DNA of 64,000 bases from Candidatus Saccharibacteria bacterium. Lineage in GTDB: Bacteria; Patescibacteriota; Saccharimonadia; Saccharimonadales; Saccharimonadaceae. Below are positions 1 to 64,000 of this stretch, piece after piece (the first letter of the stretch is position 1; every line of letters begins with the position of its first letter). The notes beneath the pieces are model-generated. The model saw only the letters and a list, made by a program, of their open reading frames with translations, had not been told where the DNA came from and did not search any database. The position numbers were made by a program, and so were the translations under genes. The DNA lies in assembly GCA_016789455.1 (NCBI GenBank), contig JAEUQU010000002.1, forward strand, positions 496,001 to 560,000, in the 5' to 3' direction.

Positions 1-733
1 AACGGGTGTACACCTCGAAATGCAGGTGTGTCTCGTCCCACGACGGCTCAAGCGTCGTATCGCGCTGATATAGATGTCCGCTCTGGGTATCAAAACGCTC
101 GGTGTAACCCCAGGTGATACCGCTGTCGCCCACGGTACCAATGACCTGGCCGCGCTTCACCGGCGTGGCGATCCGCATGAACTCGTCGGTGTTCACATAG
201 ATGCCCGTCGGGTTCCAAGCCGTGTTGCTGACCGGCTCACTGACAGCGTAGGCCAAATCGTCCTCCGCTTCCTGTAGATGGGCGTACAACGTATAGACGC
301 CGCTGTCCGGGTGCCATATCTGCACGAATTCGCCAAGCGCATACCCGACCGGCTTGCCCTCATAGGTACGGTCCAGCACTGATGCCTGGTAACTGCGGAT
401 GGCATAGCCGTCGGCAGCGGCCACCACCGGCGTGTGGCGGGCGGCATTGAAATCGATACCACGGTGCAGCGGCAGCCCATGGATAGATTGCTCCTGGTCG
501 CTGTAGAACCAGCCTTCATTAATCTTTATCTGGTCTCGCGGCATGTCTTTCTCAGTGAAGGGCAGCGTCAAAAAGGGTTTGATGGTGCCGCCGTCATCAT
601 CCTCGGGTATAAGTTGCGTCGGCAGCATCTCGGCTTGTGACGGCGTCGAAACTGCCTGGCCAGCAATCTGTAGCGGCTGGAAAAAAAGGCCGTGGAGCAT
701 ATTCAGCAGCAAAGAGACGACGACGTATTCCAT
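1..733 (-). CDS. M23-family peptidase (LytM/lysostaphin-like), C-terminus outside window
   Basis: Read on the minus strand from an ATG at 733, the frame stays open to the window edge (244 codons seen). After a hydrophobic N-terminal stretch (VVVSLLLNMLHGLFF) comes a linker and then the M23 fold. Visible motifs are HRGIDF (the first zinc-binding H-x-x-x-D pattern), TLYAHLQ and HLHFEVY, which are the classical metal-ligand and catalytic histidines. M23 enzymes cut peptidoglycan cross-bridges, so this is probably a secreted or membrane-anchored wall hydrolase. A TACAAT box lies upstream and no good Shine-Dalgarno precedes the ATG. The start is the first sensible one but is not proven. Confidence 0.85.
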   Translation of the reverse strand, partial: MEYVVVSLLLNMLHGLFFQPLQIAGQAVSTPSQAEMLPTQLIPEDDDGGTIKPFLTLPFTEKDMPRDQIKINEGWFYSDQEQSIHGLPLHRGIDFNAARHTPVVAAADGYAIRSYQASVLDRTYEGKPVGYALGEFVQIWHPDSGVYTLYAHLQEAEDDLAYAVSEPVSNTAWNPTGIYVNTDEFMRIATPVKRGQVIGTVGDSGITWGYTERFDTQSGHLYQRDTTLEPSWDETHLHFEVYTR

Positions 734-800
734 GAAAGCTACGCAGTCACGCGCGTGATGTTTATTATCCGCTCACCCATTACGCCAATTGTAGCACATT

Positions 801-847
801 GAAACGGCCGTGGCCGGAGCGGCACCTTGCCAGCTCCGACCACGGCC
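801..847 (-). terminator. Hairpin terminator after the aquaporin-like gene
   Basis: A strong stem pairs GGCCGTGG plus CGGAGC (806-820) with GCTCCG plus CCACGGCC (833-847) around a short loop. It sits a few bases beyond the stop of the minus-strand channel gene. On the minus strand a weak T-rich tract (GTTTCAAT) follows. Confidence 0.6.
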
Positions 848-854
848 TCGTCCT

Positions 855-1580
855 TCACGACTTGCGTGCGACCTGCATGAAGATCACCACCCCCAGCAGT
901 CCGCCGATGACCGGCCCCACCACGTACACCAGCAGTGCCGCATCAGGCGACGGCCATTGGCCGCCCGCCAGGAAGTGTGCCAGCGCGCGTGGCGGATTGA
1001 TGCCGCCGCCGGTCCAGCGGGAGGCGACCCAGATACCGGCCATGACAGCCAGTCCGATGACCAGCGGCGCGATGGGCTCCAGCCTGGGCACGTACAGCGC
1101 CGCCAGGATGCCAAGCATCAGCACCATGCCGCCCAATCCCTCCCAGAACATGCCGGCGAGAAGACCGATACCGTCGGCCAACTGCGGCGCGCTGGCACCC
1201 AGCACCTCCTTGCCGGACGGTCCGTACGCCAGCTGCAGCGTGTAAACTGCCGTAGCGAACCCGACGCTTTGCGCCAGGATGTACACCGGCAGCTGGCGCA
1301 GGGAAACCTCTCCCAGATAGGTCATCGCCACTGAGACCATCCAGTTGAGGTGCGCCCCGCTGCCGCCCGCGAACAGGCAGACCATCAGCAGCAGCATGAA
1401 GCCGAAGGCCGACAGCACGGTCAGTGTGTCGGCGTTGCCCAGATACGCCTCGGTCGCCGCGTAGATGCCCGAGAGGCCGAACAGGAAGCTGCCCATCGCC
1501 TCACAGACAACGATGACGCCCAGAGGCTTTTCCTTGGGCGAGGCCATGCCGATACCCAACCGCTCATATATGGCGGTCAT
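855..1580 (-). CDS. Aquaporin/MIP-family channel with altered NPA motifs
   Basis: A 241-residue, six-helix membrane protein with the internal MIP layout. The two pore motifs are recognisable but changed: the first reads SGAHLNWMVS (NPA replaced by NWM) and the second TGGGINPPRAL (NPA replaced by NPP). The arginine after the second motif, part of the selectivity filter, is kept. The family conducts water or small neutral solutes across the cytoplasmic membrane; substrate cannot be read from sequence. AGGAGG lies 6 nt before the chosen ATG, favouring it over the internal Met13. Single gene with its own terminator. Confidence 0.8.
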   Translation of the reverse strand: MTAIYERLGIGMASPKEKPLGVIVVCEAMGSFLFGLSGIYAATEAYLGNADTLTVLSAFGFMLLLMVCLFAGGSGAHLNWMVSVAMTYLGEVSLRQLPVYILAQSVGFATAVYTLQLAYGPSGKEVLGASAPQLADGIGLLAGMFWEGLGGMVLMLGILAALYVPRLEPIAPLVIGLAVMAGIWVASRWTGGGINPPRALAHFLAGGQWPSPDAALLVYVVGPVIGGLLGVVIFMQVARKS

Positions 1581-1662
1581 TGATCCTCCTAGGAAATTGA
1601 CGTGCGGTCAATACTATACTATCACACAGAAAATAGCCCGCCGTGGCGCCAGATACAGATGC

Positions 1663-2160
1663 CTAACGGAGTTGATATACCTTCCGCACGATGTCGTCGC
1701 CCATTTCTGGCTGCTGCTGCAACAGCCAGATTGTAGCTACCACGTGGGTGGTATGAATGAACTTCTCCGGGTCTACCACCGGCTTGCCCTGCCAGCTGAT
1801 AGTCATGTGCGGATAAAACGCCAGGCTTTCACGCTCCGGAAACTTATTGGTGATAGCGTCGCCCATAGCCGACATGAAGGAGAGGTGGAAGTGGCGCACC
1901 GCCTCGGCATCGCTCAGTTCGATTACCTCGACCGGCATAAAGCTGGGCTGGGCGCGATTACCGAACGTCAACGAGAAGGGATGGACGGCCTGCATGAAGC
2001 GGTCGATGGCCTGCAGGCCGGCCTGGTCATTGCCATCAGCAAACCAGAAGCGGCGCTTCAGAGCCACTTGGGGGCACCAGCCCTGCGCACCGTTGTAGAC
2101 ACGGTCGCCAGGCTGCGGCAGCATGTCGAAGCAGGCGACGAGTTGGTAGGGGTGTTCCAT
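1663..2160 (-). CDS. 2H phosphoesterase / 2'-5' RNA ligase-like protein, first histidine motif lost
   Basis: 165 residues with the size and pattern of LigT-like 2H enzymes. The second motif is intact (FYPHMTISW, near residue 117). The first should read H-x-T in a context like HITLKRPF, but here reads PQVALKRRF (near residue 31), so both histidine and threonine are replaced. Activity as a cyclic phosphodiesterase is therefore doubtful. A TATAAT box ends 7 nt before the ATG and there is no Shine-Dalgarno, so the mRNA is probably leaderless. A second, intact 2H gene lies at 23381-24004. Confidence 0.7.
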   Translation of the reverse strand: MEHPYQLVACFDMLPQPGDRVYNGAQGWCPQVALKRRFWFADGNDQAGLQAIDRFMQAVHPFSLTFGNRAQPSFMPVEVIELSDAEAVRHFHLSFMSAMGDAITNKFPERESLAFYPHMTISWQGKPVVDPEKFIHTTHVVATIWLLQQQPEMGDDIVRKVYQLR

Positions 2161-2218
2161 TGCTTTTATTATAGCAAAAACTTGCGCCTCACCATTCCAG
2201 TTGCTACGCTAAACAGTA

Positions 2219-2626
2219 ATGCTTTTACGCCTGACCACCATAGACCGCCGCCTGTTCATCCGCAAACTGACCATCCTGTTCGTGGGGACAGTGCTGTTCA
2301 TTCCACTGGTCTATTTTAAGTACCATGGCCTCGCCATGGTGTACATCGGCGCTTTACTGGCATTGCATTGTTTCATCTTTTACGTCTACTTCATGCGGAC
2401 GCCATGGCGACGACTACTGGAAGATAAGGCAGGCTTCGCCATTCGGATCGTGGCTATTATCTTCTTCATCTACCTGCTGACGCTCATACGGTATGAAGGC
2501 AGCCTGGCGACCATCATTATCAATACCTCACTGGCACTTGTCATCCACGTCGGCATCCTGGCCGGGTTGATGGTTATCCGCGAGGCCCCGAAGGGTAGCC
2601 CGTCCTCACACGAAGAGAATAACTGA
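2219..2626 (+). CDS. Four-helix membrane protein of unknown function
   Basis: 135 residues with four predicted membrane segments and a basic N-terminus (TTIDRRLFIRK). No family recognised. TACGCT ends 8 nt before the ATG and no Shine-Dalgarno is present, consistent with a leaderless message. It converges on the yggT gene. Confidence 0.65.
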   Translation: MLLRLTTIDRRLFIRKLTILFVGTVLFIPLVYFKYHGLAMVYIGALLALHCFIFYVYFMRTPWRRLLEDKAGFAIRIVAIIFFIYLLTLIRYEGSLATIIINTSLALVIHVGILAGLMVIREAPKGSPSSHEENN

Positions 2627-2648
2627 AATCATAGGGTCCGCCCATCAT

Positions 2649-2936
2649 CTACACCCTCCTGCCAGCCAGGAAGCGGGCTACGACGCCAGCGATCAGACCA
2701 TAGATAAGCAGAGCTACCAGTGCCGCCCAGTCGATGACACTTTGGACGACTGCACCGGTCGGTACGGTTGAAGCCGAGCCGAAGATGCCCGCGAACGGCG
2801 CCATCAACGGCGAACTCAGGCTGTAGATTAGATTGACGAAGGCGCTCTCCGGGTTAGCACCCAACAGCAGAAAAACGAAGCGCAAGGCCACGATGGCCTC
2901 GATGACACCAAAGATTGCATAGACGATTCCGCCCAT
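2649..2936 (-). CDS. YggT-family membrane protein
   Basis: 95 residues in two hydrophobic blocks. The segment ALRFVFLLLGANPESAF followed by a short polar stretch and LSSPLMAPFAGIF is the typical YggT signature. Members are small integral membrane proteins linked with cell division and osmotic tolerance in other bacteria. An AAGGAG Shine-Dalgarno precedes the ATG. The region just upstream is the broken end of a UV-endonuclease gene, so yggT may have been brought next to it by a deletion or rearrangement. Confidence 0.75.
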   Translation of the reverse strand: MGGIVYAIFGVIEAIVALRFVFLLLGANPESAFVNLIYSLSSPLMAPFAGIFGSASTVPTGAVVQSVIDWAALVALLIYGLIAGVVARFLAGRRV

Positions 2937-2996
2937 ATGTATACTCCTTGTCTAGTTGTAGCGGCTGCGCGGCCGGGCCCCGCAGTCATGGCAGTA

Positions 2997-3359
2997 TTAC
3001 AACATCCGGCGGGAAACGGCGCTGTAATTATTTTTACATCCGACGACGAACTGTCCAGGGTGCAAGGATACGCGCATGTCATGGGCCCGGATAAATGCAC
3101 CGATATCCGCCAGCTCCCGAGCAAAGGCCGTTTGCCAATCGACATTCATGACCGGGTGCGAGGCAAACGGCACCAATCCGGAACTCAGCCGGAAAAACAA
3201 GAGTCCATGGGCGACATTCCATGCGAGCATGGCGCGCAGGCAAGCAAGATTCTGCTGGATAGTGGCGAGCAGTCGCTCTTCGTTAAAGGCTGCCAGCCGG
3301 AACGTATGCGAGCTGGTGCAGCCAAGCGCAAGGTTGATGGTAGGATAGCCGATCTTCAT
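2997..3359 (-). pseudogene. Truncated UV-damage endonuclease (UvsE/UvdE), N-terminal fragment
   Basis: 120 codons match the first third of UvdE: MKIGYPTINLALGCTS at the start, HGLLFFRLSSGLVPFASHP, and MRVSLHPGQFVV. The family normally has about 300 residues in a TIM barrel binding metals. Here homology ends right after the HPGQF motif; a short unrelated tail (GCKNNYSAV) leads to a stop, and yggT follows. Most of the barrel and later metal ligands are missing, so no activity is expected. No continuation was found in other frames. Confidence 0.75.
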
Positions 3360-3492
3360 GCGGTCAGTATAGCCGTGGCTCAGACGTGGCGGTATGTAAT
3401 TTCTTACTCAGACTTGTAGGCCGCATCAAAGTAAAGGGCCATCGGGTCTATGACCCCATTTCTTTATCATAGCAGACTATAAATCCAGTGGT

Positions 3493-3508
3493 TGTGATGC
3501 TTATCACT
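3493..3508. promoter_or_regulatory. Crp-type operator candidate, copy 1
   Basis: TGTGA-TGCTTA-TCACT matches the Crp consensus TGTGA-N6-TCACA in nine of ten arm positions. The 13-mer TGATGCTTATCAC recurs exactly at 5108-5120 next to the Crp/Fnr gene. The site lies about 98 bp upstream of the 3606 gene. Confidence 0.55.
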
Positions 3509-3605
3509 CGCCGTGGTTGACCATACACGACGCATTTACCCGCACCTGATGCTTTACTGGTACATAAGACAGACAGTCAACGCAAATTAACAATAAGGGG
3601 GATAC

Positions 3606-4010
3606 ATGGTCAGCATCGAACGGGTGGGGCATTATAAACTTATCGAAACAAAGCGGCATATCAAGATACTGTACTTGGATGACCAGGCGTACGCTTGGCT
3701 GGAGCTGGGCGACATCGGCGGCATCCTGGTAGCATCGGGTCGCAAACATCAACCGGCGTTCGTGCTGAGTGCCGGCGACTACCGGATATATAACATCAAG
3801 AACGTGGCGCAACTGGCCGATCTGCCGCACCTGGAACTTGAAGTGGATGACAACGAGTGGCAAAGTTACCTGCTGCCTTCCAAGTTGCCTGAACCTGGCA
3901 AGCGCCACTTGCGGGTCCGCATCATACCGACACGAGAGACGGTCACTGATATCATCCACCGCACACTGACGGCACCGGCCGCTCCGCGGTTACTGCTTGC
4001 CACGCAGTAG
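3606..4010 (+). CDS. Soluble protein of unknown function
   Basis: 134 residues, mixed alpha/beta composition, no signal peptide or membrane segment, no recognised domain. AAGGGGG precedes the ATG by about 5 nt. A membrane-protein gene follows 25 bp downstream on the same strand, so the two are probably cotranscribed. A Crp-type operator lies upstream, suggesting control by the regulator encoded convergently at 4420-5067. Confidence 0.65.
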   Translation: MVSIERVGHYKLIETKRHIKILYLDDQAYAWLELGDIGGILVASGRKHQPAFVLSAGDYRIYNIKNVAQLADLPHLELEVDDNEWQSYLLPSKLPEPGKRHLRVRIIPTRETVTDIIHRTLTAPAAPRLLLATQ

Positions 4011-4035
4011 GGTGGAGTAGATGGGAGGGGTAAAC

Positions 4036-4404
4036 ATGATTATTACTAGCAGAGACAGCGTGACCGGCGTCTTGGCGCTCGGCGCGATTATTATCCTACA
4101 AGCCTACTTGCATGGGTGGTGGCCCCTTCTGTCTGATGTCCGTTGGACGCTACTGGCAGTTTTCAGCCTGAGCGTCCTCGCCGTCGCTACTGGCTACCTG
4201 TACGATGAGGAACCGAGCTTCCGCTGGTCGCTGGCTGCTGCCGCATACCTGGCGCTCTGCTCCATGTTGGCCATAGCCGGCCTGCTCTCACGGCAGCCAT
4301 CGGTCGTCATGGGGATTGTTGCCGCGACGGTGGTATTCTGGCTTGCTTCGGTGGGGGTGCATCTGTTTGCCGCCCGGCAGTACCAGCGGCACGCCCCGCA
4401 GTAG
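4036..4404 (+). CDS. Four-helix membrane protein of unknown function
   Basis: 122 residues, four hydrophobic segments, ending in a basic tail (ARQYQRHAPQ). The start at 4036 is preferred because GGGAGGGG lies 7 nt before it; an upstream in-frame ATG at 4021 would overlap that ribosome-binding site. Probably the second gene of a unit with the 3606 gene. No family recognised. Confidence 0.65.
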   Translation: MIITSRDSVTGVLALGAIIILQAYLHGWWPLLSDVRWTLLAVFSLSVLAVATGYLYDEEPSFRWSLAAAAYLALCSMLAIAGLLSRQPSVVMGIVAATVVFWLASVGVHLFAARQYQRHAPQ

Positions 4405-4419
4405 GAGCGGACGGATAAT

Positions 4420-5067
4420 TTATAAACTTTTGCCTAATTTTGCTTCCAGGGCGTCAGCATCAGGCACGATGATATGCGTGCCCATACGGATAAGCTTTTC
4501 GCGCTTGAGTTTTGATATTTCGCGGCTGACCGTTTCGCGGGAGAGACCGATGCGCGAGGCGATATCGCCTTCCGTCAAAGGCACCTCGTAGGAGCCGTCG
4601 GCGGCAGGGGTGCCAAAGCGACGGATTTCCAGCAGTATCTCATGCAGGATGCGTCCGCGAGTGCTGCCACCCATCATATGGACCATGCGGCGCAGGATGC
4701 CATCCATGCCGATGTACAGGCGCGTCAATAGCTCAAAAGCGACGTCAGAATCCTCGCGCAGCAGTGCGAGCACCTTTTCGACCGGTGCGTCAATGACCTC
4801 GATATCGGTATCAGCTTCATAACAATAGGTGTTATCAAAGCCCGTGATGGCATTCAGCATCGGGAAGAAGGTGTAGGGCCTGAAAGTATTGACGATAATT
4901 TCGTCGCCTCGATACGAAATATCGTATTGCTTGACACGGCCCTCGAGCAGGTAAAAGATACGGCTCGGGTTCTCGTTGTTAAGTAATAGAACCTGTCCCT
5001 TCTTGTACTTTTTCACGCTGTACTGGCGGAAAAACTTATCAACTGCGGCACGCGTCGTGGCGGACAT
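4420..5067 (-). CDS. Crp/Fnr-family transcription regulator
   Basis: 215 residues: an N-terminal cyclic-nucleotide-binding-type beta roll (about 15-125), a dimer helix, and a C-terminal winged HTH with recognition helix LSRETVSREISKL. The Arg, Glu and Arg that Crp uses to read TGTGA are present. The phosphate-binding cassette of Crp (GE...RSA) is absent, nor is there an Fnr-type cysteine cluster, so the ligand is unknown. A matching operator sits about 40 bp before the start, next to a possible -35 (TTGTCA, 5097-5102), suggesting autoregulation. Confidence 0.85.
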   Translation of the reverse strand: MSATTRAAVDKFFRQYSVKKYKKGQVLLLNNENPSRIFYLLEGRVKQYDISYRGDEIIVNTFRPYTFFPMLNAITGFDNTYCYEADTDIEVIDAPVEKVLALLREDSDVAFELLTRLYIGMDGILRRMVHMMGGSTRGRILHEILLEIRRFGTPAADGSYEVPLTEGDIASRIGLSRETVSREISKLKREKLIRMGTHIIVPDADALEAKLGKSL

Positions 5068-5105
5068 AACTCTACTGTATACCAGCTATTGTCTGTTGAC
5101 AAATC

Positions 5106-5121
5106 AATGATGCTTATCACA
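5106..5121. promoter_or_regulatory. Crp-type operator candidate, copy 2 (autoregulatory position)
   Basis: AATGA-TGCTTA-TCACA, with the 13-mer TGATGCTTATCAC identical to the site at 3495-3507. It is just upstream of the likely -35 of the Crp/Fnr gene, and overlaps the stop end of the next minus-strand gene (5117). Confidence 0.5.
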
Positions 5122-6508
5122 GCTGCGCGGTGATGAAGCGGATGCCCGCTTGGGTGCCCGTAGCGAACAGCACGCGGCCGCCGCCGACGAATATACCGTC
5201 CGTTCCCATGTAGTCCCAGTTCCAGTCAATCGGCACCTCTTTGCGCAGCGTAATGGCCGAGGACGTGAGGTCGAGGACGGCTACGCCGGTGCCGGGTACG
5301 GTATAGACCGCTGTCTTGCCGTCGTCGCTGACGACCGTCTGGCTTTCCCGGACAGTACTGGGCAGGCCGGTCTTGGAGGCGATGATAGTGCCACTCTTAC
5401 TGACCAGCACGGCGACGCCTTCATTACTGCCGGTATTCTGTGACCCGACGACAAGATAGGCACCCAAAGAAGGCACGTATTGGACGTCGTAATAGTAGTA
5501 CTTGTTGTTGTCGTAGATCGGCAGTTCTTTGACGATGGCTCCTGAGTGGTCGATCAGCGCGCCCATGACCGTACCACCGCCAGTTCCGGCGGTACCGTAC
5601 CGCTGCCAGACCTGCAGCCAGCCCGTGTCAGAACCGGCCACGATCGGCCACCAATCACGATTATCGGTGCCGACGGCCGTATTGATTATCTGTCCAGCCG
5701 TGCCGTCGTCGTTGACGATCTTGCCGAAGATGTCATCGCCGGTTCCCAGGTTGTCGACGCCGCCGCCGTCCACCCAGCCATCACTGAAGCTGACCAAAAA
5801 CTTATCTCCACTGGCTGCGGCATGTCCGGAATGGCCACCCTGTGGCGGCATCAGCTTGGCGCCGTAGGGTACCAGTGGGGCCAGGTTGCCATCCCAGATG
5901 CCGTAGGTCTGATCCAGATCGGGACTGAACTGTGCGTCTTCCGAAGTCACCAGCAGCTTGCCGTTGCTATTGACGGCGCCGCTGGCCGGTTCCTGGGCGG
6001 TTACCGCCGAAACGAGCGGCTTTGGGCTGAATGAACCGTTGGGGTCCGCAGGATTGATTTCGGAATAGAAAATGTCATGCTCCCACTCGCCAGCCGGGCT
6101 GACGGGCGGATACTGGTTGCTGGCGTACAGCAGCAGGTGCCGGCCGCCCGTCTTGACGAACTCAACGCCGTGCATGTACTCGCGGTGATCAACATCCGCC
6201 GGTGGCAACGGCTCGGCCGACGGATTCGTCACCGGTGCCGACACCCGGCCGAACAGTAGCGCGGAACTCTGCGAGGCACTCCCGTCCTGCATCTGATCGG
6301 CACCGGCACTAATGGTGCCGTTTTCGGCCTCAGCGCTGGCAACCGGACCGGCGGCAAATGTTGTAATTGCTACATACGCAGTCACCATGACAATCAGGCT
6401 GGCGGCAACCGCGACAAATAATCGGGCGACTCTGGCGTCGGCTCCAGTCTTGAATGTGGCTGGATTCATATTTTTTGTGCTTACTTTATAGTTCTTATGC
6501 TTACTCAT
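5117..6508 (-). CDS. Membrane-anchored extracytoplasmic protein, probable beta-propeller
   Basis: 463 residues from the ATG at 6508. A single membrane segment (LFVAVAASLIVMVTAYVAI) near residue 35 acts as signal anchor. Next comes AEAENGTISAGADQ...SALLFG, a short block resembling the start of carbohydrate-binding modules and shared with the 30564 gene. The rest is rich in Gly, Asp and aromatic residues with repeated strand patterns typical of a beta-propeller; no catalytic motif was recognised. No Shine-Dalgarno is visible. TTGACA at 6530-6535 may be the -35. ATG at 6469 is an alternative start. Confidence 0.65.
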   Translation of the reverse strand: MSKHKNYKVSTKNMNPATFKTGADARVARLFVAVAASLIVMVTAYVAITTFAAGPVASAEAENGTISAGADQMQDGSASQSSALLFGRVSAPVTNPSAEPLPPADVDHREYMHGVEFVKTGGRHLLLYASNQYPPVSPAGEWEHDIFYSEINPADPNGSFSPKPLVSAVTAQEPASGAVNSNGKLLVTSEDAQFSPDLDQTYGIWDGNLAPLVPYGAKLMPPQGGHSGHAAASGDKFLVSFSDGWVDGGGVDNLGTGDDIFGKIVNDDGTAGQIINTAVGTDNRDWWPIVAGSDTGWLQVWQRYGTAGTGGGTVMGALIDHSGAIVKELPIYDNNKYYYYDVQYVPSLGAYLVVGSQNTGSNEGVAVLVSKSGTIIASKTGLPSTVRESQTVVSDDGKTAVYTVPGTGVAVLDLTSSAITLRKEVPIDWNWDYMGTDGIFVGGGRVLFATGTQAGIRFITAQL

Positions 6509-6555
6509 ATCTTGGAGCAAATAGGGAATAGTGTCAATCTTTCAGGCATAGGGAC

Positions 6556-6591
6556 GGCCGGACCCAACCACGCTGTGGCATGGGCCCGGCC
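6556..6591 (-). terminator. Hairpin downstream of the lipoprotein gene
   Basis: GGCCGG-ACCCA (6556-6566) pairs with TGGG-CCCGGCC (6581-6591), with an inner CCA/TGG pair. It lies immediately after the minus-strand stop at 6596. There is no clear T-run. Confidence 0.45.
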
Positions 6592-6595
6592 GGTG

Positions 6596-7318
6596 TCAGC
6601 TGCGCATCTCCCGGGTAGTGACGATGTCGAGCCAGGGGCCCGGCGGCACTTGAGATCTGTCTACAAAGCGCCAGCTGACCAGTGCGCTCCAGTTTGACAG
6701 GTCTGCCTGTCTGCCGGTCAGGAAACTGACGGCGGCGGGCGCCAGATCCAGTCCAGCCCGTCTGTCAGCCGGCGGCCTATCACCAAAGACATACCGGTAG
6801 TCATAGAGCTCGAACGGCCCCACATCCTGGAGCTGCACATAGACCTTGCGGCCGCTTAGCTCCACCTCGATCCAACGGTTCTTGAGGATCGAGCGGGGCG
6901 GTCCGGACCATTGCGGCGGCTGCGCCGGGTCATACCAGTATATCTGGCTGACCTCGGGACGAACCCGTGCCTCTTCATCGAACTCGAACACGGGCAGTGC
7001 TGCGTAGAACGGATTCTCGTGCGGGCGGAACCCCGCCGGCCAGTAACCATTGTTTTGCCGGTTGTTCGGGTCGTCAAAGCCGCCGAAGTGCTCCGACCAG
7101 AGCGGATCCCAAGCGCTGGCGAAATTGGCGATGTGGTCATTGGCGGGCGTCGCAGGTTCACCAGCCCAGAAAATCGTCGCCTTTATGCCAGAGTGGACGG
7201 GGTACGCAAACGACGACTGGCTACCAGCGCCCGCAGGCGTTGGCTGACCTGGTGCGGTAGCACTCGAGCAACCGAGCGTCACCACCAGTAGCAGGAGTAA
7301 GAGCTGCAACCTGTGCAC
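6596..7318 (-). CDS. Lipoprotein with a possible double-psi beta-barrel (RlpA/3D-like) domain
   Basis: 240 residues from a GTG at 7318. AAAGGA precedes it by about 8 nt, and it gives a perfect lipoprotein signal: basic VHR, a Leu-rich core and the lipobox VTLGC. Longer starts add an implausible leader. The C-terminal half contains VYVQLQDVGPFELYDY, then AGLDLAPAAVSFL and VSWRFVD, a pattern like the catalytic-Asp region of RlpA and 3D-type barrels, so a peptidoglycan-related role is plausible. That domain assignment is tentative. Divergent from the deacetylase-glycosyltransferase gene. Confidence 0.6.
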   Translation of the reverse strand: MHRLQLLLLLLVVTLGCSSATAPGQPTPAGAGSQSSFAYPVHSGIKATIFWAGEPATPANDHIANFASAWDPLWSEHFGGFDDPNNRQNNGYWPAGFRPHENPFYAALPVFEFDEEARVRPEVSQIYWYDPAQPPQWSGPPRSILKNRWIEVELSGRKVYVQLQDVGPFELYDYRYVFGDRPPADRRAGLDLAPAAVSFLTGRQADLSNWSALVSWRFVDRSQVPPGPWLDIVTTREMRS

Positions 7319-7538
7319 GGCACCGATCCTTTCGTTCCGGTTGACTAATGCCCGGTTTCTTTGCCCGTAGCCGGCTCTTATATCATACGCCGATTCCAAG
7401 AGAGGGTCTACGAAGTGCCTCACAAGAGCAAATGCTACCTTGCACCTACAATTTTCAGAGGGACCCATGGAGACCTATCCTCAGGCCCTGGCAACCTTAC
7501 CATCGTTCATCACCCGTCCACCTAGGAGGAAACGAAGC

Positions 7539-9959
7539 ATGCGACCCCAGGAAAATCCTGGCGTCCTCAGTCTCGGCGTGCCGGTATTCTTTGACCGTAC
7601 CGGTCGGCGTTGGCGCAGGGTACTCATTACCTGGCTGACGCTGGCCATACTGGCCACGGTCTACCTGGCAGTCGTCGTGCCTGACGCGCTTGCTCCGATC
7701 CAGAACCAGCTGGGCAACACCAGCAGCAGCCTGCCCAAGGAAATCACCGCGCGCCTTCGGCAGGGCGCACTCCCCGAACTCTCGGAAGGCGGCAACGCAC
7801 CACTGACCCAGGTGGCGCAGGTCCGCCGTGATGGCAGTCAGGCGTACCTCATCGAACCGTTCAGCGGGCAGCCGATCCGGCCGCTCGAAGAATGGGAGTA
7901 TGAGCTGGTCGGCGACAGCGAATACGTCATCGACCGTACCGGCGCCATCCCCGAGAAGACGCTGATGCTGACGTTCGATGACGGCCCTGATCCGACATAC
8001 ACGGCAGCGATCCTGGACGTGTTGTCGCGCAACGGCGTGCCGGCCACCTTTTTCAGCATCGGCGAGAATGTCGTCAAACACCCCGAGCTGGTCGCCCGCA
8101 TCATCCGTGAAGGGCACATGATTGGCGGCCACACCTTCACCCATGCCGACTTCTACGAGCATGATGCCGTCTGGGACCGCCAGGAGCTGATCGTCACCGA
8201 CCACGTCATCCGTGCCGCCGGCGACTATGCCACCAGTATCTGGCGCGTCCCCCGGGGCGATCCGGCCCAGAAGCCGCTTGCCGTGCTCTACGGACAACAG
8301 CTGGGCTATATGCAGATCGACTTCACGTACGACCTGCTCGACTGGGCGTATGCGCCCGGACAGGACATGCACGCCACCGCCTTGCCCCCGCTCGACGGCA
8401 TGGGGCACGTCGCCCTGCTGCACGACGGCGGCGGCGACCGCTCCGGCACCGTCGTCATGCTGCAACGGCTGATTGACGAGGCGCGAAACCAGGGCTACAG
8501 CTTTTCAACCCTGGCACCCATCCTGCCTGCCGCCCGCCAGCCCGTCAAGAATATCGGACCGACACTGGCCGACCGCTCAGTCCTCGGCTTTTTCCAGGGC
8601 ATCCTGGTGCTGCCTGAGCACCTACTGTATTTCCTGTTCTGGTTTGCGGTCATCACCATGACCAGCCTGTACGTCCTCTACCTGGGGCTGGCGCTGGTCA
8701 ACTACCACCGCTACCAGCGCTATCGGTACCTGTCCGCCGACCCGGACCGGCTGATCAGCGTCGTTGTACCGGCCTGGAACGAAGAAGGCGTCATCGAGAA
8801 GACCCTCGATTCCGTCTTTGGCAGCACCCACCGCAACCTCGATGTCATCGTCGTAGATGACGGCTCCAGCGACGCCACCCTGGAGCTGCTCCGCGCCTAC
8901 GAGCGCCGTCAGCCAGGATTACGCGTCCTGACACAGCCCAACAGCGGCAAGGCCGTCGCGCTCAATGCCGGATTCGCCGCGGCCAGGAGCGATATAGTGG
9001 TCACCATGGATGGCGACACCATCTTTGAGCGGCAGACCATCGGCGTCCTGGCGCGCCGCATGGATGAAGCAGGCATCGGCGTTGTCGCCGGCGTCGTCAA
9101 GGTTGGCAACCGCGACAACCTGCAGTCCGCTTGGCAGGAAGCCGTCCGGCTGCGCCGCGACCACTCCCTCTCAACCGGGGCCTTCGCCATGGTCCTTGCA
9201 CGGACCATCCCGGGTGCCTTGCTGAGCAACATCCTCACCATGTGGCAAAGCGTCGACTACGTGACCGGCATCGGCGTGACCCGCATGGCCGAGGCCCAGC
9301 TGGGTGCAGTTGCCATCGCACCCGGCTGCTGTTCGTGCTGGAACCGTAACGCCGTACTGCTCGCCGGTGGCTTCTCGCATGACACCCTGGCGGAAGACTG
9401 CGATATGACGCTGAACTTCCGCCGTCTTGGCTACAGGGTGGTACAGGAGCCGCGCGCCATCGCCTGGACCGAAGCACCGGCAACCATCAGGCAGCTGTCA
9501 AAGCAGCGGCTGCGCTGGTCGTACGGCAACACGCAGGCCTTCCGCAAGCACTGGCGGATGGTACTCAACCCGCGCTACGGCTGGCTGGGCATGCTGGTGC
9601 TGCCCTATGCCATGCTGTCGTTGCTGGTGCCGCTAGTGTTCATGCCGTTGATGGTGCTGTCGTTCTTCATCAGCGTCAGCAACGGCAACTGGGAGAGTAT
9701 CGCGCTGTTCGCACTCTTCGTCGCAGGCTCGCACTTCATCGTCGCCTGTGCTGCCGTCGCCATGCTCAAGGAGAGCTGGTGGCACCTGCTGTTCGTGCCG
9801 GTATACCGGCTGGTCTATGAGCCGCTGCGTGTCTATCTGCTGTACGCCGGCATGCTGCGGATCCTTATGGGCCGAAATTACGGGTGGGACAAGCTGCGCA
9901 GGACCAATAGCGTCCATGCCCCCACGGCCGAACCTGCCGTCCAGACAACGGTGGCGTAA
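7539..9959 (+). CDS. Polysaccharide deacetylase-glycosyltransferase 2 fusion (PGA-synthase-like)
   Basis: 806 residues from ATG 7539, set by AGGAGGA 8 nt upstream. Order: one membrane helix (about 26-48); a NodB deacetylase domain (about 140-320) with TFDDGPD and GGHTFTH, the metal-binding motifs; a membrane helix near 360-385; a GT2 domain (about 405-660) with VVDDGSSD, DGD, AEDCD and QRLRW; then C-terminal membrane helices. The same two activities occur in the poly-beta-1,6-N-acetylglucosamine system (PgaC polymerises, PgaB deacetylates). It probably makes and trims an extracellular amino-polysaccharide. The exact polymer is inference. Confidence 0.85.
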   Translation: MRPQENPGVLSLGVPVFFDRTGRRWRRVLITWLTLAILATVYLAVVVPDALAPIQNQLGNTSSSLPKEITARLRQGALPELSEGGNAPLTQVAQVRRDGSQAYLIEPFSGQPIRPLEEWEYELVGDSEYVIDRTGAIPEKTLMLTFDDGPDPTYTAAILDVLSRNGVPATFFSIGENVVKHPELVARIIREGHMIGGHTFTHADFYEHDAVWDRQELIVTDHVIRAAGDYATSIWRVPRGDPAQKPLAVLYGQQLGYMQIDFTYDLLDWAYAPGQDMHATALPPLDGMGHVALLHDGGGDRSGTVVMLQRLIDEARNQGYSFSTLAPILPAARQPVKNIGPTLADRSVLGFFQGILVLPEHLLYFLFWFAVITMTSLYVLYLGLALVNYHRYQRYRYLSADPDRLISVVVPAWNEEGVIEKTLDSVFGSTHRNLDVIVVDDGSSDATLELLRAYERRQPGLRVLTQPNSGKAVALNAGFAAARSDIVVTMDGDTIFERQTIGVLARRMDEAGIGVVAGVVKVGNRDNLQSAWQEAVRLRRDHSLSTGAFAMVLARTIPGALLSNILTMWQSVDYVTGIGVTRMAEAQLGAVAIAPGCCSCWNRNAVLLAGGFSHDTLAEDCDMTLNFRRLGYRVVQEPRAIAWTEAPATIRQLSKQRLRWSYGNTQAFRKHWRMVLNPRYGWLGMLVLPYAMLSLLVPLVFMPLMVLSFFISVSNGNWESIALFALFVAGSHFIVACAAVAMLKESWWHLLFVPVYRLVYEPLRVYLLYAGMLRILMGRNYGWDKLRRTNSVHAPTAEPAVQTTVA

Positions 9960-9965
9960 GGCCAC

Positions 9966-9996
9966 GGCGCATGTTGCCATCCAGGTGACATGCGCC
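9966..9996 (+). terminator. Terminator of the deacetylase-glycosyltransferase gene
   Basis: Perfect 9-bp stem GGCGCATGT (9966-9974) with ACATGCGCC (9988-9996), directly after the stop codon, followed by CTTC. Confidence 0.65.
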
Positions 9997-10051
9997 CTTC
10001 AATAGGGGCGGAGGATATAATAGCCACACCGTACATGCTATACTGTGGTGT

Positions 10052-11095
10052 ATGAAAAAGGTTATGGTCACGGAAGGCTGCCGCCGCCTGGCACGGCAGC
10101 TGACATTCTGGCTCTGCCTCCTCATCGTGCTCCTAACCACCGTCGCAGTTTCTTTTGCCCAACAGCGCATCTCTACGCGCAGCGCCGACGCCTTCAGCCA
10201 GGATGCCAACGATGCGAACGAGCGGTTCAAGCGCAGTCTTCAGCAATATGCCGATCTGCTATATCAGGGCCGGTCTTTTGTGCATGGCAGCCGGGAGGTG
10301 ACGCAGAAAGAGTGGGAACAATACTTCCGAGAGCAAAACATCTTTGGCCGTTACAAGGGCATCAGCATGGTCTTTATCGCCGAAACGGTCCCGCATGACG
10401 CCAAGCTGAAGTTTGAGGCAGCCATGCGCATGCAGCCACAATCCGGTGCCGACTATAGCATCAGTCCGGGAGGGGACCGCCCAGAGTACCTCATGATTAC
10501 GCGTTACCTGCGGGCCACCAATGTAGCCCCGGCCATTAATTTCGATCTGTATTCAACGCCTGCGCGGCGCCAGACCTATGCTGCCGCACGAGTACTCAAC
10601 CATCCCGTTGCCAGTCCGCCGCTGGTGCTTGCTTCCGGTGAGCCCGGTTTTTTCATGACATTGCCCGTCGACACCTCCGGTAAAAGCTTCGTCGTCATAA
10701 CCTTCCATACGGATCAACTGCTTGATGCTCTCTTTGAGGGTAATACGTTGCATAAGCTGGCCTTGCGCATCAGTGAAACTGACATGGTTGACCCTAACGA
10801 GAAGATTGAACTGTTCAAAACAGCCAACTGGCATGACTCCAACGAAATGACACTCCGGCGCACTGACACGTTCGGCGTAGCCGGCCGGCAATGGATTATG
10901 GAATATAAAGGCAATGCCGATTACGACAATGAGCCTGCCGGACGATTTGGAACGCTGTTCATAGGGCTCATCGGCAGCATGCTGATAGTGATGATCGGCC
11001 TGACCTACTTTGCCTTGCTTAAGGTCGGCGAACGGAACGTCGCACTGCAGAAGAAGACTGGTTCAAAGCCTCGAAAATCCGGCGGACGTGCGTAA
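10052..11095 (+). CDS. CHASE-domain membrane sensor without an output domain
   Basis: 347 residues: helix 1 (about 16-36), an extracytoplasmic CHASE domain (about 45-290), helix 2 (about 303-328), then only some 20 basic residues. CHASE domains normally sense small ligands for histidine kinases or cyclases; here no kinase, GGDEF or HAMP follows. TATACT ends 7 nt before the ATG, indicating a leaderless message. The 3' end overlaps the convergent gene at 11019-11627 by 77 bp. It might work with the orphan histidine kinase at 44148, but nothing in the sequence links them. Confidence 0.75.
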   Translation: MKKVMVTEGCRRLARQLTFWLCLLIVLLTTVAVSFAQQRISTRSADAFSQDANDANERFKRSLQQYADLLYQGRSFVHGSREVTQKEWEQYFREQNIFGRYKGISMVFIAETVPHDAKLKFEAAMRMQPQSGADYSISPGGDRPEYLMITRYLRATNVAPAINFDLYSTPARRQTYAAARVLNHPVASPPLVLASGEPGFFMTLPVDTSGKSFVVITFHTDQLLDALFEGNTLHKLALRISETDMVDPNEKIELFKTANWHDSNEMTLRRTDTFGVAGRQWIMEYKGNADYDNEPAGRFGTLFIGLIGSMLIVMIGLTYFALLKVGERNVALQKKTGSKPRKSGGRA

Positions 11096-11627
11096 ACTCA
11101 AAGAGTACGGCATCCACCACCACCAACGCCGCCACCCCTAGCATGCCACTGACGGCATATGGCGCAGCCGGCTGGATGACCGTGCTGCTGCTACGCAGCC
11201 AGGAGGCCACTGTCCGTTCGATTGCCGCAGCTGCCGACCCCGGTCCGCCGTTGCCGTTCACCAAATCCGATGCCTCTTCTGCGGATACGACCGGACCGGC
11301 TGCCGGTGGAGGGCCAGGGTCACCAGCGCCAGGCGCGGCCACGGTCTGCGCTACGGCAGGAGCAGGCTCCGGCGTATCTTCGGAAGCCACCGGCGTATCG
11401 CCGTCAGATGGCTGCTGGCCGCCAGGCGTCTCAGGCTCAGGATTCAGCAGATCATCGCAATCCTCCGGAGAGAGGAACTGGCGCTCTCCGCCGCCATCAT
11501 CAACTGACTCGACGATACATTCGCGCGGAACGATCCGCATCTGCAGTGTCGCCGACGAGTCCGCCCGCACCAATTGCGGCAGGGTGACCACGCCGACGAC
11601 CAAAAGTGTTGCTATGATTGCTTTCAT
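11019..11627 (-). CDS. Secreted Pro/Ala/Gly-rich membrane-anchored protein, last gene of surface operon
   Basis: 202 residues. A signal peptide (MKAIIATLLVVGVVTLPQLVRA) is followed by a short Cys-containing segment (two Cys, CIVES...DCDD), a long Pro/Glu/Ala-rich disordered stretch (about 65-150), a hydrophobic helix (VSGMLGVAALVVVDAVLF) and a basic C-terminus (RRSVRRP). It looks like a wall-spanning stalk held in the membrane. Its ATG overlaps the preceding gene's stop by one base, so translation is coupled. No known family. Confidence 0.7.
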   Translation of the reverse strand: MKAIIATLLVVGVVTLPQLVRADSSATLQMRIVPRECIVESVDDGGGERQFLSPEDCDDLLNPEPETPGGQQPSDGDTPVASEDTPEPAPAVAQTVAAPGAGDPGPPPAAGPVVSAEEASDLVNGNGGPGSAAAAIERTVASWLRSSSTVIQPAAPYAVSGMLGVAALVVVDAVLFEFTHVRRIFEALNQSSSAVRRSVRRP

Positions 11628-13597
11628 CAGTTTGCTACCACCGTTACTGTTAAGTTGAAATTATAGGTGCCGGTACTTTGCTGAGGGGGTATGGTCTGGT
11701 CCAGCGCCACGCCGGTAAGGTCCCAGTAGCACTCATACATGGCAGTAGTGTCGGCGGTCAGCAGAGTGACACTATCAGTGACGTTTTCATTAAAAGAGGC
11801 TGCCGCACCCTTGGTAATGCCATCGGTGGTGCAGTTAGTCTGTGGCGTCAGGACACTGGCTGAGGCATTGACGCTTAGCCGGCCGGCCTTGGTGTCGCCA
11901 TCCGAGCCGGCACCGCAACCGGCCGGGGAACCGGCACCGTCGTTGAAGTCGTACTGGTCACTCGAAGATGTCCATAAGGCCGAGCTGCCGGCCGTGGCAG
12001 CTACCGACGCCGTCCAAGTGGGCGTGCCGGTGTTATTGGTGATGCGTATCCTCTGTGAAGCGGTGCCCAGCGAACCCGTCGACGTCTGGCAGTCCAGGCT
12101 GAGCGTCTTGGCGGGCATGACAATGCCAGGGCTGGCAATACCGGCACCGCTGCCATCGACAATGTTCATGCCGAGCGAGCCAGAGGGAATATAGGCATTG
12201 TAGGCAAAGTTGGCGGCGAAGCCGGTGGTCGAAGAAATCGTCGTCTCCAGCGCGGCTGCGCCCTCGGTATTTGACCAGGTCAGGTTCGTCCCATCAAAAT
12301 TAAGTCGCTTGACGAACAGGTCGCCGGCGCTATCGATGATCGTCAGCATCAGCTCTGAGCGATCATGGGGATTACCCTGCATGCGGTGGAGCTTGTCATC
12401 GCCGGTGGCGGGGCGGGGCGTCGTGGTGAAATCGGTGGTGGCCGTCGTCCAAGCGCCAGTGTTCTTGTTGAAGAATACCCAGTCCACCCCCACGGCGTTA
12501 GAGTCCTCGTACGAAATTACCAGCCGTGACTGCCCACCGGACTGTACCCACTCCGCCGAGTTATTATTAGTGCCGGCTCCGACAGTGCCGATGGTCTGGT
12601 CATAGTTTCTGAGGTTGCCCCAGGCTGAGCCGGTCCATATGCCGGCGTCCGCGTCGGCGCCGTTATCGGTTGAGGCGGCATAGCCGATATAGTCCGTACC
12701 CGGTTCGGCCGCCAACTCCACATCGGTCGGTTCCTCGGCGAAGGCGGTATTGGTAACCGCGGCCGTCCAGGCACCCCCAGCACCAGCTCCCCGCGTGGCA
12801 TACACCAGGTCCAGCACAGCATCATTACCCCAGACTATCATCAGCTCGCCCGACAGGCTTTCGAAGGTCAGATCAAATGAACGGTTGGTCAATGTCGTAG
12901 CCGTACCTACCTTGGACAAGTTGGTGGAGAGTGCGGCTGTCGGCTCGGTCTGCCAGAGGTTCGTAGCACCGTTCCAGTAGTTGGCGGAAAGGTCGAAGGC
13001 CGTATCGCCCCAAGCGGCCGCAAGGTCATTACTGCCAGAGCGCGACGCCATCTTAACGGCGTCTACCGTGCCGGCCGTCCTGGCAGACGACATCGTCGTG
13101 GCCGCAGTCCAGGCACTGCCATTCCATACCCTGTACGCCAACTCATTATTGGTGGCCGTATTGGTCGAGTATAAGACCACCGCCTCGCCGGAGCTCTGTT
13201 CGTAGGCGATATCGAACCGGGGCAGGTTGCCGTTGCCGATGGTCACATTCCATTCGGCCGTCCAGGCAAAGCCGTTCCAGCGCTGAATATACAAAACACC
13301 GCCAGTGGTCTGATAACCGGCGATGATCTCATTCCGCACCGGCGAGGCACGGTTGACTACGTGGCGCATACTGGCAGCCGCCGTCGTGCCTGAGCTTTCG
13401 GCTCCCCAGGCACTTCCCACTTCATCCCACAATCGGAAGCGGGGAACAGTCTGCGTTCCCTCGCCATAGACAAGCATGCCGTCACCATGGGTCAGAGCTT
13501 GTACGGGCGGCACAGACCCCACGGCTCCGACCACGACGGAAAGAACGAGCAGCACACCGGCCCTCACAAACCGTCGCAGCGTCATGCTCATCCGCAT
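11627..13597 (-). CDS. Large secreted surface protein with repeat region and shared C-terminal domain
   Basis: 656 residues with a signal peptide (about 1-35). The central part (40-450) has repeated blade-like units with WNG.AW and GSAW patterns, suggesting a beta-propeller. The last 170 residues begin AKTLSLDCQTS, contain ASQRIRITN, FNDGAGSP.GC and KGAAASF, and end YNFNLTVTVVAN. This domain is clearly homologous to that of the 236-residue protein at 14778-15488. The arrangement resembles large and small WxL-protein pairs of Gram-positives, though a canonical WxL motif is not evident. Starts 3 nt after the upstream stop, with AAAGGA as ribosome-binding site. Confidence 0.75.
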   Translation of the reverse strand: MRMSMTLRRFVRAGVLLVLSVVVGAVGSVPPVQALTHGDGMLVYGEGTQTVPRFRLWDEVGSAWGAESSGTTAAASMRHVVNRASPVRNEIIAGYQTTGGVLYIQRWNGFAWTAEWNVTIGNGNLPRFDIAYEQSSGEAVVLYSTNTATNNELAYRVWNGSAWTAATTMSSARTAGTVDAVKMASRSGSNDLAAAWGDTAFDLSANYWNGATNLWQTEPTAALSTNLSKVGTATTLTNRSFDLTFESLSGELMIVWGNDAVLDLVYATRGAGAGGAWTAAVTNTAFAEEPTDVELAAEPGTDYIGYAASTDNGADADAGIWTGSAWGNLRNYDQTIGTVGAGTNNNSAEWVQSGGQSRLVISYEDSNAVGVDWVFFNKNTGAWTTATTDFTTTPRPATGDDKLHRMQGNPHDRSELMLTIIDSAGDLFVKRLNFDGTNLTWSNTEGAAALETTISSTTGFAANFAYNAYIPSGSLGMNIVDGSGAGIASPGIVMPAKTLSLDCQTSTGSLGTASQRIRITNNTGTPTWTASVAATAGSSALWTSSSDQYDFNDGAGSPAGCGAGSDGDTKAGRLSVNASASVLTPQTNCTTDGITKGAAASFNENVTDSVTLLTADTTAMYECYWDLTGVALDQTIPPQQSTGTYNFNLTVTVVAN

Positions 13598-13600
13598 CGG

Positions 13601-14752
13601 CTATCCTTTGCGGCGCCGCGACTGGGAACGTGACGCACTGGTTGGAATGCGGATATGCTGGCCAGGACGGAGCGTGTACGGCGGCTTGAGGTCGTTGAGG
13701 CGCACTAGCGTCTTCCAGTTGACGCCATGCTCACTGGCGACAGACTGGATGTCGTCACCACGCTCAACGCGGTACTTGATGGCGGATTGGCGCTCTTCGG
13801 CACGATCCCGCTGGCGGCGTATCAGGAAGGTGATAAGTCCAGCCAACACGGCCAAGCTGGCGATCATGATGCCGGCAGCGGCCGGTGCGGGAGCAATGAA
13901 AACGGTCGAGCTGGTCTGCAGCACCTTGTCCGGCTCGGTCTCTTCACCCAGCGACACGGCAGGGTCAGACACATAGGAGGCGCTGACGCGCGCCAAATAC
14001 CAGCCGCCCCAGAACGGTCGGGCAAAACTGAAGCCGTTCTCCGCTTCGCGTCCATTAAGGACAGGGAACGTGCCGCCGTCAGTCTGGGATCCGAAGAGAC
14101 CCTGCAGGCCGACTTCAAGCTTGGTATCGAGCGAGACGTTACCGGTGTTCTTCAGCGTAGGGGTGACAATGACTTCGTTATTCTTTTCTTCAACATCCAG
14201 CCCCTTGATGGTCAGTTCTTTCTTGATGTCACCCGGCACCGTCACGACGACACGGATGGCGCTGCGGAAGCTCAGAGTAATGCCATTGCCGGCGGATTGT
14301 GGCACCTGGTCTGCAGCCTGAAAGGCGATACAGGCATTATGTTCGCCGACATCAGCGTTTTCCGGCACCGTGATGGTGAACGGCACCGTCGCCTTGTTCT
14401 TTGGGGCTACGTCGACGGTCGTGCGTTCCACGGTAATCCACTCGCCGGCATTGGTGGCAACGTCAGCCTTCTGCGCACAGGCGAAGGCACCACCGCTTGA
14501 AACCTGCGAATCGACGCCATAGACGTCGACCTTTTTCACATCATCGGTATTATTGATAATCTGTACGGCATCCTGCACCGTACGGCCTGGCTGGATCTCA
14601 TGGATAAAGATTGACTGGGAGCGCGGATTATCCGATCGCGGGTTGGCCGGCTTCCCACCGACACCACCCGACTCGACAGCACCGGCTGGCGCCGATACGA
14701 CGAGCGCCAGAGTGAAGGCAAGTGCGAGTGATGTCAGTGATGTTCCGGTCAT
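13601..14752 (-). CDS. DUF916-like surface protein with membrane helix and C-terminal LysM
   Basis: 383 residues: signal peptide (1-25); Ig-like region (about 45-285) with features of DUF916 proteins, namely QPGRTVQDAVQIINNTDD near the start and VPFTITVPENADVGEHNACI; membrane helix (about 290-312) followed by RRQRDRAEERQ; and a LysM motif (YRVERGDDIQSVASEHGVNW...LRPGQHIRIP). In Gram-positives DUF916 proteins partner WxL proteins. The basic residues after the helix predict an in-facing C-terminus, which would put LysM in the cytoplasm, an odd topology. GAGAGGA precedes the start; 25 bp from the upstream gene. Confidence 0.75.
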   Translation of the reverse strand: MTGTSLTSLALAFTLALVVSAPAGAVESGGVGGKPANPRSDNPRSQSIFIHEIQPGRTVQDAVQIINNTDDVKKVDVYGVDSQVSSGGAFACAQKADVATNAGEWITVERTTVDVAPKNKATVPFTITVPENADVGEHNACIAFQAADQVPQSAGNGITLSFRSAIRVVVTVPGDIKKELTIKGLDVEEKNNEVIVTPTLKNTGNVSLDTKLEVGLQGLFGSQTDGGTFPVLNGREAENGFSFARPFWGGWYLARVSASYVSDPAVSLGEETEPDKVLQTSSTVFIAPAPAAAGIMIASLAVLAGLITFLIRRQRDRAEERQSAIKYRVERGDDIQSVASEHGVNWKTLVRLNDLKPPYTLRPGQHIRIPTSASRSQSRRRKG

Positions 14753-14777
14753 GGAGTTCCTCTCTACTGCCTGGTGA

Positions 14778-15488
14778 TTACTGAGCAGTGGCTGTCAGGG
14801 TTAGGTTCAAGGTGTAGCTGTCTGATGCGGTTTCTGCAGGAATGGTCTGGCTTAGTCCGGCACCAGTCAGGTAGCCGCGCCAGACATCGTTGCTGGTAGG
14901 GCCGGCGTTCAGCAGGGTGATACTATCGACGGTTCCCTGGGCAAAGGAGGCGGAGGCACCCTTGGTAACACCGGTAGCCGTACAGCTGGCACAATCTGTC
15001 ACCAGCGTACTGACGCTTGGATCGATAGTGAGTTGTCCTGCTACAGTATCGGTATCCGCACCATCAGCACATCCTGCGGTCGATCCGGTCACGTCATTGA
15101 AGTCGATCCGGCTGGTCGCACCACCGTTCGCCCAGGTGGAGGTGACGCCGCTGGTCGCTGCGACCGTCAGCGTAAAGCCGTTGTCGGCTGCATCGCCGTT
15201 GGTCACATATACCCGCTGCGAAGCGCTACCGAACGTGCCGGTCGAGGCGTTGCCGCCTGTCTGGCAATCAAGCGACAGGCTTTTGGCGCTCATGGCAAAT
15301 GTCGGCGACGGCACGCTGACACGGCTGCCATCCAGGATGTTGGTAACCAGCGTGCCCGGGTTGATAGTTTGTGTCAGGTCTGATGTCGGCACGGCCTTGA
15401 CAGTGACACCACCCAGCAGGACCAAGCCTGCGGCGGCAATAACTACAGCCGTAGAACGGCGGAATGAGGGTACCTCAAACTTCTTCAT
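14778..15488 (-). CDS. Small secreted surface protein sharing the operon's C-terminal domain
   Basis: 236 residues. A signal peptide (about 1-32) is followed almost at once by the domain AKSLSLDCQTGG ... ASQRVYVTN ... DFNDVTGSTAGC ... TKGASASF ... LSQTIPAETA ... YTLNLTLTATAQ. It aligns along its length with the last 170 residues of the 656-residue protein, including two conserved cysteines. First gene of the operon: AGAGAGAAGAA is the ribosome-binding region, and an excellent promoter lies at 15541-15569. Probably a surface or wall-associated structural protein. Confidence 0.75.
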   Translation of the reverse strand: MKKFEVPSFRRSTAVVIAAAGLVLLGGVTVKAVPTSDLTQTINPGTLVTNILDGSRVSVPSPTFAMSAKSLSLDCQTGGNASTGTFGSASQRVYVTNGDAADNGFTLTVAATSGVTSTWANGGATSRIDFNDVTGSTAGCADGADTDTVAGQLTIDPSVSTLVTDCASCTATGVTKGASASFAQGTVDSITLLNAGPTSNDVWRGYLTGAGLSQTIPAETASDSYTLNLTLTATAQ

Positions 15489-15540
15489 TTCTTCTCTCTC
15501 TTTACTCTTTTTTCTTTTTACTCACTAACCTGTGCTTGTT

Positions 15541-15569
15541 AGCTTAACCGTTATGGCCAGGTTTGTCAA
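15541..15569 (-). promoter_or_regulatory. Promoter of the four-gene surface operon
   Basis: Minus strand: TTGACA (15564-15569), 17-bp spacer, TAAGCT (15541-15546), about 55 bp before the first start codon. Confidence 0.7.
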
Positions 15570-15596
15570 TGAATGTGTGTCATTTTGTAGCAAAAA

Positions 15597-16721
15597 TTAC
15601 TGCCCATTGGCAGCGGCCACCTCAGCCTTGAGATCTTTCAAAAAAGCATCAATCTTAGAGCGGCTGGCTGACGGCACCGTAATGACATGCGCCCGGCCAT
15701 TCTGCCGCGCCAGGCTCCACTTGCGGATCATCTGCTCCGACGGTTCTTTGAAGACGACGGTGATGCCGTGCGGATTCTTAGCGCAGGGATAGCCCATCTT
15801 CTTCAGTTCAGAATACAGGTAATCGGCCAACATCAGGCTGCGCTTCACTTCCTTACGGAAGCCGTCGTTAGCACCACGCGTCTGCAGTTCATACCACAGG
15901 AAGATCGGTGCCTGGCCGTTGCGCGAACCGCCGATAGTGTCATCGAGCGCGCCGATGTACTCAATCTGCGTCTGGATGTGCTCCACATGCTCCTTGCGGG
16001 CCACGACGATGCCGCACGGGTACGGCGCGCCGATGAACTTATGTCCTGAGATTGAGACGCTGCCAATCGGCTTTTCAAAACTGATCTGCGGGGCGTCGTC
16101 CATGAACGGCAGCAGCATGCCAGAAAGCGCGGCATCGCAGTGGATGTAAAAATTCTTGATATTATTGCGCTTCAGAATTTCGACGATCTTATCGACGTCA
16201 TCAATCGCACCTGTCACCGTAGTGCCGATATTGGCGCAGATAACCACCGGATTGAGCGGATGCAGCAGGATGGCCCGCTCCAACGCTTCATAATTAATCT
16301 CGCCGTTGCTTTGCGATTCGATGGCCACCTTGGACATATTCAGCAGACGCCCGGCCTTGGCGACTGAGTAATGCGTGTCGGCCGAGTAGTACAGGATGGC
16401 ATCCGGATAGAGCTCGCGGCCCAAGAACAGCCCGTACAGGTTGCCCTCGGAGCCACAGGAGGTCACATATCCCCAGGCCCGTTCCATCGGGATGTGGTAC
16501 AGCTTGGCGAAATACTCGATGACCTCACGCTCAAAACCGGTGGAGTTGACGCCATAGATCAGATCCGAGAACGGGTCACCCAGGTTATCGATGTTGTAGT
16601 CCATGAATGCATACAACGGCTTGTAGTCGAAATGCATGCTTTCCGGATAGCCCAACAGCTTGGAGGCTTTCTCTTTGAGCAGTTTTTTGTGTGCGTCGAG
16701 ACGGGCTTGAACTTCTTCCAT
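15597..16721 (-). CDS. hdc: PLP-dependent histidine decarboxylase family enzyme
   Basis: 374 residues of group II PLP decarboxylase, closest by eye to bacterial pyridoxal histidine decarboxylases: GYPESMHFDY, GYVTSCGSEGNLYG, LYYSADTHYSVAK, ANIGTTVTGAIDD, HCDAALSGM, and SISGHKFIGAPYPCG carrying the PLP lysine. The length is typical. The expected reaction is histidine to histamine plus CO2. Plant serine decarboxylases share this fold, so substrate is inferred. Second gene after an aminotransferase (26 bp gap), an unusual pairing for an organism of this type. Confidence 0.8.
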   Translation of the reverse strand: MEEVQARLDAHKKLLKEKASKLLGYPESMHFDYKPLYAFMDYNIDNLGDPFSDLIYGVNSTGFEREVIEYFAKLYHIPMERAWGYVTSCGSEGNLYGLFLGRELYPDAILYYSADTHYSVAKAGRLLNMSKVAIESQSNGEINYEALERAILLHPLNPVVICANIGTTVTGAIDDVDKIVEILKRNNIKNFYIHCDAALSGMLLPFMDDAPQISFEKPIGSVSISGHKFIGAPYPCGIVVARKEHVEHIQTQIEYIGALDDTIGGSRNGQAPIFLWYELQTRGANDGFRKEVKRSLMLADYLYSELKKMGYPCAKNPHGITVVFKEPSEQMIRKWSLARQNGRAHVITVPSASRSKIDAFLKDLKAEVAAANGQ

Positions 16722-16747
16722 ATGGACCTGATTATACGTGCTTACGC

Positions 16748-17941
16748 TTACGATTCAAAATACTCTTTCAGCCGTTCCATGCCAAAGTGGATATCCTCGA
16801 CATCGATGCCCGAATAGGCGATACGGATGTACGACTGGGTATCCTCCGGCCGCGGCCGCCCGAAGTGCTTGTGCGTACAGAAGGAGACGCCGGCCTGCTT
16901 GAGCGCCAGGTCCATGAGCAGGTTGACGTCGGTGATGCCTTTGCGCTCCATAATCTTGGTGACGTTAGGGAAGAGGAAGAACGAACTGCTGGGTGCCGCC
17001 ACCGAGATGCCATCGATGGCATTCAGGCCGGCCACCGCCGCATCACGCCGCCGCTTCAGCTCGGCCAGAATGTCATTGGGGCCGGTCTCGCTGCCGGTCA
17101 GGGCCTCGATGGCTGCCCACTGGATGAAGTGCGAGGTACAGGATTCGGCATTGGAATTAAGCTTATTGATGATATCGATGATTTTCCTGGGGCCGATAGC
17201 TGCCCCGATGCGCCAACCCGTCATAGCGTAGCGCTTTGAGAACGTATAGAGGATGACCGTCCGCTCCTGCATGCCCGGCAGCGTCACGATGGAATCAGCC
17301 GGCTCATCGTACTGTATCTCGTAGTAGGCATCATCGCTCAGCACCATCAGGTTGTGCCGGATGGCCAGCTCGGCCACCGCCTCCATTTCGGCGCGGCTCG
17401 AGCGGGCGGCAGTGGGGTTGTGATAATTGTTGCAGACAAGGATCTTGGTGCGTGGCGTGATGGCGCGCCGCATGCTCTCCAGGTCGAGCGCAAAGCCCTT
17501 CTCGGTCTCGATATAGCCGTAAGGCACGGCGATGCCGCCCTGAAACTCTATCTGCGATTCATAAATCGGGTAGCCAGGATTAGGATAGAGCACCTCGTCA
17601 CCAGGCTCCATGACCGCTTCCAGGAACTTGCCGACCACGGGCTTGCCGCCCGGCTGGATAGAGACGTTTTCCGGCTCGTAGGGCGCGCCCCACTTGCGGC
17701 CGATCTCCTCGGCCATGGCCATCCGCAGCTGGATGATACCGGCACCAGGGCAGTACCCGGTGTATCCGTCACGTATCGCTTTGGTGACCGCCTCGACGAT
17801 GTTATACGGCGTGTGCAGGTTGATATCACCAATATGGAACGGGTAGACCTTATGGCCCTTATGCGACCAATCAGAAGCGGCCGCGGCCACTTCGAACGAC
17901 GTTTCTATGCCTAATTTGGCAATTTGCGAGGCTATATGCAT
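16748..17941 (-). CDS. Class I/II PLP aminotransferase (aspartate-aminotransferase-like)
   Basis: 397 residues from the ATG at 17941. Fold-type I landmarks include NPGYPIYESQIEF, CNNYHNPTAARSS, SDDAYYEIQYDE, and FSKRYAMTGWRIG with the PLP-binding lysine, then YIRIAYSG. Substrate unknown. The short TTG/ATG-rich leader upstream is unlikely to be coding; TACTCT lies 8 nt before this ATG, suggesting a leaderless message. It heads a two-gene unit with the decarboxylase, so both may act on the same amino acid pool or on a shared intermediate. Confidence 0.75.
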   Translation of the reverse strand: MHIASQIAKLGIETSFEVAAAASDWSHKGHKVYPFHIGDINLHTPYNIVEAVTKAIRDGYTGYCPGAGIIQLRMAMAEEIGRKWGAPYEPENVSIQPGGKPVVGKFLEAVMEPGDEVLYPNPGYPIYESQIEFQGGIAVPYGYIETEKGFALDLESMRRAITPRTKILVCNNYHNPTAARSSRAEMEAVAELAIRHNLMVLSDDAYYEIQYDEPADSIVTLPGMQERTVILYTFSKRYAMTGWRIGAAIGPRKIIDIINKLNSNAESCTSHFIQWAAIEALTGSETGPNDILAELKRRRDAAVAGLNAIDGISVAAPSSSFFLFPNVTKIMERKGITDVNLLMDLALKQAGVSFCTHKHFGRPRPEDTQSYIRIAYSGIDVEDIHFGMERLKEYFES

Positions 17942-18047
17942 ATGCTTACAGAGTAGCACAGCTTGGACGTGATGCTGCTATTGCTTTATTATAAAAAGTG
18001 TGCTATAATACATAGATACCGTCCTGCAACAGGGCTATTTTTATTTG

Positions 18048-20993
18048 CTAGGACAATGCCACCCAGTACGTGCGCGCACCGCTGTTGGTCAGTGTGATGC
18101 TCGCTGGCATGGCCGTCAGCCCGGTGGTGGTGTTGGTGGCAAAGCGGCGCCTGCTTGCCGCCAGGCCGGAGTTAGGCGTGGTCACGCCGCCGCCAGCACC
18201 GGTCGCCACAAACAGCGGCACTGTCGTGCCATTAGCCAGCAACCCTACAAAGTAGTCCCGGCCCGCCCGCAGCGTCACCGGACTCTGTAGTGGCATGCTC
18301 ATCAGGCCGGTAGCCGCCCAGTTGGCCGCCTGGTCATTGGTGCGCTGCAGCAGGTTGCCGGCATCATCGTAGAGAGCCGCGAAGTTCTGGCCCGCCGTCA
18401 GGCCGCTGCCGGCCGTGCCGACCGTTGCCAGGATGTTCGACACCGTCCCACCGGTCTGGCTGGATATCTTCATCAGGTACAATGTGCCGGAAACATTACC
18501 GGTCGCACCCGAGCCCGAGCCCGCCATGGCCGGGTCGTAGTTCCATTCGACGAACCCGTGCCGGGCCGGGACATCCGGCTGATAGGCAGGGTGGATATCG
18601 GTCACGCCGCCGGTACTGGGCCCGGTGCCACTGACAGAGGTAATCGGCGTAAAGCCGTAGATTTCATTGCGGACAAAGAGGGCGTTGTCGTTACCGCCGG
18701 CGTCCTCAAAGACATTGGTCTCAGTCAGATCGTGCATGATGTTGCCGTATACCCGCGCCGCCGGGCTGGCCGTCAGCTTGACGCCGCGTACACAGCCGGA
18801 AATGTCATTGCCCTTGGCGGAGAAGCCGCTGACATTGTTGGCGGTGATAGCATAGGTGCCAGCCGGCAGGGCAGGGTCGTAGAACTCATTGCGGCGCAGA
18901 TGCACCTTCTGGGCGTTCTGTATGACCAGTCCGGTCACAGCCCTGGTAAACCGGCAGTTTGCGATGACCAGGCCGCGCACCATCGTGCCGGCGATACTGC
19001 CGTTGACGTTGGTAAGCGAACCGGTGATGTCGGCGAAATCGACGTTATCCACGAAGTTATCGGTCGAAAGCAGGCCGGTGTTACTGGAGATACTTACCAG
19101 TTTGACGCCGGTCTGGGCACCATTGACGCGGCTGTCACGGAAACCGTTATTGGCACTACTCGGCACCACCTCAAAGGCAGCACCGCCGTAGTTGACGATC
19201 AGCATGTCGGTAAAGACATTATTGAAATCACCGTCGGCATGGCTGGTATTGCCGGCTTTGCAGGCGGATTTGTTGGTCGAGCCGTCATCCGCAGCTGAGT
19301 CGCCGCCGATGGCCGTGCAGCCGCTAAAGAGATTGTCGATGCATTCGGCGCCATGCAAGTCATAGTCTGATATACAACAGTCCTCAGACACGCAGCCGGT
19401 GATGGTATTGCCGGCTGCACCGTTAAAGAGCAGTACTGAATGGCGCAGCGAAGAGAAACGGCAATCACGCACCATGCAGTTGGTTGCGCCGTAGAGTGTC
19501 GCCCCATAGCCGTTACCAGAACCGGTTACCGCCGGGTTGGCGGCATAACACTGGCTGGTCTGGCACATATAGCTGTCGGAAAGGCGGAAGGCCTGATTCT
19601 TCCAGGACTTGGTATGGGCACCGTCGCCGGATACGGAACAGTTAAGCAGTGCGCATTGGACGCCATACTTTATCTCAAACGCATTGCCCACCAGCGACAT
19701 GGCGCTCCAGGTGACCGAAGCGTCCTGAATCCGGGAATTACGCACCGGCTGCAGCTTGATGACACGTGCCAGGGCAGGCATGTCATAGGTGTGGTACAGC
19801 GCGTGCGACAGGCGCAGCTCCGTGCCGGAAACTATCTCTTTGATTTCGGCGATCTCACGGTGCTTATAATTACTGGTCTCGATGGTGCCATCAGGCTTGG
19901 TGGTATGGGTATCATCGGCCACCTGGACGATATCGCCGGCAGCAAAGATGCTGGTATCGAGCACCGTGACGGTACGGTCGCCGCGCACCGCCGGTGCCGA
20001 CACCAGGCTGCTGATGACCCGGGTGACCTGCGACTCATGCGAGGTGCCGGCAGGCGCGTCAGGATTGGGATTGTAGGCCAGAAAGTCATCACCGAGCGGC
20101 TCAGTCAGGGTCAGGGTATTGCCGGCGACACTGGCGACGCTGTGATATTCCTTCTGTTCGCGGGTAGGATTGCCGGTGGCATCACGGGCGCCGCGCAGCA
20201 GGATGTAGCTGCCGACGGAGAACGGCGCCACATTGTTCAGCGTAAGCGTCGTCGAGCCTTCCAGCGAGTCGGCCGTGAGAAAAGGCTTGCCGGTGGCCGG
20301 TGTCTCAGCCGCCTCGCCCTGAATACGGATACGCCCCAGCGGCCCGAAACTCAGCGGCGAACCAAAGCGCAGGATGGTGTTGTTGCTCTGGACCTGCACC
20401 GTACTGTTGATATAAATGACGCCGTTCGGCGGCGCCTCCACCATAACCTCCACCGAATGATTGCCCGTCTTGCCAATGGCGTCGAGCGTGCTTTGGATGC
20501 GCGGCCCGTCGTCGGTTGCGCCATCGCCGGCCAGGCCGCTCACCCGGGTATTCTCCGCGCTGCTGCGCCAGGCCAGGCCGGCCGGCTGGGCGCTATCCGC
20601 CTGCAGTATCTGGCCGTCCGAGCCAACCCCCAGGCGGGTGACGACGCCCGGAGCTGTCGCTACGAAAAAATCACCCTTGGCGGTCAGCAGGGAATTGGCC
20701 GGCACTTCGGTCAGGGCGGTATCGAGCATCGCATCAGTGACGATGGGTTCACCGTTGACGGTAATGCCGCCGGTAAAATCTTTGGCACCTGTCACCGTCT
20801 CATTGCCAGAGGTGTGCATGACGGATGGTAGCTGGGCCGACGGCACCTGGCCGGTGCCATCAAGCGTCGCCAGGCCGCCCGGTTGCCCGGCGCGCTTTAA
20901 TGAGCCGTCGGCGTTGTGCTCGACAGCAAGGTAATCGTTGAGGATAGTGCCCCAGGTGCCTTCATCCTGGCCGGGTGTCGGGAGTCTGCTCAT
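18048..20993 (-). CDS. Tailspike-like right-handed beta-helix protein with phage-tail-fibre N-terminus
   Basis: 981 residues with no signal peptide. Residues 1-32 (LPTPGQDEGTWGTILNDYL) and about 35-150 (ATLDGTGQVPSAQLPS, GDFFVATAPGVVTRLGVG, GQILQADSAQPAGLAW) match the collar repeats of phage tail fibres. A beta-helix starts at GLAGDGATDDGPRIQSTLDA and runs to about 830, with N-I-F turn repeats and many Cys. The last 150 residues form a separate beta-rich domain. No other phage structural genes are nearby. Likely an adhesin or glycan-binding spike; the export route is not evident. Start chosen at MSRLPTPG; upstream in-frame starts exist. Confidence 0.7.
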   Translation of the reverse strand: MSRLPTPGQDEGTWGTILNDYLAVEHNADGSLKRAGQPGGLATLDGTGQVPSAQLPSVMHTSGNETVTGAKDFTGGITVNGEPIVTDAMLDTALTEVPANSLLTAKGDFFVATAPGVVTRLGVGSDGQILQADSAQPAGLAWRSSAENTRVSGLAGDGATDDGPRIQSTLDAIGKTGNHSVEVMVEAPPNGVIYINSTVQVQSNNTILRFGSPLSFGPLGRIRIQGEAAETPATGKPFLTADSLEGSTTLTLNNVAPFSVGSYILLRGARDATGNPTREQKEYHSVASVAGNTLTLTEPLGDDFLAYNPNPDAPAGTSHESQVTRVISSLVSAPAVRGDRTVTVLDTSIFAAGDIVQVADDTHTTKPDGTIETSNYKHREIAEIKEIVSGTELRLSHALYHTYDMPALARVIKLQPVRNSRIQDASVTWSAMSLVGNAFEIKYGVQCALLNCSVSGDGAHTKSWKNQAFRLSDSYMCQTSQCYAANPAVTGSGNGYGATLYGATNCMVRDCRFSSLRHSVLLFNGAAGNTITGCVSEDCCISDYDLHGAECIDNLFSGCTAIGGDSAADDGSTNKSACKAGNTSHADGDFNNVFTDMLIVNYGGAAFEVVPSSANNGFRDSRVNGAQTGVKLVSISSNTGLLSTDNFVDNVDFADITGSLTNVNGSIAGTMVRGLVIANCRFTRAVTGLVIQNAQKVHLRRNEFYDPALPAGTYAITANNVSGFSAKGNDISGCVRGVKLTASPAARVYGNIMHDLTETNVFEDAGGNDNALFVRNEIYGFTPITSVSGTGPSTGGVTDIHPAYQPDVPARHGFVEWNYDPAMAGSGSGATGNVSGTLYLMKISSQTGGTVSNILATVGTAGSGLTAGQNFAALYDDAGNLLQRTNDQAANWAATGLMSMPLQSPVTLRAGRDYFVGLLANGTTVPLFVATGAGGGVTTPNSGLAASRRRFATNTTTGLTAMPASITLTNSGARTYWVALS

Positions 20994-21060
20994 AGTCCCT
21001 ACTAGCATAAGGAAAATGGGGGAATGAGACAAGCCATCGACCCAAGAACACTGCTACAAG

Positions 21061-21094
21061 AAAAACCGGACCGTACCTTGGCGGCACGGTCCGG
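21061..21094 (-). terminator. Terminator of the 21.1-kb small gene
   Basis: CCGGACCGT (21066-21074) pairs with ACGGTCCGG (21086-21094). On the minus strand five Ts follow at once (21061-21065). Confidence 0.8.
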
Positions 21095-21108
21095 GTGTGA
21101 CACCGGCA

Positions 21109-21546
21109 TCATGGATAGTGTGCTTGTTGCCGCACCATGAGGGCGATCATCGCACGACGGGAATCATGCCCGGCGTCCAACATGCCCGTCAGGCCCTGCC
21201 AGGTGCACAGTACTTCGACAGGGGCATCCTGACCGATAGCTTCACTGCGGCAGCGGGCAGCGTGCGCGACGGCCTCCTCCAGCGTCTGATACACCAGTAG
21301 GCCGCGCACTTCCTCAAGCAGCTCGATCGGCAGCATCCCATACATGGCCGTGTAGAACAGTGCGATCATGCCGCGCCAGTCCCGCAGCCGCTTCAGTCCG
21401 CTCACGGCAGCCAGTCGCAGCGACAGCTCCGCATTCGCTACCAGTCGGGCCTGCGGGCAGCCCTCATGACGATACACGAACGGTTGCGTCTCAACGTTGA
21501 CCGCCATCACTTCGAACTCGTGCAGACCCGCGACAGGCGTTGTCAT
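21109..21546 (-). CDS. Small orphan protein, paralogue family member A
   Basis: 145 residues from the ATG at 21546 (GAGGAG 6 nt upstream). The C-terminal half aligns with the proteins at 21733 and 40454: an ANAELSLRLAAV helix, then DWRGMIALFYTAMYGMLP, later VEVLCTWQGLTGML and SRRAMIALMV. No known domain, no signal peptide; a helical cytoplasmic protein is likely. Own promoter (TTGACA/TAAAAT) and terminator make it a single-gene unit. Confidence 0.65.
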   Translation of the reverse strand: MTTPVAGLHEFEVMAVNVETQPFVYRHEGCPQARLVANAELSLRLAAVSGLKRLRDWRGMIALFYTAMYGMLPIELLEEVRGLLVYQTLEEAVAHAARCRSEAIGQDAPVEVLCTWQGLTGMLDAGHDSRRAMIALMVRQQAHYP

Positions 21547-21596
21547 GACAGACTCCTCGATGTCCGTACCAGCACAGGGGGCCGGTATCATACCTT

Positions 21597-21625
21597 CATT
21601 TAAAACTAGTGTGGGTTTTTGTCAA
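21597..21625 (-). promoter_or_regulatory. Sigma70-type promoter for family member A
   Basis: Minus strand TTGACA (21620-21625), 17-bp spacer, TAAAAT (21597-21602). Confidence 0.7.
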
Positions 21626-21688
21626 GATCCCTATGTACCGTTACCAGCCAGCGCCCTTCAGCATTACAGCTGCAGGGCGGTGGTCGGT

Positions 21689-21723
21689 CCCGGACCGCGC
21701 GCGGCGTATGCGCGCGGTCCGGG
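21689..21723 (-). terminator. Very stable 14-bp hairpin after family member B
   Basis: CCCGGACCGCGCGC (21689-21702) pairs perfectly with GCGCGCGGTCCGGG (21710-21723). It lies 10 nt past the stop and has no T-run. Confidence 0.6.
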
Positions 21724-21732
21724 AGAAGTGCA

Positions 21733-22182
21733 TCAGGCGGTGGGGTCGATCGACTTCGCCAGGCGGGGCAGCATCTGCTGGATGGCCATGCTGCGCGCCT
21801 GCTGGTTCTGGCCGGCGAGGATCTCGAGGACCGCGCCCCAGAAGTGGACGGCGTCGCCCTCGGGTTCACTGAGGGCGTCGGCCCGCAGGCCGATGACGCG
21901 CTCGCGTGCCACGAAGCCGTCGGCGCTCTCGCGCAGGATGGAGAGCAGCTCACCAGACAGCCCATCGTCCACCTGACCGTACGTGACGGTGAAGAGGATG
22001 GCCAGGAAGCCGCGCCAGGTCTTGCTGGTCAACTCCTGGGCGGCCTCCAGCCGGGACGCCAGGTTGGCGCTGGCGATGGTGACCGACTCGATGTAGCCGC
22101 GGGGATCGAAGGTCGTCCATCCCGCCTCCAGGTTGGTGGCGATGATGTTGAACGGCTCGAGCCCGACGCGCTGGTTTCCCAT
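21733..22182 (-). CDS. Small orphan protein, paralogue family member B
   Basis: 149 residues from ATG 22182 (AGGAG, 5 nt spacing). Shared core with members A and C: ASANLASRLEAAQELTSKTWRGFLAILFTVTYG, then HFWGAVLEILAG and ARSMAIQQMLPRL. N-terminal 40 residues differ among the members. No known domain. The promoter is almost perfect and the downstream hairpin very strong. It sits 187 bp upstream of member A on the same strand, yet each has its own signals. Confidence 0.65.
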   Translation of the reverse strand: MGNQRVGLEPFNIIATNLEAGWTTFDPRGYIESVTIASANLASRLEAAQELTSKTWRGFLAILFTVTYGQVDDGLSGELLSILRESADGFVARERVIGLRADALSEPEGDAVHFWGAVLEILAGQNQQARSMAIQQMLPRLAKSIDPTA

Positions 22183-22230
22183 GATGACTCCTGTGTTCGG
22201 TGCCACTCCGTATGAGTGACATCTACTATA

Positions 22231-22259
22231 ATTATAGCATATTTTTAATATTAAGTCAA
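22231..22259 (-). promoter_or_regulatory. Near-consensus promoter for family member B
   Basis: Minus strand TTGACT (22254-22259), 17-bp AT-rich spacer, TATAAT (22231-22236), preceded by TGC (extended -10). Confidence 0.8.
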
Positions 22260-22311
22260 TAATGCTTGCGCTTATTCCAGCTTGCAATGGCAGGCATAAT
22301 AAAACCACGTA

Positions 22312-22881
22312 TCAGTAGAACTTTTTGCCATCGAGGAGCATCTGCAAGAACACCTCCATCCGCCGTTGACGCGTCTCGGGCCGCTTAGCCGTCTGAAGAC
22401 GGAAAGCAATGGCATACCGGTTGGTCTTATTGAGCGTGTCAAAGAAGGCATGCGCCCTGGGGTGCTCAGCTAAAAGCTTTATAAAATCTTCGGGCACCTG
22501 CATATCCTTAGGCGAGGCGTAGGCGGCATCCCAGCGCCCGTCAGCTTTTGCCGCCTCTACTTGGGCGAGGCCGCTGGGCTGCATCAATCCCTCTTTAATC
22601 AGCCGCTCAACTGTATTGCAGTTGATCTGCGACCATATACTGCGCGGCCGCCGCGGCCCGAATTTTTGGAGGTAGCTGACCTCATCGTACTTGTTCTTGA
22701 TGCTATCGATCCAGCCGAAACACAAGGCCACTTCCACGGCCTCAGCCCAAGTGATGGTCGGTTGGCCGGAGGCTACTTTGTAGATGCGGAGTCGCACACC
22801 GGGTTCGATACGGTGGTTGGCCAGGAGCCAATTATAAAAGGCTTGTCTAGATGGAAAGGGAAGGATGGCAAGATCAGACAC
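22312..22881 (-). CDS. YdeI/OmpD-associated family protein
   Basis: 189 residues. WLLANHRIEPGVRLRIYK, TWAEAVEVALCFGWIDS and FGPRRPRSIWSQINCN are typical of the YdeI/OmpD-associated family, whose biochemical role is unsettled although some members are annotated as bacteriocin protection. Soluble, cytoplasmic. It follows the Nudix gene by 4 nt, so both are one operon. Confidence 0.75.
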   Translation of the reverse strand: MSDLAILPFPSRQAFYNWLLANHRIEPGVRLRIYKVASGQPTITWAEAVEVALCFGWIDSIKNKYDEVSYLQKFGPRRPRSIWSQINCNTVERLIKEGLMQPSGLAQVEAAKADGRWDAAYASPKDMQVPEDFIKLLAEHPRAHAFFDTLNKTNRYAIAFRLQTAKRPETRQRRMEVFLQMLLDGKKFY

Positions 22882-22885
22882 AAGC

Positions 22886-23341
22886 TTATTCTAACTCTGA
22901 GGCATGCTCTGCATATATCTCACCTCGAGCGATGCTGTTAAGGATGGCCCGTACCAATGGAATCATATTTTCAGGTAGGTCACCGAGATCATACCAGGAA
23001 AGGTCATCACATTTTTCAGGCTCGGCGTTGAACGGTTCACCCTCCCACTTCGTCGCCTCAAAAACCAACTCTATGCGCTCGGGACTGATGCCGGTATCCA
23101 GACGGTGGTCAGTGAATACGAGCCGTACGTCTTCAGGTCTGACTACGACGCCGGCCTCTTCTTTTGCCTCACGGACAGCGGCATGTGTTGCCAGCTCGCC
23201 GCCATTGAGATGGCCGGCCGGCAAACCATAGTTGCCATCCTGATAGCCCGTGTTCGCCCTCTTGAGCAGAAGGACTTTATTTTCTTTACGGATAATGATG
23301 TAGGCAGCTGCGAGCAACCTGAAGCGTTCTGTATTGGACAT
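22886..23341 (-). CDS. Nudix hydrolase
   Basis: 151 residues. Complete Nudix box GHLNGGELATHAAVREAKEEAGV (about residues 43-65), with the catalytic REAKEE core, in a fold starting AAAYIIIRKENKVLLLKR. Such enzymes hydrolyse nucleoside diphosphates linked to another group; substrate unknown. One of several Nudix proteins in the window (27705, 37008 and the degenerate 54985). First gene of an operon with the YdeI-like gene. Confidence 0.85.
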   Translation of the reverse strand: MSNTERFRLLAAAYIIIRKENKVLLLKRANTGYQDGNYGLPAGHLNGGELATHAAVREAKEEAGVVVRPEDVRLVFTDHRLDTGISPERIELVFEATKWEGEPFNAEPEKCDDLSWYDLGDLPENMIPLVRAILNSIARGEIYAEHASELE

Positions 23342-23380
23342 GGCTTAATTGTAGCACCGTCTTTCCTGTACAATGTTTGC

Positions 23381-24004
23381 ATGCAACCAGAACAATCCAC
23401 CCCCGTCACCTGGATCGGCCAGGAGCACCTTGGCTACGTCATCCAGACCACTTTTTCTGATGAGAACACGCAGCTCATCCTTGCGTGGCTCGAAGGTCTG
23501 CGGCAGGCTACCGGCGACAACCTGTACTTCATGGGTGCCGACCAGCTGCACATCACCGTGCTGGATTGGGTGGCGCCGCTGTTTGACTACGGCGGTATCA
23601 ACAAGCAGGAGCTTTACGAAAGCCTCAAGGACGAGTACGCTGCCGCCTTCCGCGCTATTACCGATAGCGTCAGGCCGTTCGAGGTACATTTTAACGAGCT
23701 GCGCGTCATGCCCAATACCATCATCCTGACGGGCCAGGACGGGGGACAGTTCCAGTCCGTCCGTACCCAGTTCATGGAGCGGGTGGCGCTGCCGGAAGGT
23801 GCCAAGCAGCCGCCGACCATCATCCATAGTTCACTGACACGTTTCATCGGTGAGCCAGTGGCGTTGGCGCCATACCAGGAGTATGTGGCGGCGCATCCGT
23901 TGGAGCTGACGCAGCGCATTGAGGATTTCCGGCTGGTGAAGACCGGCCGCGAGCCGATGCTGACCTATGAAGTCATTGAGCAGTTTCAGCTGGGCGGGGT
24001 ATGA
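23381..24004 (+). CDS. 2H phosphoesterase-family protein
   Basis: 207 residues with both conserved motifs: QLHITVLDW (about 63) and IIHSSLTRF (about 149), the two catalytic H-x-T/S dipoles of the 2H superfamily (2'-5' RNA ligase and cyclic phosphodiesterases). Substrate unknown. TACAAT ends 6 nt before the ATG and no Shine-Dalgarno exists, a clear leaderless arrangement. Its stop overlaps the next start (ATGA). Confidence 0.7.
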   Translation: MQPEQSTPVTWIGQEHLGYVIQTTFSDENTQLILAWLEGLRQATGDNLYFMGADQLHITVLDWVAPLFDYGGINKQELYESLKDEYAAAFRAITDSVRPFEVHFNELRVMPNTIILTGQDGGQFQSVRTQFMERVALPEGAKQPPTIIHSSLTRFIGEPVALAPYQEYVAAHPLELTQRIEDFRLVKTGREPMLTYEVIEQFQLGGV

Positions 24005-24660
24005 GCGGCCCCTCCGCAGCAGTCTTGGAGTGGCTGCGGGCGCAACTTGGGGAGGTTACCGTCGCCGACCGGCATGCGCATGGCACCCAGGACGAAGTGT
24101 ATGCCGTCCGGTCGGCCAATGTGACATACTACTTGAAAATGTCCGATGCGCTGCAAGCCGAGCACGATAACATCATCAGGCTGCAGCCGTATCTATCCGT
24201 ACCCGAAGTCATCGGCTTCACCACCCTCAAAGGCCGGGATTGCCTGTTGATGAGCGCCGTACCCGGCAAGAACCTGGTGGAATGGATGGGCGAGTGGCCG
24301 GTGGAAACTTTAGTAAAGGAGTTTGCCGCAGCCACCCGAGACTACCACGACATACCAGTGCGCGACCTCTTTGCGGACGAGACCAGGCCCAACGCCGTCG
24401 TGACGCACGGCGACATGGCCATGCTCAACGTACTCTGCACCGCGCCCGGCAACCGCGGCCACATCGACCTTGGCAAGTTGACCTCCAGCCTGCCGGAAGA
24501 CGACATCGCTGATGCCATCTGGAGCCTGCAGCGGAACCTTGGCCCTGGGTATGGGCCGATGTTCCTGGAAGCGTATGGCAAAGTGGAAATAACCGAAAAG
24601 ATCCAGAAGATGCTTGATTTTGTCTATACACCGGCAGATACATCGGACGGGCAGGCATGA
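24001..24660 (+). CDS. Small aminoglycoside-phosphotransferase-fold kinase
   Basis: 219 residues. THGDMAMLNVL is the catalytic loop (HGD....N) and GHIDLGKL the metal-binding motif; DDIADAIWSL follows as in APH and choline kinase families. The protein is shorter than typical APH proteins (about 260), the N-lobe being compact. It phosphorylates an unknown small molecule; an antibiotic role is possible but not shown. Coupled by 4-nt overlaps to genes on both sides. Confidence 0.75.
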   Translation: MSGPSAAVLEWLRAQLGEVTVADRHAHGTQDEVYAVRSANVTYYLKMSDALQAEHDNIIRLQPYLSVPEVIGFTTLKGRDCLLMSAVPGKNLVEWMGEWPVETLVKEFAAATRDYHDIPVRDLFADETRPNAVVTHGDMAMLNVLCTAPGNRGHIDLGKLTSSLPEDDIADAIWSLQRNLGPGYGPMFLEAYGKVEITEKIQKMLDFVYTPADTSDGQA

Positions 24661-25073
24661 TGTTTTATGTTTCGTTACTAGTCTTTCCGCTGCTACTTGC
24701 CCTGAGCCGCCACAAGCAATCAGCCGCATTTGGCAAGTTCGCCATCGTCACCTGGATGCTCGGAGCTGCCGCCATTGACCTTGCCGGTGATTATGAGTAT
24801 CGGGTGCCGGTAGATCGCTTCGTCTTTCTGACACTCTGTATCGTGCTGTTGACGCTGGTGATATTTTTGGCGGCGGGGGCGCGCAAGCTCTCATTGAAGA
24901 TGCTCAAGCAAGTTGTACCCCGCGCGTATCTTGTGGCCGCTGCTCAGCTGGCGGCACTATTCATACCGCTCTGCCTCTACGTCGCCATCGTGCTCGGCCC
25001 GTCCAACCTCGACCTGCTGCTGCTCCTCTCGGTCGCCTTGCTGCTAGGCTGGGACGCGCTGCGCGACCGTTGA
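24657..25073 (+). CDS. Four-helix membrane protein of unknown function
   Basis: 138 residues, four hydrophobic segments, basic loops. Third gene of the 23381-25073 operon (its ATG overlaps the APH stop). No family recognised. Confidence 0.6.
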   Translation: MMFYVSLLVFPLLLALSRHKQSAAFGKFAIVTWMLGAAAIDLAGDYEYRVPVDRFVFLTLCIVLLTLVIFLAAGARKLSLKMLKQVVPRAYLVAAAQLAALFIPLCLYVAIVLGPSNLDLLLLLSVALLLGWDALRDR

Positions 25074-25124
25074 CGCACGGCCATTCTAGCGCCACAATAA
25101 AGACATTCATACGGAGGGTTGGCT

Positions 25125-25538
25125 ATGTTGGAATTTAGCGGCATCAATTATCTGGCGGTGGCAGCAGTCTGGCTGGTATACGTGGCAGTGGGGGCCTGGT
25201 GGTATTCGCCGGCCGGGTTTGCCAAGCAATGGAATAAGTACACCGGCATCAACATTTTGAAGATGCCCCAGGAAGAGGCTAGCCGGGCTATCGTTGCAGT
25301 TGCCATCTCTGCGGCCGTCCAGGCGTATACGCTGGCCATCGTCCTTAATTCCTTGCATGTCGCCACTATCATTGATGGACTGGCAGCCGGGCTGCTCATC
25401 TGGCTGGGGTTAGTGACGGCCACGACGGTCGGGGTGACTTTGTACTCGCGGCGGAGTTGGGATTTTTTGTGGCTGAACAGCGCGTATTTCCTGGTGGTCA
25501 TGTCAGTCGGGTCAGTGATTTTGGCCGCCTGGCAGTAA
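25125..25538 (+). CDS. DUF1761-like membrane protein
   Basis: 137 residues. VGAWWYSPAGFAKQWNKYTG near the N-terminus followed by three or four helices is characteristic of DUF1761 proteins (small membrane proteins, function unknown). GGAGGGTT ends 4 nt before the chosen ATG; a TTG 6 nt upstream is also in frame. Confidence 0.7.
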   Translation: MLEFSGINYLAVAAVWLVYVAVGAWWYSPAGFAKQWNKYTGINILKMPQEEASRAIVAVAISAAVQAYTLAIVLNSLHVATIIDGLAAGLLIWLGLVTATTVGVTLYSRRSWDFLWLNSAYFLVVMSVGSVILAAWQ

Positions 25539-25540
25539 CC

Positions 25541-25897
25541 TCATTTTCGCGATTGAGACCGTATCAATCGTAAAATGCTCACCGCTAGATAGTGAAAGAA
25601 TTGAGCAGCCACCAGTACTAGACTTAGAATGATGCTTGCGTAACCAGCCAGCCACATAACTAGCCTGTGCGGGGTAATTTGTATCGGTCCAGGTTCATGT
25701 CTCCAGCAAGTATCCGTAGGTCCGCCTGGATCTTCCACGCAAGGTGGAGGAGAAAATACGACCGTGTATGCCCAATTAATATAGTCACTGCCAACCGTAC
25801 CCAGCAACAGCAACCCTACACCAACCGCAAATAGACCGATAACGATTTTCCAGTACTTAGGCAACGTTTTCTTTTTTGACTTTTTTGCAGAGTTCAT
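25541..25897 (-). CDS. Two-helix membrane protein, AT-rich
   Basis: 118 residues: lysine-rich N-terminus (KKSKKKTLPKYWK), helix, an outside loop with two Cys (CVEDPGGPTDTC), second helix, basic end. Base composition is clearly lower in GC than the neighbours on the left, and it opens a stretch of lower-GC genes. No family recognised. Confidence 0.55.
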   Translation of the reverse strand: MNSAKKSKKKTLPKYWKIVIGLFAVGVGLLLLGTVGSDYINWAYTVVFSPPPCVEDPGGPTDTCWRHEPGPIQITPHRLVMWLAGYASIILSLVLVAAQFFHYLAVSILRLIRSQSRK

Positions 25898-25953
25898 TAC
25901 TGCTTGAAAGTATACCTAGCAATTCGAAATTAGTACATTTCATTTGGCAACTC

Positions 25954-25982
25954 TTGACAAAAATGAAAATCTGTGCTACATT
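25954..25982 (+). promoter_or_regulatory. Consensus promoter driving the structured RNA
   Basis: TTGACA (25954-25959), 17-bp spacer, TACATT (25977-25982). Predicted start of transcription near 25988. Confidence 0.75.
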
Positions 25983-25987
25983 GAAAG

Positions 25988-26581
25988 CAACAAACGATTT
26001 CTCTTGTAACCATTCGGTAAACAGTTACCCGCTAGTAGCTTAATAAGTTGCTATGCAGGACTAAAGCCGCGCGGTCGCTGCGAGAGCAGTACGCGCATCG
26101 GCAATAATCAAAACCTGGTGCACGGGGAGTGAGATAAGCTCTGACAGTGTGACGCCACCCAGTATTTAAGATAATCTCAAAGGTACTGCAGAGGGTGGTA
26201 GATGCGGATAGGACATACTTTATTTGCTTGACGGTCTAAGCGATTCCTGGGGAAACCTTGGGCAGCCTCTGGACGGGATGGCGGTAGGGTGTGGGTCGCC
26301 GCCTGCGGGTAACTGTTTGCCGGATACACCCGTCACGTCCTCTTGCCAAGCGCAAGCGTTCATCCGGCCCGAAACGAGCAAAAATATGCCTGGGCGCGTG
26401 AATCGTGAAAAGGACAGCTGATGGATCAAAAGAAAGCAGTACTGCGGTCGCGGTCCTGACGTTTGTAAAAACCCTGCGGGTGCGCCGCGGGCAAGAGGCG
26501 AGAAGTCTGCCTGAAAGACTTGGTACTTTAGCGCACAGAAACGTTTGTGAACACTCCTTCGTGCACGATGGAGTGTTTTCT
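25988..26581 (+). ncRNA. Large structured non-coding RNA of about 590 nt, class not identified
   Basis: No convincing protein is encoded here. The unit has a consensus promoter and ends in a hairpin terminator. Helices seen by eye: closing pair ACAAACG (25990-25996) with CGTTTGT (26542-26548); long-range 18-bp helix CGGTAAACAGTTACCCGC (26015-26032) with 26305-26322 (one G-U); hairpin 26033-26053; multi-step hairpin 26066-26102 capped by CTGC-GAGA-GCAG (GNRA loop); hairpin 26072-26091 in the 3' part (offset 400: 26472-26491); hairpin 26503-26521. RNase P, tmRNA and SRP signatures were sought and not found. A tag-like frame starts at 25987 (A-T-N-D... ending Y-P-L-V-A, double stop 26041-26046), but no tRNA-like end is present. 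Confidence 0.7.
26550..26581 (+). terminator. Terminator of the structured RNA
   Basis: AACACTCC (26550-26557) pairs with GGAGTGTT (26570-26577), followed by TTCT. It overlaps the 3' end of the convergent pseudogene. Confidence 0.65.
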
Positions 26582-27275
26582 ATTCCGCAGAGATATATTT
26601 TATGATTTCCGTGTCATCCATTTTGACGGCATCCGCATTGACATCAAGCATGTACACGAATTCTTTACCCCGCACTAAGTAAACTGTGTAGCGCGTAATA
26701 TCTGTTTGTGAAGGCAATCGCTTTTCAGTTTCATACCGCATCGCCGGCCTGCCATTCAATGTAAATGAATCCTTGTTGCGAATGTTGATCTTATAGCCAG
26801 TAGGCTTGCTAATTATCGCGCCGTCATCGCCGGTATGGCTTTTCTCAACTTCTTCAGTCATCTCTTTAAAAGTTTTTCTGTAGTTCAATATAGAAACGTA
26901 AATTTCTCTGGGCTTTTCTGGATTACGCACTACAGTTTGATAAGTAGTGTCTGCCAAGCTTGAATCTGGCTCAGGATTACTAATCGTGGCAGCCTCCCAT
27001 TCACTTGGTATCGCAAGTTGTAGCTGAGTTTCTGATATTTGTTCTTTTGTCCAGCCTTGCGGTAACGTCTAGCTGGTGGTGATATTTTTGAGACGATCCC
27101 TTGCTTCGATCACAGACGGAGAGCTTTGACCTGAGTCCACCGTCCGACCATCTTTTCCCGGCCACTTCACCACCGGGTAGCCGCCAGATGTACTGATGAA
27201 AAATAGCGCACCGTATGCTAAGCCGATAAGTATTCCTGGGATGATTGCAGTTATAACTATTTTTCTTTTAGACAT
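26580..27275 (-). pseudogene. Membrane-anchored protein gene interrupted by an in-frame TAG; paralogue of the 32403 gene
   Basis: Reading from ATG 27275, MSKRKIVITAIIPGILIG (membrane anchor) runs to ARDRLKNITTS, then TAG at 27069-27071, then the same frame continues TLPQGWTKEQIS...LAIPSEWEAA to a stop at 26580 (163 codons). The intact 228-residue paralogue at 32403-33089 has LPEGWRVKSV...LATPAEW at the equivalent place, showing the TAG falls inside one gene. Shared C-terminal core: HTGDDGAI...YKINIRNKDSFTLNGRPAMRY versus NTGDDGLV...YRMKILTKDTFTYDDKKAVRY. Nonsense pseudogene most likely; readthrough is possible. Confidence 0.7.
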
Positions 27276-27353
27276 ATGGCTCACTTTATCATAATAAAAA
27301 TGAGAAAGGAGTGCGCCGCAGCACACCCCATCCCCCGAACAGACGCCTTGGCA

Positions 27354-27613
27354 TCACTTCCTGGGCCGGTAGCCATCATTGCAGACCCAGCCCATGCCCA
27401 CCAGCTGCCGGGCGCGTTCATCATCGCGGTCGAGCCCTTCCAGCGTTCGCGGATCGATAATACCATTTCGGCGGCGTGGGCGCGCACGCGCTCTGGCTGC
27501 AGCACCACAAGCTGCCAGACATCGACGACCACAGGGCCAGGCAGCGCCTGCTGGTTGTCGTCAACGTTGCCCATGCAGTCGCGCAGAATTTCGTTGATCC
27601 GGAAGGTATCCAT
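27354..27613 (-). pseudogene. Small gene with an apparent frameshift
   Basis: A good Shine-Dalgarno (GAGGAG, 7 nt) precedes ATG 27613. The first 51 codons (MDTFRINEILRDCMGN...RVRAHAAEMV) look coding. After that the original frame becomes implausible, while another frame reads IIDPRTLEGLDRDDERARQL then VGMGWVCNDGYRPRK and stops at 27354. The total of 260 nt is not a multiple of three, consistent with one base gained or two lost near 27460. It could be a sequencing error. Product unknown, about 86 residues if repaired. Confidence 0.45.
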
Positions 27614-27704
27614 CTTAGAGCTCCTCGGCATAGGGGAACTGACACTCGTCAGCGCCATTACTGTACCATTATTCTGTGATTTTACAATTTGTTATACTTC
27701 GTAC

Positions 27705-28163
27705 ATGAACGAACCCGTCCTCATCGAACACGCCGTCGTCGACATCCTCATCATCAAAGATAATAAGTTTCTGCTCGTCGAGGAGAGCAAGCCTGGCCGC
27801 GAAGGCCTCTTCAACCTGCCAGGCGGACGCGTAGAGGCGCATGAGACGCTGTTTGCTGCCGCCATCCGCGAAGCGAAAGAGGAATCGGGGTATGATGTGG
27901 AGCTGACGGGGTTGGTGGGTGTCTATCAAGGTGTGACGCCACTTTATAATGTCTCTGGGCCGGTATTCAGCGCACGCATCATCGGCGGTGAAGCGACACC
28001 AACCCCCGCACACCCTTCCATACGCTGGGTCACCAAAGATGAGCTGGATGGCATGGCCAAAGCGGGCGAACTATTCACCAAATATCCGCCAATCGCCATA
28101 GCACACTACGAGACACGCGGCATCCTGCCGCTCGACACCATCAGCTGCACCGTCTACCCGTAG
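27705..28163 (+). CDS. Nudix hydrolase
   Basis: 152 residues. Nudix box GGRVEAHETLFAAAIREAKEESGY (about 44-67) with an intact REAKEE core; VDILIIKDNKFLLVEESKPG upstream. Resembles NTP-sanitising or ADP-ribose type enzymes; substrate unknown. TATACT ends 6 nt before the ATG (leaderless). Confidence 0.85.
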   Translation: MNEPVLIEHAVVDILIIKDNKFLLVEESKPGREGLFNLPGGRVEAHETLFAAAIREAKEESGYDVELTGLVGVYQGVTPLYNVSGPVFSARIIGGEATPTPAHPSIRWVTKDELDGMAKAGELFTKYPPIAIAHYETRGILPLDTISCTVYP

Positions 28164-28164
28164 C

Positions 28165-29079
28165 CTACAACCCCGGCAAAAAGTGGACGATGAACGGCGC
28201 CGCCACCAGCGCCATCAGCAGAGCCAGCGACACCTGCGACGCCGCAAACTCGACGTCCAGTTTTTCGAGTTCGGCAAACGTAATCGAGTTGAAGCCGATG
28301 GGCGCGATGCTGGCGAACATGGCAATCTGCGCATCCAGCCCCTGCAGGCCCGTCAACTTGACGAAGGCATAGCCGATGATGCCGCCAAGCACGAACCGCA
28401 GCACCAGCGGCACCGGCAGCAGCCGCGTATTATGGATGTGTAGCGTAAATTTCAGACCAAGTGCGATCAGGATGACCGGCCCGACGAGCCTGGAAATATT
28501 GGACAGCGCCTCAACGATCAGGAACGGCGGCGTGATATCGGCAAACTTACAAATCAGTGCCAGGACGATTGCCCAGAGCGGCGGCGAAATCAACAGTTTC
28601 CTGGCGATGAAGGACGCGCTCGGCTTCTTGCTTCCCAGGCTGACGACGATGGCATAGACCAGGCTGAAGGTAATCAGCACATTGACCGCATCGATGACCA
28701 CCAGCCGCGCCAGACCCTCGGCGCCGTAGACCCGCTCGACGAAGGGCACCAAAAAGCCGGTATTCATGATGACGACGCCGGCCAGAAGAGAGCCGAACGT
28801 CTTGCCACTGAGGGCATGCAGCATTGAGCGCCGCACAAAGAAGAGTGCCAGCAGGCTGATGCCGACAATGACAGGCGTCAAGAGACAGAGCAGCAGTACC
28901 TCGGCGGTCATCTCTACCTTGAGGATGGAGGTAAAGATCAGGGCGGGCAGTCCGGCGTAGAAAATGAGCTTCAGTAGCGTGCTGCCGTCATCTGACGAAA
29001 GGAACCTGGCGCGCTTCAGGCCGTAGCCGACCAAAAAGATCAGGATAAGCGGCAGTATCTGGAAGACGGCGCTGAGCAT
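28165..29079 (-). CDS. AEC-family (auxin efflux carrier-like) transporter
   Basis: 304 residues, about ten helices in two five-helix halves: LPLILIFLVGYGLKRARFL at the start, FYAGLPALIFTSIL, VVIMNTGFLVPFV, ending ASQVSLALLMALVAAPFI. AEC proteins export organic acids or related solutes; substrate unknown. The start overlaps the preceding kinase-like gene's stop by one base, so the pair is coupled. Confidence 0.8.
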   Translation of the reverse strand: MLSAVFQILPLILIFLVGYGLKRARFLSSDDGSTLLKLIFYAGLPALIFTSILKVEMTAEVLLLCLLTPVIVGISLLALFFVRRSMLHALSGKTFGSLLAGVVIMNTGFLVPFVERVYGAEGLARLVVIDAVNVLITFSLVYAIVVSLGSKKPSASFIARKLLISPPLWAIVLALICKFADITPPFLIVEALSNISRLVGPVILIALGLKFTLHIHNTRLLPVPLVLRFVLGGIIGYAFVKLTGLQGLDAQIAMFASIAPIGFNSITFAELEKLDVEFAASQVSLALLMALVAAPFIVHFLPGL

Positions 29080-29624
29080 TATGGCCTGTACTGTTCCGTT
29101 ATGAATGCGAGTACGTCTGCCAAGCTTGGCTCGTAACCGTCATCTGTGTTCACGCTTAGCACCGGCACGCCCAGGTCTGATGGCTCTTTGGTCAACGGCA
29201 AGTTGCGGGTATGCGGCTCGGCGAGAGCCAGCAGATGCTCGCGTCGCCTTTGGATGCTTGGGAGTTCACTGGCCGTGACGCGCGCCACATATCGCCCGAT
29301 GGGGTCGGCTGTCTGCGTATGGATATTGACGATAACCGCATGGGGACGCAGCTTATCAATGATATCCGCCTCAGAGATGCCACGCTGCAGCACGTGTTCG
29401 ACGACGAAGCTGAGCCCTTTTTCCGCCATGGCGATCATCAGCGGCACAAAGACCTCATGGAGCGTCTTCTGCCGGGCCTCAGTGTTGCCGGATAGCTCGA
29501 TGCCGCCATGGACAAGATCGCTGGAGACGTGGGGGACATATAGTTGCTCTGAAAGCAGTTTGGCAAGGGTCGTCTTGCCGGAGCCAGGCGCACCGCTGAC
29601 GTAGACCACAAGGGGTTTGTTCAT
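29079..29624 (-). CDS. P-loop kinase-like ATPase (AAA_33 type)
   Basis: 181 residues from ATG 29624. Walker A is SGAPGSGKTTLAK; the rest resembles zeta-toxin or polynucleotide-kinase-like small kinases (VVEHVLQRGISEADII, RYVARVTASELPSIQRRREH). Substrate unknown. TATAAT ends 7 nt before the ATG (leaderless). First gene of a two-gene unit with the AEC transporter. Confidence 0.7.
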   Translation of the reverse strand: MNKPLVVYVSGAPGSGKTTLAKLLSEQLYVPHVSSDLVHGGIELSGNTEARQKTLHEVFVPLMIAMAEKGLSFVVEHVLQRGISEADIIDKLRPHAVIVNIHTQTADPIGRYVARVTASELPSIQRRREHLLALAEPHTRNLPLTKEPSDLGVPVLSVNTDDGYEPSLADVLAFITEQYRP

Positions 29625-29674
29625 GCTTTGCATTATAGCAGAGGCGCCACACGACGGCTGCAAGAGTGACTATA

Positions 29675-29703
29675 TTGCTTTATTATAGTTTTTATGCTAT
29701 ACT
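29675..29703 (+). promoter_or_regulatory. Promoter of the 29.7-kb orphan gene
   Basis: TTGCTT (29675-29680), 17-bp AT-rich spacer, TATACT (29698-29703) preceded by TGC. Confidence 0.7.
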
Positions 29704-29742
29704 ATATATAGGACTCTGCACCCAACCATGGAAGGAATCCCC

Positions 29743-30411
29743 GTGAGCGTTCTATACGTTACCCCCGCCTGGTACGTCCCGCCCCGCAAGCAGCTTGAGC
29801 TGGTGACCTTCCTGAACGAGCAGCGCGGCTGGGGCCTGACCGGTCTGGACGAGCTGCAGGTGCCGGACGGCTTCATGCCGACCACCAGCAGTGAAGTGCT
29901 GATGCTGAACGTCAGCCTGCCAAGCCACGGCACAACCGAGGCGCTGCACTGGACCTTCGACGAACTCTGGGAGCTCATCACTGACCCGGACGGACTGCCC
30001 AAGCGAGGACTGGAGTGGCACGGACTGGCCACCAGCGGCCTCCGTCTCAGTCCGGTCTACCGGCATGACCCCGGTGTCCACTGGGTCGGCTTCGACCCGC
30101 TGGCGTACCGCGACATGGCGGCCCTGACGGCCTTCGAGTACGCGGTGGCGGAGGGCAAGCAGCTCGCCGGCAGCCAGGTACTGGTGGCCGCGCTGCTGTT
30201 CCCGGGCTGGATCGACAGCTGGGACGGCGAGGAGTCGCCCGTCCCGCAGCTGTCGGCCCTGCGGCTCGATGAGCAAGGCTGCGTGATGGTGCCCGACATG
30301 TACCGGCACATCGGGGAGGGACCGGGCGACCTGTCGTTCCTCGAGATGTCGCGCATCGACGCCAACAGCTACATCGACGGATCGGCCTCGCCGACCGTCC
30401 GGCTGCTCTAG
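29743..30411 (+). CDS. Orphan soluble protein
   Basis: 222 residues starting with GTG at 29743; GGAAGGA ends 6 nt upstream. An in-frame ATG at 29728 lacks a ribosome-binding site. Acidic, aromatic-rich, no signal peptide. No recognised domain. Codon use is strongly GC-ending. Own promoter and an elaborate terminator place it in the same architectural class as the genes at 21.1, 38.4, 40.5, 49-51 and 56.5-58.7 kb. Confidence 0.65.
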   Translation: MSVLYVTPAWYVPPRKQLELVTFLNEQRGWGLTGLDELQVPDGFMPTTSSEVLMLNVSLPSHGTTEALHWTFDELWELITDPDGLPKRGLEWHGLATSGLRLSPVYRHDPGVHWVGFDPLAYRDMAALTAFEYAVAEGKQLAGSQVLVAALLFPGWIDSWDGEESPVPQLSALRLDEQGCVMVPDMYRHIGEGPGDLSFLEMSRIDANSYIDGSASPTVRLL

Positions 30412-30424
30412 GTACGGCCTGATC

Positions 30425-30488
30425 GCACCCGGAAGGGCATGGCGCAGCGGGATTCCATCCTGGTGCGCCGGCCCGACCGGGTGCCTTT
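30425..30488 (+). terminator. Large branched terminator
   Basis: GCACCCGG (30425-30432) pairs with CCGGGTGC (30477-30484), then TTTT. Inside is a second hairpin, GGCGCA..GGGAT / ATCC..TGCGCC. Confidence 0.7.
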
Positions 30489-30563
30489 TCGATTCAGGAC
30501 CACGTCGAACTAGCCCGCTGATTTATATGTATGTATACTAGGGAAGACGCAGGGTAAAAAAAT

Positions 30564-31880
30564 ATGCTATCACGACACCTTCCTCACATACGCAGCCGCC
30601 GCCTGACCTCGCGCTATGGCTCCATAGCTGCCGGTTTTGTCATCTTTGCGGCGTTTGGGTACGGCTTATATACACAGGTTTCCCGGGCGGCAACCATGAC
30701 CGTCAATGTCGAGGCCGAGTCGGGCCAGACCTCGCCTGGAGCCGACATCATCGACGACCTGCAGGCTTCCAACAGCCAGTTGGTGCGGTTCGGACTGGGC
30801 GGCGTGGCGCCGGCGGGCCGGTCGGGCGTGCCTATTTCGCCTGCAGGGCATTTGGGCCAGTATAATCTTTCGAGCAATGACTACATCATGGCCTTCCGCT
30901 TCGTCCTGAACAGCCCGGCCACCATTGACCGCTGGTACTTCGCCATCAACGGCGAAGGTGCCGATTGCGTGGGCGGCCGCACCGGCTACGGTTCGGGCAA
31001 CGGCGGTATGTACGACGGCCGCATAGTTGAGGTTGATGAGGCGACAGGGCTGCCGACCACCACCGTCGTCGCCCGGGAGGAAGTCAACGGCTGCGCGGCT
31101 TACGAGCGCTCAAAGACGGAGTTCGGGCTGAATGATGAGCATCAGTCACAGTTCGTGCAGTTCAACCCGGTGGCGCTTGAGGCGGGCAAGCTCTACGCCT
31201 TTTTGTTGTCGAACACCGACCCCAACCCCGGCAACGGCGGCAGCTCCGGCGGCGGCAACGCCATGAGCCCTAACCTGAACTTTGCCAAGGTAGAAGAGAT
31301 GGGGCCGCATGGCCGCAATACGCTCGATGCTAAAGCCGGGGGTGCCTTATACGGCCTGGACCCGCGGGAAGCCGTGCTGTGGAGCAAGGACGGCGGCGCC
31401 AGCTGGCTTTTTGGCCAGGAAGTGGGTTGGTACGATGACGACAACGGCCTGGGCAAGATGTGGCAGGTGGGGTACCGCGTGGCCGGCGGCGCCAACATCG
31501 CACACGGCTGGCCTTTTATGAACTGGCCGGGCGAGGGGAATGTTTCCGTGACGCACCGCAACGCTCCACGGGCGGTGACATTGACCAAAGCGGGCGGCGC
31601 CAGTGAAGGCCAGGCCGTCGGCGTCATCACGGTCACTAACACTTCGACCGGCGTCTCGGCCACCACCGCAAGCCTTGGGGCCGGCGTGGTGAGCGGCACA
31701 TTATCGCAACCGGTGCCGGTGGCGGCGGGCGAGAGCTACAGCATCGCTTACTCCGGCCAGGCCGGCCTGGGCAGCGGCAGCTCCGGTACCGACAAGGTCT
31801 TCCGGTTGGGCGAGCAGGCGCCGTGGGACTATGAATCGAGCCAGGATAACCGGTATCCGATGGTATATGCGGCGCCATAA
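30564..31880 (+). CDS. Secreted/anchored protein with carbohydrate-binding-like N-terminal block
   Basis: 438 residues. Basic N-terminus, then a membrane helix (AAGFVIFAAFGYGLYTQV), then VEAESGQTSPGADIIDD...SQLVRFG, which matches the block in the 5117 protein (AEAENGTISAGADQ...LLFG). The remainder is Gly-rich, beta-type, with GGGN and W-rich motifs; no catalytic residues recognised. It is probably displayed outside, perhaps a glycan-binding protein. TATACT around 30534 could be the -10. Confidence 0.65.
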   Translation: MLSRHLPHIRSRRLTSRYGSIAAGFVIFAAFGYGLYTQVSRAATMTVNVEAESGQTSPGADIIDDLQASNSQLVRFGLGGVAPAGRSGVPISPAGHLGQYNLSSNDYIMAFRFVLNSPATIDRWYFAINGEGADCVGGRTGYGSGNGGMYDGRIVEVDEATGLPTTTVVAREEVNGCAAYERSKTEFGLNDEHQSQFVQFNPVALEAGKLYAFLLSNTDPNPGNGGSSGGGNAMSPNLNFAKVEEMGPHGRNTLDAKAGGALYGLDPREAVLWSKDGGASWLFGQEVGWYDDDNGLGKMWQVGYRVAGGANIAHGWPFMNWPGEGNVSVTHRNAPRAVTLTKAGGASEGQAVGVITVTNTSTGVSATTASLGAGVVSGTLSQPVPVAAGESYSIAYSGQAGLGSGSSGTDKVFRLGEQAPWDYESSQDNRYPMVYAAP

Positions 31881-31940
31881 GGTGGCCCAACCACGCCGAA
31901 TGGCGCATCCAGATATATTTACCATAGTAGCTGAACCGCA

Positions 31941-32378
31941 CTAGGCTACATCAAGCCACAAGAATGTTTCGCCCTCTGCAAAGCCGGCTTTCTTGTAAGC
32001 CGCAATCGCAGCAGCGTCATCCGGCGGCGTCAGGACGGAGATGAACTGGTATCCGTCTGCCTTGGCACTCTCAATTACCTGTTTGGCGAGCCGCGTTCCA
32101 ATGCCTTGGCCACGATGGTCAGGATGGACATATATATTCTCAATCAGCGCCTTGCTAAGGCTTGTGTTACAGTTGGCGATAACGAAGCCGACTATCTGCT
32201 GACCACTCACAGCAACATAAAAATATACGTCGTCCTTACCAATACAAGACTGCAGGATGGATGCTGGCCAGAACGTGGGCGCTTGATCACTGGTCTGGAA
32301 TTCGGGGATGTGTTCGCCCAACTTCCACACTATTGCGACATCCTCAGCCAAAGCCTTGCGTACCACTATATTTATCAT
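31941..32378 (-). CDS. GNAT-family N-acetyltransferase
   Basis: 145 residues. ENIYVHPDHRGQGIGTRLAKQVIESA is the acetyl-CoA-binding motif (V-x-x-x-x-R-G-x-G-x-G/A). Substrate unknown. Start region is AT-rich with no Shine-Dalgarno; possibly leaderless. Confidence 0.8.
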   Translation of the reverse strand: MINIVVRKALAEDVAIVWKLGEHIPEFQTSDQAPTFWPASILQSCIGKDDVYFYVAVSGQQIVGFVIANCNTSLSKALIENIYVHPDHRGQGIGTRLAKQVIESAKADGYQFISVLTPPDDAAAIAAYKKAGFAEGETFLWLDVA

Positions 32379-32402
32379 AAATTGTCTATTGCTTCACTGG
32401 TT

Positions 32403-33089
32403 CTATTCTATAGACAAATGTTTCAAAATATCTAAATCGTTACCCATATAGATATCCGTATTGATATCCAGGGCATATGTGTATGTTTTACCTTGAATGA
32501 GATAGGAAGTAAAATGTTCGACCGTAGCAGAATTAGAAAGCCTACGTGACACAGTATATCTTACGGCCTTCTTGTCATCATACGTGAATGTGTCTTTAGT
32601 TAAGATTTTCATTCTATATGCCGCCGGCCCGCTTTCGACCAGGCCGTCATCCCCAGTATTGCCCTTTTCGTATAGTACTACTTGCTGCGTTAAATCTCCA
32701 CCCATACTTTTTAGGAATACGACGTGATCTTTTGGATGAGACGGTGAGCGAGCTATAATCTGGTGGGTAACCGGCTTGTCTTCCAACTTGGGCACTTCCG
32801 AAGAATTAACGGTCCATTCAGCCGGCGTAGCTAAGTGTAGACGTATTTGTTCGACTGATTTTACACGCCACCCCTCGGGTAATTTTGCCTCTTTTTCAAC
32901 CTGCTGAAGCACATCTTCGCTCTTTATTTGAGAAGGCGAGTCGTCGCTGGCATTACTACTGCTTTTATCATTTGCACTGCTAGGCTTCGTGACTTTGCTT
33001 AAGTTGCTTAGCACTAAATAGTAGATGATGGTCACTGCCATTATTCCTACAAAAAGCGTCAGACAGAGTATAATCGTTTTTTTATTCAT
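32403..33089 (-). CDS. Membrane-anchored extracytoplasmic protein, intact paralogue of the 26580 pseudogene
   Basis: 228 residues: N-terminal helix (TIILCLTLFVGIMAVTIIYYLVL), Ser/Lys-rich linker, then a folded domain from about 75 (LPEGWRVKSV) to the end. Resembles small PsbP- or lipoprotein-like domains only in general pattern; function unknown. AT-rich. Two copies within 6 kb, one broken, suggest duplication. Confidence 0.65.
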   Translation of the reverse strand: MNKKTIILCLTLFVGIMAVTIIYYLVLSNLSKVTKPSSANDKSSSNASDDSPSQIKSEDVLQQVEKEAKLPEGWRVKSVEQIRLHLATPAEWTVNSSEVPKLEDKPVTHQIIARSPSHPKDHVVFLKSMGGDLTQQVVLYEKGNTGDDGLVESGPAAYRMKILTKDTFTYDDKKAVRYTVSRRLSNSATVEHFTSYLIQGKTYTYALDINTDIYMGNDLDILKHLSIE

Positions 33090-33200
33090 AAATTCACTTT
33101 AGCATGATTAAACCAACATATATTCAGCAAAAAACCTAGACTAGTCGAACTCTTTTTTAAACGTTACTATTTTAACAATAGAAGTAAGGAGTAGCCTGCT

Positions 33201-35627
33201 ATGAAGTTGCGTTTATTGCCAATTATTCTGGGTATCTTTGTGTCACTGATGATTGCCGCTCAGAAAACCGATGAAGTGAAAGCAGCTACGCAGTTTTCTA
33301 TTCCAACCACAGGTGTCGGTCAATCAATTAGCACTCATGAAAACGGCGAGGTTAGTGCAATAAGTTGCGACTCCTCCAACAATAGCTTGAAGTATGTATC
33401 TACTTTTTTGCCAGAAGGGTACCCTGGCGTGCAAGCTACACGCCAGAGCTATGAAGACTGGTTTGGGGCATCATGTAGTCCATACGGTTTCACGCAGGGC
33501 ACAGACTCTAAATTTTTTATCCGAGAAGTCGCACTTAAGGGCAGCTACAATGACTATCGGATCGCCGCATACAATAATGGCCAGCTTAGATGGAGCAACT
33601 CTCATATTGCCTGCGGCTCTCCTAGAGACTTAGCCTATCCGACCGTTGGGCCTAATAATACTACGTACTACATAGGCTTTCCAACTGGCAATTGCACCAC
33701 CGAAAGCGTCCTCCTCTACGCCGTTAACTCTAATACAGGTGCCGAGAAGTACACTGTCACGCTCTCCTACAACGGCAGCTCACTCGCCCATGCAATACAA
33801 CATATATTCCCGTTACAATCTGGCGTAGCTGTTCTCGACGGAAAAGTTCTTAAGTTTTATTCAGTGAGCAATAATACAATCAGCCTTACGTCACAGCAAG
33901 ATGCATTTTTTGCTAGCAATCAAAGTATCGTTAGTATGTCCGTTGCCCACAATGGTGCCGGATATGTATTGTTGTATCCCGACTCCGACAACGGCGGGAG
34001 CTCGACCACTACCTGTGCGGGCGAAACTGAAATTGGTCACATATCGGCAAGTGGTATTAGTCTAATCCCTAGCGATGATTGCAACTACCAGCCGCAAAGC
34101 ATATCAATCGCGCCCGATGGTGGAGTGATTACGGTCGGGGGAAAAGGTAGCGCTTATGCAAACTATGCTTACGACGATAGAATTATTAAATATAGTTCAA
34201 CCGGCACCGTCTTATACGATAAAGATCTTAACCAAATAAGTAGTATTTTCGACACAAACCCGCCAGATATAAAAAATAGTCATCCCATCGTTGATAGTGA
34301 TGGCAATGCCTATGTCACTACAGTAGCGGGATTGCTGGCGAATACAAATGACCGAAGGGTGACGTATAGACAGCTTGACCCTTCCGGAAACGCTACGATT
34401 CTTTATACCTCCTCGGCCATAAGCCAAGCCAGTGGCACTCAGTATGTACAGGCAAATATGCCTTCTGGGTCGAACTTATATAGCAATCATGCCCACATCT
34501 TACTATGCACCGTCTCGAGTCCAACAGCTTCATGTGCCATCAGCAACAACTTGTTTATAGTAGATATCGAAAACAGCACAATTAAGCCCGCCTATGCGCG
34601 TTCGACTCTCAAGCCAGCCCAAAACTTAACCGATTCAGATGCTGACGGGCTAATCGCGTCTGAAGAACTTGAATGGGGCACTTACGATAACAGTATAGAC
34701 TCTGACGGCGATGGATTGTCGGATCTTAGGGAATCGCGTAAATACACAGGTAAGTTTGACACTTACTGCGGCTACGACACCTTAACTGCTGTCTATAAAT
34801 GCACTTGGCCTGATCCCGCCAAAAAGGACGTGTTTATTGAAGTTGACTGGATGCCTTCAAGCCCATACTCGACCAAACCAGACACTTCCACATTGTCATC
34901 TTTAATATCAAAATACAAAGAGGATAAAGTAAACTTGCATATTGATGCAGGCGAATATGGAGGTGGAAATGCAGTTGAATTCGCAGGCACAACCAGCATA
35001 CTTCCCGAGCCTGCCTCACCCTCTAACAACAATGCGAGAAGCATATACGAGTATAAATTAGGTTCGACATCAAGTTCTAGCAACTTTGATATCGATAACC
35101 GCTACAGAACCTGGCGTTATACTTTAATAGCTGACGGACTGCTTAATGACAGGGCGGGACTCGCATGGGCAGGGGATGACGATTCACTTATCGGTACTAA
35201 GGAAATATATTGGGCAAAATATCCGCAGACCATTAATACAGCGACTTACAATAAACAGGTTGGCAAGGCACTGATGCATGAATGGGGGCACAATTTGTGT
35301 CTAAGTAGTGAATTACAATATAACTTTCAGAGCGGAAGCTGCATCTCTGTATCAGTGGAATCGACAGCAGTGACCGAGAGCATTTACCCAAGTATCATGA
35401 ATTACAATGTTTATGAGAATATATCCAGCGACATTAAATACTCTCATGGAAGTAATGGTGTGGCAAATGGCGACCACGACGACTGGGCTGCCATAGACAT
35501 CGGAATTAATGACTACGCGTGCTTAGATACTGGAGACGCCACATGGGCCAGCAGTATAATTAGCACCACGCTTCCAACAAAAAACACTTGCAACAGCTCG
35601 GGTGTAATAACCAGCTACGACAACTGA
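33201..35627 (+). CDS. Secreted putative zinc metalloprotease with calcium-binding repeats
   Basis: 808 residues. Signal peptide MKLRLLPIILGIFVSLMIAA; Shine-Dalgarno AAGGAG. Residues about 40-470 form a propeller-like region; DSDADGLIASEE and DSDGDGLSDLRE (about 476-515) are TSP3-type calcium loops; the C-terminal part carries HEWGH (693-697) and SIMNY, like the zinc helix and Met-turn of metzincins. The usual HEXXHXXGXXH is altered after the second histidine (HEWGHNLCLSS), so the third ligand is unclear. GC content is lower than that of most of the window, suggesting transfer. Confidence 0.7.
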   Translation: MKLRLLPIILGIFVSLMIAAQKTDEVKAATQFSIPTTGVGQSISTHENGEVSAISCDSSNNSLKYVSTFLPEGYPGVQATRQSYEDWFGASCSPYGFTQGTDSKFFIREVALKGSYNDYRIAAYNNGQLRWSNSHIACGSPRDLAYPTVGPNNTTYYIGFPTGNCTTESVLLYAVNSNTGAEKYTVTLSYNGSSLAHAIQHIFPLQSGVAVLDGKVLKFYSVSNNTISLTSQQDAFFASNQSIVSMSVAHNGAGYVLLYPDSDNGGSSTTTCAGETEIGHISASGISLIPSDDCNYQPQSISIAPDGGVITVGGKGSAYANYAYDDRIIKYSSTGTVLYDKDLNQISSIFDTNPPDIKNSHPIVDSDGNAYVTTVAGLLANTNDRRVTYRQLDPSGNATILYTSSAISQASGTQYVQANMPSGSNLYSNHAHILLCTVSSPTASCAISNNLFIVDIENSTIKPAYARSTLKPAQNLTDSDADGLIASEELEWGTYDNSIDSDGDGLSDLRESRKYTGKFDTYCGYDTLTAVYKCTWPDPAKKDVFIEVDWMPSSPYSTKPDTSTLSSLISKYKEDKVNLHIDAGEYGGGNAVEFAGTTSILPEPASPSNNNARSIYEYKLGSTSSSSNFDIDNRYRTWRYTLIADGLLNDRAGLAWAGDDDSLIGTKEIYWAKYPQTINTATYNKQVGKALMHEWGHNLCLSSELQYNFQSGSCISVSVESTAVTESIYPSIMNYNVYENISSDIKYSHGSNGVANGDHDDWAAIDIGINDYACLDTGDATWASSIISTTLPTKNTCNSSGVITSYDN

Positions 35628-35694
35628 TGATTGCTCCTTTACCGGTGGATGACAACAGCCACACTCGCCATTCTCTATACGGACAATATCACTG

Positions 35695-36615
35695 ATGAAT
35701 ACAGCCGCCTTACAACCGCTGGCCGGGCGCTGGCCCGAGGATGTCGTCCCTACCCTTGATGACCCGCAAAGGTTATTTTCTACGCCGGGCACCCAAAGCG
35801 TTTACGAGGGCACCGTGCAGGTAAGCGAGACCGACAGCCAATCAATACTGCAGTTCGCCACGGACAATGGCATGACGTACCAAAAGACCGTCGTACCCCA
35901 GACCGGCGACGTACCGCCGGCTTGGCTCGGGCCAACCCTCAACACGACCATGCCGGTATTCGCGCATGAGGTGCAGGGGCAGCTCTTTGGGTTTCCGGTA
36001 ACGATGCTGCTGGCCTATACGGCCGCCTCGACGCAGCAGAGCAATGCCGAGAATCTCAACCTCGCCCGCAGAAGTATCGTCCGGGTGTCGCTGCCAAAAG
36101 TATTCCCGCAGATCGTGCTTGAATCCAACAAGAATGACAAGTCTGCCGTCAGTACCATGCCGACTTCGTTCAAAACCGATCAGAAACTAGGCCTGGAAGG
36201 GGCCTTTGCAGACTACTTTGACCTTTACGCGCCGCGCGGACTGCAAATAAACACCCTGACGCTGCTGGCGCCCAACTTCATGCAGCAGCTAATGGACTCG
36301 TCGGCGATGTTCGATGTTGAATTCTTAGGCACTGATATGTACTTCGTGACGAAGGATTCGATATATTCACCGCACATCATGGAGCAGGCGCTTGGCATCC
36401 TCGAGACTCAGCTGACATACCTGAAGCGGCTGCTGGAAAGCTGGGATTATCAGCCGAACAATCCGCCGTACGACCGTCTGGAAGTGACGCAATGGCAGGG
36501 TGCGGTGACGAAGATCGGGCCGCTGCGGTTGAGCCCGGGCGTGTTGCTACTGCTGATACTAGGTGGGTTCGTAGTGTTTGGAATCGTTGTCGCAGCACTG
36601 CCGGACCAGCCCTAG
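35695..36615 (+). CDS. C-terminally membrane-anchored protein of unknown function
   Basis: 306 residues, largely soluble, ending in one helix (GVLLLLILGGFVVFGIVVA). No signal peptide, so a tail-anchored, inward-facing protein is likely. General likeness to DUF3137-type proteins only. Its stop is 4 bp from the end of the convergent broken gene. Confidence 0.6.
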   Translation: MNTAALQPLAGRWPEDVVPTLDDPQRLFSTPGTQSVYEGTVQVSETDSQSILQFATDNGMTYQKTVVPQTGDVPPAWLGPTLNTTMPVFAHEVQGQLFGFPVTMLLAYTAASTQQSNAENLNLARRSIVRVSLPKVFPQIVLESNKNDKSAVSTMPTSFKTDQKLGLEGAFADYFDLYAPRGLQINTLTLLAPNFMQQLMDSSAMFDVEFLGTDMYFVTKDSIYSPHIMEQALGILETQLTYLKRLLESWDYQPNNPPYDRLEVTQWQGAVTKIGPLRLSPGVLLLLILGGFVVFGIVVAALPDQP

Positions 36616-36619
36616 TACC

Positions 36620-37008
36620 TCAACCGATTTCTGGATATTTTACCGGATCTTTGCGGTAATACGCCGTCCAGCTGTTGTCTTCATCGATTGCAAGCGTTTC
36701 CATGAACAGGCCTTGATTGTAGGCGCCGTTCTTCTGGTTCTTGTCAGCTTGTGCGGCGGCCACCGCCTCGGTGGGGATGCCGTACGATTCACGCAGGTCA
36801 TCAATGATCTGTTGCAGGTCGGCCAGCTCCTCGGCACGATCAGCTACGAGGCTTGTTCAAGCTCTGCGGCCTCTTCGGTCAGTTTCTGTATCAGTTCGCG
36901 CCGGAGCTCATCCGGACTGAGACGACGGCAGGTCGGGATGGCACCAATATCATATTGGTGATCGACGATTTTGTCTCGGACCAGTTTGTTGAGCTTGAAT
37001 ACGGGCAT
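36620..37008 (-). pseudogene. Frameshifted MazG-like/phosphoribosyl-ATP-pyrophosphohydrolase-like NTP pyrophosphatase
   Basis: Start ATG 37008 gives MPVFKLNKLVRDKIVDHQYD ... LIQKLTEEAAELEQAS and hits TAG. One frame over, the family pattern continues as SLVADRAEELADLQQIIDDL and NQGLFMETLAIDEDNSW to TGA at 36620. KLVRDKI plus EE..EL..A plus EELADLQ are signatures of these all-alpha house-cleaning enzymes. The 389-nt span shows a one-base insertion near 36850. Its ATG overlaps the Nudix stop (TAATG), so the pair was once an operon. A sequencing error would restore it. Confidence 0.65.
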
Positions 37009-37415
37009 TAGTCTACCAAGCCCGCCTCGTGCAGGCTCCGCAGCACTTTACCGCCAAAGATCGAGCCCACTTTGATATCATCAGGCACGCTTGAGTCGAG
37101 CCAGCGTATTTCAGCTATTTCTGCACTCGGGGTAATGTCGCCACGCCATTTCTTAACGATGAAGGCCTGCATATGCACGGTCTTTCCCTTATGATTGGCA
37201 GCTTCAGCGGTATACTCGCCATACGGTTCAAGGTCGGCCTCGTCGACATCAATTGACAGTTCTTCTTTGAGCTCGCGGACCAGGGCTTGCCTGGCGGTTT
37301 CGCCTGCTTCGATCTTGCCGCCCGGGTTGATGAAGAATGCCATATCATGAGCACGAGTAAAGAGGAGCTTGCGGTCGACTATGATGATGCCGGCTGACTT
37401 ATATATGTCTTGCAT
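37008..37415 (-). CDS. Nudix hydrolase
   Basis: 135 residues. Nudix box GGKIEAGETARQALVRELKEELSI (about 31-54), complete catalytic RELKEE. MutT-like size, substrate unknown. Translationally coupled to the broken pyrophosphatase, so both may have served nucleotide-pool cleaning. Confidence 0.85.
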   Translation of the reverse strand: MQDIYKSAGIIIVDRKLLFTRAHDMAFFINPGGKIEAGETARQALVRELKEELSIDVDEADLEPYGEYTAEAANHKGKTVHMQAFIVKKWRGDITPSAEIAEIRWLDSSVPDDIKVGSIFGGKVLRSLHEAGLVD

Positions 37416-37470
37416 TACACTATACTACCGCTTCTTGCGGGTGTGCGACAATCCCGAAGGACCTATAGCC

Positions 37471-38016
37471 TTACGGCGTCGACCACTTCTGCGAGTTCGA
37501 CTTGTTACAGTAGCTGACAACCAGCAGCGTGCCGTTCTTCGTGCCACCGAACTTCGGCACTAAGCAGAATTTGGTCCTCTGGTTAACAAGCGACCCATTC
37601 GTCCCTTTCTTCCACTTCATCGAAGTTCTGTTGTCGCAGGTGCGGAGTTTGACAGACAAGTTGTCCTTCTCCGTTGCGTTGGGGACGTACCCTTCGACAC
37701 AGCGGCCCTGTACGACCAGGTTATAGCTGGAGTTGCCCACGGACTTCATCGTCACTTTCTGGGCTGCAGAACCGTTGCAGTCCCAAAGATGGAAGTTGTT
37801 ACCGTTGACTACTCTTGAGAATGAGTTGTCCAGGCAGCGGCCACTTGAATGCCTGATGGCTCCAGTCTTGTTAGCAGCTGCGTTGGCCAAGTGCAGGGTC
37901 AAGAGTCCTAATGCTACAAAGATAGCGACGCCGGCTGCGATAAGCCAATTCTTTTTGATGACAGGTTGTTTCTTTTTAAGGACCGCTTGCTTCTTTGTAG
38001 TTTTTCTACGTTTCAT
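37471..38016 (-). CDS. Membrane-anchored ricin-type beta-trefoil lectin
   Basis: 181 residues from MKRRKTTKK (38016). Lys/Arg-rich inside segment, one helix (WLIAAGVAIFVALGLLTL), then a beta-trefoil: GRCLDNS..., QKVTM, GRCVEGY, MKWKK and QKWSTP, i.e. QxW-type repeats with paired Cys. It likely binds sugars outside the cell, perhaps host-surface glycans. An upstream ATG run (38070) is less likely to be the start. Confidence 0.75.
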   Translation of the reverse strand: MKRRKTTKKQAVLKKKQPVIKKNWLIAAGVAIFVALGLLTLHLANAAANKTGAIRHSSGRCLDNSFSRVVNGNNFHLWDCNGSAAQKVTMKSVGNSSYNLVVQGRCVEGYVPNATEKDNLSVKLRTCDNRTSMKWKKGTNGSLVNQRTKFCLVPKFGGTKNGTLLVVSYCNKSNSQKWSTP

Positions 38017-38146
38017 TGCGTAGTTCCGCCTGTTAATGATAGTTCGCATTATATTGCTTAGCATTATCACAATGGCTTGCTGACAATTTTACAAAGATTA
38101 TCTGGAACAAAGCGCATATTCCAGCCAGATTGTTATAGTCACCTGC

Positions 38147-38359
38147 ATGTATGTGAGCTTCGACCAGTTGCAATTGATCCGCCAGCAACATCCGCAGGCA
38201 CGCATCGTGCTGGCGGGTGGCGTCTTTGACCTGCTACATGTTGCCCATGTGGATTATCTGCAGATAAGATTTCAACTACCGGCATCATCGATGCGATACG
38301 TGCGGAAAGCCATTCTTAAGAGGCGTAAATACTTGCTTTTTCTGTATTTTGTAGTATAA
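38147..38359 (+). pseudogene. Truncated nucleotidyltransferase (RfaE/TagD-like) N-terminal remnant
   Basis: IVLAGGVFDLLHVAHVDYLQ (residues 20-39) is the start of cytidylyltransferase-type domains (G-x-F-D-x-x-H-x-G-H, here HVAH). After YLQ homology stops and 30 unrelated residues follow. A TATAGT ends 7 nt before the ATG, so the promoter survives. The break is next to the promoter of the 38405 gene, as if that unit replaced the rest. Confidence 0.65.
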
Positions 38360-38360
38360 A
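38333..38360 (+). promoter_or_regulatory. Promoter of the DUF4407 gene
   Basis: TTGCTT (38333-38338), 16-bp spacer, TATAAA (38355-38360). Confidence 0.6.
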
Positions 38361-38404
38361 TACTACACAGGTCAAGCATTCAAACCTCACATCAGGAGAA
38401 TACG

Positions 38405-39895
38405 TTGACAGTAACCGAGCCACTGGTCCAAGAGAGAGACCAGACAGAGGCAACGGACGACCCGGAAATCCGGCAGGAAGCGCCAGTACAAGCAGAGGAG
38501 ACGACGAAGCCCAGAAGGTCCTGGAGATCTTGGAGGCCTCGGTACTCCATCCGCGAGCTGCTGATGATGCTCGGGGGTGCCGACCTGGAGCTCCTCGAAG
38601 AAGCCCCCAGTGATAAGAATGAGTTCGTCGCACGCGGATTGTCAGCACTGGTGCCGGCGCTCTTCGCGTTTGCCGCCTTCACCATTGCAGGGGCGGTCAT
38701 CGCCCTCACTGTCTGGCTCGGCGTCCCTGTGGGCGTCATCTGGGCCGTGGTGGTACTCGTCCTCGACGTCAGCCTGCTGACGTCCCTGGTCGGCGCCGAC
38801 ACGAAACAACGGATACGCCTGCTGTTGATCCGGGGCTGCGTCAGTCTGCTCGCAGCCTACGTCTGCGCGCAGTTCATCCTGATCGCCGTCTTCCACCAGG
38901 ATATCGTGCCACAGATGGTGCGGAACCAGGTGGAGGCTGCGCAGGACTACGCGGAAAACGTAGTCGGGCCGCAGTACGAGGCCGACAAGACTGCGGCCGA
39001 GACGACCCTGGCTAACGGCCAGAAGGAGCTCGACGCGGCAGCCGCCAAGACGGAGGAGCTGCTGCAGAAGGTAAACGCCGCGAACATCACGCTGCGGTGC
39101 GAGGTCGGCGGAATCAACGATCCTGGCGACTGCGAGGGGACCACGGGCGACCGAGGTTTTGGCGACGAAGCAGAAGTGGCCCAGAGCCAACTCAGGGCTG
39201 CCGAGAGTGAGCTTGCCCTTGCGCAGGCAGCAGAGCGTGCCTCGCAGGCGCGCCTTGGCCCGGAAATGGAGGCCGCGCGGGCGACCCTCGCGCGGATCGA
39301 GAGCAGCGTTGCCGCAGACAAGTCGGCGGCGATGGAGCGCCAGCTGGCCGACCAGGGGCTGATCGCCCGCTGGGAGGCGCTGGATGACCTGCGCGAGAAG
39401 TCGTGGGCCGTCGATGTGTTCGCCTGGGCTCTGGAGGCCCTACTGGTGGCCATCGACCTGATGGCGGTGATCGCTGCCGTGACCAGCAAGACGCCGGCAT
39501 ACAGCCGGATCGTGCGGGCCAAGGAGGTGGAAGCCGACATCAGGGCCGGTCTGATCGAGACCGAGGCTCAGCTGGCAAGCAGGGTGCGCGAGGCGGAGAT
39601 CACGACCGAGATGGCCCCCGCGCTCGTCACGATTCTGGCCGCCAAACGACAGGCGGCGGCGGAAGAGCTCAGGGACCAACTGGCGGCGATCGGCCGCGAG
39701 AGGCAGCTCGCAGAAGCCAGGGCCGACCTGCGCGGCGATGTCGCGCGCGCCGAGGCCGACGGCGACATCGTGAGTTCGATCGCCAGGCACGAAGCCGCAC
39801 GCGTCGAGCGCGTCATGAGCGGTCGGGGCGCGATGGGTGCCGATGGGTCTCCGTTCTACTGGCGCGGGCCTGTCACGGACACCCGGGTGGCGTAG
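38405..39895 (+). CDS. DUF4407-like membrane protein with long coiled coil
   Basis: 496 residues from a TTG start (AGGAG, 6 nt). A charged N-terminus, two helix pairs near 80-165, a long Ala/Glu-rich coiled coil (about 180-310) and another helix near 335-360 match the DUF4407 layout. The tail is again coiled coil (EAEITTEM...RQAAAEELRDQL). Function unknown. GC-rich codon use, own promoter and multiple terminator hairpins. Confidence 0.65.
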   Translation: MTVTEPLVQERDQTEATDDPEIRQEAPVQAEETTKPRRSWRSWRPRYSIRELLMMLGGADLELLEEAPSDKNEFVARGLSALVPALFAFAAFTIAGAVIALTVWLGVPVGVIWAVVVLVLDVSLLTSLVGADTKQRIRLLLIRGCVSLLAAYVCAQFILIAVFHQDIVPQMVRNQVEAAQDYAENVVGPQYEADKTAAETTLANGQKELDAAAAKTEELLQKVNAANITLRCEVGGINDPGDCEGTTGDRGFGDEAEVAQSQLRAAESELALAQAAERASQARLGPEMEAARATLARIESSVAADKSAAMERQLADQGLIARWEALDDLREKSWAVDVFAWALEALLVAIDLMAVIAAVTSKTPAYSRIVRAKEVEADIRAGLIETEAQLASRVREAEITTEMAPALVTILAAKRQAAAEELRDQLAAIGRERQLAEARADLRGDVARAEADGDIVSSIARHEAARVERVMSGRGAMGADGSPFYWRGPVTDTRVA

Positions 39896-39976
39896 TTCCG
39901 GCAGGTCCAGACCCGCCGGAACGGGGCATGACCCTGCGGCCCGGCGGTCACGCCTGATGTGACTGCCGGGCCATGC

Positions 39977-40011
39977 TGGCCGGTTCTGGGAAGATCTCCC
40001 GGAGCCGGCCA
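39977..40011 (+). terminator. Terminator after the DUF4407 gene
   Basis: TGGCCGG (39977-39983) pairs with CCGGCCA (40005-40011), with an inner GGGA/TCCC pair, followed by TTTGTAATTTT. Two further GC hairpins lie at 39899-39970. Confidence 0.65.
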
Positions 40012-40173
40012 TTTGTAATTTTGGAGCTTACTTTATTGGCAGTTACGGCAGTTTTATCTCTCGGTTTGGGCCGCACTAATCCTCCCCGCAGGACATCGCT
40101 TCACTACGCCCAAGCTCCTCCGCTTGCTTGCCGGGAAAATACTTCGTGCTTTCCCGTCTGCACTGCGCTCCGC

Positions 40174-40222
40174 CGAACCTACGACATTCGCTACGCGAAC
40201 TCGTCGCAGGTTCGAATACTGC
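40174..40222. repeat. tRNA T-arm fragments in inverted arrangement
   Basis: CGAACCTACGAC (40174-40185) faces GTCGCAGGTTCGAATACTGC (40203-40222). The same T-arm sequence is in the tRNA-Trp gene (40284-40303). No complete tRNA can be folded from these copies. The rest of 39.9-40.27 kb shows only hairpins and no gene. Confidence 0.5.
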
Positions 40223-40230
40223 GGTCCAGG

Positions 40231-40276
40231 GGCAAGAAAATAGGACAAGCTTGAAGGCTTGTCCTATTTTCTTGGC
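40231..40276. terminator. Bidirectional 20-bp palindromic terminator
   Basis: GGCAAGAAAATAGGACAAGC (40231-40250) pairs with 40257-40276 with one mismatch around a 6-nt loop. A/T-rich ends serve as T-runs in both directions. Confidence 0.75.
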
Positions 40277-40348
40277 AGGGGTAGCAGGACTCGAACCTAC
40301 GACACCCGGTTTTGGAGACCGGTGCTCTACCAACTGAGCTATACCCCT
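40273..40348 (-). tRNA. trnW: tRNA-Trp (CCA anticodon)
   Basis: The minus strand folds into a full cloverleaf: acceptor AGGGGTA/TACCCCT, D-arm with GCTCAGTTGGTAGAGC, anticodon arm CCGGT-CTCCAAA-ACCGG, T-arm with GGTTCGAGTCC, and encoded 3' CCA (40273-40275). It belongs to the same region as secE-nusG, though about 5.5 kb away here. Confidence 0.95.
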
Positions 40349-40394
40349 ATGCGCGACGGTATTAGTATACCAGATGACGTGGATATGAGAAGTG

Positions 40395-40432
40395 GCACCC
40401 CGGGCCACGCTGCAGGGCGCAGCCCGGGGTGC
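40395..40432 (-). terminator. Terminator after paralogue family member C
   Basis: GCACCCCGGGC (40395-40405) pairs perfectly with GCCCGGGGTGC (40422-40432), 11 bp. Confidence 0.7.
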
Positions 40433-40453
40433 GTTTAAGACGGGCGGAGCAGC

Positions 40454-40915
40454 TCACTGCGCCGCCGGACTCAGCTCGCGGAGCAGCTGGTTGAGGATCC
40501 GGCGGCGACGCGAGTGGTCCAATGTGATGATGAGCTGGACGCCCTCCCACCACCTGAGCTCGATGGTGCGGTCCTGGTCGGCGCCGCCTGCGACGGCCTG
40601 GGCGAACAGCTCTGCGGCGGTCTTGTCGGCAAGGCCCTCGTCATCGCAGCCGATAACCCGCCACAGCTGCGCAAGCAGAGCATCGGGCACCAGCCCGAAC
40701 GCCAGCATGTAGAGCAGCGCCAGGTTGCCCTGCCAGGTGTGTTCGCTCAGGTTGCGAAGCGCCCGGCGGCGGAAGGCCAGGTCGGCTCCGCGGATGCCCT
40801 TGCTCTCGAGCGTGGCGATCACTCCGCTGCCATCCTTGCCGTCCTTGGCGTCAGCGGTGATGCTCCAGGCCAGCATTACCAGGGGCCGCCAGTCCGGGGT
40901 GGGCGGGTCGTTCAT
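40454..40915 (-). CDS. Small orphan protein, paralogue family member C
   Basis: 153 residues; AGGAG precedes the ATG by 6 nt. Core shared with A and B: RGADLAFRRRALRNLSEHTWQGNLALLYMLAFG, then IELRWWEGVQLIITL and RRRRILNQLLREL. Soluble, helical, no known domain. Candidate promoter (minus): GTGACA..TATTAT near 40945-40970. Located 18 kb from the other two, again as a lone unit with a strong terminator. Confidence 0.65.
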   Translation of the reverse strand: MNDPPTPDWRPLVMLAWSITADAKDGKDGSGVIATLESKGIRGADLAFRRRALRNLSEHTWQGNLALLYMLAFGLVPDALLAQLWRVIGCDDEGLADKTAAELFAQAVAGGADQDRTIELRWWEGVQLIITLDHSRRRRILNQLLRELSPAAQ

Positions 40916-40977
40916 ACTGCTCCTATGGTCTCGTATCGGCCTCGATTACCGATAATACATTTATTTCAGCATTGTCA

Positions 40978-41493
40978 CTATCGTTTGGCAATAGGGCGGA
41001 CAAGCGAGATGAAATCAAAGGCCTCACTGTGACGCTCATCCGCCTCATGCCGCTCGTGAAAGACTTCGTGCCATTCGCCAGGGTTATACGTAAAGAAGGT
41101 ATCGCCTTTGGGTGCGGCGTGCACCAGCGTCACCTCCATGCGGTCAACCTGGGGCATGGCTTCTTCAAACAGCTGGCCGCCGCCGATAATCCAGACGCGT
41201 GAATCGGCAGCCGTCAGCGCCAAGGCCTCATGCAGCGAATGGACGACATCGCAGCCGGGGGCAGCGAAGTCCAGCTGACGCGTCACGACAATATTGCGCC
41301 GGCCGGGCAGCGGTTTGCTGCCGATGGATTCGAAGGTCTTGCGCCCCATGACGATCGCCTCGCCCATGGTCAGCACTTTAAAACGGGCCAGATCATCAGG
41401 CAGACGCCAAGCCGGCATGCCGCCCTCGCTGCCAATGGCACCGTTCTCGGCAACGGCGACGATAATGGCAATGCTGCGGCCTTGTTCATTCAT
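40978..41493 (-). CDS. folA: Dihydrofolate reductase
   Basis: 171 residues from ATG 41493. [52 protein letters not shown] and [13 protein letters not shown] are the classical DHFR motifs; the substrate-binding Asp sits in LPDDL. Reduces dihydrofolate made by ThyA. Start overlaps the thyA stop by 4 nt (ATGA), so the two are translated together. Confidence 0.95.
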
Positions 41494-42410
41494 ACGGCGA
41501 TAGGTGCCTTTATAGCCGGGCACGGGTCGTAGCCCTCAAGCGTGAAATCTTCATATGTGAAATCAAAGATAGAAGTAACAGCCGGGTTCAGATGCAAGGT
41601 CGGCAGCGCACGCGGCTGGCGCGACAGCTGCTCCGCCACCTGCTCTTCATGATTCTTATAGATATGTGCGTCACCGAAGGTATGCACGAACATGCCCGGC
41701 TTCAGGCCGGTCACCTGGGCCATCATCATGTTCAGCAGGGCATAGGAGGCAATATTGAAGGGGACGCCCAAAAAGAAATCAGCGCTGCGCTGGTAAAGTT
41801 GGCAGTCCAGCCGGTCGCCGTTCACATAAAATTGGAACAGTGAGTGACAGGGCGGCAGGCCGGCCCTGGCCATCTCATCAATCTCCGCCACGTTCCAGGC
41901 AGAGACGATGATGCGGCGCGAGCCGGGGTCATGCTTTATCATGTCGACGACGCGCTGGATTTGATCGATTTCGCCGCCGTTGCCATCCGGCCAGTGCCGC
42001 CACTGATAGCCGTAGACGGGCCCCAGCTCGCCATACTTTGCGGCAAAAGCGTCGTCCTCTTTGATGCGCCCGATAAAGGCTTGCAGGCCCTGGCGCCATT
42101 CGTCACTGTCGCTGGCTGGCACCTGCATACCACTTGCTTTCAGGTACGCCCGGTACGGCCACTCATCCCAAATGTGCACCTCGTTATCAACCAGGTACTT
42201 GATATTGGTACTGCCGCTCAGGAACCATAGCAGCTCGTGGATGATGCCGCGCAAAAACAGCTTCTTGGTCGTCACAGCCGGAAACCCCTCAGCCAGGTCG
42301 AACCGCATCTGCCGTCCAAAGACACTCTTTGTGCCGGTGCCGGTGCGGTCCTCACGGTAGGTGCCGTTTTCGGAGATATCCTGGAGTAGTTCGAGATATT
42401 GTTTCATCAT
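41490..42410 (-). CDS. thyA: Thymidylate synthase
   Basis: 306 residues. [18 protein letters not shown], catalytic Cys in [33 protein letters not shown] and DAHIYKNH are all present. Converts dUMP to dTMP with methylene-tetrahydrofolate. A tandem ATGATG start leaves 42410 or 42407 possible; AAGG spacing favours the second. First gene of the thyA-folA operon. Confidence 0.96.
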
Positions 42411-42504
42411 CCTTATGCTATCACAGGAGTTGAATAATTCTTTTTACATATCCCGTGAAAAACACAACCCCAATGGCCAACGGGATGGTACAATAGGAAC
42501 CAGT

Positions 42505-43350
42505 ATGAAACCGCTTCCCGTATCGACGCCGACTATGTTCATTATGGTAGGGATTCCTGGCGCCGGCAAAAGTCACTTTGCCGGGCAGTTCGCGCGGCAG
42601 TATGGCCTGCCCGTGGTGACGGTCGAGCCGATCGCCGAAGCTTTGCCGGATGCCGCCCCTCTCATCTACCATGACGTACCGACCCATGCCAAGATTGCCA
42701 ATCACTTTGCCGCCCAGCTGGCCAAGACGGGGAAGTCGTTCATCATCGACACCGCCCATGGCAACAGCAAAATCGAGCGCATGCAGCTGCAGCGCCTGGC
42801 CAACCACCACCGCTACCAGACGCTGCTGGTCTGGGTGCAGGTCGATGAGCCAAGTGCCCGCCAGCGCGTCAAGCGCGCCCGCCAGGAGCAGGGAAAGCCG
42901 ACAGACGAGCACCGTTTCATAGACGCCGTCAAGACGTTCAACGCACCCACCGGCGAACGCTACGTGGTGGTCAGCGGCAAGCACACCTTCCCGGCCCAGC
43001 ATAATGCCGTCGTCCGCAAGCTGATGCCCAACCGGCCCGCGCCGGTGGCGGCCGCCGTCGCCAAGTCTGCGACGGTTGCCGCACCACCTCCCGCCAAGGC
43101 CGCGCCAGCCGCAGAACCGTCAAAGTTCAGCGCTGCCAAAAAATCCGCCACCCCGATCATCGCCGTTCCGGCGCCCGGCCTTGCCACCAGTTTCAAAATC
43201 AATGACCCGCACGATTCCGCCAAGCCTGCCGCTCCAGCCACCAAACCGTCAGCACCCAAGCCCGCCGCCGAGCCACAACCCGGCCTGAGCCGCCGCATGC
43301 ACAGGCCGGTCAGCCGCCCGGTGCCGACCCGCCGCATCAACATCGGCTGA
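42505..43350 (+). CDS. P-loop kinase-like protein with Pro/Ala-rich tail
   Basis: 281 residues from ATG 42505. Walker A is VGIPGAGKSHFAG; GKSFIIDTAHGNSKIERMQL and QRVKRARQEQGKPTDEHRF follow, typical of AAA_33/T4 Pnk-like kinases. Residues about 175-281 are disordered (Pro, Ala, Lys) and end strongly basic (MHRPVSRPVPTRRINIG), perhaps binding nucleic acid or membrane. TACAAT lies 10 nt before the start. Substrate unknown. Confidence 0.7.
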   Translation: MKPLPVSTPTMFIMVGIPGAGKSHFAGQFARQYGLPVVTVEPIAEALPDAAPLIYHDVPTHAKIANHFAAQLAKTGKSFIIDTAHGNSKIERMQLQRLANHHRYQTLLVWVQVDEPSARQRVKRARQEQGKPTDEHRFIDAVKTFNAPTGERYVVVSGKHTFPAQHNAVVRKLMPNRPAPVAAAVAKSATVAAPPPAKAAPAAEPSKFSAAKKSATPIIAVPAPGLATSFKINDPHDSAKPAAPATKPSAPKPAAEPQPGLSRRMHRPVSRPVPTRRINIG

Positions 43351-43393
43351 TTTCGTTCGACAGCATTAAAATTTCACGCTTCCACAAGGAACC

Positions 43394-44098
43394 ATGCCCA
43401 GCCCAGAGTCTATTACTGATGCCGAATTCGGCACCATCCAGGTCAAACGCATCGCCACCGCCAAATATCTCCGTGTCCGCCCGACGCCGGCAGGTGAGCT
43501 GGTTGTGACCGCGCCCAAACGCGCCCTCAAGCGCGATATTCTCTCGTTGATTAACAACGCCCGCCTGAAGATCCGTGACCTGCTAGAGCAACAGACCGAG
43601 CGCGCACCTGCCTGGCAGCACGGCAGCCGCATCAGTGAGCGTCACATTTTGGAAATCATTCCAGATGAGCGTATCAGCACAGTCAAAACCTTCGCTCGCC
43701 AGGGCGTCATCAGTGTCCGCTACCCGCGCGGCACCAGCCGCAGCGACCTGCAGGAGCACATCCACAAGGCGATTAAAAAAGCCCTCAAGGCTGAGGCCAT
43801 GCAATACCTGCCAGAGCGCATCCACGGCTTCGCCCGTGAATACGGCTTCAGCTTTGAGCGCCTCCGTTACTCTACCGCCAACGGCCGCTGGGGCAGCTGC
43901 AGCACCAGCGGCACTATAAGCCTTAACATCTGGCTGATGTCCCTGCCGTACGACCTGATTGATTACGTCCTTATCCACGAGCTGGCCCATACCCGTCAGA
44001 TGAACCATAGTCCGGCCTTCTGGGGCATTGTCAGGCGCTGCCTGCCGGATTACGCCGAACGCAAGAAGACACTCGCCAAGTACAGCCCGCAAAACTAA
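43394..44098 (+). CDS. YgjP-like (DUF45/WLM) metallopeptidase
   Basis: 234 residues. The N-terminal half (VKRIATAKYLRVRPTPAGEL) and C-terminal HELAHTRQMNHSPAFWGIV with the upstream YSTANGRWGSCSTSG are the hallmarks of the DUF45 family (zinc HExxH plus downstream H). Cytoplasmic protease-like protein, function not settled. Confidence 0.85.
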   Translation: MPSPESITDAEFGTIQVKRIATAKYLRVRPTPAGELVVTAPKRALKRDILSLINNARLKIRDLLEQQTERAPAWQHGSRISERHILEIIPDERISTVKTFARQGVISVRYPRGTSRSDLQEHIHKAIKKALKAEAMQYLPERIHGFAREYGFSFERLRYSTANGRWGSCSTSGTISLNIWLMSLPYDLIDYVLIHELAHTRQMNHSPAFWGIVRRCLPDYAERKKTLAKYSPQN

Positions 44099-44147
44099 TG
44101 GGAAGCCCCGCTGGTCACAGTCCGACCACTGTGCCATAATAACGCTG

Positions 44148-45773
44148 ATGCTTTCTTCTGAGCGACACCCTTATTTCCTGAGCACTATTCAGCTGGTCAA
44201 CAAGCTGGAAATCGTCCTGCCGCTGTTACTATCACTGGCGCTGGCACTGATTCCGACAGGCATCATCCGCAGCGCCCGCTACTCAGGCATCTTCATCATC
44301 GCGGTCATCGCCGTGCTGATTATCACCGTCATCTTCCGCAGCGTCTTTTTGGAGCCATCGGCACGGGTGCAGGCATTCTTCAGCGTCGTGTTCCATATCC
44401 TGCTGGCCGGTACCTTACTTGCCATCACCGGCTTTGATTCGCTGGTACTGATATTCTGGGTCGGCCTGCTGATACTGGCCTATATCAACCACGGGCGTGG
44501 CGGCTTCCTGGCAAGTTATCTGGCGATACTACTGACCGCCTTTTTGGACATCGCCATCCAAAATTACCTGATGCAGGCCGACCTGACCTACTACGCCAGC
44601 ATCATCATCGGCCTTATCGGCGTCTCATCAACCGCTTACATCCTCTCAAATCTTATCTCTGGAGCGGCCATCGCCCATGAATCAGTCATCAAGAGCCGCA
44701 CCGCCCAGGAGTTGGAGCGCGACCGCCTGCGCATCCTCGTCAACAGCATGAGCGAAGGCGTCATCGCCACCGACCCTGCAGGCATCATCCGGCTGCAGAA
44801 CTCTGCCGTATTGTCCATTCTCGACACAAACCAAAGCTTTATAGGCAAGAACATCAAAGGCGTCTTCACGCTGACCGATGAGAAGGAGACTCCGGTGTCC
44901 CTGGCAGAAATCCTCCACGACATCAAAGCACCGACCGTCCGCACCGACCTGACCCACCACTTCAACGAGACCGACAATATCCGCCTCAGCCTGCAGATCA
45001 CACCCATCCGCGCCGCCTATCACACAAGCAGCGAACCAGGTTATTTGGTCATCTTCCGCGATATCACCCGTGAGAAATCACTCGAGGAAGAGCGCGATGA
45101 ATTCATCAGCGTCGTCAGCCACGAACTACGCACCCCCATTACCATCGCCGAGGGCAGCATCAGCAACCTTATCGTCCTGCAAGACCGCGGCGCCACACCG
45201 GATATCCTCAAAAAATCCGCCGTCATCGCCCACGACCAGGTGCTGTTCCTGGCCTCGATGATGAACGACCTCAGCACTTTGTCGCGCGCCGAACGTGGCA
45301 TCAGCGACCAGCAGACCCAGATTCCCGTGCAGGAGCTGGTGCGCCAGCTGTATGACAAATACCAGCCCGAGGCCGTCAAGAAAGGCCTGGACCTGCACCT
45401 CGACGTCGACGCCCAGCTGCCAACCATCCTGCAACACCGCCTCTACCTGGAAGAAATCCTGCAGAATTTCGTCACCAACGCCATCAAATACACCCAGGCC
45501 GGCTCGGTGACCATCCACGCCCATGTGACGGGCGACCAGCTCGAATTCGCCGTCAGCGATACCGGCATCGGCATCGGCAAGACCGACATCGACAAGATTT
45601 TCCAAAAGTTCTACCGCGCCGAGGACTACCGCACCCGCGAGACCAGCGGCACGGGTCTGGGCCTGTACGTCGTCCACAAGCTGGCGGGCAAGATCGGCAC
45701 CCGCATCGAGGTCACCAGCCGGCTCAACCACGGCTCGCGCTTCAGCTTCCGCGTGCGGTTGGGCCAACAATGA
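44148..45773 (+). CDS. Orphan membrane histidine kinase with PAS-like domain
   Basis: 541 residues from ATG 44148. Six or so helices in residues 20-190, a PAS-like domain (about 200-320, LRILVNSMSEGVIATDPAG), then the kinase: H-box FISVVSHELRTPITIAEG, N-box NFVTNAIKYT, G1 DTGIGIG, G2 GTGLGLYVV. No response regulator is adjacent. CATAAT ends 7 nt before the ATG (leaderless). An attenuator-like hairpin follows before secE. Confidence 0.85.
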   Translation: MLSSERHPYFLSTIQLVNKLEIVLPLLLSLALALIPTGIIRSARYSGIFIIAVIAVLIITVIFRSVFLEPSARVQAFFSVVFHILLAGTLLAITGFDSLVLIFWVGLLILAYINHGRGGFLASYLAILLTAFLDIAIQNYLMQADLTYYASIIIGLIGVSSTAYILSNLISGAAIAHESVIKSRTAQELERDRLRILVNSMSEGVIATDPAGIIRLQNSAVLSILDTNQSFIGKNIKGVFTLTDEKETPVSLAEILHDIKAPTVRTDLTHHFNETDNIRLSLQITPIRAAYHTSSEPGYLVIFRDITREKSLEEERDEFISVVSHELRTPITIAEGSISNLIVLQDRGATPDILKKSAVIAHDQVLFLASMMNDLSTLSRAERGISDQQTQIPVQELVRQLYDKYQPEAVKKGLDLHLDVDAQLPTILQHRLYLEEILQNFVTNAIKYTQAGSVTIHAHVTGDQLEFAVSDTGIGIGKTDIDKIFQKFYRAEDYRTRETSGTGLGLYVVHKLAGKIGTRIEVTSRLNHGSRFSFRVRLGQQ

Positions 45774-45822
45774 GAAGCAGATTGACGAACCGCTATAAAC
45801 GGTATAGTATTGACAGCAGCAG

Positions 45823-45849
45823 CCCTACAAGATTAGGGTTTTTTATTTT
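45823..45849 (+). terminator. Hairpin with T-run between kinase gene and secE
   Basis: CCCTA (45823-45827) pairs with TAGGG (45834-45838), then TTTTTTATTTT. A possible promoter (TTGACG 45782.., TATAGT 45803..) just upstream would make this a leader attenuator for secE rather than only the end of the kinase unit. Confidence 0.55.
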
Positions 45850-45870
45850 CCAGAATGAGAGGCATTAGCA

Positions 45871-46281
45871 GTGGCCAAGAAGCAATCAGAAGATGACGGC
45901 GTAAAGATCGTTTCGCGCGTATCAGTCGGCAGCAACAATGAGGTAAAGGAAGTCAGCACGACCAAGTCGTCCAAGGATGCCAAGGCAGCCAAGGAAGCCA
46001 AGGTGGTCAAGACAGAGAAGCCAGCCAGGATCAAGAACGAAAAGATCGTCGCCGGCAAGAAGCCCCGCGGCAAGCGCCGCCTGGGCGCACCACGCTGGCT
46101 GCGGGCCATCGGCGCCTACTTCGCCGGTGCCTGGAGCGAGCTGCGCCAGACCAAGTGGCCGACCCGCCGCGCCACCTGGAGCCTGACCCTGGCGGTCATC
46201 GTCTTCACGACCGCACTGATGCTGTTCATCGTGGCCATCGACTACGTCTTCGACCTGTTATTTAAACAAATCATTCTTTAA
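45871..46281 (+). CDS. secE: SecE preprotein translocase subunit with long basic N-terminal extension
   Basis: 136 residues from GTG 45871. The last 60 residues are the SecE core: WSELRQTKWPTRRATWSLTL then one helix (AVIVFTTALMLFIVAIDYVF). The first 70 are Lys/Ala/Glu-rich and probably disordered, twice the length usual for single-helix SecE. Works with SecY and SecG in export. Upstream of nusG by 24 bp in the classical order. Confidence 0.9.
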   Translation: MAKKQSEDDGVKIVSRVSVGSNNEVKEVSTTKSSKDAKAAKEAKVVKTEKPARIKNEKIVAGKKPRGKRRLGAPRWLRAIGAYFAGAWSELRQTKWPTRRATWSLTLAVIVFTTALMLFIVAIDYVFDLLFKQIIL

Positions 46282-46305
46282 CGGTAGTTTTAAGGAGAAA
46301 ATCAT

Positions 46306-46851
46306 ATGAGTTCAAACCGTTACGACTCCACCCGTCTCTGGTACGCCGTCCACACTTATTCCGGCTATGAAGAGAAGGTGGCTGAGAGCATCCGCCAGCG
46401 CAAGGACACCGTCGACATGGGCGACAAGATCTTTGACGTCATGGTTCCCAAGGAAAAGCAGATCGAGATTAAGAACGGCAAGCGCCGCGTCGTCGAAAAG
46501 AAGATTTTCCAGGGCTACGTCCTGGTCGACATGAAGATGACCGAAGACGCCTGGTACATCATCCGCAACACCCCCGGTGTCACCGGCTTCGTCGGCAGCG
46601 GCACCGAGCCCACCCCCGTCTCAGAAGACGAAATGACCAAGATCAAGAAGCGCATGGGCGTCAGCGACCCCAAGCACAACATCAACTACAAGGTCGGGGA
46701 AGTGGTCAACATCGTCGACGGTCCGTTCAAGGGCTTTGATGGCGCCATCAATGAGATCGACACCCAGAAGGGTAAGATCAAGGTACTGGTATCCATGTTC
46801 GGGCGGGATACGCCGGTTGAGTTGGACGCGTTGCAGGTCAAAAAAGTCTAG
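46306..46851 (+). CDS. nusG: Transcription termination/antitermination protein NusG
   Basis: 181 residues. RLWYAVHTYSGYEEKVAESI and VPKEKQIEIKNGKRRVVEKK lead the NGN domain, PGVTGFVGSG follows, and the KOW domain reads VGEVVNIVDGPFKGFDGAIN. Binds RNA polymerase and couples it to Rho or ribosomes. AAGGAG ribosome-binding site; strong terminator downstream. Confidence 0.96.
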   Translation: MSSNRYDSTRLWYAVHTYSGYEEKVAESIRQRKDTVDMGDKIFDVMVPKEKQIEIKNGKRRVVEKKIFQGYVLVDMKMTEDAWYIIRNTPGVTGFVGSGTEPTPVSEDEMTKIKKRMGVSDPKHNINYKVGEVVNIVDGPFKGFDGAINEIDTQKGKIKVLVSMFGRDTPVELDALQVKKV

Positions 46852-46867
46852 TTTCAGCATGAACGTA

Positions 46868-46895
46868 AAGAGCCTCGACTCCGAGGCTCTTTTTT
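46868..46895 (+). terminator. Terminator of secE-nusG
   Basis: Perfect 10-bp stem AAGAGCCTCG/CGAGGCTCTT (46868-46891) with ACTC loop and T-run. Confidence 0.9.
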
Positions 46896-46941
46896 ATTAG
46901 ACTGTTGTTACCCATCACGCATGTCGTACATGGAGGTTCTG

Positions 46942-47094
46942 ATGTCGAAGCAGCAGATACTCATGATCGCAACGTCCGCCTATGCGGACAAGGGGTGCGG
47001 AGAGGGAGGCTATCCTGCCTCGGACACGACCCTGAGCAGGACCGCACCACCCTTGCATGCCGCGTGTGTGCAAGGGTGTTTCCATGTGCGTTGA
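46942..47094 (+). CDS. Possible 50-residue small protein
   Basis: ATG 46942 follows GGAGG by 5 nt. The frame encodes MSKQQILMIATSAYADKGCG... ending CVQGCFHVR, with four Cys. A terminator hairpin lies inside the last third of the frame, which argues that the real product is shorter or that this is an RNA. Otherwise the 46.9-47.16 kb interval shows nothing. Confidence 0.3.
   Translation: MSKQQILMIATSAYADKGCGEGGYPASDTTLSRTAPPLHAACVQGCFHVR
47048..47082 (+). terminator. Terminator-like hairpin
   Basis: Perfect 10-bp stem CACCCTTGCA (47048-47057) with TGCAAGGGTG (47069-47078), then TTT. Confidence 0.6.
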
Positions 47095-47163
47095 ATTGTT
47101 TTTAAGTTCTCGCCGCAGCCTTTTTGCATGGACTTTTTATTAAATTTATGGTACGGTACTGCA

Positions 47164-49017
47164 ATGAAAAAAACAACCGCTCCAGAATCCCTTTGGCCCT
47201 ATACCGAACGCAACGGTGACTATGCCCGTAGCCACGTGGAGACATTGCTGCGTGAGCCCGAAGTCGTCCTTGATGGCGAGGAGCGCGCCGAAGCCGTCGC
47301 CTTCGCCCACGGCTTGGTCAAAGGTGAGGCCGACGACGTCACCTGTGAATCCTCCCGCAGCCTGGAGGCGGTTTACAAGGCCAGTGTCCTTGCTGGCGAA
47401 CAAGCTTTTTACCTGCCATATTTCCGCACGCCCGAGGGCCAGAACGATCTGGTACGGCTCGGTCTGGGTCCCGATGCCGACGACGAGCAGATCATCGCTG
47501 CCGTGAGCGACCTTGATGCCGTCAAAGCGGCCATGAAACCGACTGAGCGCAAGCAGATCGCCAACCGTTCAGTACGCTGGCGCCGGGCCGAGCTAGCCGA
47601 CCGGCTGCTTGACGACCCCGAAGCCGACCTCGAAAAGACAGATGGCCGCATCGTCAATGTCAATTACGATCCCGACAAGATCCTTGCCAAACTTGGCGAC
47701 CTGCAGAGTTTCCGCAGCTATTACCGCACACTCTACCGCCAGACCAAGGAACTGCCCGAATCTGGTCTCAAAGAAGCCAAGCTGACGCTGATCAATGTCC
47801 ACATGGGCCGGATCAATGCCATGCTGGCCGACCTCTACCCGAGCGCCTACAACCTGGCCCGGCAGCTTGACCGCAGCGAAACTACTGAGCAGACCGAAAC
47901 ATGGAGCGACCGCCTTGCCGAGGTAGCCCAGACCGTTGTCATCGTCCACAAGGCCGTGAAAGAAGAACGGCTTGAAAAAGCCACATACATGCGACGGCTG
48001 GACTACATCCGCAACGGTGCCAGCGTTTCAGAAAACGGCCCTACGCCGATCAGCCAAGTGCTACTGGAGCATGTGGAGAATCTGGACACCGGCAGCCAAG
48101 AGCTTCCCGAACCGGTCATCGATGCCCGCACCCTGGAACAACTCGACACCACCGAATGGACCGCCGACCAGGTAGCCGAGCTCTCAACGGCCGTGCTGGA
48201 AGAGTGGGGACTATTGAGCGAACATACCGCCAGCTGGGATGAAGTCGACGAACGTGACGGCCCAGCCGAAGACGGCAAGTGGCAGGTGGTCGTCCATCCC
48301 AAGAAAGATAATCTTTCAGTCAACGGTGCCAAGAAAGTCGTCATGGTACCCGACAGCTTCAAACGTACCCTGTCCCAGGTGGCGCCGGCCGGCGCCCTGG
48401 TCGTCGCCGCCCACGAGCTGACCCATGTCTTACAGAATGAGTACGACGATGCGCTGGCAAAGGAGTTGCCACTGGCCCGTATCAAGGGCCGCCGCTACGT
48501 AACGATGCGTGAGGCCGGGGGCATTTACCAGGAAAAAACCTTCCAGGCCATGCTGGGCCGTGATCGTCCGGCCAACCCTCACTACCTGCGGGCGCTGCAG
48601 GTCAAAGAGGCGGGCGGCACCATCCACCAGCAGGTCCGCGCCTTCTTCAACTCGGCGGTCGAAGCTGCCGGCGTCAACCCCGACGAAGCGTTTGACGGCG
48701 TCTCTCTCAAGCCCGAAAAAGTATACTCCCTGATGGATCAGGCGGCCGACCGCGTCCTGCGCCTGCACCGCGGCAGCGGCCACGAGTCACAGCCGCTCGA
48801 CTACATCGAACAGGACCTGATCATGCAGGCGCTCGAAGACCTGGGCGAAGATCAACGGGCAGCCGTCATCATCGCCGGCGGTTCATTCGCACTGCAGGAT
48901 GCCGCAGCACTGCACCGCGTGGGGCTGTTCGACATTCCACAGGGCGTTGATATCGAACCGGCAGCAGACGTCATGCGCATCTATCAGGAGCGCTTCGCGG
49001 GCAGCCGGGCTGCATAA
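47164..49017 (+). CDS. Large cytoplasmic protein with HELTH metallopeptidase motif
   Basis: 617 residues from ATG 47164. Helical, charged N-terminal two thirds; AAHELTHVLQNEYDD (about residue 416-430) is a zinc-type HExxH helix and MREAGGIYQEKTFQAM follows about 30 residues later with possible Glu ligands. Loosely resembles DUF1704 proteins. No signal peptide or membrane segment. No homologous neighbour. Start lacks a Shine-Dalgarno; TACGGT lies 6 nt upstream. Confidence 0.55.
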   Translation: MKKTTAPESLWPYTERNGDYARSHVETLLREPEVVLDGEERAEAVAFAHGLVKGEADDVTCESSRSLEAVYKASVLAGEQAFYLPYFRTPEGQNDLVRLGLGPDADDEQIIAAVSDLDAVKAAMKPTERKQIANRSVRWRRAELADRLLDDPEADLEKTDGRIVNVNYDPDKILAKLGDLQSFRSYYRTLYRQTKELPESGLKEAKLTLINVHMGRINAMLADLYPSAYNLARQLDRSETTEQTETWSDRLAEVAQTVVIVHKAVKEERLEKATYMRRLDYIRNGASVSENGPTPISQVLLEHVENLDTGSQELPEPVIDARTLEQLDTTEWTADQVAELSTAVLEEWGLLSEHTASWDEVDERDGPAEDGKWQVVVHPKKDNLSVNGAKKVVMVPDSFKRTLSQVAPAGALVVAAHELTHVLQNEYDDALAKELPLARIKGRRYVTMREAGGIYQEKTFQAMLGRDRPANPHYLRALQVKEAGGTIHQQVRAFFNSAVEAAGVNPDEAFDGVSLKPEKVYSLMDQAADRVLRLHRGSGHESQPLDYIEQDLIMQALEDLGEDQRAAVIIAGGSFALQDAAALHRVGLFDIPQGVDIEPAADVMRIYQERFAGSRAA

Positions 49018-49073
49018 TCTCTATAGTTGAAACTGCACGCTACTCACCCCACAGGACAATACAACTACCGGTA

Positions 49074-49101
49074 TTGCAAAAAATAAACTTCGTTGTATAA
49101 T
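49074..49101 (+). promoter_or_regulatory. Promoter of the 49.1-kb small membrane protein
   Basis: TTGCAA (49074-49079), 16-bp spacer, TATAAT (49096-49101). Confidence 0.7.
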
Positions 49102-49134
49102 AATACCGTACACGCCGTTCACGAGTCAGGAGTC

Positions 49135-49422
49135 ATGATGGACCCCCGCACTTCCGCGCGTCCCGCCCGCCACGACGACATGACCATCATCCGCTGGACC
49201 ATCTGGGGACTGGTGGTGGCACTCAGCGTCGTCAGCATCATCGTCGGCGCGATCAGCCCGCTGCTGCCCACGCTGATGAACTACCGGGCGGCGCTGCCGT
49301 TCTTCTGCGGCTTCGGGCTGCTGTTGCTCATCGTCCTGCTGATCGAGATGCCGGACGGTGAAGCCAAGCGGTCCTTCCGCCGTGGGCTGCGCCGGCGGCT
49401 GGGGATGGCCGCGCGCCGCTGA
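49135..49422 (+). CDS. Two-helix small membrane protein
   Basis: 95 residues (tandem ATG at 49135/49138; AGGAG 2-5 nt upstream). Two hydrophobic helices (IIRWTIWGLVVALSVVSIIV; LPFFCGFGLLLLIVLLI) and an Arg-rich tail (KRSFRRGLRRRLGMAARR). ORFan with private promoter and terminator. Confidence 0.65.
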   Translation: MMDPRTSARPARHDDMTIIRWTIWGLVVALSVVSIIVGAISPLLPTLMNYRAALPFFCGFGLLLLIVLLIEMPDGEAKRSFRRGLRRRLGMAARR

Positions 49423-49445
49423 ACTACCCGTGGGCATGAGCCTGC

Positions 49446-49500
49446 CGAAAAGAGTCCGCCAGGAGCATCCTGACCGCGGCTCCTCGGCGGGCTCTTTTCG
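49446..49500 (+). terminator. Long composite terminator
   Basis: CGAAAAGAG..CCGCC..AGGAGC pairs with GCTCCT..GGCGG..CTCTTTTCG; the T-run is part of the stem. Confidence 0.85.
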
Positions 49501-49519
49501 TATATGATGTACATACGTA

Positions 49520-49548
49520 TTGACATTTCATTGTGCTTGTGCTATAAT
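49520..49548 (+). promoter_or_regulatory. Perfect-consensus sigma70 promoter
   Basis: TTGACA (49520-49525), 17-bp spacer, TATAAT (49543-49548) preceded by TGC (extended -10). Confidence 0.9.
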
Positions 49549-49589
49549 TATATAGATAGCCCTTCGCCCTACAACGATCGGAGAGTTAC

Positions 49590-50132
49590 GTGCTCATCAA
49601 CAAGGCTGCCCTTCAGGACGCCGCCCTGACCGTCTACGACACCACCCGGCTGACGCTCCGCGCCATCGAGTGGACCTTCGCGGCCATCATCACCCTGTTC
49701 GGCTTCCTGCTGGTGGCGATCGGCGCGGTCTCGACCCTCAAGCAGGAGGTGCCGTTGTCCGTCCTGCTGGCCGTCGGCATGGGAAGTGGCGTGATCTACT
49801 TCATGGCCACCGAGCTGCCGGCCAGTGAACTCAAGACCCGCTACCTGCAGGTGCTGCGCCGGCTCGACCCGGCGCGCTACGTCTGCTGGGCCGGGCTCGC
49901 GCAGAGCCGCCCGTACATCGCGAACCTCGCGCGTGACCTGAGCGTCATCGCGGGCGTCTCGATGGTGGCGGTCGGGTCGGTCATCGGCGGTATCGGCCAG
50001 CTGACGGCGCTGCCCGGGTGGTACTACCCGAGCGTGGGCCTGACGCTGCTGGGTGCGCTGGTGGCCCTGTCGGCCAGCCGCATCTTCCCGGCCGCCAAGC
50101 AGGAGCGCACGGACGACGGCACTCACGCCTGA
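49590..50132 (+). CDS. Four-helix membrane protein, ORFan
   Basis: 180 residues from GTG 49590 (GGAGAG upstream). Helices about 29-50, 55-75, 118-140 and 145-165 flank a basic cytoplasmic-looking loop (LKTRYLQVLRRLDPARY). No family recognised. It has the best promoter in the window and a matching terminator, so it is probably highly transcribed. Confidence 0.65.
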   Translation: MLINKAALQDAALTVYDTTRLTLRAIEWTFAAIITLFGFLLVAIGAVSTLKQEVPLSVLLAVGMGSGVIYFMATELPASELKTRYLQVLRRLDPARYVCWAGLAQSRPYIANLARDLSVIAGVSMVAVGSVIGGIGQLTALPGWYYPSVGLTLLGALVALSASRIFPAAKQERTDDGTHA

Positions 50133-50161
50133 GTCCATCGGCAGGCTATCAACAGCCCGCC

Positions 50162-50218
50162 CGAAGAGAGCCCGTCGGAGGATCACCTCCGGCCCGGCCC
50201 TTCGGCGGGCTCTTTTCG
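50162..50218 (+). terminator. Composite terminator
   Basis: GAGCCCG pairs with CGGGCTC before TTTTCG; an inner CGGAGG/CCTCCG hairpin lies within. Confidence 0.75.
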
Positions 50219-50226
50219 TTGTTGTA

Positions 50227-50254
50227 TTGTCTTTTACTATTTTCATGATATAGT
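50227..50254 (+). promoter_or_regulatory. Promoter of the 50.3-51.0 kb two-gene unit
   Basis: TTGTCT (50227-50232), 16-bp spacer, TATAGT (50249-50254). Confidence 0.65.
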
Positions 50255-50289
50255 ATCTAACGCTGAACCCGTTTGCGAGAAAGGGAGCC

Positions 50290-50637
50290 ATGCTCTACCT
50301 GGCACGCACCAATCCGGCCACTGTGATGATCGACATCTCAACGCTCGAGGGCGAGGGAGCCCTGGCCGTCGCGCAGGAGCTGGTCACCGTACCCAAGCAG
50401 CTGGCGGGAGTCAGCTCGCTGCTGGACAGGTGGCTCGGCACGCCGAGCACGGCCGACCACCAGTTCGTCGAGCTGGACGGCATCGATGCGCTGTGCGAAC
50501 ACCTGCTGGCCGAAGCCCGCAGGCGCCTGGGCAATGAAGATGAAGCCCAGCGGATGCTGCGCGTCCTGATGCAGAGCGTCTACGACGCACTGCCGCCCGA
50601 CCACCCGGACGTGCCGCCCACCGGGCAGTACGTCTGA
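50290..50637 (+). CDS. Small acidic orphan protein (tandem pair, first)
   Basis: 115 residues, GGGAG before the ATG. The C-terminal half (GIDALCEHLLAEARRRLGNEDE...DALPPDHP) resembles the same region of the next protein, suggesting tandem duplication. No known domain. Confidence 0.6.
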   Translation: MLYLARTNPATVMIDISTLEGEGALAVAQELVTVPKQLAGVSSLLDRWLGTPSTADHQFVELDGIDALCEHLLAEARRRLGNEDEAQRMLRVLMQSVYDALPPDHPDVPPTGQYV

Positions 50638-50664
50638 CCACCCGCCAAGAAGCAAGGAGCGACC

Positions 50665-51021
50665 ATGCCATACCAGGTCAAGACACGGCACGATGATCCG
50701 CGCCAGTACTTCTATCTGGTGGAGGACTCCGGCGGCAGCGGTCTCGCTACCACCAAGTTCCTGATGATGCTGCAGGCCGAAGCCGTTCCGCTGGACCAGG
50801 CGGTCGCGTTGGCGGAGCAGGACGGCACCAGCTCGCCCGAGGATGTGTTCCAGGGCTTCGACAGCGTCGAGGACCTGCGCGCCTACCTGCTGCAGCTGGC
50901 CGCCAAGAGCTTCAGTGAAGCCGCCGCGGCAGAGCTCGTCAAGCACCTCCTCACGCTGCTCAGCGAGCAGCTGCCCGAGGGCCACATCGAGCGCGAGATG
51001 ATCGCGCTCTACACCACGTAA
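50665..51021 (+). CDS. Small acidic orphan protein (tandem pair, second)
   Basis: 118 residues, AAGGAG ribosome-binding site, 27 bp after the first. Helical second half (SVEDLRAYLLQLAAKSFSEA...SEQLPEGH) aligns loosely with the first protein. No known domain. Confidence 0.6.
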   Translation: MPYQVKTRHDDPRQYFYLVEDSGGSGLATTKFLMMLQAEAVPLDQAVALAEQDGTSSPEDVFQGFDSVEDLRAYLLQLAAKSFSEAAAAELVKHLLTLLSEQLPEGHIEREMIALYTT

Positions 51022-51065
51022 CCCGCCACGAAAAGCCCGCCGCCGCGCGGCCGTGGCGGGTTTTT
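51022..51065 (+). terminator. Terminator of the tandem pair
   Basis: CCCGCCACG (51022-51030) pairs with CGTGGCGGG (51052-51060), then TTTTTC. Confidence 0.85.
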
Positions 51066-51072
51066 CATTTTC

Positions 51073-51101
51073 TAGACAAATCGGCTCAGTTGTAGTATGA
51101 T
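51073..51101 (+). promoter_or_regulatory. Probable rplK promoter
   Basis: TAGACA (51073-51078), 17-bp spacer, TATGAT (51096-51101), about 34 bp before rplK. Confidence 0.55.
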
Positions 51102-51134
51102 TAGCAGGTTACGTACTCAGGGAGTAAATTCTAC

Positions 51135-51560
51135 ATGGCAAAAAAAGTAATCGGAAACATCAAGTTCAAGGTACCAGCCGGCCGCGCTACCGCAGCGCCG
51201 CCCGTGGGTTCCGTACTGGGTCAGTGGGGCCTGAACATGATGGAATTCATCAACCCGTTCAACGACGCTACCAAGGAATTGGCAGGCAAGAGTGTCATCG
51301 TGCACATCCAGGTCTTTGAAGACAAGTCCTTCACCTGGAAGAGCCTCGGCCAGCCGGTTGACGAAGCCATCATGGAAGCCATCGGTGCCAAGAAGGGCTC
51401 CGGCAAGCCACAGGCTGACAAGATCGGCAAGATCACCCGCGCCCAGCTGGAAAAGATTGCCGAGAGCAAGATGGAGCACCTCAACGCCAACACGCTTGAC
51501 GCCGCCGTCAAGACCATCGCCGGCACCGCCCGTTCGATGGGCGTTGAAGTCGTTGACTAA
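51135..51560 (+). CDS. rplK: 50S ribosomal protein L11
   Basis: 141 residues. FKVPAGRATAAPPVGSVLGQWGLNMMEF is replaced in places but unmistakable (consensus PAPPVGPALGQHG); the C-terminal RNA-binding domain has KKGSGKPQADKIGKITRAQ and AGTARSMGVEV. Binds the 23S GTPase centre. The rplK-rplA pair lies apart from rplJ-rplL here, with about 6.5 kb of other genes between. Confidence 0.95.
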   Translation: MAKKVIGNIKFKVPAGRATAAPPVGSVLGQWGLNMMEFINPFNDATKELAGKSVIVHIQVFEDKSFTWKSLGQPVDEAIMEAIGAKKGSGKPQADKIGKITRAQLEKIAESKMEHLNANTLDAAVKTIAGTARSMGVEVVD

Positions 51561-51666
51561 GCAGCTCCGGTATAATTTACCTCTAACATCAACTAATTTG
51601 TGGGAGGCGGAAGCACGGTGGCGCAGGCCACGCGCCCGCCGCACGCACCACGAAGGAGATATCATC

Positions 51667-52644
51667 ATGGCAGAAGCCAAGAACAAAGAAGACCTGGTTG
51701 AAAACATCGAGAACCAGGAAGCCGACGTAGTCGTCGCCGTCGAGAACCAGGACAGCGCCGTCGACGTCGCCGCGCCAGCCGCTGCCGACGAAAAAGAAGG
51801 CACCGCCAAGGCCGGCAAACGCAGCGCCAAGTCGCTGAAAGAAGCCGAGGAAAAGGCCGAGAAGGAAGCCCGCAAGGAAGCTGGCGACACCACTGCCCAG
51901 GGCGAGCACGAAGCCGCTGAAACCAAGGGCCCGCGCCCAGTTACCCGCAGCCGCCTCGAGCGCCGTGGCAAATCTTACCGCAAGGTAGCCGAACTGGTTG
52001 AGAAAGACAAGGCCTATTCTCTTGCCGAAGCCCTCGAGCTGGCCGCCAAGACCAACCCTAGCAAGTTTGACGCCGCCGTCGAGCTGCACGTCGCCCTGAA
52101 CGTCGACCCGCGCCAGGCCGACCAGAACATCCGCACCACCGTCAGCCTGCCCAACGGCACCGGCAAGACCATCCGCGTGGCCGTCTTTGCGCCAAGCGAC
52201 CAGCACGCCGCCGCAAAAGAGGCCGGTGCTGATATCGTCGGTGAGGACGATTTCCTGCAGCAGCTGGACAAAGGTGAGCTGAACTTCGACATCCTCATCG
52301 CCACTCCGCAGCAGATGCCAAAACTGGGCAAGTACGCCCGCACCCTGGGTCCGCGCGGCCTGATGCCGAACCCCAAGAGCGGCACCGTCGCCACCAACGT
52401 TGCCAAGGCCGTCCAGGAAGCCAAGGCCGGCCGCGTTGAGTACCGCGTCGACAAGCAGTCGATCGTCCACATCAGTGTCGGTAAGGTATCCTTCGGCGGC
52501 GACAAGCTGACCGAGAACGCCAAAGCCTTCTTTGCCAGCCTGCAGGCTGTCAAGCCAAGCGGCCTGAAGGGCAACTACATCACCGCTGTCTCGGCGGCCA
52601 CCACCATGGGCCCCGGCATCAAGGTGGATCTGACGAGTCTCTAG
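51667..52644 (+). CDS. rplA: 50S ribosomal protein L1 with long N-terminal extension
   Basis: 325 residues from ATG 51667 (GAAGGAG). The normal L1 (about 230) begins near residue 100: RGKSYRKVAELVEKDKAYSL, DPRQADQNIRTTVSLPNGTGK, TLGPRGLMPNPKSGTV. The first 95 residues are Glu/Lys/Ala-rich and probably disordered, an addition not seen in typical L1. A TATAAT near 51570 may give a second promoter. Confidence 0.93.
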   Translation: MAEAKNKEDLVENIENQEADVVVAVENQDSAVDVAAPAAADEKEGTAKAGKRSAKSLKEAEEKAEKEARKEAGDTTAQGEHEAAETKGPRPVTRSRLERRGKSYRKVAELVEKDKAYSLAEALELAAKTNPSKFDAAVELHVALNVDPRQADQNIRTTVSLPNGTGKTIRVAVFAPSDQHAAAKEAGADIVGEDDFLQQLDKGELNFDILIATPQQMPKLGKYARTLGPRGLMPNPKSGTVATNVAKAVQEAKAGRVEYRVDKQSIVHISVGKVSFGGDKLTENAKAFFASLQAVKPSGLKGNYITAVSAATTMGPGIKVDLTSL

Positions 52645-52689
52645 GAATACTGCGGCTGTAAAGCGTAAGCATATTTCACATGAAAAGTG

Positions 52690-52724
52690 TGCGGTTGGCA
52701 AATTGCTGACCGCATATTTTTTTT
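52690..52724 (+). terminator. Terminator of rplK-rplA
   Basis: TGCGGT (52690-52695) pairs with ACCGCA (52709-52714), followed by a long T-rich run. Confidence 0.8.
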
Positions 52725-52796
52725 GGCCCTCATCTCGTGTATCATGGTAATGAATAAAGAGAGGGAGTACCGGCGCACCACCGCCACCATACGCTT

Positions 52797-53561
52797 ATGT
52801 CCGTCTTCAGCAATACCGAGCTACACGAGGCCATTAAGGAAGGGCACATCGTCTTCCATCCGTACAACGCCAAGCACATCAACGGCAGCAGCATCGATGT
52901 GACGCTAGGGGAATGGTACTTCCGCACCGACCGGCGCAGCCGCCACGATATCTATAACCCGTTCAATGAAGCCGAGGTGAATAAGTATTTCAGCGCTGCC
53001 CAGCGGGCCATTCCGCACCATGAGTGGTGCGAGGATGCCGGTATCAAGCTGTTGAAAAATATTCCCAAGAAACAGCTGATCATCGTGCTGGAACCAGGGG
53101 AGCGTATCCTGGCACACACCCATGAATTCATCGGCATCAAAGCGCCGGGCACCAGCAGTATGCAGTCGCGCAGTACCTGGGGGCGCAACGGACTGGCCGT
53201 CTGTTTTGATGCCGGCTGGGGAGACCCGGGCTATATCAACCGATGGACGATGGAGATTTATAACCTCAATCAACACCACCGCATCGTCCTGCCGGTGGGC
53301 GAGCGGATCGCACAGGTGGTCTTTTATCATACCGGCGAGGTCAAGGGAGAGTACTCAAACCTGAGCGGCAAGTACCAGACGACTTCTGAGACGGACATCG
53401 AGAAGCTGGTCGCCGCCTGGGAACCGGAAGACATGCTGCCCCGGGCCTACCGCGACAAGCGCGAACAACCGATAGAATTGAAGAAGCCCAAGAACAAGCA
53501 GTACAAGTACGGCTTTGCCGTCCACGAGGAAAGCGACAGGCATGGCTCGCCACAAGATTAA
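52797..53561 (+). CDS. dCTP deaminase/dUTPase-superfamily protein
   Basis: 254 residues. NGSSIDVTLGEWYF, then SMQSRSTWGRNGLAVCFD and GWGDPGYINRWTMEIYN, match the trimeric dCTP-deaminase core (consensus SSLAR..., AGFIDPGF.G..TLEL.N). Larger than standard DCD (about 190), with an insertion around 45-85 and a charged tail. Feeds dUMP/dUTP to ThyA. Overlaps the thymidylate kinase start by 20 nt. Confidence 0.8.
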   Translation: MSVFSNTELHEAIKEGHIVFHPYNAKHINGSSIDVTLGEWYFRTDRRSRHDIYNPFNEAEVNKYFSAAQRAIPHHEWCEDAGIKLLKNIPKKQLIIVLEPGERILAHTHEFIGIKAPGTSSMQSRSTWGRNGLAVCFDAGWGDPGYINRWTMEIYNLNQHHRIVLPVGERIAQVVFYHTGEVKGEYSNLSGKYQTTSETDIEKLVAAWEPEDMLPRAYRDKREQPIELKKPKNKQYKYGFAVHEESDRHGSPQD

Positions 53562-54240
53562 AGGACGTTTCATCGCTATCGAAGGCGGCGATGGCAGCGG
53601 CAAAGCGACCCAGGCGAAGCTGTTGCTGGAACGGCTGCAGGCCGGGGGATACGCAGTCATGCCCGTCAGCTTTCCGCAGTACGGCACGCCGTCGGCCCGC
53701 CTGGTCGAACAGTATCTTAACGGCAGTTTCGGGGCCGTGGGCACCCAGGCGCCCGAGCTGGTCAGCCTGGCCTATGCGCTTGACCGTTTTGCGGCAGCGG
53801 CACACATCAGGACGGCCCTTGCCGACGGGCAGGTGGTCGTTGCCGACCGCTACGTCGCCTCAAACCTGGCCCACCAGGCGGCGGGCATGGATGACGCGCG
53901 CCGGCGCAGCGATTTTTACGAAGAGCTCAAGCAGATAGAGTATGACATCCTGGGTATACCGCGGCCCGACCTCAATATCGTGCTGTCGGTGCCTGCCAGC
54001 ATCTCACAACAGAACGTCGACAAGAAGGCCGCCAGAAGTTACACCACCATGAAGCGTGACCTGCATGAAGCCGACGCGAACCATCTGGAGCTGGCCAAGC
54101 GCAACTTTGAGGAACTTTGTCAGCTGTATCCGCAGGAGTTTGCCCGTATCGACTGTATGCGGGACGGGACGCTGGAGCCCATCGAAGTCATCCGCCAACA
54201 GGTCTGGCAGGTGGTACAGCAGCGGCTTGGCCTGCAGTAA
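53542..54240 (+). CDS. tmk: Thymidylate kinase
   Basis: 232 residues from ATG 53542. FIAIEGGDGSGKATQAKLL is the P-loop (with Ala for the usual Ser/Thr after GK), VVVADRYVASNLAHQAAG the DRY motif, and PRPDLNIVLSVP the adenine-site strand. Phosphorylates dTMP to dTDP. Cotranscribed with the dCTP-deaminase-like gene, so the pair completes dTTP supply begun by thyA. Confidence 0.9.
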   Translation: MARHKIKGRFIAIEGGDGSGKATQAKLLLERLQAGGYAVMPVSFPQYGTPSARLVEQYLNGSFGAVGTQAPELVSLAYALDRFAAAAHIRTALADGQVVVADRYVASNLAHQAAGMDDARRRSDFYEELKQIEYDILGIPRPDLNIVLSVPASISQQNVDKKAARSYTTMKRDLHEADANHLELAKRNFEELCQLYPQEFARIDCMRDGTLEPIEVIRQQVWQVVQQRLGLQ

Positions 54241-54243
54241 GTA

Positions 54244-54852
54244 TCAGTCTGACCGCCCAAGACGTTCGGCCTGGATGCCGTCCAGGAACTGCCTGACCGC
54301 AGGCAGGGCGTCGTCAGTGAAGTCTTCATAGGTAACCGTGCCGGCGATATTACGCATACCACGGGTCAGGCGCGAAAGCCTGGTGTCCTGGTGCGCCAGG
54401 TAGAGTGATGGGATGCCGGCAGCTTCAGCCCAGGCTTCCTCGATGGCGTTGCCGTGGGCCACAGGGTCAAGGCAGTTGATGTGATAATCGGGCACGACAG
54501 CTGCGAACATGTGGTCGATATCGCGGACTTCGGCGGGCGTGACATCGGGGTGGGCCACCGGATCGGTGCCAAAGAGATGTGGCGCGTAGCCGAACATCGT
54601 AGCGCCTTCCAGGCTATAGCTGCCGATGATACGGTGCAGCTGTTCGTAACGGTGCTTGACGGTCTCGGGCATGCCGGTCAACGCACCGGCAAGGTAGATG
54701 ACGACGTCGTGACGGCGGCGGATGTCGATTGCCAGGGTGGCGGAATCTTTGACGGCGGGCGTCAGGCGGCCCTCGGCCTCTAGGCTATCAACAAATTTCT
54801 GCACATCTCTCTGGCGGTCGGCATGTCCTGATGGCGCGAGTGTCTCACTCAT
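54244..54852 (-). CDS. Nucleoside 2-deoxyribosyltransferase-like protein
   Basis: 202 residues. VVIYLAGALTGMPE (about 50) and NCLDPVAHGNAIEEAWAEAAGIPSLYL (about 125-152) follow the pattern of the deoxyribosyltransferase/2-deoxynucleoside hydrolase fold (YLAGP... and D-x-G-x-A-x-E-x-G-x-A). The catalytic Glu candidate is in AIEEAW. Substrate uncertain. Ends 3 bp from tmk (convergent). Confidence 0.6.
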   Translation of the reverse strand: MSETLAPSGHADRQRDVQKFVDSLEAEGRLTPAVKDSATLAIDIRRRHDVVIYLAGALTGMPETVKHRYEQLHRIIGSYSLEGATMFGYAPHLFGTDPVAHPDVTPAEVRDIDHMFAAVVPDYHINCLDPVAHGNAIEEAWAEAAGIPSLYLAHQDTRLSRLTRGMRNIAGTVTYEDFTDDALPAVRQFLDGIQAERLGRSD

Positions 54853-54921
54853 GTTTACTTACTCCTCTGTGCGGTTATACTGTTACTAACGCCATCTTCG
54901 CGCAGGGCAATGCTAAATTCT

Positions 54922-54939
54922 AGGGTAATATACTACCCT
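54922..54939. promoter_or_regulatory. Palindromic operator overlapping a -10 box
   Basis: AGGGTA-ATATAC-TACCCT, symmetric at 16 of 18 positions, contains TATACT (54929-54934) for the rightward gene and TATATT for the leftward one. It lies 46 bp before the HTH-Nudix gene, which suggests autoregulation. Confidence 0.55.
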
Positions 54940-54984
54940 TGTCATACCGTCAATATCATTAAGCCATACTGCAAAGGACTATTC

Positions 54985-55686
54985 ATGGAACTGCACAAGG
55001 TACACGTCACTATTCTGGACACGCTCCGCCGCCAGGCCACCGCCCGCTATAGCGTCCTCCGCTCCCACACCGATCTGGAAAGCGACAGCTTTAAGTTCTA
55101 CCTACGTAAGCTGGTCAGCCGCGGCTATGTCGAGAAGCTTGAAAGTGGCGAGTACGGCCTGACGCGTGACGGCAAGGAATTTGCAAACAGCCTGGATACC
55201 GCCCAGCAAGCCGCCCTGAAGCAGCCGAAACTATCACTATTGATGGTTGCGGCCAGATCCGACGACTCGGGATCGTTGCGCTATCTGGTGCAGCAGCGCG
55301 CACGCAGCCCGTTCCGTGGCTACTGGGGCTTTTTGAGCGGTCCGATGCAGTGGGGCGAGGCACCGGAAGATACGGCCGCCCGCGAGTTTTTGAAGCAGAC
55401 GGGACTGACGGCCAAGTTCCGTGTCAAGGCATTTTACCGCCAGCAGGACATCAAGACGGAAGACGGCACGCTGGTACGCGACCGGCTGTTCGTAGTTCTT
55501 GAAGCCTACCGCCTAAAAGGCGAACTCAGCAATGAGTGGGGCGGCGGCGAAAACCACTGGCTGACGCGCACAGAACTCCGGGGCAAAGAGAAGTACTTTA
55601 CTTCCTGCAAAGATGTCATCTCGCTCCTGATTTCCGGCAATGCCTACAAGACGGGTGTCGCCGAAGTCAGCAATGATGAGTACTGA
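54985..55686 (+). CDS. Winged-helix plus degenerate-Nudix regulator
   Basis: 233 residues from ATG 54985 (AAAGGAC). N-terminal winged helix (about 1-75: ILDTLRRQATARYSVLRSHT, YLRKLVSRGYVEKLESGEYG), then a Nudix fold (about 84-220). The Nudix box reads GPMQWGEAPEDTAAREFLKQTGL, where the catalytic E-E is K-Q, so hydrolysis is unlikely and ligand sensing more likely. Compare NrtR, which has the opposite domain order. Confidence 0.7.
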   Translation: MELHKVHVTILDTLRRQATARYSVLRSHTDLESDSFKFYLRKLVSRGYVEKLESGEYGLTRDGKEFANSLDTAQQAALKQPKLSLLMVAARSDDSGSLRYLVQQRARSPFRGYWGFLSGPMQWGEAPEDTAAREFLKQTGLTAKFRVKAFYRQQDIKTEDGTLVRDRLFVVLEAYRLKGELSNEWGGGENHWLTRTELRGKEKYFTSCKDVISLLISGNAYKTGVAEVSNDEY

Positions 55687-55688
55687 GC

Positions 55689-56378
55689 TTACTGCAGGGC
55701 CCCCTGCAACCGGACATAGAGTGACGCCGTCGTATCAGTACCGCGGTCGGCAACGACCGTGATGACCGGCAAGGGCCTGACGAGCGGTTCGGTGCCTTTG
55801 CTGTCGGCCTCGAGCGATTGGCGTATCATGTCGTAGGCAAGACCAGCTTCTCCTTCTTTGACAGCCGACGCGAACAGGCCGACCGCCAGCTCTTCGCCGC
55901 CAAGCTGCGGATCGTACTGTAGCGGAATGATGTAGACATCAGAGATGACCTCATCGCCATTCCGGTAGCTGGCGACTAGCGGGGCGTAGTCCTGCCGGCG
56001 CGACGGCGGGTAGATAAACAGGAAATCCGGATTCTCGTAGCGGGCGAAGCCGGTATGATATTCCTCGATGTCGGGCAGCTCGAATGACAGCGTCGTATCG
56101 TAGTCGGACGGCATCTCGGTCAGGCCGAGGCTATGGGCGACGCCGTGCGTCCTGAAGACCCGCTGCATGGCGACGGCGGCAGGCTGGGTGATGACGCCGT
56201 TCTCGACCAACAGGTCGACGTACGCCTTGTATTCCAAAAGGAACTCAGCGACCGTGCCAAACTCCTGCGACTCGGCATGCTCGGGACGTTCAGGCCGGAC
56301 CAGGACGTCTGGAAGGGGAAGTGGTGGCGCCGTCTCTAACGGCCCGGCTAGGGGTAATGGCTCGCTGACAAGGGTCAT
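55689..56378 (-). CDS. Protein of unknown function
   Basis: 229 residues. Pro-rich N-terminus (1-35), helical part (FLLEYKAYVDLLVENGVI), then an alpha/beta part with EMPSDYDTTLSFELPDIEEY and a hydrophobic core strand (VYIIPLQYDPQLGG). No signal peptide, no family recognised. Converges with the HTH-Nudix gene (2 bp gap). Confidence 0.6.
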   Translation of the reverse strand: MTLVSEPLPLAGPLETAPPLPLPDVLVRPERPEHAESQEFGTVAEFLLEYKAYVDLLVENGVITQPAAVAMQRVFRTHGVAHSLGLTEMPSDYDTTLSFELPDIEEYHTGFARYENPDFLFIYPPSRRQDYAPLVASYRNGDEVISDVYIIPLQYDPQLGGEELAVGLFASAVKEGEAGLAYDMIRQSLEADSKGTEPLVRPLPVITVVADRGTDTTASLYVRLQGALQ

Positions 56379-56483
56379 ACTAATACACTTTCATGAACAG
56401 ATGATTAAAGATTAAAAAAAATAGCACGCAGGAAGATAAGGGGTAAATGACTGGGAGAAGCGGAGCCATTCATGTGGACGTTC

Positions 56484-56531
56484 GCCGTCCGGCGGGCCAG
56501 GGGGATCGCCCCTGGGACACCGCCGGACGGC
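56484..56531 (-). terminator. Very large hairpin terminator
   Basis: 12-bp perfect stem GCCGTCCGGCGG (56484-56495) with CCGCCGGACGGC (56520-56531), enclosing a second 7-bp stem CCAGGGG/CCCCTGG. Follows the 56558 gene. Confidence 0.75.
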
Positions 56532-56557
56532 CATGGTGCGGCGCGCGGGGGTAACCG

Positions 56558-57046
56558 CTAGGCCACGGCCTCACATTCGAAGGCAGCGATGGCCTCGAGC
56601 GGGTGTTGCCCCTCGGGCCATCCGGTCAGAAAGCGGGCGATTGCAGCTTGCCGCCGCGATGCCCAGCTGAACCGGTAGAGGTGCTGAAGGTCGCGGTCGG
56701 CGACACCCAGCGCGACCAGCAGGCGGGCATAGAACTGGTCGTACATGCCCATCTTGTTGACGATGCCGGGCTCCGGCGGGGCGGCACAGACACCGTAGTA
56801 CGGCATCAGGCGCAGCCAGAACTCGCCCCACGGGTTCATGAGGCTTGCATCCTCAGCCGACCGCCTGGCCAGCTCGCGCAGCCGCCGCACGACGTAGGTG
56901 GTGATGGTGCGCCAGTGAACGTCATGGGCGAGAGCCAGGACGGTCACCCGCTGCCGAGCTTCGAAGAACTCGCCACGGAGAATGAGCTCCGCGGCAGCTG
57001 TCGCGGTCTCGAGCCGGTCGGTGTACATCTGCATGCTGTCTTCCAT
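56558..57046 (-). CDS. Small helical orphan protein
   Basis: 162 residues from ATG 57046 (GGAGGGG, 8 nt). Ala/Leu/Arg-rich helices and a conserved-looking aromatic stretch (NPWGEFWLRLMPYYGVC). No known domain. Probably the second gene after 57111-57551 (64 bp gap); strong terminator. Confidence 0.6.
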   Translation of the reverse strand: MEDSMQMYTDRLETATAAAELILRGEFFEARQRVTVLALAHDVHWRTITTYVVRRLRELARRSAEDASLMNPWGEFWLRLMPYYGVCAAPPEPGIVNKMGMYDQFYARLLVALGVADRDLQHLYRFSWASRRQAAIARFLTGWPEGQHPLEAIAAFECEAVA

Positions 57047-57110
57047 GATTGAAACCCCTCCGTGACGGAAGTGACTGGTTACAGGTTGAGCAGTGGTGCG
57101 GCAGTACCTA

Positions 57111-57551
57111 TCAGGCGCTGTGCCGGTGATGACGGCGGTCGCGCGGACGGGCGTGTCCTGCCTGCCGGGGGCGGGGCCGGACACTGCGGACGGCGAGCTG
57201 GGCGGACGCTGGCACTACTGCCAGCAAACTATCCCAACCACCCAGCGTTTCAGCTGCACGGCCGCAACGGTCGAGCAGTTCATCGCGGGCATTAGGATCA
57301 CCAGCGAACCTGACGATGGCCTCGAACGTGCCAATCAGGCCGACGATAGTTGCGGCGTCGATGGTTGAATCGTCATCAGGCAGCAGGTCCAACAGGAGCT
57401 TGCGGTCGGAACCGATCTGGCCCTGCGCCTTGTCGACGCTGGCGATGAGGGCCATCAGATCGAGCGGTCGGCGCCGCGCCTGGGCGGCGACCTTCTCGAG
57501 CTGGGACCGCATCGGTCCCTGGATCTTGCGCGCCTTCGGCTTGCTTGCCAC
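57111..57551 (-). CDS. Small basic orphan protein
   Basis: 146 residues from GTG 57551 (GGGAG, 8 nt). Basic start (SKPKARKIQGPMRSQLEK), helical middle, Arg/His-rich end (RPRPRQAGHARPRDRRHHR) that may bind nucleic acid. The frame is open far upstream, but codons before the GTG overlap a 14-bp hairpin and look non-coding. No known domain. Confidence 0.55.
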   Translation of the reverse strand: MASKPKARKIQGPMRSQLEKVAAQARRRPLDLMALIASVDKAQGQIGSDRKLLLDLLPDDDSTIDAATIVGLIGTFEAIVRFAGDPNARDELLDRCGRAAETLGGWDSLLAVVPASAQLAVRSVRPRPRQAGHARPRDRRHHRHSA

Positions 57552-57660
57552 TGTTGCTTCTCCCAAATTGTCAACACGGGTGCCCAAAACTACTCTCTGC
57601 CTTGTGGGCGAAAGCTGTTTAGATGGGCGACGTGACTCTGGGTACCGGTGGGTAGCCCAG

Positions 57661-57696
57661 CGTGAGGCAAACGCGCGTGCCTGCGTTTGCCTCACG
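57661..57696. repeat. Perfect 14-bp inverted repeat
   Basis: CGTGAGGCAAACGC (57661-57674) and GCGTTTGCCTCACG (57683-57696), 8-nt loop, no T-run on either side. It lies in the leader of the 57551 gene; role unknown. Confidence 0.7.
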
Positions 57697-57750
57697 GCGG
57701 GCGGCCGTGGCGGCGTAGCGTCGAAAGTGGGGTCGGTGACGCGGCGGTTT

Positions 57751-57792
57751 AAAAAAACGAGCTTGTTCCTTTGATGGGGAGTGAGCTCGTTT
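57751..57792 (-). terminator. Terminator of the 32-residue gene
   Basis: AAACGAGCT (57755-57763) pairs with AGCTCGTTT (57784-57792); minus-strand T-run follows. Confidence 0.75.
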
Positions 57793-57826
57793 GGTCTTCT
57801 GGTTGTAGATTATCGGGCGTCTAGTC

Positions 57827-57925
57827 TCACTCCCCGTGGTCGCATGCAATGGTAAAAAGGCGTGCGAGAATAACGTCTTGCTTGACGTACATGTTCACGG
57901 AGTAGTGAGTAGAAGTGGCACTCAT
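57827..57925 (-). CDS. Leaderless 32-residue small protein
   Basis: Reads MSATSTHYSVNMYVKQDVIL then ARLFTIACDHGE and TGA. A consensus promoter (TTGACA-17-TACAAT) ends 9 nt before the ATG and a clear terminator follows 35 bp after the stop. The composition is protein-like (no low-complexity run). It is too short for ordinary gene callers. It could instead be an RNA of about 175 nt. Function unknown. Confidence 0.5.
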   Translation of the reverse strand: MSATSTHYSVNMYVKQDVILARLFTIACDHGE

Positions 57926-57934
57926 ACTGGCGGC

Positions 57935-57963
57935 ATTGTAGCAAGTGCAATAATCTGTGTCAA
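57935..57963 (-). promoter_or_regulatory. Consensus promoter of the 32-residue gene
   Basis: Minus strand TTGACA (57958-57963), 17-bp spacer, TACAAT (57935-57940). Confidence 0.8.
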
Positions 57964-58044
57964 ATATAGCATTGCTTTTTCACATGAAAAGTTGTAGAGT
58001 AGGCCAGTCATAGCAGTTTCCCTCACGTTAGGAGCAATGCTAAC

Positions 58045-58686
58045 ATGGCAACCTCACTGAGCGAGACCAGTCCGGCCATCCCGGACGGTGCCGCCTCGGC
58101 GCTCGTCGTCCCGGAGTCCATCACCCACCGCGGTGAAGGCCGCTCCGGCACGGCCCGCGCCGCACGCCTGACGCTCTTCGCAGTGGCCGGCGTGGGCATC
58201 GGCTGGATCCTGGAGCGCACGGTCATCCGCCGGCTGGACCAGCGGCAGGCGACCGGCATCTGGCGGGCAGCCCCTGCGGTTCCTGGCCAGGAGACGGACG
58301 ACACCGTCAAGGTGCAGGTCCTCGACCTGCGGGGTGGCGGCGCCCGCGTCCTCGGAGTGCTGCGCGCCGTCCGCGACGCCCGGCTCACGAGCCGGCTGCG
58401 CACGGGCCTCGCCAAGGACACCGCCACCGCCGACGCGAACGACGTCACCACCACGGACGACACCGCCGAGAAGCGGGCCGTCCGCGTGGTCGTCGTCGAG
58501 CGCCTCAACAGCGCCGGGTCGGCCCTGAGCGGCGGTCTCGGCGCCACGCTGCGCTTCGCCGGGGCACTGCCCGGACGGGCGTCCTCCCTGACGGAGAGCG
58601 AGCGGGTCCAGGCGGCCCTTCGGCTGCGGAAGCAGCGCCGCGACCGGCGGCGTCGCCGTGCCCGTCGCGCCAGCCGCCGCGGCTGA
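58045..58686 (+). CDS. Basic orphan protein with one possible membrane helix
   Basis: 213 residues, AGGAG ribosome-binding site. A weak helix (LTLFAVAGVGIGWILERTVI, 42-61) and a highly basic C-terminus (RKQRRDRRRRRARRASRRG). Very GC-rich. The leftward 32-residue gene is transcribed divergently; TTGCTT at 57973-57978 may be the -35 on this strand. Own terminator. No known domain. Confidence 0.6.
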   Translation: MATSLSETSPAIPDGAASALVVPESITHRGEGRSGTARAARLTLFAVAGVGIGWILERTVIRRLDQRQATGIWRAAPAVPGQETDDTVKVQVLDLRGGGARVLGVLRAVRDARLTSRLRTGLAKDTATADANDVTTTDDTAEKRAVRVVVVERLNSAGSALSGGLGATLRFAGALPGRASSLTESERVQAALRLRKQRRDRRRRRARRASRRG

Positions 58687-58700
58687 CAGTCGCGGCACAA

Positions 58701-58740
58701 GCCCGTCCATGTACTCCCTCGGGATGCATGGGCGGGCGTT
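58701..58740 (+). terminator. Terminator of the basic orphan gene
   Basis: GCCCGTCCATG (58701-58711) pairs with CATGGGCGGGC (58727-58737), one mismatch (T opposite G allowed), then GTTCC. Confidence 0.7.
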
Positions 58741-58820
58741 CCATTTTCAAAGCATTCTAGCACCGCCCACGACCTTCGATGGCACGGTTCATTGCAGGTG
58801 ATACCACTATGGCACGGGCT

Positions 58821-58955
58821 GGCGCGGCAATTCCCAGTCATTACATGGGGGCACTTTTTAATGAGACTTCCACTGGAAGTCTCATTAAGCGTTAGGCTGA
58901 AATCGGTATAGACCGATTTCACATACCCCATGCAATGTCTGTGAATTGCCGCGCC
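58821..58955. repeat. 135-bp element with 30-bp terminal inverted repeats (MITE-like or structured RNA)
   Basis: The end arms 58821-58850 and 58926-58955 match at 27 of 30 positions in inverted orientation (both begin GGCGCGGCAATTC). The 75-bp interior carries two more perfect hairpins: TAATGAGACTTCC/GGAAGTCTCATTA (13 bp) and GAAATCGGT/ACCGATTTC (9 bp, ATAG loop). No ORF and no obvious target-site duplication. It ends 10 bp before the rplJ -35 box. The flanks 58741-58820 hold nothing evident. Confidence 0.75.
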
Positions 58956-58964
58956 AACATCACC

Positions 58965-58993
58965 TTGACAGATGTGTCTTAATCACCTACAAT
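58965..58993 (+). promoter_or_regulatory. rplJ-rplL promoter
   Basis: TTGACA (58965-58970), 17-bp spacer, TACAAT (58988-58993). Confidence 0.85.
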
Positions 58994-59004
58994 GAACGCC
59001 AGTA

Positions 59005-59140
59005 TTTTGCCAGAGACAGTAGCAGCGGGCGTATGCCAGCTTAATATGCTACCGAGGTGATGCGTCCGGCCTTCGCAGGCCATCGCGATCTTCCGTCTTT
59101 GGTGAAAACCAGAGGCGTTTTGTTTTTACAAGCAGAACAC
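59005..59140 (+). promoter_or_regulatory. Ribosomal protein L10 leader (autoregulatory) with attenuator
   Basis: AGAGACAGTAGCAG ... TTAATATGCTACCGAGGTGATG matches the L10(L12)4-binding leader pattern. It is followed by a GGCC-TTCGCA-GGCC hairpin and CTTTGGT-GAAA-ACCAGAG then GTTTTGTTTTT, an attenuator-like terminator, before rplJ. Confidence 0.8.
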
Positions 59141-59202
59141 CGCAATCGTTCATTGACAATCTGGTCAGAATTTAACCGTAGCAATTATCAAAGGAGCATA
59201 CC

Positions 59203-59736
59203 GTGGCAATTTCAAAAGACACGAAACAGACCCAGGTTGCTGCATTTGCCGAACTGCTTGCTGAAAGCAAGATGACCGCCTGCGCCACGTACGCCGGCGT
59301 CACCGTTGCCGAACTGCAGCAGCTTCGCCGCGCCGCTGCCGTGGCCGGCGTCACGATCAAGGTGGTCAAGAACCGCCTGGTACGCGTCGCCATGAGCCAG
59401 ACCCCGGGCTTTGAGAACACCGACACGTCGCTTCTCAAGGGCCAGCTGGTCTACGCCATCAGCAGCGAGGACGAAGTCGCCCCCGCTCAGGTCCTGGCCC
59501 AGTTCGCCAAGAAACAGCCAGCCCTGCAGTTGGTAGCCGGCTTTACCGGCACCGGCGAAGCCCTCGACACGGCTAGCGTCAAAGCCCTGGCCGATCTGCC
59601 CACCAAGGATCAGCTGCGTGGCATGCTGGTCAGCACCATCGCCGCACCGCTTTCCGGTGTGGTCGGTGTCCTGTCGGGCAATGTCCGCAGTGTTCTGTTC
59701 GCCCTCAAGGCGCGCGCAGAGCAGCTGGAGGCTTAG
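59203..59736 (+). CDS. rplJ: 50S ribosomal protein L10
   Basis: 177 residues from GTG 59203 (AAAGGAG). TACATYAGVTVAELQQLRRA and VVKNRLVRVAM are the conserved RNA-binding part; the C-terminal helix binds L7/L12 dimers. Forms the ribosomal stalk. Confidence 0.95.
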   Translation: MAISKDTKQTQVAAFAELLAESKMTACATYAGVTVAELQQLRRAAAVAGVTIKVVKNRLVRVAMSQTPGFENTDTSLLKGQLVYAISSEDEVAPAQVLAQFAKKQPALQLVAGFTGTGEALDTASVKALADLPTKDQLRGMLVSTIAAPLSGVVGVLSGNVRSVLFALKARAEQLEA

Positions 59737-59825
59737 CAGCATCCTATCCGGTCCGCCTCATGGCGGCACCGCTATCACCGTAAGTTTAACCCCGGCGTGA
59801 AAACGCCGATCATTTGGAGAACATC

Positions 59826-60236
59826 ATGGACGAAGACAAGAAACCCGTAGAACTGACCGCAGACATGCAGAAGATCGTCGACGCACTCGACAAGCTGAGT
59901 GCTTTGGAAATCAGCCAGATCGTCAAGCACCTCGAAGACCACTGGGGCGTTAGCGCCGCTGCTCCAGCCGTAGCCGTAGCAGCTCCTGCTGCCGGTGGCG
60001 ACGCTGGTGCCGCTGAAGACGAAAAGACCGAATTTACCGTCACCCTCAAGGACGCCGGTGCTCAGAAGGTAGCCGTCATCAAGGCCGTCAAAGAGCTGAC
60101 CGGTCTTGGCCTCGGTGAAGCCAAGGGTCTGGTAGACAACGCACCAAGCCCGATCAAGGAAAAGGTCAGCAAGGACGAGGCAGAAGAAGCCAAGAAAGCC
60201 CTGGAAGCTGCCGGCGCTACCGTTGAACTGAGCTAA
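59826..60236 (+). CDS. rplL: 50S ribosomal protein L7/L12
   Basis: 136 residues from ATG 59826 (GGAG, 6 nt). N-terminal dimer helix, Ala/Gly/Pro hinge (about 45-65), and the C-terminal factor-binding domain [40 protein letters not shown] 12 nt upstream is in frame but overlaps the ribosome-binding site. Confidence 0.96.
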
Positions 60237-60328
60237 TCCGCCCTTACCGCGACTAGATCATCAACACATTTCTGACCAGAAAGCCCGCGCCACGGCCAGC
60301 CGGACGACGGGTACATAGACGACGAAGA

Positions 60329-60404
60329 CCGTCCGCTCAGCGTGCCAACTGAGTATCACCACTGGTGATGCCCTGTACGGCGACGCATTGAGAGGGCGGT
60401 TTTT
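60329..60404 (+). terminator. Terminator of rplJ-rplL
   Basis: CCGTCC..CTCA (from 60329) pairs with TGAG..GGGCGG (60389-60399), T-run after; encloses the palindrome ATCACCACTGGTGAT. Confidence 0.65.
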
Positions 60405-60436
60405 CGTGTCCATGCTATCATTAATAAGACTTTTTT

Positions 60437-61570
60437 ATGAAACACCTACAACAGAATTTGGAGCGGACACTGGCGGAGCTGGTGTCAATTCCGAGCGATA
60501 GTTACGACCCCGAAGCCTGTCGCCGGATTATTAGCTATATCCACGAGCAGCTGACGCCGCTCGGCCTGTACGTGACCGCCGACCTGACCGGCGACCACCC
60601 TTGGCTGGTAGCGACCACACGTCAGACTATGCGCCCCAAGCTCCTGCTGGTAGCGCATGTGGATGTCGTGGCGGCCAGCGGCGGCCAATTCGAAATGCGC
60701 ACCGATGAGGAAAAACTGTACGGCCGTGGCGTCTGGGACATGAAATATGCGGCAGCGGTATACCTCGAGTATCTCAAGGACAACGCCGAGCATCTTGCGG
60801 CACTTGATATCGGCGTCATGTTCACGACCGACGAGGAAACCGGCGGCTTTGATGGTGTCCGCCTGTTGTTGGAGCAGGGGTGGCGGACCAGCCTGGCCCT
60901 GATTCCCGATTACCGCGACCACTGGACAATTGAGGAGATGGCCAAGGGTCTGCGCATCAAGCAACTGACCGCCCGTGGCAACGGTGCACACGGCTCGCGC
61001 CCCTGGGAGACGGTCAATCCTATCGACAGCCTGATGACAGTCGGCGCAGAACTGAAGGCCCTCTATCCTTCGGACGCCATGTACGGCCCGACCCTGAGCA
61101 TCACCAACTTCAACGCCGGCAAATTCGTTTCCCAGATTCCTTCCAGCGCCAGCATGACGCTTGATTTCCGGGCGTTCGAGCAGGATGAGATTGAACTGTA
61201 TGAGACGACCCTGCTTGACATGACCCGAAGTTACGGCCTGGAAGTGACCGACCTGGCATACGGTGCGCCGGTCCACCTCGACAGCAATCACCCGATGGTC
61301 ATGGACTATGTCAAGGCGCTACTGGACAGCGGTGTTGCCCCGCGGTACCAAAAATCACTTGGCGCCACCGATGCCCGCTGGTTCGCTGAGCATCATATCC
61401 CCTGTATCGTCACCGGTCCGAGCGGTCACGGCGCCCATAGCGACAACGAGTGGATCTACCGCCGCGACCTGGTCTTCTTTTACCATCTGCTCACCAATTA
61501 CGTCGCCCAGACAGGCCGGATATCCACCGCTAGCGTAGTCGCGACCCCTGTAGACACTAGCGTATCTTGA
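60437..61570 (+). CDS. M20-family metallopeptidase (ArgE/DapE/carboxypeptidase G2-like)
   Basis: 377 residues. Metal ligands in LLVAHVDVV, GRGVWDMKYA (bridging Asp), TTDEETGG (general base Glu and ligand) and the late GHGAHSDNEW; lid domain about 180-290. Hydrolyses an acyl-amino acid or peptide; substrate unknown. Useful for an organism that scavenges amino acids. Confidence 0.85.
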   Translation: MKHLQQNLERTLAELVSIPSDSYDPEACRRIISYIHEQLTPLGLYVTADLTGDHPWLVATTRQTMRPKLLLVAHVDVVAASGGQFEMRTDEEKLYGRGVWDMKYAAAVYLEYLKDNAEHLAALDIGVMFTTDEETGGFDGVRLLLEQGWRTSLALIPDYRDHWTIEEMAKGLRIKQLTARGNGAHGSRPWETVNPIDSLMTVGAELKALYPSDAMYGPTLSITNFNAGKFVSQIPSSASMTLDFRAFEQDEIELYETTLLDMTRSYGLEVTDLAYGAPVHLDSNHPMVMDYVKALLDSGVAPRYQKSLGATDARWFAEHHIPCIVTGPSGHGAHSDNEWIYRRDLVFFYHLLTNYVAQTGRISTASVVATPVDTSVS

Positions 61571-61595
61571 CGAATAATATAGTCAATGATACAAT
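61567..61595 (+). promoter_or_regulatory. Promoter of the conserved CPR protein gene
   Basis: TTGACG (61567-61572), 17-bp spacer, TACAAT (61590-61595). Confidence 0.75.
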
Positions 61596-61641
61596 CACGG
61601 CAGTATTACCATATAAAACAGACAAAAGGAATCTGCGAGCC

Positions 61642-62151
61642 ATGTCTGAATTACCAGAAAAACAAGTAAAGCGATTGCGCGCGCTTTTACAGGAAGCCGA
61701 GACCAACCTGGCCGCTGCCAAAGAGCTGTTGATCAGCCTGGTGGGTGACGACCAATCGGCAGTCAGCTCAAACAGGGAAGAAGTCGCCGGCAAGGTGATC
61801 GAAGGCGTCTTTGACGGCCAGTCGATGATCGGTCCGGACGGCAAAAGCTATCCGGTACCCGCCAACTACGCCAGCAAATCCAAGCTGGTGGAAGGCGACA
61901 TCCTCAAGCTCAGCATTGCCGACGACGGCAGCTTCATCTATAAGCAGATCGGCCCGGTCGCCCGCAAGCAGGTCATCGGTACGCTCATGCAGCACGACGG
62001 CGCGTACTTCGTCGAAGTCGGCGGCCGCGAATACCGCGTCCTGCTGGCCAGTGTCACCTACTTCAAAGCCAAGGTGGGCGACCAGGTCAGCGTCATTATC
62101 CCCGAGGATAATGAAGATGCCGAGTGGGCTGCCATCGAAGCCGGTCTCTAG
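61642..62151 (+). CDS. Conserved Patescibacteria-type protein of unknown function
   Basis: 169 residues from ATG 61642. N-terminal coiled coil (about 1-40), then a beta-rich domain with EGVFDGQSMIGPDGKSYPVP, ANYASKSKLVEGD, VEVGGREYRVLLASVTYFKA. From memory, this pattern recurs in CPR genomes as an unassigned protein; it may bind RNA or ribosomes, but that is conjecture. Own promoter and terminator. Confidence 0.7.
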   Translation: MSELPEKQVKRLRALLQEAETNLAAAKELLISLVGDDQSAVSSNREEVAGKVIEGVFDGQSMIGPDGKSYPVPANYASKSKLVEGDILKLSIADDGSFIYKQIGPVARKQVIGTLMQHDGAYFVEVGGREYRVLLASVTYFKAKVGDQVSVIIPEDNEDAEWAAIEAGL

Positions 62152-62167
62152 CAATACTCCTATGAAA

Positions 62168-62189
62168 ACGGCCCTGCGGCCGTTTTTTT
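62168..62189 (+). terminator. Terminator
   Basis: ACGGCC-CTGC-GGCCGT then seven Ts. Confidence 0.9.
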
Positions 62190-62286
62190 GTCGTGGCGCA
62201 GTGCCGCCTGATGTACATTTGACGAGGCCAAACCGCCCGCTAACTCTACCGTTTTTGCTGTCCGGGACGTACAATGAAGGTTGATT

Positions 62287-63846
62287 ATGGGTCAAGCTTT
62301 ATACCGCAAATACCGGTCGCGCTCGTTCGATGAACTGGTCGGACAGGAGCACATCACGTCAACGCTTGTGCAAGCCGTGCAACGTGGTGCAGTCAGTCAT
62401 GCATATTTGTTCACCGGTCCGCGGGGTGTCGGCAAGACAAGTGTTGCCCGTATACTGGCCCATGCCATCAACAACCTTGAGTATAGCGACACACCGCACC
62501 TCGACATCATCGAGATCGATGCCGCCAGCAACCGTCGCGTCGAAGACGTCCGTGACCTGCGCGAGAAGGTCCACATCGCGCCCACCAGCGCGCCGTACAA
62601 GGTGTACATCATCGATGAGGTACACATGCTAACCACCGAGAGCTTCAACGCCTTGCTCAAGACACTCGAAGAGCCACCGGCGCATGTGGTCTTTATCCTC
62701 GCCACGACGGAACTTCATAAATTGCCCGCCACCATTACCAGCCGGACGCAGCGGTTCGCGTTTCATGCGCCGAGTCCGGAGATTATCACCGGCCATCTGC
62801 GCACGCTGGCCGAAAAAGAGCAGATCAGCCTGGACGACGATGCCCTGTCACTGATTGCCGAGCATGGCGACGGCAGCTTCCGCGACAGCGTCAGCCTGCT
62901 CGACCAGGTGCGCGGTCTGGCCAGCCCTGGCCAGACGATTGATGAACAGGCCGTGGCAAGGTTGCTCGGCCTGCCGCCGCGTGCCGCTATCAGCGAACTG
63001 GCCGAAGCCGCATTGGGAGGCGATGCCACTGCCGTCGCAGCCCAGCTCAAGCAGCTGGAAGCCCGCGGCATCAGCCCGGCGACGCTTGCCCTGCAACTCA
63101 TCCGCCACTGCATGCAGCTGGCAGCCAGCCAGCCGGCTGCCCGGCATATGTTGGACGGTCTGGTACATGTTGCCCGTAGCAGCCACCCGGCCGCCAGCCT
63201 GCTGCTGGCGCTATTGCCCGCAGGCCAGCCGGTTGCCGCCAGTGCCAGTGCGCCGGCCGCAGCCCCCGCGCCACGGTCAGCAACACCGGCCCGCGCCGCT
63301 TCGCCGGCTCCAGCCCCAGCCTCATCAGTGCCGGCCTCCACTCCGGCCACGCCCGCCGCGCCGCCACCGCCACCCGTCGCCCGTACATCCTCGTCCAGCC
63401 GCAAAAAAGCCTTGCCCGTCGAGGAAGAGGAGGAGACCGAGGACAGTGCCACCGCCGTCACCGCCGCCATGACCGGCCCGGCAGTCAATTTTGATTTTTC
63501 ACTTATCCAGCAGCGCTGGGGCAACATTCTGGAAACAATCAAGGCCGACAGTCCGGCGCTGGTCGGCATCCTTAAGACCGTCGCCATCGCTGAGGTCAAC
63601 GGAGGGCTGGGCATGACCTGCAAATATGCCATCCACAAGAATCAGCTGGAACAGGCCAGACACAAGCTCGCATTCGGCAAAGCCGTGGCGGCCATCACCA
63701 ACATCGCCCACTTCGAGGTGACTGTCAGTGTCGACAGCAACGTCACTCCGGCCGAGCCGCTGACCCAGGCCCTGCCGCCGACGCCGGAGGCCGAATCGGT
63801 CCTGGACGTCATGGGCGGCGGCGAGATGGTACAATACAGCGCATAA
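62287..63846 (+). CDS. dnaX: DNA polymerase III subunit gamma/tau lacking the zinc module
   Basis: 519 residues from ATG 62287. ALYRKYRSRSFDELVGQEHI, Walker A GPRGVGKTSVARILA, DIIEIDAASNRRVEDVRDL, Walker B VYIIDEVHML, LKTLEEPP and sensor-1 ATTELHKLP are intact. The four-Cys zinc insert between Walker A and Walker B is missing. A Pro/Ala-rich linker (about 320-385) leads to a tau-like C-terminal domain. Loads the sliding clamp. dnaB follows by 10 bp. Confidence 0.92.
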   Translation: MGQALYRKYRSRSFDELVGQEHITSTLVQAVQRGAVSHAYLFTGPRGVGKTSVARILAHAINNLEYSDTPHLDIIEIDAASNRRVEDVRDLREKVHIAPTSAPYKVYIIDEVHMLTTESFNALLKTLEEPPAHVVFILATTELHKLPATITSRTQRFAFHAPSPEIITGHLRTLAEKEQISLDDDALSLIAEHGDGSFRDSVSLLDQVRGLASPGQTIDEQAVARLLGLPPRAAISELAEAALGGDATAVAAQLKQLEARGISPATLALQLIRHCMQLAASQPAARHMLDGLVHVARSSHPAASLLLALLPAGQPVAASASAPAAAPAPRSATPARAASPAPAPASSVPASTPATPAAPPPPPVARTSSSSRKKALPVEEEEETEDSATAVTAAMTGPAVNFDFSLIQQRWGNILETIKADSPALVGILKTVAIAEVNGGLGMTCKYAIHKNQLEQARHKLAFGKAVAAITNIAHFEVTVSVDSNVTPAEPLTQALPPTPEAESVLDVMGGGEMVQYSA

Positions 63847-63856
63847 CGAGACCACC

Positions 63857-64000
63857 ATGGCATATTCACGAGACAACGACAGCCGCTACGGCACCAAGCC
63901 GAAGCCAAAAAACAGCGCCGGCAAACTGCCACCCCAAAGCCTTGATGCCGAGGTGAGCCTTTTGGGTGCCGTACTGATCGACCAGGATATCCTGGCCGAG
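63857..64000 (+). CDS. dnaB: Replicative DNA helicase DnaB, N-terminal part
   Basis: 48 codons before the window ends: charged leader, then LPPQSLDAEVSLLGAVLIDQD, the standard opening of DnaB's N-terminal domain. Motor domain lies outside the window. Confidence 0.85.
   Translation, partial: MAYSRDNDSRYGTKPKPKNSAGKLPPQSLDAEVSLLGAVLIDQDILAE

Follow-up and report, generated by a model that had tools for sequence, protein, structure and literature searches.

A large structured RNA of Saccharibacteria, resembling OLE, ROOL and GOLLD in style but matching no catalogued family, as indicated by comparative sequence analysis

Only a small number of bacterial RNAs of around 600 nt are known to have a complex fold that is conserved, and for most of them the function has yet to be settled. 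Among the large ornate RNAs, ROOL and GOLLD are often associated with phages or prophages, although this is not a strict criterion. RNAs that make tertiary or quaternary contacts typically have a closed architecture, GNRA loops and long unpaired blocks that do not vary. In OLE (ornate, large, extremophilic), ROOL and GOLLD, it is through such contacts that RNA-only multimers form; those of ROOL and GOLLD are symmetric and described as nanocages, and HEARO measures 343 nt (PMC12286853).

The element described here lies in a 64,000-nt stretch of genomic DNA from a Candidatus Saccharibacteria bacterium (the window) and, as far as sequence comparison indicates, represents a genuine, uncatalogued family of large structured RNAs. 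The original prediction had likened it to OLE, ROOL and GOLLD; the likeness stood for size and style but does not extend to membership of these families, because no Rfam match was obtained. With OLE it shares a length of ~600 nt, a stand-alone fold in which helices are extensively nested, and invariant blocks of considerable length, but it belongs to another phylum, and the neighbouring genes, which differ at the three known loci, include none named as the OLE-associated membrane protein by general Pfam models. Like ROOL and GOLLD it is a large ornate RNA of patchy distribution; it differs from them in lacking recognised phage genes nearby and any phage or viral match. Judged by eye from their translations, the surrounding genes appear chromosomal; further along lie those for L10/L12 and thymidylate synthase. 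The raiA motif and HEARO are likewise structured bacterial RNAs with a defined fold, but the present RNA is longer than HEARO and no HNH-type gene was found adjacent to it. RNase P RNA and tmRNA also join their ends by pairing and comprise several domains. In the loose sense of a large structured ncRNA, the element exceeds 300 nt, has a covariation-supported fold and its own promoter and terminator, and contains no conserved ORF.

The search of positions 25900-26620 against Rfam 15 returned no hit at E<=10, neither to OLE, ROOL, GOLLD, HEARO or raiA nor to group I/II introns, RNase P, tmRNA or SRP. Neither homologue matched a known family; on their contigs only three sub-threshold matches to eukaryotic small RNAs were obtained (E 4.5-9.5), all outside the RNA. 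RNase P, tmRNA and SRP motifs had been reported as absent from the locus, and indeed no Rfam hit falls on the RNA. Since the host genome (G000) has separate genes for RNase P RNA (RF00010, G000:C2:916132-916503, 263 bits, sole match) and tmRNA (RF00023, G000:C2:910527-910935, 89.8 bits), the RNA is not a diverged form of either. Near these two genes lies a weak 6S-like match (G000:C2:918320-918473, 28.8 bits, below the cut-off). At gathering thresholds, Rfam detected only one tRNA and an L10 leader in the window, both elsewhere; the L10 ribosomal leader (58992-59132, plus strand) is barely over the cut-off and lies upstream of the L10/L12 genes. Searches of the open literature (bioRxiv as such and most subscription papers aside) turned up no description of the RNA.

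As had been claimed, the interval that harbours the RNA contains no credible protein gene: its ORFs reach at most 69 aa and are not conserved in the homologues. The proposed promoter is also present (Table 1), with 10 of 12 consensus matches and a TG ahead of the -10 box. By itself, such a match is near chance in this region (2 found vs 1.7 expected); both homologues carry TTGACA-17-TA(G/C)TAT plus the TG at the same position as in the window copy. At the 3′ end, the predicted terminator corresponds to a terminator-like stem whose U run lies within the 3′ arm. The consensus terminator scan did not call this stem, and an equivalent one follows the RNA 3′ end in both homologues.

Table 1. Positions of the RNA gene, its signals and its structural elements in the window
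Feature	Position	Strand	Remarks
Gene-free interval	25898-26579		between minus-strand ORFs 25541-25897 and 26580-26957
Structured non-coding RNA gene, ~590 nt	25990..26582	+	5′ end placed from the promoter, 3′ end from the terminator
Promoter	25954..25982	+	-35 TTGACA 25954-25959, 17-nt spacer, extended -10 TACATT 25977-25982
P1, 5′ strand	25990..26001	+	ACAAACGAUUUC; partner 26538-26548
P3 long-range helix, 5′ strand	26012..26032	+	partner 26305-26325
P4 hairpin	26033..26053	+	UAGUAGCUU-AAU-AAGUUGCUA, nearly invariant
Invariant block GCAGGACUAAAGCC	26055..26068	+	mostly unpaired in the consensus fold
P5	26066..26102	+	GCC/GGC base and GNRA-capped hairpin 26077-26090, GAGA loop
Invariant block AAUAAUCAAAA	26103..26113	+	unpaired in the consensus fold
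P6 hairpin	26120..26150	+	
P7	26154..26199	+	GCCACCC/GGGUGGU and AGUA/UACU stems, conserved one-sided GC(A/G)GA bulge
Central domain P8-P9-P10	26204..26302	+	
P8	26214-26228/26280-26293	+	part of central domain
P9	26232-26238/26270-26276	+	part of central domain
P10	26245-26251/26256-26262	+	GAAA loop; part of central domain
P3 long-range helix, 3′ strand	26305..26325	+	partner 26012-26032
3′ domain	26330..26424	+	P11/P12 (26330-26341 with 26411-26424) around P13 (26342-26356) and P14 (26357-26405)
P15 hairpin	26437..26458	+	assignment in the window copy uncertain
Extra hairpin CCUGCGG/CCGCGGG	26473..26491	+	window copy only
P16 hairpin region	26502..26529	+	
P1, 3′ strand	26538..26548	+	GAAACGUUUGU
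Terminator-like 12-bp stem	26549..26578	+	abuts convergent minus-strand gene 26580-26957

Two clear homologues, from two other genera, were detected by blastn among 394 genomes of the same family (E 5e-14 and 1e-11). The pattern scan of named genomes identifies them as JALRBE010000067.1 (Candidatus Saccharimonadia HM.17) and JACQGD010000039.1 (Candidatus Saccharibacteria, groundwater), both from Saccharibacteria MAGs, referred to below as G067 and G162 in no particular order. Overall, the homologues are 54-56% identical to the window copy and 72% identical to each other. Similarity among the three copies starts at the -35 box, and the conserved RNA begins with ACAAACG(A/U)UUUCUCU. Invariant in all copies are UAGUAGCUUAAU...GCAGGACUAAAGCC and then AAUAAUCAAAA; the similarity also takes in a central block around GGGGAA(A/G)CC...CAGCCUC and a conserved 3′ end (G)AAACGUUU, which the terminator-like stem follows.

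A check for covariation had been proposed with the original prediction; homologues exist and their paired positions covary. When the three RNAs were folded separately as single sequences, they gave the common order P1[P3[P4 ... P7 ... P8-P10] P11[P13 P14] P15 P16], which extends to the terminator stem despite little sequence similarity in the 3′ half. In the G067 fold, P7-P8 are paired otherwise, while the sequence of G067 also allows the consensus pairing. The topology of the 3′ domain is common to all three copies; its sequence is not. For a sequence-only MAFFT alignment, the consensus fold reached -120.7 kcal/mol vs -65.3 +/- 5.7 in 100 column shuffles that preserved gap pattern and local conservation (z = -9.8). 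In hand-matched helices, standard pairs occupy 258 of 270 cells, and compensatory change was observed in 33 of 90 pairs, a figure leaning towards structure because these pairs were picked for pairing. The central block, aligned by sequence, is 97.1% paired with both-sided change at 6 pairs (1 of 500 shuffles was as high), and its pairing drops to 37-52% when the partners are slid. The clearest case is P3, with CGGUAAACAGUUACC/GGUAACUGUUUGCCG in the window and AAGGUGCUGCC/GGCAGCACCUU in G162; this helix contains six compensatory pairs and P7 four, while P5 retains its loop over a covarying stem and P1 is nearly invariant. All of this covariation amounts to few events, as there are only three members and two of them are close (72% identity), and the helices were aligned partly by hand. 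Since the fold is kept in two distant relatives by matched base changes, we regard the RNA as real, and it is nearly certain in our judgement that it is a structured RNA under selection.

The window copy alone folds at -222.6 kcal/mol vs -198.5 +/- 5.5 for dinucleotide shuffles (z = -4.4), and its longest perfect inverted repeat measures 14 nt (shuffles: average 7.5, maximum 11). Three of the helices named in the original prediction recur with high pair probabilities: that of the two RNA ends (25990-25996/26542-26548, 0.91-1.0), which is part of P1, the long helix (26015-26032/26305-26322, 0.97-1.0), which continues to 26012/26325 (18-21 bp), and the GNRA hairpin GCTGC-GAGA-GCAGT (26077-26090, 0.94-0.99). 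The proposed GGGTGT/ACACCC pairing across the long helix, as pseudoknot or alternative fold, is not supported: its probability in the nested model is 0, the complementarity is absent from both homologues, and GGGTGT sits in P8 (0.97-0.99). Helix P2, between 5′ UUUUCUCU and the stretch after P11, gave shuffle p-values of 0.001 and 0.008 in the relatives; we do not claim it because it is poor in the window copy (p 0.36).

The distribution was analysed with covariance models of the 5′ block (R1) and the central block (R2). The three members are matched at E 1e-25 to 1e-28 (R1) and 1e-17 to 1e-23 (R2), values that are informative for specificity, because the model-building sequences are among the matches. 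Only these three were recovered from 394 (R1) and 379 (R2) family genomes. In 393 genomes of the class, R1 matched only the window copy, and in 342 genomes of the phylum it added four matches at E 0.02-0.04, about the chance expectation for this number of genomes, the best of them within a recombinase gene. Partial R2 matches (E 0.13 and above) were judged chance. All searches over more than 40 genomes used stricter filters, by which weak matches are lost. The genome-wide pattern scan returned both known homologues and three further matches without an R1 hit; two were inspected and both lie inside genes. Phages and plasmids gave no blastn match with the window copy and one homologue as queries, and phage and viral contig collections no supported match: five viral matches to one pattern were seen, none supported by R1. 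The synteny comparison of the window with the same-genus genome G001 gave no nucleotide match across 8 kb and thus no readable empty site. Because the RNA occurs in ~1% of family genomes (3/394), rare and scattered, it is an optional accessory gene and not a housekeeping RNA. Its scattered distribution may reflect horizontal transfer or repeated loss, which three members do not distinguish.

Several other explanations have to be weighed against a new stand-alone RNA. Long GC-rich sequences fold well, and the single-sequence z of the window copy is only -2.9 to -4.4, so a chance fold of hairpin-rich DNA was considered; it can hardly be credited, being contradicted by the compensatory changes and the alignment z in the homologues, and promoter and ends are conserved. 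That the RNA adjoins genes, and in the window and G067 ends against convergent ones, would suit a cis-regulatory leader or antisense RNA of a neighbouring gene. This is highly unlikely, however: the upstream gene is divergent at all three loci, the downstream gene is convergent or (G162) beyond the contig end, and the neighbours differ (an unnamed membrane protein in the window, an unnamed protein in G162, an HTH regulator and Maf in G067). The RNA thus forms a transcription unit of its own rather than a leader. PADLOC found no convincing defence system among the neighbour genes. An mRNA encoding a small protein between strongly structured flanks is very improbable, even though a frame reading approximately LFAR(R/C)(R/C)KRVLGKPGTASTGNGAGHGPPSIGSTL is open over the central block in the two relatives and 6 of their 8 differences fall at third positions (sequences read by eye). 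In the window a TGA at 26229-26231 stops this frame and a 1-nt insertion shifts it, the start codons are not in one frame, and the P9 differences between the relatives are compensatory base-pair swaps.

In favour of a highly diverged member of OLE, ROOL, GOLLD, HEARO or raiA, or of RNase P, tmRNA, SRP or 6S, size and style resemble OLE and ROOL, and the host yielded no SRP RNA with either bacterial SRP model. RF01854 found none in G000, G001, G008, G016, G035, G067 and G162, and RF00169 none in three of these seven, the host included. Four of the genomes missed by RF01854 belong to the family but yielded no copy of the present RNA, hence the miss comes from the lineage or from the models, and the SRP RNA of this lineage may be too diverged for the Rfam models. 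Together with the negative Rfam searches, the separate host genes for RNase P RNA and tmRNA and a presence of ~1%, which excludes a housekeeping role, this makes a known class improbable. A catalytic or selfish RNA, either a ribozyme or a mobile-element RNA moving between chromosomes, would account for the patchy presence in three genera and unrelated gene neighbourhoods, as well as for the complex fold with invariant unpaired blocks. We hold it to be unlikely, though not far-fetched: intron, ribozyme and mobile-element RNA models gave no hits, there is one copy per genome among the R1/R2 matches, and no transposase, reverse transcriptase or integrase was seen among the scanned neighbours. The RNA is not an intron, because promoter and terminator belong to the conserved unit.

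Comparison of the three loci establishes the family together with its fold and promoter, and shows that it is independent of the genes around it. On balance we think it rather probable that the locus holds a non-coding RNA gene that stands alone, founds a new family and is accessory to its hosts, and whose product acts in trans as a folded particle. A sigma-70-type promoter would drive the ~590-nt transcript, the 5′ and 3′ ends of which would pair and so close the molecule, with the terminator hairpin after the RNA. Of the two domains of the RNA, the 5′ one would hang on the long P3 helix and comprise hairpins P4-P7 together with the P8-P10 arm, and the 3′ one would consist of P11-P14. Acting in trans, the particle might serve as an RNA scaffold for proteins or assemble from RNA alone as OLE, ROOL and GOLLD do; the two invariant unpaired blocks and the GNRA loops would be putative tertiary-contact or binding surfaces. 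No protein partner was detected. At most, the RNA would work like OLE, ROOL and GOLLD, whose covariance models do not match it. More tentatively, and with some doubt, it could be a large bacterial RNA machine of a new class, with no relation to any class known so far and limited to a few Saccharibacteria; such a machine might be a ribozyme or a particle that assembles itself from RNA alone.

In genomes as small as those of Saccharibacteria, carrying ~600 bp of non-coding DNA comes at a real cost. A new unrelated family would offer a separate starting point for studying the role of large ornate RNAs and whether assembly from RNA alone has arisen repeatedly, and the R1 and R2 blocks make it searchable in metagenomes. 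Two further observations concern the surrounding DNA. The G+C content is 0.48-0.51 around the RNA (25000-27500) vs 0.57-0.64 a few kb to either side. The gene converging on the RNA (26580-27326, minus strand) consists of two same-frame ORFs (27069-27326 and 26580-26957) separated by an in-frame stop near 27069, which marks either a pseudogene or a sequence error.
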